Source: Nitrospirota bacterium
GTDB taxonomy: Bacteria; Nitrospirota; Nitrospiria; Nitrospirales; Nitrospiraceae
DNA length: 33,019 bases
Direction of reading: 5' to 3'
NCBI GenBank assembly: GCA_026387615.1
Contig: JAPLLI010000023.1
Coordinates: 1-33,019 of the forward strand
Position numbers and translations under genes: made by a program. The notes beneath the pieces were generated by a model. That model ran no database searches and was not told the DNA's origin. It worked only from the letters and a program-made list of their open reading frames with translations. This document shows positions 1-33,019 of the stretch, in pieces. How positions within the stretch are numbered: position 1 is the first letter of the stretch; the number at the start of each line of letters is the position of its first letter.

Positions 1-2
1 CA

Positions 3-2465
3 GTCGACCCGATCCAGGATGTGATCGTGAAGGTGAACCAGCAGGGCAGCCCTGTACGGGTGCGGGACGTCGGGACCGTCACCGATTCATCGGACATTCA
101 GACCAACATCGTCCGGACGAACGGGGCCAGAGCCGTCTATCTACGAGTGAACAAACAGCCCATCGCCAACACCGTGGCGGTGGTGGATGCGCTGCGCAAA
201 GCCTTGCCGAAGATGATCGGCATCCCCTCCAGCGTGAAGCTCGGCATTTCCTTCGACCAATCGGTCTACATCCGCCAGTCGATCAACAACCTCGTCGAGC
301 AAGCGCTGCACGGATCGCTGCTCGCGGCGCTCGTCATCCTGATCTTCCTCCGCAACTTCACGAGCACCCTGATCATTTCCGTGTCCATTCCCCTCTCGAT
401 CATGGTGACCTTCATCGTGCTCTATTTCTCCGGGCAAACCCTGAACGTCTTCACGCTGGGAGGCCTGGCCCTCGGCATCGGCCGGCTAGTCGACGACTCC
501 ATCGTGGAGCTGGAGAATATTCAGCGCCACCTCAACACGACGCCCCGCCGCTGGGACGCGATCCTGGAAGCGGCGCGCGAGGTGGCGATGCCGATTCTGG
601 CCTCGACCATCACCACGGTCGTCGTGTTCCTCCCGATTTTCTTCGTCGCCGGAATCGCCCGCTTGCTCCTGATTCCCCTGACCATCACGATCGCGATCTC
701 GCTCTTCACCTCCTTCTTCGTCTCCCGCACCGTGACGCCGGCGCTCTGTTACAAATTCCTCAAGCCGGAGCAGGAAGCCCACAAATCGATGCCGCGCTGG
801 TTCGTGCGCCTGATGGATTGGAGTCGCGAACGGTATGAGTCCCTCGACAAGGGCTACGAGGACTCGCTTCGCTGGGTCCTGGCCCATCGCACGCTCTTCA
901 TCGGCGGCGTCCTGCTCCTCTTCGCCGCCTCGCTCGCGCTGGTGCCCAAGATCGGCACGGAGTTTTTGCCCGTGTCGGATGAAAGCCAGTTCCGCATCGT
1001 CCTGCGAGGGCCGGTCGGGCAGCGCGTGGAGAAAACCGAGCAACAAGTGGCGGAAGTCGAACGGGTGCTGCGGGCTCAGATCCCGGCTGAAGAGCTGGAA
1101 ACCATGATCTCCAGCACCGGCGTGTTGGCCCAGGGCCGTTCCTCCCTCTTCAACCCGAACACCGGCCCCCATACATCGGTTATCTCCGTCTATCTGGTTT
1201 CGCCGGACAAACGGACCAGGAACCAAGTGCAAATCATGAACGACGTCAGGCCTAAAATCCTCAAACTCTTTCCTGGCGTCGCGATGTTTTTCGATCCGGG
1301 AGGGCTCGTAAAACGGGTCACCAGCTTCGGATCGCAGAAATCCGTCGACGTAGAGATCTATGGCTACGATTTCGAGAAAGCCCGGGGGGTCATCCGGGAC
1401 GTCGAAACCATGATGCACCATATCCCGGGCCTGGCCGACATCGAGGTCAGCCGAGAAGAGAACTATCCCGAGGTCAATGTGGTGGTGGATCGCGAGAAGG
1501 CGGCCCTCCTGGGCATCAGCGAAACGGACGTGGCCAACGCGGTGCTCTTCTCACTCAACGGCAACGGTCAAACCGACCCCATCATCTATACCGACCCGCA
1601 AAACGGGAACGAGTACTACATCAGCGCCTGGCTCGCGGAAGAACATCGCCAGGATCTCACGGACATCGAGAACATCGTCTTGACCGCCAGGACCGGTGAG
1701 CCGGTCCTCCTCAAAAACGTGGCCTCGCTCAAGCTCAATGCCGGCCCGGTAAAGATCGAACGCAAATACTTTCAGCGGGTGGTCCACCTGACCGCCAACC
1801 CTGTGAACCGGGACCTCGGCGCCGTCGCGGCAGACCTGGAGGCAGGCTTTGCGAAGATCCAGCTCCCCACCGGCTTCAGCATTAAGCTGGCCGGCCAGAT
1901 CCAACAGCAGAGAGAAACGTTTGAGGGACTGCTATTTGCCACGATCCTGGCGCTGATCCTCGTTTATATGGTGATGGCCGCCCAGTTCAAATCGCTGATC
2001 GATCCCTTCGTCATCATGTTTGCGGTCCCGATGGGCTTCCCCGGCGTGATCCTGGTCCTCTTCCTGACCGATACAACCCTCTCCACCACCTCCATGATGG
2101 GCATCATCATGATGCTGGGCATCGTGGTCTCGAACGGCGTGTTGCTGGTGGACTATACGAACGTCCTGCGGCGGAAAGGGCGGGAGCTGCACGATGCGGC
2201 GGTCACCGCGGCGCGAACGAGACTTCGGCCTATCCTCATGACCTCCCTCGCCACCGTCGTCGGGCTACTCCCCATGGCCATCGGCTGGGGAACCGGCGGT
2301 GAAACGAACGCCCCCCTCGCGCGCACGGTCGTCGGAGGACTGAGCGTCTCGACGATCCTCACGCTCTTTCTGGTCCCGACGATCTATGTGATGTTAGAAG
2401 AACGATTCCCCCGCCATAAGGACGAAGCCACGCAAGAAGCGGATTGGATTCCGGCAGAACATTGA
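3..2465 (+). CDS. RND family efflux transporter permease (AcrB/MdtB-like), 5'-truncated by window edge
   Basis: Reading frame is open to the window start (VDPIQDVIVKVNQQG...). RND motifs include GGLALGIGRLVDDSIVELENI, repeated TM blocks and FDQSVYIRQSI. Confidence 0.93.
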   Translation, partial: VDPIQDVIVKVNQQGSPVRVRDVGTVTDSSDIQTNIVRTNGARAVYLRVNKQPIANTVAVVDALRKALPKMIGIPSSVKLGISFDQSVYIRQSINNLVEQALHGSLLAALVILIFLRNFTSTLIISVSIPLSIMVTFIVLYFSGQTLNVFTLGGLALGIGRLVDDSIVELENIQRHLNTTPRRWDAILEAAREVAMPILASTITTVVVFLPIFFVAGIARLLLIPLTITIAISLFTSFFVSRTVTPALCYKFLKPEQEAHKSMPRWFVRLMDWSRERYESLDKGYEDSLRWVLAHRTLFIGGVLLLFAASLALVPKIGTEFLPVSDESQFRIVLRGPVGQRVEKTEQQVAEVERVLRAQIPAEELETMISSTGVLAQGRSSLFNPNTGPHTSVISVYLVSPDKRTRNQVQIMNDVRPKILKLFPGVAMFFDPGGLVKRVTSFGSQKSVDVEIYGYDFEKARGVIRDVETMMHHIPGLADIEVSREENYPEVNVVVDREKAALLGISETDVANAVLFSLNGNGQTDPIIYTDPQNGNEYYISAWLAEEHRQDLTDIENIVLTARTGEPVLLKNVASLKLNAGPVKIERKYFQRVVHLTANPVNRDLGAVAADLEAGFAKIQLPTGFSIKLAGQIQQQRETFEGLLFATILALILVYMVMAAQFKSLIDPFVIMFAVPMGFPGVILVLFLTDTTLSTTSMMGIIMMLGIVVSNGVLLVDYTNVLRRKGRELHDAAVTAARTRLRPILMTSLATVVGLLPMAIGWGTGGETNAPLARTVVGGLSVSTILTLFLVPTIYVMLEERFPRHKDEATQEADWIPAEH

Positions 2466-2500
2466 TAGTCGGCACAACTGCACAATAAAAGAACGCTCCC

Positions 2501-2666
2501 GCAGGATGCTCAAAAAGCCATCCAACTAGGCCGCAGGCGAGCCAACAGCTGAACTATGAATGCTGAACGATGAACGCAGAATGCTGAAGTGCGAGCATTC
2601 CCTTGCTCATCGTTCATCGCTCATCGTTCATCGTTTCCAGACTGACGGGCTTTTTCAGCATCCTGC
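2501..2666. repeat. Dispersed imperfect palindromic element (family C), containing a heptamer array
   Basis: Ends GCAGGATGCTCAAAAAGCC / GGCTTTTTCAGCATCCTGC. Left interior CCAACTAGGCCGCAGGCG is shared with the copies at 17102 and 20843-21088. Confidence 0.8.
2549..2634. repeat. Inverted heptamer arrays: left CTGAACT/ATGAATG/CTGAACG/ATGAACG/CAGAATG/CTGAAGT, right (TCATCGN)x4
   Basis: Manual phasing: six consecutive 7-nt units at 2549-2590 and four at 2607-2634. Confidence 0.8.
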
Positions 2667-2681
2667 AAAGAAGCTGACGGG

Positions 2682-3014
2682 TTAGCCGAGGGTAGGGAAC
2701 AGCGCCTTCAGCTGCATTGCGAGGCCGATGTCCCCGCTGATCTTGAGCCGGCCAGACATGGCAACGGCCGGTCCACTCAACTGCCCCTTCAAAATCTTGA
2801 GGCAATCCTCGCCGGTCATCGAGAGCGACACGTGCGGATCCTCATGCAGCCCCTCTACGACCTGACAGACCCCTTCACGGATCGTGAGAATATATTGCCC
2901 GCCCTGCGCGCCGCTCAAATCAAATTGGTAGACCGCATCAAGATCTTCGGCGGCATCCGAGTCGAGCTTGCCTGGCAGAAACTGAAAGAACTCTTTGACG
3001 TTGTTGGGCTTCAT
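2682..3014 (-). CDS. SCP2 sterol-binding domain protein
   Basis: 110 aa; YQFDLSGAQGGQYILTIREGVCQVVEGLHEDPHVSLSMTGEDCLKILKGQLSGPAVAMSGRLKISGDIGLAMQL is a typical SCP2 fold pattern. Confidence 0.85.
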   Translation of the reverse strand: MKPNNVKEFFQFLPGKLDSDAAEDLDAVYQFDLSGAQGGQYILTIREGVCQVVEGLHEDPHVSLSMTGEDCLKILKGQLSGPAVAMSGRLKISGDIGLAMQLKALFPTLG

Positions 3015-3047
3015 CGGTGTGGAGCAATAAAAGGATCGGATCGATAC

Positions 3048-3071
3048 GGGGGCCGCGTTGCCGCGGCCCCC
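3048..3071. terminator. Perfect 10-bp GC hairpin between the SpeD-like and SCP2 genes; no adjacent T-tract
   Basis: GGGGGCCGCG-TTGC-CGCGGCCCCC. Confidence 0.5.
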
Positions 3072-3080
3072 GGCCTCTGG

Positions 3081-3521
3081 CTAGTAGCGGAGCGTGACCG
3101 TCGCGGTACTGCGACGCGCGCCAAAAAAGTCTTTGGAGAAGGCCTCGACGACCGCAGGGTCATAGCCCTTGCAGCTGAAAATATCGAGGTAGGCGTTGTT
3201 CGTATCGTTCGCAAAATGGCCGCTGATCAACGACGTCGAGATCAGCTGCACCATCGAATAGCCGGCAACCCGACCTGAACCGAAATCGACGACCTGACAT
3301 TCGCCGAAACGCTTCATGCCAATCAGCTCACAAAGCTCTACGACATAGCGGCGAATATGGTCGGCATTGCGGATAAGATCTGGCTTGCAATCTTGAAGAT
3401 CAACGGACGTGCAAAGTCCCCACGCTTTCCCCTCGCCCACCATCTCTTGGGGGGCAATCGAGGCAGCTGCCGGGGACTCAGGTGGTAAGATCGCGGACTC
3501 GGAACCAGCCGAGCTACTCAT
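3081..3521 (-). CDS. S-adenosylmethionine decarboxylase (SpeD/SpeH)-like protein
   Basis: GYSMVQLISTSLISGHFANDTNNAYLDIFSCKGYDP aligns with the prokaryotic AdoMetDC block (ESHxTxHTWPE...DVFTCG). Confidence 0.72.
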   Translation of the reverse strand: MSSSAGSESAILPPESPAAASIAPQEMVGEGKAWGLCTSVDLQDCKPDLIRNADHIRRYVVELCELIGMKRFGECQVVDFGSGRVAGYSMVQLISTSLISGHFANDTNNAYLDIFSCKGYDPAVVEAFSKDFFGARRSTATVTLRY

Positions 3522-3690
3522 AGAGGTTAACCCTTTCTGTTAGGAGAATGAAAACACTGTGCCGACGAATTGGCATAATGGACTATACCACGATTTTTTT
3601 CGCATCAGGGAGGGTCTGGAAACTTTTTTTCACATCGGAGGCGGCAAGGACCATTCGCTCGGTTGACAAGGTTCGCAAGGGTCGGAGAGA

Positions 3691-3897
3691 ATGCCGCCCA
3701 TGGCTACTATCACCCCGTCAAATCAGACCTCGGTCCCCACGCCAACTGACCTCCCCGACCGCCTCTGCACCTGGTGCAAGGTCGCCATGCGAAAGCGGCT
3801 GGTCGCCAGCGGACAGTTCGTGCATTACACCTGCCCCACCTGCGTGTTTCAACATACGACCAGGCGAGGCCCCAAACCTGCCGCTCCCGCTCACTGA
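3691..3897 (+). CDS. Small putative zinc-ribbon protein
   Basis: 68 aa with CTWC...CPTC. Short ORF, no other support. Confidence 0.4.
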   Translation: MPPMATITPSNQTSVPTPTDLPDRLCTWCKVAMRKRLVASGQFVHYTCPTCVFQHTTRRGPKPAAPAH

Positions 3898-3948
3898 CCC
3901 CAGCTCTTCCGCCTCGTCGCCGGGAGGCCTCACCCTGGCGGCCGGAGG

Positions 3949-4305
3949 CTACAGCTTTTCCTCGACCAGCTTCCGGATATCTTCCATCCGCTGACGGTTA
4001 ACGCCGAAATCACGGTAGCCGGTCCGGGACGCAGACCGGAAATGGATCGTCTTCGCCTCGTCGTCGAACACAAACTCCACATCGTCCACAAATCGCAGCA
4101 ACAGGCTGGTGAACTCATAATGGAGATAGGTCTCGTCCTCCTCGACCAGCTTCGCGCGAGGAAGGGATCGGATGAGGGCTTTCAACGCTTCTTTCGCTTC
4201 AGCCCTGGTCTTCTGGTAGCGAAGGGGTGCGATCCCCTGATCCGCCGATTCGGCAGTCGTGCTGACGCAGTTAGGGCTCTGGGGACAGGGAGCTAATTGT
4301 CTCAT
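3949..4305 (-). CDS. DUF1499 domain-containing protein
   Basis: CPQSPNCVST...HYEFTSLLLRFVDDVEFVFDDEAKTIHFRSASRTGYRDFGVNRQRME is a DUF1499 hallmark. Confidence 0.9.
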   Translation of the reverse strand: MRQLAPCPQSPNCVSTTAESADQGIAPLRYQKTRAEAKEALKALIRSLPRAKLVEEDETYLHYEFTSLLLRFVDDVEFVFDDEAKTIHFRSASRTGYRDFGVNRQRMEDIRKLVEEKL

Positions 4306-4341
4306 CGGTCCACCCTTTCTCTGAACATGAGAATGTCACTA

Positions 4342-5509
4342 GTGTAATGATTCATAAATAGCTTGATTTATTATACGGTACGGGTATGCTCTCCTCCCGA
4401 GGAGGACCGGACCATGCGCATCGCCCCTTCCCTTCAGGCGACAGAGACCGAACGCCAGCAACTGACGCAATGGGCGCGGGGCCGGCGGACCCCCGCGCGG
4501 CTCGTCCTCCGCGCCAAGATTGCGTTGTTGGCGGACGCGGGCCACGACAACCAGCACATTGCCGCCGCGTTGGGCACGAGTCGGCAAACCGTGGGCCTCT
4601 GGCGGCAACGCTTCGCCAGCCAACGTCTTTCCGGCCTCGCCCAGGATGCGCCCCGTGGGGGCCGTCCCCCCAAGGCGCGCCAGGCACTCATCGCGCGCAT
4701 TCTGAACACGACGACCCAAACGACCCCGCCCGCCGCCACGCACTGGTCGACCCGTACCTTGGCGCGGCACCTGCGCACGAATCCCACGTTCGTGCAGCGG
4801 GTCTGGACCACCCATGGCTTACAGCCCCACCGAGTCCGGGCCTTTAAGCTCAGCCGGGATCCGCATTTCCAGGACAAATTGGAGGATGTGGTGGGTCTGT
4901 ATCTGCACCCACCCGAACATGCCGTCGTCCTCTGTGTGGATGAAAAAAGTCAGATCCAAGCCCTGGATCGCACGCAGCCCGGCTTGCCCCTGAAGCCCGG
5001 GCGCTGCGGCACGATGACGCACGATTACAAGCGTCATGGGACCACCACGCTCTTTGCCGCCCTGCATGTGGCGGAGGGCTCGATCATCTCCACCTGCCTG
5101 CCGCGCCATCGGCATCAAGAATGGCTGACGTTCCTGCGTTTAATTGATCGCCAGGTCCCCCAGGGCAAGGCCCTGCATCTGATCGCCGACAACTACGCCA
5201 CGCACAAACACCCCACGGTCCAGCGGTGGCTGACGCGCCACCCGCGCATCCACATGCATTTCACGCCCACCAGCAGTTCGTGGCTTAACTTGGTGGAACG
5301 CGTCTTTGGCGACCTGACGGCGAAACAGATTCGGCGCGGGGTCTTTCGCAGTGTCCCGGAGCTGATCGCGGCGATTGACACGTACATCACCCAGCGCAAT
5401 GCCCATCCCACACCCTTTGTGTGGACCAAAACCGCACAGGAAATCCTGACAAAAGTAAACCGGGCCAGGCTCGCCCTGAATAAGACAAGAACAGCATGAA
5501 TCACTACAC
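4342..5509 (+). mobile_element. Complete IS630-family insertion sequence, flanked by TA target duplications (4340-4341 and 5510-5511)
   Basis: Terminal inverted repeats GTGTAATGATTCAT / ATGAATCACTACAC (13/14) immediately inside TA dinucleotides, around a DDE transposase. Confidence 0.92.
4414..5499 (+). CDS. IS630 family transposase
   Basis: N-terminal HTH (GTSRQTVGLWRQRF) and DDE residues in LCVDEKSQIQ, LIADNYATHK and SSSWLNLVERVF. ATG at 4414 follows GGAGGA; the longer ORF starts at 4363. Confidence 0.95.
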   Translation: MRIAPSLQATETERQQLTQWARGRRTPARLVLRAKIALLADAGHDNQHIAAALGTSRQTVGLWRQRFASQRLSGLAQDAPRGGRPPKARQALIARILNTTTQTTPPAATHWSTRTLARHLRTNPTFVQRVWTTHGLQPHRVRAFKLSRDPHFQDKLEDVVGLYLHPPEHAVVLCVDEKSQIQALDRTQPGLPLKPGRCGTMTHDYKRHGTTTLFAALHVAEGSIISTCLPRHRHQEWLTFLRLIDRQVPQGKALHLIADNYATHKHPTVQRWLTRHPRIHMHFTPTSSSWLNLVERVFGDLTAKQIRRGVFRSVPELIAAIDTYITQRNAHPTPFVWTKTAQEILTKVNRARLALNKTRTA

Positions 5510-6618
5510 TAGTAGGTCACGGTCCTGAGCGATGGGGGAGCAGCCCCTGACTCTTCCACAAGGGCCGAAACCCGCCCAACGATACGCCCGTCTTCGGTTT
5601 CCACGTCCACCCGCCAATCACCCGGGGCAAGCCGCTGCTTGAACGTAGAGGCCCGATAGCCTCCTTCCCGCCCGCCATTGATCCTGATGGGGATCCTGTC
5701 GGAATGGGTGAACGACTTGTCGTTCTTCGCACGGAAATACCAATGATGATAGATGGTGACATTCAAATCGACCGGGGCAAAGACCGCCGTAAAGCAATAG
5801 ACCGGCCCATTGGCCGGGAAGGTGCTATCCGACCGTTTCCAGACTTGATACCATTGCCGCTCGAAGGAAAGTTCAAAGTGATCGCCGACCTTCTTCACCT
5901 CATGATAGATCCCGCCGAATTTCATCGCCAGCGGCACGGGAGGGATCCAATTGAGGAAGTAAAATCCGACCAGCAACCCGATCAACGCATACGCAGGGAG
6001 CGCGATTCCGACCGCCTCACGCTTCGAACGATCGGGATTGTTGCGATAGATCAACTGAACCACCCGCAACGTCACCACCGCGCTCAAACCCGCTCCGGCC
6101 AGGAAGATCGCGGCATTCATACGGCCGGTCATGACCGGGAGGAAAAACGTGAAAAATGCGAAACAGACCAATGCGTAGAGACTCACAAGGAGGCGCAGGC
6201 TGGACAGCCGGTCACGGAGAAACTCGTTCCCGACCAGCAGCGCGACCAACAACACAAAAAAGATTGCCGTGCCGGTAAAGGATGCGCTACGGGAATAGAA
6301 AATCGCATAGGCGCTGAAGAGACCGCCCAGGAGAAACTGCACAGCCATCGGATAGTAGGGCCTTGCGCGCAATACCCAGCGCACAACAGATGGCAACAGC
6401 GCTAACTGCTCCCGATCCGGTGCCGGCTCGATCCCCAACCGCCCGATCAGCACGATCAATAGGCCCAACAACAATAGACCGATCAGGAGCAGGAGATTGT
6501 CTTGCAGCCGATCGATGCGGGTCAGTGTCAGCGTGTCATAGGCCACCCCGGCAAAGAAGAGCACCGGGGGCATGAAGGGTTTAGCTAAGACATTCTTGAG
6601 TGTGGAGGACGAGAGCAT
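5509..6618 (-). CDS. Membrane protein with C-terminal DUF2914
   Basis: Multiple TM segments, then LNVTIYHHWYFRAKNDKSFTHSDRIPIRINGGREGGYRASTFKQRLAPGDWRVDVETEDGRIVGR. Confidence 0.82.
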   Translation of the reverse strand: MLSSSTLKNVLAKPFMPPVLFFAGVAYDTLTLTRIDRLQDNLLLLIGLLLLGLLIVLIGRLGIEPAPDREQLALLPSVVRWVLRARPYYPMAVQFLLGGLFSAYAIFYSRSASFTGTAIFFVLLVALLVGNEFLRDRLSSLRLLVSLYALVCFAFFTFFLPVMTGRMNAAIFLAGAGLSAVVTLRVVQLIYRNNPDRSKREAVGIALPAYALIGLLVGFYFLNWIPPVPLAMKFGGIYHEVKKVGDHFELSFERQWYQVWKRSDSTFPANGPVYCFTAVFAPVDLNVTIYHHWYFRAKNDKSFTHSDRIPIRINGGREGGYRASTFKQRLAPGDWRVDVETEDGRIVGRVSALVEESGAAPPSLRTVTY

Positions 6619-6769
6619 GAATCCTAGCCTTCAAGATCTTCTTCCTATTGTCAAATGAAGAGAGGAACTGCGGACGGCTCAAAACGGTCACCTTTCTCAC
6701 CCGCCCGACTTTAGCGCGCGAGACAGGCGGGGCAAGCGAGACGGGGGGCGAGATCAGAAGATCGAGATT

Positions 6770-6818
6770 TTCGGAACTTCGAACCCCGAACGTCGAACCT
6801 CGCACTTCGGATCTCGCC
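6770..6818. repeat. Heptamer array TTCGGAA CTTCGAA CCCCGAA CGTCGAA CCTCGCA CTTCGGA TCTCGCC
   Basis: Seven consecutive in-phase 7-nt units; surrounded by GGCGAGA / TCTCGCC inverted segments. Confidence 0.7.
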
Positions 6819-6855
6819 TTTCTCGCACGTCTCGCCAATCACGCATCACGGCATT

Positions 6856-7917
6856 TCACACGAAGGGAGGCAGCGGCGCATACACCATCGGATGCCCGAT
6901 CACCCGCTCCAACCATGGGGCCATCAAATCCTCATTCAATGGAGCCCGGTTCAGACGGGCTTCAAGGTGAAACCCCGCTTCATTCCCGACGATCCCAATA
7001 ATGGCGGACGCATCCGCTCCACCAGGAAGCAATGTCTGCGTGTGAAACTCACAGAGCGTGCTATAGAGGCGGCCATCGGGTTCGATCACGGATCGGATCT
7101 CCGGAAGATCGTCGAGCGGACAATGGACGGAACAGCGATAAACACAACGGGCAGGGGGGTCAATCGATTGGAAATCAACCAACGCATCCTCCGAGAAACC
7201 TGTCAGATAGGCCCGGACGTTGGCGGGCTCTGCGGCAGCGGTCGCGGCTAGTTTACTGGCCGGCACCAGGAACTCATAGGCGTCTGCCGTGTTGTACTCG
7301 AACTGACAGGGCCCGAACGCATCGGGCCAGGAGCAGAAAAATGGCACGGAGGCATCGGACGAATGCAAGACCAGCTGCTGCTTCTCCACCGATGTCTCGA
7401 CGGGAAGCTCCAACAATGAGATCGCCTCGAGAAACGCCGTGCGCCGTTCCTCCAGCCACTGTGCCCGCTCGGCATCGCCGCGCGTTTCGCCGGGGGTGAT
7501 CACTTCTTTCGTGTGAAGCCGGACGCGGATAAACGAATGGGCATGACGGAACCCCAGCCAAAACATGCTGCGGGGATCATGCAACCGCAACGGGTCTCGA
7601 ATACGCCAGGGATGGCTGATCGAACAATAGGTGCCGACGTCCTGATACCGCTGGCAGATCGTGTGGTAGGCCCCGGCCAGGAGAAAAAAATCTCCTTGCC
7701 ACCCCTCTCGGACGTGGATCAGGGTCTCGTCTTCCGTGGACCAGGCATCCAGCTGGTCGAAATCCTCCGGCGCCTCGACCGTCCATTCCTCGACGTAACA
7801 GATGACGTCCTTCGCGGGCACCGCCGGATGCAAGCCCAACGCAGCCAGCCGCTCCCCCACGGCAAGCACCTGCCCGAAGGTCAGGGGAATGGTCGTTTCC
7901 CAACGACGTTCACGCAC
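6856..7917 (-). CDS. Hypothetical protein (353 aa)
   Basis: Long ORF with continuous protein-like composition; no family recognised. Confidence 0.8.
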   Translation of the reverse strand: MRERRWETTIPLTFGQVLAVGERLAALGLHPAVPAKDVICYVEEWTVEAPEDFDQLDAWSTEDETLIHVREGWQGDFFLLAGAYHTICQRYQDVGTYCSISHPWRIRDPLRLHDPRSMFWLGFRHAHSFIRVRLHTKEVITPGETRGDAERAQWLEERRTAFLEAISLLELPVETSVEKQQLVLHSSDASVPFFCSWPDAFGPCQFEYNTADAYEFLVPASKLAATAAAEPANVRAYLTGFSEDALVDFQSIDPPARCVYRCSVHCPLDDLPEIRSVIEPDGRLYSTLCEFHTQTLLPGGADASAIIGIVGNEAGFHLEARLNRAPLNEDLMAPWLERVIGHPMVYAPLPPFV

Positions 7918-7947
7918 GGTAGATCATCTTTGTCCCCGGCCCATCAA

Positions 7948-8604
7948 TCAATGTGCCGATCTCACGGCCTTCCCCTCGATCATCGTCTCGGCCAGATATC
8001 GATCGAATCCGTCTTTCACAGTTGCCGCCAATAGTTGCTGCGCATCGGCATCGTCAAACCAGAAAATGGTATCGCGCTGTGAACCTTCAATATTTCTGGT
8101 TGTCGTACTCCGATCGCCAAGGTTCCTTGCCGCAATCACAAACTTGCTGCTCGTATTCACCACCGTCGAAAAAATTCGGCTTTTGGCATTAGCTGAAAAA
8201 TCAAGTAACTGTCCGCTAATGACGATGTCGGCCTCGTTTGCAGCCGTCGTGCCGGCACTGGACGCCACCCGCACCGTCCAGGCCCGGTCCTTCCAGCCTC
8301 GCGCTTTCAACCGTTCTGCGAGGGCCTGGGCCAGGACCTCCCCTGGCCGTTCCCCCGCTAAACCGAAGTAGGTCACCCCACCCCATAAATGAGTCCGCAG
8401 CCCGAGCCGTGTTTTCTCGGTCCGGCGATCATCAAACGGCTCGATGACAATACGAACCGGTTCCGGCGCCAAAGCTGAAACAGCCGCCTGTTTCTGCTGA
8501 ATATCCAACGGTACCGTCTGCCCGGTCGCCGCGCAGCCAGCTCCCACCACCAGGCTTACCGCGAACAGGATACCGAGCCCCCGCCGTGCTCTTGTCTGTT
8601 TCAT
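7948..8604 (-). CDS. YajG-like lipoprotein
   Basis: MKQTRARRGLGILFAVSLVVGAGCAATG lipobox, then VRIVIEPFDDRRTEKTRLGLRTHLWGGVTYF... Confidence 0.7.
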   Translation of the reverse strand: MKQTRARRGLGILFAVSLVVGAGCAATGQTVPLDIQQKQAAVSALAPEPVRIVIEPFDDRRTEKTRLGLRTHLWGGVTYFGLAGERPGEVLAQALAERLKARGWKDRAWTVRVASSAGTTAANEADIVISGQLLDFSANAKSRIFSTVVNTSSKFVIAARNLGDRSTTTRNIEGSQRDTIFWFDDADAQQLLAATVKDGFDRYLAETMIEGKAVRSAH

Positions 8605-8721
8605 GAAATTCTCCTCTTTGCCATTGGCCGCCCCACCATTGAAGCAATTCAGTCTACCCAAGTTGCGAGCGAGAGACAAATACCAGCACGATTAGCGTGC
8701 CGAACCGGGCCGTCATTGATC

Positions 8722-8796
8722 CGTGAAACGTGAAAGGGCTCGAAGAAAAAGCCCTCGACCGTCCCACCTTTCACCTTTGACGGCTTACGTTTCACG
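8722..8796. repeat. Inverted heptamer arrays of CGTGAAA-type units around a GGGCT/AGCCC hairpin
   Basis: Left CGTGAAA x2. Right arm, minus strand: CGTGAAA CGTAAGC CGTCAAA GGTGAAA GGTGGGA. Confidence 0.75.
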
Positions 8797-8799
8797 TCC

Positions 8800-9414
8800 C
8801 TAGCGGGTCACGATGGGAAGAACGGCGCGAAAGGTCTCGCGGCTGAACTCCGGCGCCTGACCGGCTTGAATCCTTGGATCGGTGAACGGCAGGAAACGGA
8901 CAATCTTTAGAAATGACCGTTCGGCCAGGACCGCGGCAATCTGCGCCTTGCGGTCATGGGTGATCGGGAGGGTATAGCCCTCGCCTCGCTTCCATTCCCA
9001 CAGAGTCGGCGCCAGCGACAGTTCCAGCCCCTGTCCTGCGAGCTGATGAAACCGGTCCACGATCCTGGCCTTATGCTGCTTGATCCCCTCCCCCTCCAAC
9101 ATCAGGGCACAGACGACATGATGCCCCCACCAAAAGAGCGTCCGGAAGGCAAAGACATTCGAGTCATGAAAATGTTTCGGGAAGTCCAAATACTGATAGG
9201 GGAAGAGCTCAAGATGTTCCCCCCTCACGAAATGGCAGTTGGCGGGATTGAAATCCGGCGGGGTCACGAGAGAAACAGACGCGGCCTCCCCTTTCAGCGC
9301 CACATGGGTGGCCATGAGATCATGCCGCACCTTGTCCATGATCTTCGCCTTGGCGCGAAAGAACTGCTGATCGGCCAGCAAGGCCGCTTCTTCTGCTGTA
9401 AACGGTACTGACAT
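8800..9414 (-). CDS. Hypothetical protein (MSVPFTAEEAALLADQQFF...)
   Basis: Long ORF; internal ATG at 9414 preferred over the 9528 start. Confidence 0.75.
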   Translation of the reverse strand: MSVPFTAEEAALLADQQFFRAKAKIMDKVRHDLMATHVALKGEAASVSLVTPPDFNPANCHFVRGEHLELFPYQYLDFPKHFHDSNVFAFRTLFWWGHHVVCALMLEGEGIKQHKARIVDRFHQLAGQGLELSLAPTLWEWKRGEGYTLPITHDRKAQIAAVLAERSFLKIVRFLPFTDPRIQAGQAPEFSRETFRAVLPIVTR

Positions 9415-9455
9415 GGCTATGAATAGGCTGGATGAACGGCTCGAAGGATGCTGCG

Positions 9456-9836
9456 CTATTTCTGCTGCGTCTCGAACTGGGAGACCGTCAAGTCGTACTG
9501 CGCCCGACATTCCGCACAACGGACCCACAGGGCATCTTGAAACACGTCCATCTCCCGGACCGACAGGGCCGACATATGGGTCCCCATGCAGGTTTTGAGC
9601 GCCGCGAGCGCGTCTTGCTCCGCAGACCCAGCCTCAGGCGAGGCGGACTCTGCTGCCGACGCCTGCTTGGTAATCGCGCCGGTGGTCACCCGATGGACCA
9701 TGCGGCAAGAACTGCACGTGAGCACCACAATGCGCTCCGGCTCGACGCGTTTGACCGTCAGACAGAGCGGATGCACCGACCAACATTGCTGGAGAAAGGC
9801 TCCACCACGAATTGTCTCTGCCATCGGATTCCTCAC
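9456..9836 (-). CDS. Hypothetical protein with two CxxC pairs
   Basis: LTCSSCRMVHRV ... VRCAECRAQYDL. Confidence 0.65.
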   Translation of the reverse strand: MRNPMAETIRGGAFLQQCWSVHPLCLTVKRVEPERIVVLTCSSCRMVHRVTTGAITKQASAAESASPEAGSAEQDALAALKTCMGTHMSALSVREMDVFQDALWVRCAECRAQYDLTVSQFETQQK

Positions 9837-9854
9837 GCCGAAACAATGGCCCCG

Positions 9855-10190
9855 CTACAGAGCCCAAAGGACCAACATCAGCAGCAGGCCAAGCCCATAG
9901 GGGAGCACGCAAGAATAGAGCAGCGCCGACCGGGCGCGGTCCGGCGACTCGTTGCGCGACAGTTGTTCTTTGTAGACAAATTCACGGGAAAGAATCAGCA
10001 CGGTGAGCGTCAGCGCCAAGGTCCGGCTTGTCCGCGGCCAGGTGTAGGCGCCGCTGGCAATGAAGTTGGCCGTGAAGAACCCGCTAAAGAGGAGAATCAG
10101 CGGAGCCAGAACGAGCCGGACTGATTCGGAAAAAAAGGCATGCCAACCCGGACGGGCTTCTACCGGGCTTGATTGTGAGCTGGGATTCAC
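9855..10190 (-). CDS. Small hypothetical membrane protein
   Basis: Two or more TM segments. GTG at 10190 overlaps the upstream stop as GTGA; the longer ORF starts at 10268. Confidence 0.6.
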   Translation of the reverse strand: MNPSSQSSPVEARPGWHAFFSESVRLVLAPLILLFSGFFTANFIASGAYTWPRTSRTLALTLTVLILSREFVYKEQLSRNESPDRARSALLYSCVLPYGLGLLLMLVLWAL

Positions 10191-10474
10191 GACCCGACGG
10201 CCACAGGAGTCCCTTCCTTCGACGAAGGAGAGGGAATGCCCTCTTGGGCGGCGCGACAGGTCTTGCACACGCGGGGTCGGACTTTGAGGAATGTCACTTT
10301 GCCGCTGGCCAGGCAGCTGTAATGGACGAACTCGTCACACAAAGTACAGCGAGACCAGCCGCCGGAGAAAAATGTCTTGTTGCGGTAGAGCCCTTCTTTG
10401 CAAACCTTGCAGTTCCGGGGTTCAATCCCCAGCAGCATCGGCTCCCAGTCTCCGCCACCTTTCCTGATACTCAT
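10187..10474 (-). CDS. Small protein with an eight-ligand C4HC3 zinc finger
   Basis: C-x2-C-x17-C-x2-C-x4-H-x2-C-x15-C-x2-C in MSIRKGGGDWEPMLLGIEPRNCKVC...; ATG at 10474. Confidence 0.7.
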   Translation of the reverse strand: MSIRKGGGDWEPMLLGIEPRNCKVCKEGLYRNKTFFSGGWSRCTLCDEFVHYSCLASGKVTFLKVRPRVCKTCRAAQEGIPSPSSKEGTPVAVGS

Positions 10475-10587
10475 GCCGCGGAGTATAGCGAAGCCGAGCG
10501 GCGAGAGGCAAGGGGCGGCCAAGGTTGCCCTTTACTGCCGCGTCGAGCGATATACATGCTCCCTCCAAGCTTACTCGTTATCTTTAA

Positions 10588-10684
10588 GGATGGGGGCTGA
10601 TTGATCTTCCACCGCGCGCGTCCAACGAGGGCCTTCTGAGGCCGCGCGTTGCGCGAGCACAGAAGATCATCAGCCTCCATCCCC
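10588..10684. repeat. Family B hairpin element
   Basis: Arms GGATGGGGGCTGATTGATCTTC / GAAGATCATCAGCCTCCATCCCC around CACCGCGCGCGTCCAACGAGGGCCTTCTGAGGCCGCGCGTTGCGCGAGCACA. Confidence 0.8.
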
Positions 10685-10768
10685 CGCTGTTTGACAGCCC
10701 CCAGCCTGTTTGTTACTCTCCCCAGCCGACTCTCATTACCAGACACCACAACCTCCATCTTCACGCTC

Positions 10769-11659
10769 ATGAACATCAAAGACTACCTTGAACAGAAACG
10801 AAACGACGTGGATCGGTTCCTCGATTCCGTCATGCCCAGCGCCACCACGCCGCCCGCCACGCTTCATGAGAGCATGAGATACAGCCTCATGGCGGGAGGA
10901 AAACGCGTCCGCCCGATCCTGGCCATGGCCGCAGCGGAAGCGGTGGGACAGCCGGCTCCCGGCCTCATGCCTGCCGCCTGTTCGCTGGAATTGATCCATA
11001 CCTACTCCCTGATTCACGACGACCTGCCGGCGATGGACAATGACGACTTCCGCCGCGGGAAACCGACGAACCACAAGGTCTATGGCGACGCCATGGCGAT
11101 CCTGGCAGGCGATGCCCTGCTGACCATGGCCTTCGATCTCTGCAGCCGCCCGGACCTCATGAAGGGCTGCGACCCGGCTCGCCAAGTGCGACTGATTCAA
11201 GAACTGGCCTATGGATCGGGCAACGTGGGGATGGTGGGCGGACAGGTCTTCGATATCCAGGCGGAAAACAAAGACATCGATCTCGCGACGCTCCAGAACA
11301 TCCATAAACATAAAACCGGCATGTTGATCCGCGCCGCGGTGCGGATGGGCGCCATTGCCGCCGGCGCAACCGACCGCCAGCTGGATGACCTCACGAGCTA
11401 TGCCGAAGATGTCGGACTGGCCTTCCAGATCGCAGATGACGTCCTCAACGTGACGGGAACGCGCGAGGAACTGGGCAAGAATCCCAACACCGACGCGGAA
11501 CGGGGCAAGAAAACCGCCCCGACGTTCTACGGAGCCGAGGGCGCCAGGAAACTGGCGGACGACTGTGTGGCCCGCGCCATCGCGCGTCTTTCCCCGTTCG
11601 GCCCAGCCGCTGAGCCGCTCAGCGAGATCGCGCGCTACATCACGTCGCGGAAAAACTAA
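10769..11659 (+). CDS. ispA: Polyprenyl synthetase (farnesyl/geranylgeranyl diphosphate synthase type)
   Basis: GGKRVRP, LIHTYSLIHDDLPAMDNDDFRRGKPTNHK, AFQIADDVLN. Confidence 0.93.
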   Translation: MNIKDYLEQKRNDVDRFLDSVMPSATTPPATLHESMRYSLMAGGKRVRPILAMAAAEAVGQPAPGLMPAACSLELIHTYSLIHDDLPAMDNDDFRRGKPTNHKVYGDAMAILAGDALLTMAFDLCSRPDLMKGCDPARQVRLIQELAYGSGNVGMVGGQVFDIQAENKDIDLATLQNIHKHKTGMLIRAAVRMGAIAAGATDRQLDDLTSYAEDVGLAFQIADDVLNVTGTREELGKNPNTDAERGKKTAPTFYGAEGARKLADDCVARAIARLSPFGPAAEPLSEIARYITSRKN

Positions 11660-11660
11660 C

Positions 11661-11747
11661 GTGATGAGTGATCAGTGATGGGTGATGAGGCAAGATGAAA
11701 CTGGCTCCTTACCTCGAACGTATCACGCATCACCCATCACGCATCAC
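11661..11747. repeat. Inverted heptamer arrays (GTGATGA)x4 ... (NNATCAC)x4
   Basis: GTGATGA GTGATCA GTGATGG GTGATGA; minus strand GTGATGC GTGATGG GTGATGC GTGATAC. Confidence 0.9.
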
Positions 11748-11756
11748 TTCTTCATC

Positions 11757-12740
11757 ATGAAAGCACTCGTCACAGGGGCGACCGGCTTTATCGGAGGCGC
11801 CGTCACACGCGCGCTGGTGGGCCGCGGCATCGACGTCCGTGTCCTGACCCGCGGCGGCGCCGACCTCCAAAATCTGCAGGGCCTGACGGTCGAACGGATC
11901 GAAGGCGATCTGCGCGACCAGGCCTCGTTGCGCAAGGCCCTCACCGGCTGCCAACAGCTCTACCATGTGGCGGCGCACTATGCGCTCTGGGCCAAAGATC
12001 CCTCGATCTTTTACGACGTCAACGTGACCGGCACGAAAAATCTGCTGGAAGCGGCCCGTTCGGTCGGCACAGCACGGATCGTCTACTGCAGCACCATCGG
12101 CGCGATCGGCCTCCCGCCCGGTGGAGGACTCGGCACGGAAGAGACGCCCGTCTCGCTCGATCAAATGGCGGGCCACTATAAACGGTCGAAGTACTTGGCG
12201 GAGCAAGAGGTCTTGAAACTCGCGAAGGCCGGGCTGCCGGTCGTCATCGTGAACCCCAGCGCCCCGGTCGGAGCAGGCGACGTGAAGCCGACCCCGACCG
12301 GGCAGGTCATCGTGGATTTCATGAAGGGCCGGATGCCGGCCTATATCGAAACCGACATGAACATCGTGGACGTCGATGACGTGGCAGCCGGCCATCTGCT
12401 GGCCATGGAGAAGGGCCGGATCGGCGAACGCTATATTCTGGGCAACAAGAACTTGATGCTACGCGAAGTGTTCGAGATTTTAAGCCGCTTGACCGGCGTC
12501 AAGGCTCCCACGGTCAAACTACCGCGGCTCGCGATTCTCCCCCTGGCCTACCTCAATCAATGGATCGCCAACTTCACAGGCCAGCCACCCCGCATTCCGC
12601 TCGAAGGGGTGAAGATGGCCAAGTACAAAATGCACTACGATTGCGGCAAGGCGATTCGCGAGCTCGGCATCCCGCAAACGCCGCCGGAGATTGCCTTGGG
12701 AAAAGCAGTCCAATGGTTCCGAGATCATAAGTACGTGTAG
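11757..12740 (+). CDS. hpnA: Hopanoid-associated sugar epimerase (extended SDR)
   Basis: MKALVTGATGFIGGAVTRALVGRGIDVRVLTR...YKRSKYLAEQEV...NPSAPVGAGDVKPTPTGQ... Confidence 0.88.
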   Translation: MKALVTGATGFIGGAVTRALVGRGIDVRVLTRGGADLQNLQGLTVERIEGDLRDQASLRKALTGCQQLYHVAAHYALWAKDPSIFYDVNVTGTKNLLEAARSVGTARIVYCSTIGAIGLPPGGGLGTEETPVSLDQMAGHYKRSKYLAEQEVLKLAKAGLPVVIVNPSAPVGAGDVKPTPTGQVIVDFMKGRMPAYIETDMNIVDVDDVAAGHLLAMEKGRIGERYILGNKNLMLREVFEILSRLTGVKAPTVKLPRLAILPLAYLNQWIANFTGQPPRIPLEGVKMAKYKMHYDCGKAIRELGIPQTPPEIALGKAVQWFRDHKYV

Positions 12741-12746
12741 CCAAAT

Positions 12747-12866
12747 GTGATGAGTAACGAGTGATGGGTGATCAGTTTAAAGAAAGCCAAAAAGATCCCT
12801 CGTTATCGCAGGAGCAATCGTGCCCTGGCACCTCCGTCTCATCACTCATCACCCATCACTGATCAC
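12747..12866. repeat. Inverted heptamer arrays, GTGATGA type
   Basis: GTGATGA GTAACGA GTGATGG GTGATCA; minus strand GTGATCA GTGATGG GTGATGA GTGATGA. Confidence 0.9.
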
Positions 12867-12873
12867 CGGACTT

Positions 12874-13686
12874 ATGGACCTCCTGGCCCTGTTCTTTAAA
12901 ACCATCCTCTTCCGTCCCTACGTCTTTGCCTTCCTGGCTGCCTTTCTGTTCGCCGCGATCAAACTGATTGGCTGGCCGCGCACCTGGCGATTCTGGCTGA
13001 TTAGCTGGGCCACCGCCTTCGTCTGCGAATTTTCCTCCACACGCAACGGGATTCCCTTCGGCTGGTACCACTACAATGGCTCAACCGTGAGGCAGGAGCT
13101 CTACGTCTCCAACATTCCCTTCATGGACTCGATCTCATTCAGTTTCCTCCTCTACGCAGCCTACTGCGTGACGCTCTGTTTTCTGCTCCCGTCCCATCGT
13201 GCCCCTGATCGCCCACGTTCCTGGCTCACCCAGCTCTACTTCGATCGCGCCACCCGCACCGGTTGGCCAGTCCTCCTCGTCACAGCGCTGTTTTATGCCT
13301 TCATCGACATGGTCATCGACCCGGTCGCTTTGCGAGGCGACCGCTGGTTCCTGGGCAAGATCTACTACTACCCGGATCCCGGCACCCACTTCGGCGTGCC
13401 CCTCGCGAACTATGTCGGCTGGGCCGTGGTTGGGCTGATTTCCCTTTCCATCTACTTCCGATTCGACCGGCGGCTTCCGGAGCCAGCCTTCCCCGCCGAC
13501 CACTCCGTCACCACCAGGCTCCTCCTCGGCGTCGGCCTCTATTATGGCGTGCTGGCGTTTAACCTTGGCGTAACATTCTGGATCGGCGAATCGCTGCTCG
13601 GCATGACGGGCCTGCTAATGTACGTCCCCGTAACGGTCTTGCTCCTGCTCCGGCTTCTCAAGCCGCTCGAACCAGGCAATCCTTAG
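12874..13686 (+). CDS. Carotenoid biosynthesis protein (CruF-like/DUF422 membrane protein)
   Basis: FVCEFSSTRNGIPFGWYHYNGSTVRQELYVSNIPFMDSISFSFLLYAAY...FIDMVIDPVALRGDRWFLGKIYYYPDPGTHFGVPLANYVGW. Confidence 0.85.
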   Translation: MDLLALFFKTILFRPYVFAFLAAFLFAAIKLIGWPRTWRFWLISWATAFVCEFSSTRNGIPFGWYHYNGSTVRQELYVSNIPFMDSISFSFLLYAAYCVTLCFLLPSHRAPDRPRSWLTQLYFDRATRTGWPVLLVTALFYAFIDMVIDPVALRGDRWFLGKIYYYPDPGTHFGVPLANYVGWAVVGLISLSIYFRFDRRLPEPAFPADHSVTTRLLLGVGLYYGVLAFNLGVTFWIGESLLGMTGLLMYVPVTVLLLLRLLKPLEPGNP

Positions 13687-13750
13687 CCATTAGGCCTGCC
13701 GGTGGCAATAACTCGGAATAATTTTGTATAGTGCAGTCCGAGGCGATACG

Positions 13751-14368
13751 ATGCGAAACAAGCTCCTGATAGTCATCCTTTTTTCAGTACTGGCCGGTGC
13801 CGCGACGTTCGGCTGGCTGGGCTATCGCCTGTTCACCACGGGCTTTAGCGCGAAGACTGAACCCCAGGCGATCGAGGTGTTCATGGCTCGTCAGATTCGT
13901 CATCTCGCCATCCCCCTCAAGCAACGAAACACACCCAACCCCGTCCCGCTCAGCCCCGACCTCTTGCAGGAAGGGTTGGCCCACTTCGCAGACCATTGCG
14001 CGGTCTGCCATGCCAACGACGGGAGCGGGCAGACGCCCATCGGCAAGAATGTGTACCCCAAGGCGCCGGATCTCCGGTTAGCCGATACACAATCGATGTC
14101 CGACGGAGAACTCTTCTGGGTCATTCACAACGGCATTCGCTTTACCGCGATGCCGGCCTGGGGCGAAGGCGACCCGGCCCAGGACCTGGACAGCTGGAAG
14201 CTGGTCCACTTCCTTCGCCATCTTCCGCAACTGACGCCAGAAGAACTCGATCAGATGAAGGGGCTCAACCCCAAAACGAAGAAAGACCTAACAGAAGAAG
14301 CCGCGTTCGACCAATTCCTCCAGGGGAACGACCTGGCGATACAGCCAGAAAGCGGACACCACCATTAA
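13751..14368 (+). CDS. Monohaem class I cytochrome c, membrane-anchored or secreted
   Basis: N-terminal hydrophobic segment; CAVCH haem site; distal TAMPAWG motif. Confidence 0.9.
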   Translation: MRNKLLIVILFSVLAGAATFGWLGYRLFTTGFSAKTEPQAIEVFMARQIRHLAIPLKQRNTPNPVPLSPDLLQEGLAHFADHCAVCHANDGSGQTPIGKNVYPKAPDLRLADTQSMSDGELFWVIHNGIRFTAMPAWGEGDPAQDLDSWKLVHFLRHLPQLTPEELDQMKGLNPKTKKDLTEEAAFDQFLQGNDLAIQPESGHHH

Positions 14369-14400
14369 GCGACCTCTTGTCTGAAAAGGACGAATGCCGC

Positions 14401-14733
14401 ATGATTTACCGGAGCCTTCTCGCTTGCGCCTTGTGCCTCATCGCCACCACCGCCTTCGCCCACGGCACCGGCCAACATGTGCTCGGCACGATCACGGCCA
14501 TTGACGCGACGCACCTCGAAATCAAAACGCCCAAAGGCCAGACCGTGAACGTGCTCGTGACCAAACAAACCCGGTTCAGAGAAAAAGGCAATCCCAACAG
14601 CACCCACGTGCCATCGGTGGGGGATCGCGTGGTGATCGAAGCCTCGACGGCCAACCAGGTCCTGACGGCCACCGACGTCCATTACTCATCCGGCGCCCGG
14701 GCGCCGGTTCCCACACAACCGGCTCTGCCGTAA
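14401..14733 (+). CDS. Secreted small beta-rich protein (DUF5666-like)
   Basis: MIYRSLLACALCLIATTAFAHG signal peptide; VLGTITAIDATHLEIKTPKGQTVNVLVTKQTRFREKG...VGDRVVIEA. Confidence 0.72.
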   Translation: MIYRSLLACALCLIATTAFAHGTGQHVLGTITAIDATHLEIKTPKGQTVNVLVTKQTRFREKGNPNSTHVPSVGDRVVIEASTANQVLTATDVHYSSGARAPVPTQPALP

Positions 14734-14744
14734 TAAGGTGACCC

Positions 14745-15206
14745 ATGCCAACCGTTCGCGTCACACGAGAAATCCATAACTACCTTTTTCGCGGCGGGTT
14801 TCAAGCCGTGACCACTCGCGTGCTGATCACGGGCATCGCGGTCTTCCTGGCCGTCATGACCGTGCCGGGCATTGAGGTCGACTCGATCCCGGCCGGAATG
14901 GCCGCCATCCTCGTGCTCATGTTTCTCAACCTCTTGGTCCGGCCCATTCTCTTTGTGCTCACCCTTCCCTTGATCGTCCTTTCGTTGGGACTCTTTCTCA
15001 TTGTGGTCAACGCCCTGCTCTTGGAACTGACCGCCTATCTGGTGAAAGGGTTCACTGTCGCAGGATTTTGGCCGGCCGTCGGTGGCGCAGTCGTGATCAG
15101 TCTGGTCACCACGATCCTGAATGCCTGGACCGCTGAGCCCCGCCCGACGGAGCCCCAGGCATTCCCTCAACAACGTCCACCCAAGATCATCAATCCTGAC
15201 GAATAA
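14745..15206 (+). CDS. Phage holin family IV (4-TMS) membrane protein
   Basis: Four hydrophobic segments: FLAVMTVPGIEVDSIPAGMAAILVLMFLNLLVRPILFVLTLPLIVLSLGLFLIVVNALLLELTAYL. Confidence 0.82.
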   Translation: MPTVRVTREIHNYLFRGGFQAVTTRVLITGIAVFLAVMTVPGIEVDSIPAGMAAILVLMFLNLLVRPILFVLTLPLIVLSLGLFLIVVNALLLELTAYLVKGFTVAGFWPAVGGAVVISLVTTILNAWTAEPRPTEPQAFPQQRPPKIINPDE

Positions 15207-15279
15207 CGACCCTATTCCTTTTCATTGAATTGCTCGTCGCGCATTGTTACAATGCGTGCTTGGCCACCCGAATGCACGC

Positions 15280-17097
15280 ATGACACCCACAACCCCACAC
15301 AGCAAACCACTTCCCGAAACGCATCTCCAGCGCGCCTTAACATCCGTGCTCAACGACTTGCCGGTCGACGCCGCGCTCGCCGCCATCTTCCACCGTGACC
15401 AAGGCCCGCTGGTCGGCCATGCCGCACGAGGCTTCACCCCGCGCGATATTCAGGCGATCCTCCGGACCTTGTCGGCTCCCGCCGTCGCGGCCGGGGCGCC
15501 TTCCGGCGATCCAGAAGACGGGCGCACGATTCGTCTCCGCTTGATTACGCCTGGCGCGAAATCGATGCTCTCGGTTCCCCTCCGATATCGGAACCGAACC
15601 TATGGCTTCCTCGTCATCGGACGAAAAGAGAGCGCCACGTTCGCGAAAAAAGAAAAAAGCTTAATGGAGCAGGCCAGCGACGAGGTCACGAAGACCCTAG
15701 AACGCGAAGGCCTGTTCGACATGAATGTCGTGCTCAGTCGGCCGTATGTCGCCCAGGAACCGGTCCCCACGACCCCCAGTCCTGCGGAAATGTTTGCCGC
15801 ACCGGCCTCTCAGCTCACACCGGAATTGCAAGACAAGATTATCGCCGCCTTGACGGATGCCAACCAATACGTCGCCTATGATCGCATCTGGGCCTGCCAC
15901 TACGATCCCCTCGCCGGCAACGTCGAAGTCCTGGGAATGGCCGGCGATCTGAAGAGCGATCAGAAAGACGGCAAGAAAGACCTGAAACCGGGCCACCGCC
16001 TCACGCTCGACAGTTCAGCCTCCGGATGGGCCGTCCGCCATCGTAAACCGCGCGTGGATCACGATCTCGCCTCCACGCAGGGGCGCTTCCTCGATCATAA
16101 GTATCTGTTTAAAGACCGGCTGCTCTCCTCGCTCGTCGTGCCGTTCTTCGTCCGGGGACAAGTGGGCGGGACCATCACTCTGGCTTCAAAAGAAGCCGGG
16201 CGCTATCAACAGACGGATGCCCGCACGCTTGAGCCGATTATCGTCAAGATCGCCGAAATCCTCCAGGCTCCGGTATCGGCGCCGGCCAGCCAGGCCCAGT
16301 CCGCTGGCCAAGAAGGCGCGCCAGGAGAGGCCTCAGCTCCGGATTCTTCTGAGCCCATCATCAGAAAGCAGGAGCGGCAGGCTGCGATCGGCGAGTTCAG
16401 CATGTTCCTGGCCACGGAAGTGCGGGAACCCCTCGCGTCAATCCGAGCCCAACTGGAAGAAGTCACGGCGGAAGGCATCCTCGACTTCGACCCCCCGACG
16501 CGCGTCGAGAACGCGATGCGCGACTTGATCCGCGTCGAAGCCATCCTGAACGAAATTTTAGACTTCGCGAAACCGCTCGAACTGAACCGGCGGCTCCTCC
16601 GCATCCCCGAAGTGATCGAAAGCGCGCTCACGGTGGTCGCCACCGACCTCGAAGTCACCAGAATCCAGGTGACCAAGGACTATGCGACGATAATCGCACC
16701 GGTGCGCGGCGTCGAATCCAAAATCCTGCTAGTCTTTTTGAGCATTTTCAAGAACGCCGGCGAAGCGATGAGCCCGGGAGGCCATCTCCATATCCAGATC
16801 ACCCAGCATCGCGCGGGGCGCGGAGTGGAAGATCAAATCCTCATCAAGAACGACGGAGCCCCCATCCCAGCAGAAATCGTCGACAAGGTGTTCGAGCCGT
16901 TTTTCACCACGAAGCGCGCCGGTACAGGCCTGGGCCTCGCCACGGTCAAGAAGATCGTCGAAGAACATGGCGGCTCCATTGCCATCGGCAGCGCCCCAGG
17001 CGAAGGCACCACCGTCACCATCCGTCTCCCAGGTCTCAGCCGCGGCCCGTCCTATCGAGGACGAGGACGCCGGCCTCCCACACGCCGCCCTGCCTAA
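15280..17097 (+). CDS. GAF-domain sensor histidine-kinase-like protein with degenerate H-box
   Basis: GAF-like N-terminal regions. HATPase motifs FKNAGEAM, IKNDGAPIP, FEPFFTTKRAGTGLGLATVKKIVEEHGG. H-box reads LATEVREPLASIR. Confidence 0.85.
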   Translation: MTPTTPHSKPLPETHLQRALTSVLNDLPVDAALAAIFHRDQGPLVGHAARGFTPRDIQAILRTLSAPAVAAGAPSGDPEDGRTIRLRLITPGAKSMLSVPLRYRNRTYGFLVIGRKESATFAKKEKSLMEQASDEVTKTLEREGLFDMNVVLSRPYVAQEPVPTTPSPAEMFAAPASQLTPELQDKIIAALTDANQYVAYDRIWACHYDPLAGNVEVLGMAGDLKSDQKDGKKDLKPGHRLTLDSSASGWAVRHRKPRVDHDLASTQGRFLDHKYLFKDRLLSSLVVPFFVRGQVGGTITLASKEAGRYQQTDARTLEPIIVKIAEILQAPVSAPASQAQSAGQEGAPGEASAPDSSEPIIRKQERQAAIGEFSMFLATEVREPLASIRAQLEEVTAEGILDFDPPTRVENAMRDLIRVEAILNEILDFAKPLELNRRLLRIPEVIESALTVVATDLEVTRIQVTKDYATIIAPVRGVESKILLVFLSIFKNAGEAMSPGGHLHIQITQHRAGRGVEDQILIKNDGAPIPAEIVDKVFEPFFTTKRAGTGLGLATVKKIVEEHGGSIAIGSAPGEGTTVTIRLPGLSRGPSYRGRGRRPPTRRPA

Positions 17098-17101
17098 CCG
17101 G

Positions 17102-17227
17102 GCAGGACGCTGAAAAATACCGTCAGTATCGTTCTCGCCTCAAACGCATCCTCAACGAGCCCAAGGCTACGCCTCCGGTGCGCTCATCGTCTGCGGCCTT
17201 GCTGAACAGGCTTTTTGAGCGTCCTGC
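17102..17227. repeat. Family C palindromic element (reverse orientation)
   Basis: GCAGGACGCTGAAAAA ... CTTTTTGAGCGTCCTGC. Reverse complement contains CAGCAAGGCCGCAGACG, CCGGAGGCGTA, GTTGAGGATGCGTTTGAGGCGAGAACGA. Confidence 0.85.
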
Positions 17228-17602
17228 GGGAATACTTGCCGGGTATACCACTCGTCTGAACCATCGAAGTCCTAGCCCACATCGCTCCATATCCAAAGCA
17301 AAAATCGCCAGCTCAAATAGTTATACACGTTTCTTTGAATTGATCAGAAAGGTGAGAACCTAACTAGAATTCGGCCTGAACGATCGCTCACGGACTGCAA
17401 CGCGGAGACATGTGACACATGAGCCAGGTCGGCCATTCCCCCACAGGATAGGCGTGCAAGCATTACTATATCTTGCCGACAAAATGGCTCATGATAGCTA
17501 ACGCCACACGTCAGGCACTGGGAATAACTGGAGCGACGTAAAAACGGAGACTGCTTCCTGTCGCCTCCACGCAATTGTTAAGGTACCGTTCAGGGAACAC
17601 GC

Positions 17603-18112
17603 TCAATTACCGCTCAGCAGCTTCTTCTTCTGAGCTTCAAATTCAACCTCACTCAGGATGCCGCGCTTCCGAAGGTCATCGAGCTTGAGGAGTTCGGCAT
17701 ACACATCCTTCGGACGATCCGTTTGATCTTTGATTTTGACATCCATCGATGTCTTACCCGTATTCTCGATCACGACATCGGGTCGCGGGACGAGATTGAC
17801 GCGTCGCGCTTCCGGGTCGGACGCGTCAACAACGCGGAACTGATAGTCAACTGAAGCAAAGTGGCCAATGTACATTGGCGAGTCGTTCAAGGAGATAGGG
17901 ATGGCAATTTTACCCTGTCTGGCCGCGAATTCGTTAGCCTCACGGATTACATCGGCCTTCATTGCGGAGGCATTGCCGAATACGCCGCCCTTGTCCGTGC
18001 GAGACAGCATGTATGTGTCCGGGGACAGTTGCACGACTCCGGGATTCAAACAGCCGGTAACGACGCCTGCAAGACTAATTGCGCAAAGCAGAAGCACTAA
18101 TCGAAGTTGCAT
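17603..18112 (-). CDS. SHOCT-domain lipoprotein
   Basis: MQLRLVLLLCAISLAGVVTGC lipobox; C-terminal LLKLDDLRKRGILSEVEFEAQKKKLL; SD GGGAG upstream. Confidence 0.8.
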   Translation of the reverse strand: MQLRLVLLLCAISLAGVVTGCLNPGVVQLSPDTYMLSRTDKGGVFGNASAMKADVIREANEFAARQGKIAIPISLNDSPMYIGHFASVDYQFRVVDASDPEARRVNLVPRPDVVIENTGKTSMDVKIKDQTDRPKDVYAELLKLDDLRKRGILSEVEFEAQKKKLLSGN

Positions 18113-18351
18113 TTCTCCCTCACTCAATGAATTCGTAAACGCAGACATGATTCGTACACCTTTGGGCACCCCCGCTACATGCGCACTAGAGCAGCCCTAA
18201 CAATGTTTAGGCGGATCCGCATAAGAGCCGGATCTGCCAATTTCTATCCGCACAACACCACTACATTTCGAAGGGCCGCCTGGTCGAGCCTAGAGGCCAT
18301 AAAGGGTCGGGCCACTCAAATCTTCCCCAATCACAACCCCGACAGCGGCGG

Positions 18352-18915
18352 TCAGCCTGGTTGAGGATGCGACAGGCAGTCATCAGCCTGCTCCCCCGTG
18401 CAGGTGGTGATGACAAGCATTCGCGCGTTGTTCTCTGCGTTGTAGTCGGCCTGCAACTCAAGTGCATTTTTCTCAAGGTCCTTCAGCGCTGCATCCAACT
18501 TGCCAAGGCAGACAATGTAGTAAGCCACCGCCGCGAGATAGAGGACATTAAGATATATCGCGTATCCGCGAAGCACGGGATTCAATGCAAATGCCAGCCA
18601 AAGTGCCAGAGCCGAGATCTGAAGCCAGAACGCTTTGTCTGCGGAGACCTTTGCCGCATCCGCCAGTAGCTTGGCTGTCTGCACTGCACGCTCCGCCGTG
18701 ACCCTCGCTAGTTGGGCCAGCTGCCACTGCCGGCAAGCCGCCTTGCAATCCTCAGGCGCATTGTCCATCGGAGGACCTGGCCTCTGAATGGGAATCGCCG
18801 TGGCTTGCAAGAAATACCCAGTGATGTAGGCCGCAGCAACGCCGCCCACAACGGATACTACGACGATTAAGTCAATTGTGGTTTCCATGCCCCCCCCCTT
18901 GATTAGCTTCCTCAC
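18352..18915 (-). CDS. Hypothetical membrane protein (start ambiguous: GTG 18915 or ATG 18888)
   Basis: Several TM segments and a central amphipathic region; a G9 tract lies between the alternative starts. Confidence 0.65.
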   Translation of the reverse strand: MRKLIKGGGMETTIDLIVVVSVVGGVAAAYITGYFLQATAIPIQRPGPPMDNAPEDCKAACRQWQLAQLARVTAERAVQTAKLLADAAKVSADKAFWLQISALALWLAFALNPVLRGYAIYLNVLYLAAVAYYIVCLGKLDAALKDLEKNALELQADYNAENNARMLVITTCTGEQADDCLSHPQPG

Positions 18916-19186
18916 GCACTAATGCGACTAGCGTACTCGAATTTCGTCTTGCGCCACTCCCACGGCAGCACCGATTCATCCTCCGCTTCCAGGGCCGCGG
19001 GTGAGAGCATGAACTTACATCATTGTTCTCAGAACGTCACTATGGCGACCAGGGAGACCCTATGCAGCATTTATTTAGGGGAATGGCCGAGGCTGCCCTT
19101 TACTGCGAGCAGTTTCTCAACTCCCCCTTACACTTTGAAGGGCAGCCTGGTCGATCCTCGATTGCGCGGACCTTACCTTCTCCTTT

Positions 19187-19406
19187 GAGGGCAGACTAGA
19201 GGGCCTCCCACTGCGAGTGTAGGCACATGTCTTCCCCGGTTCATCGCCAAGCCAAGCAAGGGAGTGAGGGGCTTTCGACTGCGGCCGTCGAGCGAGGCCC
19301 TTCTGAGCGCGCGCTCCGGGAGCAAAGAAAGCCCCTCACTCCCTTGCGGCCTCATCTTCCGAGACCGCGCGTTGCACGAGCACAGGAGACCATCTAATCC
19401 GCCCTC
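19187..19406. repeat. Family B outer hairpin enclosing a second family B hairpin (19256-19347)
   Basis: Outer arms 19187-19208 / 19385-19406 (18/22 complementary); inner arms 19256-19276 / 19327-19347 (21/21). Confidence 0.78.
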
Positions 19407-19444
19407 TCATACTCCCTCCAAGCTCGCTTGCCTTACCTCCACGG

Positions 19445-19641
19445 GAGGGTGGCCTGCTTGGCCTCCCACTGCGCGCGTCGAACGGAGGTTGGTTCATCTG
19501 GTCTATCTCGTCTATCAGGTTGGTCTGGTTGGTCGGACCGAAAATTCATTCAGCAGAACCAGATAGACCAGAAAGACCATCCAACAGACAGACGAGCCCG
19601 TGCGCGTTGCGCGAGCACAGGAGCCCGACCGGCCGCCCTCC
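19445..19641. repeat. Family B element containing inverted 9-nt periodic arrays
   Basis: Start module CCTCCCACTGCGCGCGTCGAACGGAGG and end module TGCGCGTTGCGCGAGCACAGGAG; interior TGGTCTATC TCGTCTATC AGGTTGGTC TGGTTGGTC with inverted partner at 19556-19588. Confidence 0.75.
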
Positions 19642-19676
19642 CCATCCATTCCTTCTTATCCCCCCAACCTTCCCAA

Positions 19677-19772
19677 GGGGAGCAGCCAGACTGTCCTTCC
19701 CTGCGCGCATTGAGGGAGCACATTCTGATCGTGCGGCCTCAGCGAGCAAGAAGGATAGTCTGGCTGCTCCCC
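19677..19772. repeat. Family B hairpin element
   Basis: Arms GGGGAGCAGCCAGACTGTCCTTC / GAAGGATAGTCTGGCTGCTCCCC (22/23). Confidence 0.82.
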
Positions 19773-19888
19773 TCCCATTCTACCATTGACAGACCCACCC
19801 CCCCTGGCTATGATTCCAGCCACTTGATTTGAACTCGTAGTCTAAAAACGCATTTTCTCCGGCCACCATTATTCAAAGGAGTAGGCTC

Positions 19889-20109
19889 ATGAAGATCGTA
19901 ATCGGTACTGTTGCAACTGTCTCCGGTGTCCTGTTTGCGCTGTCTATGGCCTCGGCAAATCCGAGCAGCACCTGCACAAGTCTGACAATGCCCGGATTAC
20001 CGAGGGTCATGGCGCAGGACGGCTTCCGAACGTCCAGGGTCCTCAGATCAAGATCGCTCCTCCGGTCACGTCTGCCACGAAGATTGGAGCCGATCGCAAG
20101 ATCGAGTAG
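19889..20109 (+). pseudogene. Small secreted protein with an apparent single-base frameshift after the signal peptide
   Basis: MKIVIGTVATVSGVLFALSMASA signal in frame 1; alternate frame gives SEQHLHKSDNARITEGHGAGRLPNVQGPQIKIAPPVTSATKIGADRKIE*, ending 27 nt before a strong terminator. SD AAAGGAG. Confidence 0.55.
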
Positions 20110-20135
20110 TCCAGCGATTCAGCAAGATACAACAA

Positions 20136-20174
20136 GGGGGGTGCCGGACCTATCCGGCGCCCCCCTGTTTTTTT
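20136..20174 (+). terminator. Rho-independent terminator
   Basis: GGGGGGTGCCGGA-CCTA-TCCGGCGCCCCCC followed by TGTTTTTTT. Confidence 0.85.
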
Positions 20175-20746
20175 GTGCCTCGTGCCCGAGAAGAAACTGC
20201 GGCCGATCGCAGCCGGAACCGCCAGGGCTTCTTGGCCCAGGCTCCCGCATAGTCGATACCGACTCGCGGGTGAGCTCCCACGGCCCCCCTCACCAGCAAT
20301 TCCTCTCGATCCTCAAACCAGAGCGATTCACCGGCCGTGAGATCCGCACGATTGAGGCTGCGATCGATCTGTAACGCGCGGCACAGCCTTCCGGGTCCAT
20401 CGATCAACTGCCCCTCGAGTTCAACCGCCCTGATTAACACGGCGGAGGGAAACCCCTCCCGCTCCGTCACCACGTTCAAGCAGTGGTACATCCCGTAAAT
20501 CAGGTAGACGTAGGCAACCCCTCCCTGGCCAAACATCACCTCCGTCCGCTGGGTTCTCCCTTTCGACGCATGGCAGGCCTTATCCTCTGGCCCAACATAG
20601 GCCTCCACCTCGACGATCCTTCCTGCGAGGATGCGGCCCTCGATCACCCGCACGAGATACTTGCCGATGAGCGAGCGCGCGACCTGCACGGTGGGACGAT
20701 CAAAGTATGGACGCCCAAGAATACTTCCTGCTGGGGAGATTTTCAT
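20150..20746 (-). CDS. DNA-3-methyladenine glycosylase (AAG/MPG family)
   Basis: ARSLIGKYLVR...AGRIVEVEAYVGPEDKACHASKGRTQRTEVMFGQGGVAYVYLIYGMYHCLNVVTE...DGPGRLCRAL. Confidence 0.93.
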   Translation of the reverse strand: MKISPAGSILGRPYFDRPTVQVARSLIGKYLVRVIEGRILAGRIVEVEAYVGPEDKACHASKGRTQRTEVMFGQGGVAYVYLIYGMYHCLNVVTEREGFPSAVLIRAVELEGQLIDGPGRLCRALQIDRSLNRADLTAGESLWFEDREELLVRGAVGAHPRVGIDYAGAWAKKPWRFRLRSAAVSSRARGTKKQGGAG

Positions 20747-20842
20747 TGTGACAACCGGTGGTCTTTAAGAATCTTCTTTGCTCAGCTCTTTCGCTTGTTC
20801 ACTGAATCTCGTCAGAAATAACGTCATATGATGATAAGGCTC

Positions 20843-20956
20843 CTCAAAACGATCTTCAACAAGGCCGCAGGCGCAGAACACACCGGAGGCGTACTCTCAG
20901 GGGTACGTTGAGGATGCTTTCGAGACGAGAACGAAGGTGGAAGTCGTTTTCAGCGG
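20843..20956. repeat. Family C palindromic element, copy 1 of a tandem pair
   Basis: CTCAAAACGAT...AAGGCCGCAGGCG...GGAGGCGTACTCTCAGGGGTACGTTGAGGATGC...GAGAACGAAGGTGG...TCGTTTTCAGCG. Confidence 0.85.
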
Positions 20957-20960
20957 GATG

Positions 20961-21088
20961 AGCAGCCGCTCAAAATGGGCATCCAGCAAGGCCGCAGGCG
21001 CCCCGAAACCCGGAGGCGTACCCTCTGGGTACGTTGAGGAGTTTCGGTAGCCGAGAACGAAGCTGGTGGCCATTTTCAGCGGCTGCTA
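20961..21088. repeat. Family C palindromic element, copy 2 of a tandem pair
   Basis: AGCAGCCGCTCAAAATGG / CCATTTTCAGCGGCTGCT; internal GTACCC-TCT-GGGTAC. Confidence 0.88.
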
Positions 21089-23125
21089 GAAATACCAGGC
21101 GACGCCGCCCATAAAGAACCGCGGGCTTCCCGGCACAAAGTGAATATCCCTGATCCCGCCGGCCGGCTCACCAGCTAGCCGGGAACGAAACCCGAAGGTC
21201 GCTTGCTCCCACTTCGTATCGAGAAGGTTCTGCACAAACAGGAAGGCTTCCATCCTGCCATGCGGGAGCGTGACCGGAAGCCTGTATCGTTCAGACAGGT
21301 CGATATCCACCCAGGCGGGGGCCTTCAGATTCTCGTCCAAGGACCGGACCCCTAAATAGGTCGCCTGGATTTGGGACGACAGCCCTTCCGGCCAACGAAG
21401 CAACAGGGCTCCATAGGCCGTCAGCTCCGGCGCATTGGGCACAGACGTTCCATTTTCGAACCTGGCGCGGCTCCAAGCCAAACTGCCATTGAACGACAGA
21501 GGGCCCCAGACCTGCCCTCGCGCGGCAACCTCCAGCCCGCGACGGGTCGTCGAGCCACGGACTTCGGTCGTCCCACTATCGCCGGCAAGGACCAGCTCGG
21601 ACTGCAGATCAATCGCCCACAGGGTCGCAACCAGTTCGACTCCCTCAGGCCCCCAAGGCCTCGAACGGGCTCCCACCTCATAGGTTCTCGCACGAGCCAA
21701 GGGAACCGATCCGGGGGCAACAGCCGAGCGGGCGTCATTGCTGTGATAGCCTTCGCCGTAATTCGCAAAGAGCTCTGTCGCCAGCCAGGGTCCGAGAATC
21801 ATGTTGGCTTTTGGCAAGGCCAACCCTGACGTGGTCCGGCCTGTCGCCTGCCCTGCACAGGCTGGGCAACGATTGCGCACGTCGAACGTGAAAAATTCCC
21901 CCCGCACCCCTACGACCAGTCGCATCCAGGAGACCGGCTGGATCTCCGCTTTCACGAACGGCGAATAGGACGCCTCCATCACATCGCTATCGGTCGTCGT
22001 GCCGAGCGGGTTCCGTTTCACCTGCGTCCCCAGGCGCGCATGGATGTCATCCACCCTCGTTTGAACGCCCACCGTCACGGCGCTGTCGAGATCCAGGAAC
22101 CTTCCCGCTTGGCGATACCCGACATCACCGCCATAGACGACGCGCCGGTCGGACTGCTGAAGGCCATCTCCATTGACCGGGTCGTTAAGCAGGACTGTGA
22201 AATTCGTATAGAGATCGAACTTGTAATATTGCCCATACGCGTTCGCAAAGAAGCGGCCGCCGGATGTCGTATCATGGTGATAGTTCACTCGCGCGGTCGA
22301 ACGGGTCGTGTTGCCGCCTTCCGATGGATCAAACGACCCGAAACGGTCCAGGGTGCCGGCCGTCACCGCTCGCAGAGGCACTTCTCCCGATGCATTCCAC
22401 TGGGCCTTATGAAACGTCCCCGTCACGCTGAGCTCGGAGCGACCGGTCGGATTCATCGTAATCTTGCCCAACAAATTCGCGCGAAAGTAGCGGTTGTCGT
22501 TCTGGAACGGCCCGTTCGTGTAATAGCCTTCCGCCGCGATCAGGCTTCGCACCTTGTCTCTGGTGGGAGAAAACATCACGAGATGACGCTGCGTGTCGAA
22601 CTGTCCGCTCGACAGCTGCACGACACCTTCTTTCAGCACCTCTCTGGTCCGGAAATTCACCGCCCCGGCTGTCGCGAAGTCTCCAACCTCTGGAAGATAG
22701 GCCCCTTTAGAGACATCCAGTCCCTCGATGGTTTCCGGGATGATGAAGTTGAGATCCGCATAACCCTGTCCATGCGCATGGGAACGAAGATTGATCGGCA
22801 TGCCATCGGCAAAGAAGGCCACGTCGGTGCCGTGGTCGGCGTCAAAGCCGCGCAGGAAATATTGATCGGCCTTGCCCGCCCCGCCGGAATGCTCCATCGC
22901 GATCATGCCGGGGATCAGCCGTAGCACCTGGGCTGGCCGCCCCTGGGGTTGGAGCAGGTATTCCTTGTCCGGGATGAATTGCTGCGAGGATGCGGCCACC
23001 GGGCGAGCGCCAATAATGGACACCTCCGGCACGTCCACGAACTCGGCGTCCGGATCGTGGGCGAGCGCGGAGGAAAGCGCACAGAACAATGCGATGAGTT
23101 GGAAGAACAGGCTGGGAAAGCTCAC
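21086..23125 (-). CDS. TonB-dependent outer membrane receptor
   Basis: Signal peptide, plug domain (GRPAQVLRLIPGMIAMEHSGGAGKADQYFLRGFDADHGTDVAFFADGMPINLRSHAHGQGYADLNF) and C-terminal GSPRFFMGGVAWYF. Confidence 0.93.
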   Translation of the reverse strand: MSFPSLFFQLIALFCALSSALAHDPDAEFVDVPEVSIIGARPVAASSQQFIPDKEYLLQPQGRPAQVLRLIPGMIAMEHSGGAGKADQYFLRGFDADHGTDVAFFADGMPINLRSHAHGQGYADLNFIIPETIEGLDVSKGAYLPEVGDFATAGAVNFRTREVLKEGVVQLSSGQFDTQRHLVMFSPTRDKVRSLIAAEGYYTNGPFQNDNRYFRANLLGKITMNPTGRSELSVTGTFHKAQWNASGEVPLRAVTAGTLDRFGSFDPSEGGNTTRSTARVNYHHDTTSGGRFFANAYGQYYKFDLYTNFTVLLNDPVNGDGLQQSDRRVVYGGDVGYRQAGRFLDLDSAVTVGVQTRVDDIHARLGTQVKRNPLGTTTDSDVMEASYSPFVKAEIQPVSWMRLVVGVRGEFFTFDVRNRCPACAGQATGRTTSGLALPKANMILGPWLATELFANYGEGYHSNDARSAVAPGSVPLARARTYEVGARSRPWGPEGVELVATLWAIDLQSELVLAGDSGTTEVRGSTTRRGLEVAARGQVWGPLSFNGSLAWSRARFENGTSVPNAPELTAYGALLLRWPEGLSSQIQATYLGVRSLDENLKAPAWVDIDLSERYRLPVTLPHGRMEAFLFVQNLLDTKWEQATFGFRSRLAGEPAGGIRDIHFVPGSPRFFMGGVAWYF

Positions 23126-23133
23126 CAGGATCC

Positions 23134-23550
23134 TCAGCTCAACCCTTTTCCCGTGGTCGTCGCTGCCAGCTTCCCGTGCTTGACCCCCTTGGTCCCGATG
23201 AGCGTATCGGCCACCTTCCTGATGGCGGTGCCTTTACCCTTCACGACCAACACTTCTAAGCAATGGTCATGATCGAGATGGACGTGCATGCCGGACACAA
23301 TAAGTGACTGATAGCGGTGTTGAATGTCGGTCAGTTTCCTGGTCAAGTCACGCACGTGATGGTCATACACGAACGTAATCGTTCCTACCGTCTCTTTATC
23401 GTCATCCCACTCCTGCCCGACCAGGTTATCCCGGATCAGGTCCCGCAAGGCCTCCGAGCGGTTCGTATACTTGCGTTTTCTGATGTGCAGATCGAAATCA
23501 TCGAGCAGATGATGGTCCAGCGACACGCCGAATCGAATCAGTTTCTTCAT
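23134..23550 (-). CDS. nikR: Nickel-responsive transcriptional regulator
   Basis: RHH N-terminus (IRFGVSLDHHLLDDFDLHIRKRKYTNRSEALRDLIR); Ni-ligand pattern H-x10-H-V-H-x5-C (HRYQSLIVSGMHVHLDHDHC). Confidence 0.94.
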   Translation of the reverse strand: MKKLIRFGVSLDHHLLDDFDLHIRKRKYTNRSEALRDLIRDNLVGQEWDDDKETVGTITFVYDHHVRDLTRKLTDIQHRYQSLIVSGMHVHLDHDHCLEVLVVKGKGTAIRKVADTLIGTKGVKHGKLAATTTGKGLS

Positions 23551-23567
23551 GGCAACCTCTTAGTAGC

Positions 23568-23584
23568 ACGTTTTTTAAAAACGT
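23568..23584. promoter_or_regulatory. Palindrome upstream of nikR, candidate operator
   Basis: ACGTTTTTTAAAAACGT, 17-nt palindrome around one central base, 18 nt upstream of the nikR ATG. Confidence 0.45.
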
Positions 23585-23854
23585 AGCATCCCATGAGTCG
23601 CAAATCAACGATTAGTCGAAACCGCTACGCAAGGGATACAGGCGGGTAGAATCTATACGTTCAACGGGTTGGAGGCGTGGGGGCGATTGAACGAGGGGCA
23701 TCCATCGAAGGCCTGCCGCCACCTTCTCTATGACATCACGCGTTCTCTACGACGGGAGTTGCCGAACCGTCCTTCACTGCACGCATCGAACTGGCACAGT
23801 TTCATCGCGCGCATGGCGCGAGCACAGGAGGCGGCCTGGGTATCGGGTGCGCTT

Positions 23855-25336
23855 CTAGTCGGCTTGAATCGGGATGTAGAGGACGCTCCCCTGCCGGTTG
23901 ACCAGCAGGAGCGCAAGATCGGACGGCTTCATCTGATCGGCCAATCGCTGAAATGCAGCGAAGCTGGCAATGTGCTGACGATTGAGCTCTAACACCACGT
24001 CGCCAGGCTGAAGACCGAAAGATTCCGCCAGGCTGCCCTCTTCAATGTCGGTCACGACCACCCCGCGGGTCACCGAGAGATCCATCTGACGAGCCAAGGG
24101 TGCAGTGATATCGTCGAACACAATGCCGGCGAGGGGATGAGCTGTGGCAGCTGAGGCCGATGGGGCCTGGCTCTTCTTGGCTCGTTCACGCGGCGCCTCC
24201 TGCACCACCAGCTCCGTCTGATACGGCTTGCTCTCACGCAGAAGATCCACTCGATGCTTGCTCCCGATCGTGGAGGCGGCCAGAAGATTTTTGAGATGTC
24301 CGCTGTCCATCACGTCCTGCCCGTCGAAGCGCACCACCACATCGCCGCGCTTCAGTCCGGCTTTCTCCGCGGACCCTTTCGCCTGCACATCGGTCACGAT
24401 CGCGCCCTTCACATCGGGAAGACGAAAGACCTTGCCCAACAAGGGTGTCACATCTTGCGTCGACGCGCCGAGCAACCCGCGGACCACACGCCCGGTCTTG
24501 AGCAGACTCTGCATAGCAGACCGGGCCATATTACTAGGAATGGCGAAGCCCACCCCGACGCTGCCGCCGGTCGGACTGGCGATGGCCGTATTGATCCCCA
24601 CCAACTCTCCGTTGAGGGTCACTAAGGCCCCTCCGGAGTTTCCGGGATTGATCGGCGCATCGGTTTGGATGAAATCTTCGAAGTCTGCAACGCCGACATC
24701 CGCACGGCCAACGGCGCTGACAATGCCGAACGTCACGCTGCGACTTAAGCCCAGCGGGTTCCCGATCGCCAGCACAAACTCACCGACGGCGAGCGTACTC
24801 GAATCCCCCCAGGTCGCGACCGGCAGATTGCTCGCAGGAATTTTCACCACGGCCACGTCGGTCTTCGGGTCCGTGGCCACCACGCGTCCCTTATATTGCC
24901 GCCGGTCTGCCAGAATCACTTCCACATCGACCGCATCGGCAATGACATGGTTGTTGGTAATAATGTAGCCATCGGCCGACACAATGACGCCCGAGCCCTG
25001 ACCATATTGCCGCCGCGCCGGAGCGTCCTTGAACAGTCCGAACGGAAGCCCTTCGTCGCTAAGGGCTTGGTCGCGGACCATCACCATCGAGGCGATGCTC
25101 ACGACAGCGGGAATCACTTTGGTCGCGGCCGCCTTGACCTGCGCCTGAAGCTCGCTCCCGTTCGCCACAGGAAGCACGCGACTCCCGGCCAGAGCCGCCT
25201 CTCCGACGAACGAGCTCCCCACATAGAGCCCGATCATAATTCGCACGAGAAGACTGAGTCGAAACACGCCGAGATCCTTTCTGAAAACAACCCCCCTGCG
25301 ACTGAGGGGAAACCGCTCTACCCTAGCATGCATCAC
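23855..25336 (-). CDS. HtrA/DegP-like serine protease with PDZ domains (start may be internal)
   Basis: [31 protein letters not shown] catalytic motifs; two PDZ-like segments. Confidence 0.92.
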
Positions 25337-27743
25337 GTAGTGGCGCGCTTACAATTCTACCCGACGCAGGCGGAGCGCGTTGGAGATGACGGACACGGAG
25401 CTGAAGGTCATGGCGGCACTGGCGATCATGGGGCTCAAGAGGATGCCCCAGACCCATCCCCGCGCTCTCGATGGCCGTATCCGCCCCGGTTCCCATCGCG
25501 ATCCCGACATCGGCCAAGGCCAGGGCCGGCGCATCATTGACGCCGTCGCCGGCCATCGCCACCACACGGCCCTGCGACTTGAGGCGAGCGATAATCTGAC
25601 CCTTCTGGTCCGGCAGGACATCAGCCAGGACTTCGTCGATACCGAGTTGCCTGGCCACCGCCTCAGCCGTATCGTGATGGTCCCCCGTCAGCATGACGAT
25701 GCGGATGCCTTCAGCCTTGAGTTCCTGCACCGCAGCGCGAGTGGTATCTTTAATTGGATCTGCCACGCCCAGAATGCCGGCAGCCTGCCCATCGATTGCC
25801 ACAAACAGGACCGTCTGCCCTTCATGCCGAAGCGCAGCCGCGTCACCATCCAACTGCGTGAGGCTCTGACCGAATAGGCCGATGTCATCGCGTAAAAATG
25901 CGACCGTCCCGATGGCCACGCGACGACCGGCCACCGTCCCAGTCACGCCCTTCCCCGTCACAGAGCGAAAGCCCTCGACCGGAGCAACAACGATCCCTCG
26001 CCCTTCCGCTCCCGCCACCACCGATGCTGCCAAAGGATGTTCGCTACTCCGTTCAAGACTCGCGGCAAGCCGCAACAGCTCGGCCTCGGACCAGGGCGCC
26101 ACGACATGGACCGAGAGCAGTTTCGGTTTGCCCTCCGTAAGGGTCCCGGTCTTATCGATCACGAGCGTATCCACCTTGCCGAAAATCTCCAGCGCCTCCG
26201 CCTTCTTCACCAAGACGCCAGCCGTCGCGCCGCGCCCGGTCCCCACCATAATCGACATCGGTGTGGCCAACCCCAGGGCGCAGGGACAGGCAATAATCAG
26301 AACCGCCACGGCATTGACCAGCGCATAGGCCAGCTTCGGCTCCGGCCCCCAGATCGCCCAGACCACTGCCGTCATCAGTGAGGCCGTCACAACCAGCGGA
26401 ACAAAATAGGCTGCGGTCACATCGGCCAGACGCTGAATCGGCGCCCGGCTCCGTTGCGCCTCACTGACCATCTGCACAATCCTGGCAAGCATCGTATCGC
26501 GCCCGACCCGTTCAGCCACCATCACCATGCCGCCCGTACCGTTGATGGTCCCGCCGGTCACCTGAGCCCCGACGGTTTTCTCGACCGGGATTGATTCCCC
26601 CGTGATCATGGATTCATCCACCGCGGTCGTGCCCTCCAAAACCCTCCCGTCGACCGGCACTCGTTCCCCCGGTCTCACTCGTAACCGATACCCCACCTGA
26701 ATCTGTTCGAGCAGCACGTCTTCTTCCTGCCCGTCCCGCTTGATCAGCCTGGCGGTCTTGGGCGCAAGCCGGAGCAATGCGCGGATCGCGGAACTCGTCT
26801 GGCTCCTGGCCTTCAGCTCAAGGACCTGGCCGAGCAGGACGAGCACCGTAATCATGGCAGCCGCTTCAAAGTAGACCGCAACCGAACCATCGTGCAATCG
26901 GAAGGATCCGGGGAGCACCGTCGGCGCGACAGTAGCGACCGTGCTATAGCCATAGGCCGCTCCCGTTCCAATGGCAATGAGCGTAAACATATTGGGCGCC
27001 CGGCTCACGATTGACGTCCAGCCCCGCTGAAAAAACGGCCAACCACCCCAGAGCACCACCGGTGTCGCCAACAGCCACTGCACCCAGCTCCTCATCGAGC
27101 CGGTGAGGGCCTGCGGCAGGGCTACAGCGGGAATCATATCGGTCATGGCCAACAGCATGACCAGCAGGGAAGGCCCGAGACAAATCCAGAACCGCCGGCT
27201 CATCTCTTCAAGCTCGGGATTTCGTTCCTCTTCAAGCGAGACAACCTTGGGTTCCAGCGCCATCCCGCAAACCCGGCAGGCCCCCGGTTTCGTCTCAAGC
27301 ACTTCCGGGTCCATGGGACAGATGTACTCGACCGCTTCACCGATCGGAACCGGCTGCGCACGAGCTACACGCTGCTCTGAAGGGGTCAGATAATGGATCG
27401 GGTCGGCCCGAAACTTGGCAAGGCAACTCGTCGCGCAAAAGTAGTAGGTCTTTCCCTGATACTCAGAGGAACCGGCTGCGGTGGCCTGCTGCACCGTCAT
27501 CCCGCAGACGGGATCGATAGCTCCTGGCAGGGCCGGAGCCGGCATCATCATCGGAAGGGGTTTTCTGGTGGTCGGCTTAGGAGAACTGGCCGGCTGCGGC
27601 GACAATGCCCGTTCCGGATCGGCCTTGAATCGTTCCAAGCAGGACCGGCCACAAAAGTAATAGCGTTGGCCTCGATGGTCGTGATGTCCGGCTGCCGTAG
27701 CCGGATCGACCGTCATCCCGCAAATTGGATCAAGCGCCATCAT
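25323..27743 (-). pseudogene. Copper-type P1B ATPase (two YHS domains + heavy-metal-binding domain), C-terminus disrupted by apparent deletion and frameshift
   Basis: DPICGMTV x2, [38 protein letters not shown]. After DTAIESAG the frame is lost; [31 protein letters not shown] continues in another frame to 25349. Confidence 0.85.
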
Positions 27744-27749
27744 AGCCCC

Positions 27750-27848
27750 GTGATGTGTGATGCGTGACGAGTGATGAGTGAAACGCGCAGAAACCTAGAT
27801 AGCCACTCCCTGTTCCCTGCGCGTCACTGCTCACTCATCACCATTCAC
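27750..27848. repeat. Inverted heptamer arrays, GTGATGA type
   Basis: GTGATGT GTGATGC GTGACGA GTGATGA GTGAAAC; minus strand GTGAATG GTGATGA GTGAGCA GTGACGC; inner stem CGCGCAG/CTGCGCG. Confidence 0.88.
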
Positions 27849-28489
27849 TTCTTCTTATCTCCATCCAAAATGCTCTGGATGATTAACCTGATATTCTCCG
27901 GGTCGATCGTTTCCGTCTTGATATTTCCATCAATCAGCACGGTCGGGGTCTGCTGAACCTTGATGCGTTCGCCCCACTTGCGCCCCTCTTCGAATATCTT
28001 GGCCGGCTTCCCGCTGGCCATGCCTTCTTCAAAGGCTTTCGGATCGAGGCCGACTTCCTTGAGCAAGACTTCCCGAAGCGAGCGGTCCAGCACACCGGTG
28101 ATTTTGTCTTTATGGATAGTGCGGAAGAGGATGGCCTTCATCTCCTTCCCCTTTCCCATCATCTTCGCCTGCTCATACATGTCAAACGGAGTCGGCAACT
28201 TCCCATGAATCACCGGGAACCCCACCATCGTGGCCTCAAGCCTGTTCCCGAACTCTTTTTCCAGTAAAGCCAGACCTTCCCCGTCGAACCGGTGACAATG
28301 GGGACAGTAGAAATCAGCGAACTCGATCAATTTCACTTTGCCAGGCGTATGGGTCGACACTTCGCCCTGGAGGATTTCAAACTTCCCCTTCAACTCAGGG
28401 GATGCGGCTACGGCAGCTGAGCCCCACAAGACCATGACACCGACCATCGCCCATACCGCGGCCCATTGCGCACCCTGTCTCTTCACCAT
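27845..28489 (-). CDS. DsbA-family thiol-disulfide oxidoreductase
   Basis: Signal peptide; EFADFYCPHCHRF active site; QQTPTVLIDG cis-Pro region. Confidence 0.9.
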   Translation of the reverse strand: MVKRQGAQWAAVWAMVGVMVLWGSAAVAASPELKGKFEILQGEVSTHTPGKVKLIEFADFYCPHCHRFDGEGLALLEKEFGNRLEATMVGFPVIHGKLPTPFDMYEQAKMMGKGKEMKAILFRTIHKDKITGVLDRSLREVLLKEVGLDPKAFEEGMASGKPAKIFEEGRKWGERIKVQQTPTVLIDGNIKTETIDPENIRLIIQSILDGDKKK

Positions 28490-28674
28490 ACGCGACTCCT
28501 TTCCTGAATCACCATCCCCGTTCATGATAGCCAATATGCCGCAACAATACTCGCTGCTGTATCGGTATGCGCCCGCCAGAAATAGCAACGCCTCGGGCAC
28601 CGGCCAGGCTCCGAGGCGATCACGCGGTCGTCCATGATCACTGCAACCATCAGCCCGTCACAACATCGAACGGA

Positions 28675-29736
28675 TCATCGACTCCCCAGTCCGACGATGC
28701 GCTCCACGCGATCGTCGTGCCCGCCGAGGGCAAGATACTTGTGATATTGCGCCAAGGCTTTCGGCATGTCTTTCCGGTGCAACTCATAGAAGACCCCCAA
28801 ATTGTAATGGGCCTCCGCATAGTCCGGCTTCAACTCGACCGCTCGCTCGTAGGACTGTTCCGCCTCTTCAAGCCGGTTCAACCCGGTATAGATCACGCCT
28901 AAATTCATATGGGCTTCGGCATACTCAGGACGATACCGCAACACTTCAAAAAATTCCCGTTCCGCCTCCTGAGGCCTGCCTTGGCTCCGATGGATAAACG
29001 CCAGGTTGTAATGCGCATCCACGAACGAGGGCTTCGCCGCAATGGCCTGCTTATACGAGTAGGCGGCTTCCGCGAGATCGTTGTTCCTCTCTGCCATCCG
29101 TCCGGCAAGGTACCAGCCATCCGCATACTTGGGATTCGACTTCGTCAGCTGCCCCAGCATATCGCGCGCCGCCTTGTTCTCACCCTGCCCCTCGTACAAC
29201 ATCGCCAGCCCGAAGAGCGCATCGGAATGGGCCGGACGAACGGCCAACAGACTCCGATACGTCTTCATCGCGGCAGGCAGGTCATGCCGCCCCTCATAGA
29301 GCTTGGCCAAGTCTACGTACGAATCATCATGTTGAGGGTCGACCTCAATCGCGCGCTTGAGCGTCTGTTCCGCTTCTACTGATTTCCCCTGCAAGAGATA
29401 CACTTCCGCCAGATCGTTTAGCGCTTCCGCGTAGCCAGGCCTCAGCTTGATCGCATGCAAGAATGCGTCGGCCGCCTCATGCGATTTTTTCTTGCCGTGA
29501 AAATACACACGCCCGAGAAGCTGGTAGGCCTCGGCATTGGAGGGATTGAGCTCCGTGGCCTTGTTCAGCGCGGCAATCGCTCCATCGGCATCGCCGGCCT
29601 TGAAGAGCTCCAAAGCCCGTTCGACGGCACGCTTGCTGGAATCGCTAGGGGGAGCCGCGACAACATACCCGGCAGCGGAATACGTCCAGACACATATTCC
29701 GAGAACGATAAGGAGGCGGTATCGGACAAGAGACAT
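28675..29736 (-). CDS. TPR repeat protein, secreted
   Basis: Multiple TPR units (AEAYQLLGRVYF, AEALNDLAEVYL, AEAHMNLGVIYTGLNRLEEAEQSYERAVELKPDYAEAHYNLGVFYEL). Confidence 0.92.
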   Translation of the reverse strand: MSLVRYRLLIVLGICVWTYSAAGYVVAAPPSDSSKRAVERALELFKAGDADGAIAALNKATELNPSNAEAYQLLGRVYFHGKKKSHEAADAFLHAIKLRPGYAEALNDLAEVYLLQGKSVEAEQTLKRAIEVDPQHDDSYVDLAKLYEGRHDLPAAMKTYRSLLAVRPAHSDALFGLAMLYEGQGENKAARDMLGQLTKSNPKYADGWYLAGRMAERNNDLAEAAYSYKQAIAAKPSFVDAHYNLAFIHRSQGRPQEAEREFFEVLRYRPEYAEAHMNLGVIYTGLNRLEEAEQSYERAVELKPDYAEAHYNLGVFYELHRKDMPKALAQYHKYLALGGHDDRVERIVGLGSR

Positions 29737-30136
29737 CACCGTCGCGCTCCTGGTCAACACAAGACGATGCGACAACTATACGGGGGGCCAGGAACGAAAT
29801 CAACGAGCGAGACGCAGGCCCAGGTCACCTGAGCCTCCGTCCCGTCACTGCGATAAGAAGAACCGGACGTCAGGCCTTCCCTCCAAGCTGGAAAAACTTG
29901 GTTACGCCGAATGTATAGCTCGTCCGACAAAAACGAAGAAACCCGGCGAACACGCACGAGAACGCGCTTCCAAGCTCTCCACGTTGACACTTCTATGCGC
30001 GACAGCCGTCCGCCTATCTATTGACGCCTGCTCACGGATGCTACAGGTCTCACGATGGGACGAGCTGTCGTGATCTCTGAGGTCGGTGAAAATCTGATCA
30101 CGAATCCGCCGAGTCTTCAGGCAAGAATAATCGGTA

Positions 30137-30511
30137 TCACATGCGAATGACCTCCAGGCTGACCTGTCGAAAGCCGAGCCCGCGGACACGATCGACGAGG
30201 GTGACAAACCGCTCAAGCCGCGTAGCTTTGTCGGCGCGAACCAGAACCAGCGACTCGCGGGGATGGGTGAAGAGCGTGGCGTCGAGTTGCTCGTCGGTGA
30301 CCGAGCGATCGTTCACGAACAATTCACCCTCCGCCGTGACGGTCATAATGAGCGGGGCATCCTGCCGGTCGCCGGCCGTGGCAACTTTGGCCAGATTGAC
30401 TGGAATCTGGCCGGCTGTAATGAATGTGGCTGTCGTCAAAACGATAACAAGAAGGACGAGCATCACGTCCACGAGTGGAATAACGTTGATTTGATTCAAC
30501 TCACGATCCAT
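30137..30511 (-). CDS. exbD: ExbD/TolR biopolymer transport protein
   Basis: MDRELNQINVIPLVDVMLVLLVIVLTTATFI. Confidence 0.92.
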   Translation of the reverse strand: MDRELNQINVIPLVDVMLVLLVIVLTTATFITAGQIPVNLAKVATAGDRQDAPLIMTVTAEGELFVNDRSVTDEQLDATLFTHPRESLVLVRADKATRLERFVTLVDRVRGLGFRQVSLEVIRM

Positions 30512-30926
30512 GCTGCACCTTGTACTGAGCAAGAAGTTCACTGACACGGCGACGGAGGACGTTGTTCATGACCACGCAAGGAATGGCGACCAGTAGCCCC
30601 GCCGCTGTGGCCTTGAGCGCGAGGCTCAGACCGATCATGATCGTCGTCACCGCCAACGCACCGGACGTGCCCATCGTGTGGAATGTCAGCATGATGCCAA
30701 AGACCGTCCCAAGCAAACCGATATAGGGCGCATTGGCCGCCACGGTCCCAATGACCACCAGCCGCCTGGTCAACGCGATCTCGCAGAGATCCAGCGTGGG
30801 AAACTGCCTCACGTCCACCCGCCGGTAAAACAACCAGCGCTCCACCGCCACCCCGATAGCCCAAAAACTCAGTCCCAACAAGAGCCCGATAACACCGTAC
30901 TCGACGAGTTCCTTCAAGAAATCCAT
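30501..30926 (-). CDS. exbB: ExbB/TolQ/MotA-type proton channel protein
   Basis: ALTRRLVVIGTVAANAPYIGLLGTVFGIMLTFHTMG...LSLALKATAAGLLVAIPCVVMNN. Confidence 0.92.
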   Translation of the reverse strand: MDFLKELVEYGVIGLLLGLSFWAIGVAVERWLFYRRVDVRQFPTLDLCEIALTRRLVVIGTVAANAPYIGLLGTVFGIMLTFHTMGTSGALAVTTIMIGLSLALKATAAGLLVAIPCVVMNNVLRRRVSELLAQYKVQHGS

Positions 30927-31009
30927 AGATCAATCCTTCGTCTGCGAGTGAGTCAGTCTGTCCTCTGCCGCCTCATGAACCCGTAATAGTATCTTTGCCG
31001 TGGTTGACT

Positions 31010-31043
31010 CCCCTCCGACGGGAGGGGGCTCGCGCCCCCTCCC
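31010..31043 (-). promoter_or_regulatory. Overlapping mutually exclusive GC hairpins between the TonB receptor and exbB
   Basis: GGGAGGGGGC-TCGC-GCCCCCTCCC (31020-31043) competes with CCCCTCC (31010-31016) pairing GGAGGGG. Confidence 0.45.
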
Positions 31044-31055
31044 GCAGAACGATCA

Positions 31056-33019
31056 TTAGAACCCTAACGTCACCCCGGCATAGGCGGATCGCCCATAGCC
31101 GGCGAAGTAGAGCTGCGTTGCTTGGGTGCCGGTGGAAACCATGCTATTTGCCGATGTCACCTGACCCGACGCCGCATATTTCGTATCAGCAATGTTATTC
31201 ACCTCGACATACATCTTCGCGAAACGGAACCAGGCATTATTGGCCAAAGGCTGCTCATAGTGAATATTTGCATTCCCAATGAGATAGGACGGAATGCCAA
31301 TCGTGTTGGCATTGTTCAGCAGATAGCTGTTCATCCAACTCCCTTGTATCCACGCGCCCCACCCAGCCGGCTTGTGCCCATAGGCCACTTGGTCATATTC
31401 GACTTTGGCATTCAGGTAATCGACTGGCACATTCGGCACCTTCTTGCCATCCCGTGACGTAGGGACACTGGCCGATACATCCTGAAAATTGACGTAGTTA
31501 GCAATGGTATGGGTATAGGCCCCGGCGAACCGCCAGGCCTCGATGGGCCGCCAATCATAGGCCAGCTCCACTCCTCGATATTGCGAAAGATCTGCATTGA
31601 CGGTCGCCGTATTGCTCGTAGTGCCAATCGACTGGCTGATGAACTCGTTGTGGACGAAGACCCAAAACCCCACCAACTCGACAGACAGCGTCTTGCTCAA
31701 CTGTGAGGCGGTCCCGATTTCCATGTTGTAATTCTTCTGCGGCTTCAATTGAAAATTTTGCCCGGGGAGGCCCGTGGTGGGATTTCTCGTGAGTTGCGAG
31801 ATCTGTGGGGTCGCGTAGCCCGTCGAGGCGCGAATCCAATGCCGGTAGCCTTCCGCCGGCTTCCAGGTCAGCGACATCTCCGGCGCCCAATTGTCAAAAT
31901 CGCGCGTCACGGCTTGATTGGAGTTACTACTGCCGCTATTGAGCACGACGGCGTGGACATTCAGATGCGACCGTTCATACCCCAGCCCTGCGGCCAGGGT
32001 CCACTTCGGCACAAACTCCAGCTCCTCACGAAACCGGATCCCCATGTTTTGGATCCATCCTTGATTGTCCTGAATCTTGAGCCCTTTGGTGCCGATCCCA
32101 TCGGCACGATTCTCGTAGGTCTCTCCATCCTGCTTCATGCGATTGAAAAAGACTCCCGCATAGCTTTTGAGCGGCAGGTCGCCGATGCGGCCATTGTGCC
32201 GTAAATCGGTATAGTGATAAAAATTCTGGTTGATGTTGTCCGTGACCTGAGAGAAGTACTGGTTGATGTCTTTTTCGTCGTAGGCCCCATGCACCGTCAA
32301 CACGGTGCTTGCGTCGATCTCCCGTTCATAGATGGCCCCGACATTGGTTCGTCGATCGGTCCGCTTCTGACCCAACATGTTCGCGTCAGCGCAATTCGCA
32401 TTGTACGTATTCCTTGTGCACGAAGTTTGAGAGCCTCCCGCCTGGCGATCATTGGCGTTGAACTGCGATTCGGTGAGGCGGGTGGGGACTTTCGCGTCCA
32501 GCCAGTTGCTGATGGCCTTGAAATAGAGCGTCTGCCGATCATCGATGGTGTATCGAGCGTTAAAGTTGACTGTTTGCGTCTCATAGTTGCTGTGCCGGAC
32601 ATAGCCATCTTCCCGGACATTACTGCCAAAGAATGAAAGATCCAGCTTATCCGTGTGCTGTCCGAAAGCTATGCCCTGCTTGTTATACCCATAGGACCCT
32701 CCGGCCAGCAGCGTTTCCACTCCGTTGATATCGCTCCCACGACTGGTCCGAAACTGCACCATCCCTCCGAGGGCATAATTTCCGTACAACGACGACGAGG
32801 CCCCGCGTGTAATATCGACACTCCGCATGAACCAGGGGTCGTGCATGTCCAGTCGGGACAAACCATCGGATTGAGTCTGCATGAACCCATCTTCGTACAC
32901 CATGAAATCTCGAATGGCGAACGAGGTCTTTACCCCGGACCCTCGAACGCTGAGGGAAAAGTCGCGCGGGCCGTTCGCTTGCCGCAAAATCACCCCGGGC
33001 ATCGAATCGAAGGACTCTT
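31056..33019 (-). CDS. TonB-dependent receptor, 5' end beyond window
   Basis: Plug region ESFDSMPGVILRQANGPRDFSLSVRGSGVKTSFAIRDFMVYEDGFMQTQSDG...; C-terminal AGYGRSAYAGVTLGF. Open at the window edge. Confidence 0.92.
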   Translation of the reverse strand, partial: ESFDSMPGVILRQANGPRDFSLSVRGSGVKTSFAIRDFMVYEDGFMQTQSDGLSRLDMHDPWFMRSVDITRGASSSLYGNYALGGMVQFRTSRGSDINGVETLLAGGSYGYNKQGIAFGQHTDKLDLSFFGSNVREDGYVRHSNYETQTVNFNARYTIDDRQTLYFKAISNWLDAKVPTRLTESQFNANDRQAGGSQTSCTRNTYNANCADANMLGQKRTDRRTNVGAIYEREIDASTVLTVHGAYDEKDINQYFSQVTDNINQNFYHYTDLRHNGRIGDLPLKSYAGVFFNRMKQDGETYENRADGIGTKGLKIQDNQGWIQNMGIRFREELEFVPKWTLAAGLGYERSHLNVHAVVLNSGSSNSNQAVTRDFDNWAPEMSLTWKPAEGYRHWIRASTGYATPQISQLTRNPTTGLPGQNFQLKPQKNYNMEIGTASQLSKTLSVELVGFWVFVHNEFISQSIGTTSNTATVNADLSQYRGVELAYDWRPIEAWRFAGAYTHTIANYVNFQDVSASVPTSRDGKKVPNVPVDYLNAKVEYDQVAYGHKPAGWGAWIQGSWMNSYLLNNANTIGIPSYLIGNANIHYEQPLANNAWFRFAKMYVEVNNIADTKYAASGQVTSANSMVSTGTQATQLYFAGYGRSAYAGVTLGF

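Follow-up and report, generated by a model that had tools for sequence, protein, structure and literature searches.

Opposed heptamer arrays between ispA and hpnA of a Nitrospira genome: a possible copy of a superfamily of short palindromic insertion elements

The window, the whole 33,019-nt stretch of DNA that was analysed, derives from a Nitrospira MAG (2.64 Mb, 281 contigs), and all of its nearest relatives by hpnA are MAGs of Nitrospira or Nitrospirota. The gap between the genes for a polyprenyl synthetase (ispA) and an epimerase-fold protein (hpnA) is filled at 11661–11747 by four GTGATNN units, a 31-nt core, and four inverted units. The opposed four-unit arms reported in the first-pass annotation are thus borne out by the sequence.

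11661–11688, plus strand: left arm, GTGATGA GTGATCA GTGATGG GTGATGA, read from the sequence
11689–11719, no strand: core of 31 nt, unlike the cores of GTGATNN elements elsewhere (by-eye comparison, 60 paired elements)
11720–11747, minus strand: right arm, GTGATGC GTGATGG GTGATGC GTGATAC, read from the sequence

The left arm is 1 base from the ispA stop codon (11659), and the right arm is 9 nt from the hpnA ATG (11757). The element is predicted to form an RNA hairpin of −36.9 kcal/mol (z −3.86). No T run follows the arms, so the element at 11661–11747 lacks the GC-rich hairpin plus T run expected of an intrinsic terminator. No match to Rfam was found anywhere in the window at the gathering score. 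In the ispA–hpnA gap of N. moscoviensis and of the window's genome, the first three units occur in the same order (GA, CA, GG), indicating that an allele can be stable.

Related repeats lie elsewhere in the window, none of them assigned to a strand.

12747–12866: second GTGATNN element, read from the sequence, in the gap between hpnA and a carotenoid-synthesis gene; arms 12747–12774 and about 12839–12866
27750–27848: third element, GTGATNN/GTGACNN, read from the sequence, upstream of a P-type ATPase gene; arms 27750–27781 and about 27821–27848
8722–8796: GTGAAAC-type element with degenerate arms between two minus-strand genes, seen by eye only and under the lag-7 threshold
2549–2635: GATGAAC-type paired arrays nested in a larger inverted repeat (2501–2519 / 2648–2666, GCAGGATGCTCAAAAAGCC / GGCTTTTTCAGCATCCTGC)
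6770–6809: single CGAACNN array within a 23-nt inverted repeat (6747–6769 / 6796–6818), related, with no clear opposed heptamer pair
19487–19582: related element with 9-nt units of the TCTGGTCTA type; arms 19487–19511 and 19558–19582

Recurrence of the architecture at 12747 and 27750, as GTGATNN pairs, and at 8722, as a degenerate GTGAAAC pair visible by eye only, agrees with the earlier reading. Of the two arrays that it called related, the one at 2549 is a GATGAAC-type pair, but the one at 6770 is one CGAACNN array rather than two opposed heptamer arms. The 2549 element sits inside a T5-flanked inverted repeat, and its relation to terminators may differ from that of 11661–11747.

Three other kinds of repeat were noticed alongside. 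Parallel paired arrays with 9-nt units (GGTCTATCT/GGTTTGTCT, also GCGAGANNN) occur at 19487–19582 and in N. moscoviensis (L141–L160); they form 18 clusters in the gaps of 400 kb of N. moscoviensis and are scattered across the genus. A larger dispersed palindrome, CAGGATGCTGAAAAAG...CTTTTTGAGCATCCTG, with T5 on both strands, occupies 2501–2666 and 17102–17227 and recurs in many relatives, e.g., after hpnA in L028 and L071. It resembles a bidirectional terminator, and its loop sometimes holds heptamer or nonamer arrays (L030, 13852–14059). A MITE-like insert, CCCGCATTATTCATGA...TCATGAATAATGCGGG, with an apparent 4-bp CTAG duplication, is found in L071 (6695–6885) and L031 (3393–3594), and the L031 copy contains a GTGAAGC-type heptamer array.

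Lag 7 is the sole enriched short lag in the window, with 7 clusters against 0.0 in Markov shuffles. Genes were called with a simple codon-usage caller made for this analysis. In the gaps of the window's own genome, taken from a sample that includes 14 contigs picked for carrying arrays (about 507 kb readable; at least one contig, L015, is N only), lag-7 clusters number 55, compared with 0.3 in shuffles. The intergenic lag-7 excess that the first-pass annotation had staked its reading on is therefore present. Lag 9 gives 13 clusters in the same sample, and lags 5, 6, 8, 10, 11, and 12 give 0–2. Unselected contigs of this genome, which provide the fair density, hold 17 lag-7 clusters against 0 in shuffles. 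The genome contains 17 occurrences of the GTGATGNGTGATNNGTGATNNGTGAT pattern and none of its reversed control. The reversed pattern yields arrays in a few other Nitrospirota genomes (G087, G095, and G254), indicating further heptamer families there.

To describe the anatomy we used 60 paired GTGATNN elements (54 distinct) from the window's genome, N. moscoviensis, and relatives. The units point inward in all 60, and neighbouring arrays form inverted pairs in all 60. Arms have four units in 77 of 108 cases, and the elements are 64–147 nt long, mostly 75–105. Positions 1–4 of the unit are nearly fixed, position 5 is T in 86%, and positions 6–7 are free, mostly GA, GG, CA, GC, or CG. Cores and unit order differ among loci in the genus Nitrospira, and the expectation that the core is not conserved between loci held in the by-eye comparison of the 60 elements. 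Adjacent units carry identical free letters 73 times, where 74.8 are expected, and are thus no more alike than random units, a result that speaks against local duplication and on which tandem duplication was rejected as the origin of the arms. The free letters of opposite arms agree less often than expected by chance (0.179 vs 0.222; 0/2000 within-genome permutations), mainly in the registers that a hairpin would use. Neither arm is therefore a copy of the other, and these positions show no covariation between arms; arm copying and gene conversion between arms were rejected on this evidence. The anti-matching likely reflects avoidance of perfect palindromes. The 54 elements are predicted to form RNA hairpins with a mean z of −4.09, and 94% fall below −2.

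The two arms of a locus share their motif, as the earlier reading had required. In 76 orthologous gaps, both arms have 4.58 6-mers in common, compared with 1.42 for mismatched pairs (permutation maximum 2.58 in 10,000). In the window's own genome, arm consensuses match at 5.62 of 7 positions, compared with 4.81 (permutation maximum 5.46 in 300). An all-frame stop cassette would account for GTGATNN, which gives TGA in three frames (7 = 1 mod 3), but it is not general, since the CGAACNN, ATGGCNN, and 9-mer families carry no stop.

Paired elements between codirectional genes begin a median of 1 nt past the stop codon and end a median of 11 nt short of the start codon (n = 21). The first unit sometimes supplies the stop codon of the upstream gene, and some right arms are the N-terminal leader of the next protein, e.g., in L011 (MNEPSNSDHLSPITHHG...). 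The tight fit between codirectional genes is thus confirmed, but it is not special to them: arrays occupy gap types at near background frequencies, and divergent and convergent gaps hold them too. An operon- or terminator-specific role was rejected on the basis of these frequencies. Among codirectional gaps of 60–149 nt in four sampled genomes, a lag-7 array is present in 22% in the window's genome, 22% in N. moscoviensis, 43% in G161 (another Nitrospirota family), and 7% in N. defluvii. Shuffled gaps of this size hold none, and shorter real gaps almost none. The difference between congeners is large: N. moscoviensis has 55 four-unit GTGATNN arrays and N. defluvii has 0, and lag-7 clusters per 400 kb number 21 and 1, respectively.

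At the ispA–hpnA site, a lag-7 array is found in 62 of 79 Nitrospira gaps, compared with 1 after shuffling. The word depends on the species (GTGATNN, TGCTGAG, GTGAARC, GGTNAGG, ATGGCNN, GCTGACA, and others), and both arms match. The motif shared by both arms and changing between loci, noted from the window, thus also switches between species at orthologous sites. On the hpnA gene tree, with labels taken from left-arm patterns, the motif label needs about 34 changes, a few of which are labelling artefacts (L025, L058, L082, and L090, labelled "none"). The word turns over in the hpnA–crt gap as well, where some species carry other dispersed elements. This gap is empty (0–26 nt) in 13 Nitrospira species, compared with 64 gaps of at least 40 nt, and other insertion/empty-site pairs were also seen.

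Where sister species have different motifs, the last 45 nt of their ispA genes diverge too; for example, between L035 and L032, ispA is 67% identical at its end and 94% further upstream. Species with the same motif show excess sharing in the last 45 nt of ispA (0.0225; 0/1000 permutations), and no such excess was found at the start of hpnA (p 0.31). An excess at the ispA end and none at the hpnA start points to replacement of a tract, and recombination with a different allele is a plausible route. In a crude, noisy global alignment of the 30-nt cores, species sharing a motif did not differ in core similarity from species with different motifs (p 0.21).

Outside Nitrospira, GTGATNN arrays of other Nitrospirota families, including near-perfect GTGATGC arrays, fall within open reading frames. 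In distant Nitrospirota, in-frame elements are found in AroC, MurE, UvrA, LeuRS, and a BadF/HgdC-like protein; as read from the sequence, the elements appear to sit in essential genes of these relatives without breaking them. The alignment of G254 AroC with PDB 1q1l falls into two blocks, and an insert of ~23 residues stands in place of 2 in the 1q1l chain. At this site, orthologues of the same family have (ATTCAAA)n, (GGTTCAC)n, a heptamer pair, or almost nothing. The AroC loops of L263 and L265 contain single uniform heptamer arrays with no inverted partner where a relative has a two-armed element; these are possible precursors or remnants. In the BadF/HgdC-like protein, five linkers hold different heptamer elements in seven species, many of them two-armed, and a minority of linkers have no array or a C-run/G-run palindrome instead. 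The in-frame palindromic insert encoding PPLPPFTKGGRGG / PPLNKGG, a C-run/G-run inverted repeat, was seen in BadF linkers of L273, L275, and L276 and in AroC of L245, and it occupies some linkers that heptamer elements use.

One arm is freed of in-frame stops by a change of word, GTGAT to GTAAT or GTTAT. By arithmetic, all three frames of a heptamer array encode one and the same heptapeptide, and this may make the array easier to tolerate. In G254, homologous copies of one element with a similar core encode NALSVMRNEL..SRITHHA in several genes. A conserved peptide per family is thus present in G254, whereas in Nitrospira cores and free positions differ between loci. No target-site duplication was seen in the AroC comparison or in the inspected empty-site pairs, a test limited by species-level divergence.

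Heptamer repeats have precedents. Cyanobacterial STRRs are degenerate intergenic heptamer arrays in direct tandem, and to our knowledge they have neither matched inverted arms nor per-site motif switching. The elements described here are likewise tandem intergenic heptamers, but they are inverted pairs (60/60) and not direct arrays only. TAACTGA heptamers in Beggiatoaceae, cyanobacteria, and Bacteroidetes are intergenic by start codons, often at the SD place; some lie within ORFs, and in some relatives the gap is shorter and shows no evident repeat (PMC4679880). Unlike the Nitrospirota elements, they are direct repeats of a single heptamer, and similar heptamers are rarely repeated (PMC4679880). 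Cyanobacterial heptamers, proposed in the first-pass annotation as the nearest analogue, give way to the paired and four-heptamer elements of Geobacter metallireducens (PMC2700814). That genome, described in 2009, contains paired opposite-strand 7/8-mer arrays at variable distance, the trait that the Nitrospirota elements share, and four-heptanucleotide elements (Gmet_H4##) within and between genes (PMC2700814). The paired arrays were named "global regulator binding sites", classes 1–3, with one consensus per class; binding of the repeats by IHF/HU or a global regulator is a hypothesis of that paper, which also reports a different repeated element in the proBA gap of a sister Geobacter species (PMC2700814). 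Unlike our analysis, it concerns one genome and describes no cross-species motif turnover, intragenic paired palindromes, or stop-to-start fit (PMC2700814).

REP/REPIN-RAYT, ERIC, and other MITEs are, like the present elements, short, palindromic, and non-autonomous, often beside stop codons. The present elements differ in needing no RAYT, in showing inverted arms with no target duplication seen, and in having arms made of heptamer arrays. Closer in habit are the Rickettsia palindromic elements (RPEs), reportedly described by Ogata et al. in 2000 and 2002. RPEs are elements of about 150 bp in ten identified families (PMC10969869). Both systems consist of short palindromic inserts that lie between genes and also in frame in unrelated housekeeping genes, with several families per genome and, among the Nitrospirota in G254, a recurrent peptide within a family; palindromic elements are in frame in genes of other Nitrospirota and between genes in Nitrospira. 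Unlike RPEs, the Nitrospirota elements have arms of tandem heptamers and lack a family-wide sequence, the family present differs among orthologous sites, and most copies within Nitrospira are intergenic. A literature search with the array sequences gave one match, which was unrelated. Heptamer pairs in G. metallireducens (PMC2700814) and TAACTGA arrays near starts (PMC4679880) are thus already known. Among open-licence papers we found no description of motif turnover at orthologous sites with the architecture kept, of the stop-to-start fit, of anti-matching arms, or of in-frame use in Nitrospirota.

Our preferred reading, to which we assign a probability of roughly one half, is that the elements are a superfamily of short imperfect-palindromic insertion elements, RPE-like, tolerated and repeatedly replaced. 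The ispA–hpnA locus would be one copy. Each arm would comprise about four inward tandem heptamers with five nearly fixed and two free positions, some families using 9-nt units. The elements would settle where they are tolerated, from a stop codon to the next ribosome-binding site or start codon, and, when their arms are stop-free in the coding frame, in protein linkers. Tolerance would come either from hairpin folding of the RNA or from translation of the insert into a loop at the protein surface. The family at a site would be replaced repeatedly as species diverge, partly as a tract including the end of the neighbouring gene. The elements would be non-autonomous, saturate tolerant sites, and turn over. 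We infer that they are mobile or selfish. This reading is supported by the dispersal of the GTGATNN family in one genome and its absence or rarity in the congener N. defluvii, by the inward polarity, stop-to-start fit, empty orthologous gaps, and in-frame inserts at shared sites, and by the homologous G254 peptide copies and the same-motif excess at the ispA end. Against it, Nitrospira copies show no recognisable recent common master, as cores and unit order differ, and the architecture is kept while the sequence changes, with identical linkers filled in many species, which suits a selected structure. Also weighing against it, no target-site duplication was seen, no autonomous element or transposase for such insertion was identified, and core similarity was not tied to motif in the crude alignment. 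More speculatively, and doubtful in our judgement, a sequence-agnostic enzyme or replication-linked process could write inward 7-nt units on both sides of a site de novo, making imperfect palindromes between cistrons as well as protein domains and rewriting them with a new word in a new species, throughout Nitrospirota and beyond.

As the main rival, the elements would be mRNA hairpins that act between cistrons and between domains whatever their motif. A periodic, imperfect stem would draw the stop and start codons together, acting in translational coupling or ribosome pausing, and would slow the ribosome between protein domains; the sequence would be free provided that the hairpin forms, and motifs would drift and switch. 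The span from stop codon to start or SD region, the strong predicted hairpins, the survival of the architecture through motif changes in gaps and linkers, and the occupancy of 22–43% of 60–149-nt codirectional gaps in three of four sampled genomes all fit it. We still consider it unlikely: N. defluvii has the same genes and almost no arrays, 13 Nitrospira species do with a tight, empty hpnA–crt gap, divergent and convergent gaps hold arrays as well, the two free positions are unpaired between arms, and a hairpin alone does not require fixed polarity in 60 of 60 elements. Local generation is a weaker contender and rather improbable. By that account, a vulnerable site would hold a seed that grows by 7-nt replication slippage, and the inverted arm would be synthesised by hairpin priming or template switching. 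The uniform single arrays at the AroC site of two relatives, (ATTCAAA)n and (GGTTCAC)n, a two-unit seed (AAAGTTC AAAGTTT) at the same site in other relatives, and the near-perfect GTGATGC arrays of other families look like its products. It sits badly with Nitrospira neighbouring units no more alike than random, with arms less alike at free positions than chance, and with the recurrence of one pentamer at scores of loci with fixed polarity.

Binding proteins and known transposases fare worse. By analogy with the proposals for G. metallireducens and for TAACTGA in Beggiatoaceae (PMC2700814, PMC4679880), the arrays could be sites for a DNA- or RNA-binding global regulator or a chromosome-organising protein, and five fixed plus two free positions, fixed polarity, and about four units per arm do resemble arrayed recognition sites. 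Many unrelated motifs coexist per genome and replace one another at orthologous sites, and in-frame copies in housekeeping proteins are hard to account for, so that we regard regulator sites as very improbable. REP/REPIN elements moved by a Y1 (RAYT) transposase would likewise have two inverted arms around a variable spacer and be mostly intergenic, but each arm here is a tandem array and not a small palindrome. The Y1 transposase family PF01797 has no match in the window's genome or in the array-rich relatives G008, G010, G022, and G024, several of which are incomplete MAGs. RAYT mobility is accordingly disfavoured, to the point of being barely credible, and a Y1/RAYT transposase is not required for the elements.

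Earlier heptamer repeats, in cyanobacteria, Beggiatoaceae, and Geobacter, left the number seven without explanation. Nitrospirota offer a comparative system in which the same gap and the same linkers can be traced through dozens of species, the word changing and the architecture staying. Slippage, arm copying, and classical transposition can be told apart as causes in this comparison, which also supplies exact empty sites. If selfish, the elements would be an RPE-like invader outside Rickettsiales that rewrites operon gaps and housekeeping proteins. If functional, they would be a sequence-free signal between folding units.
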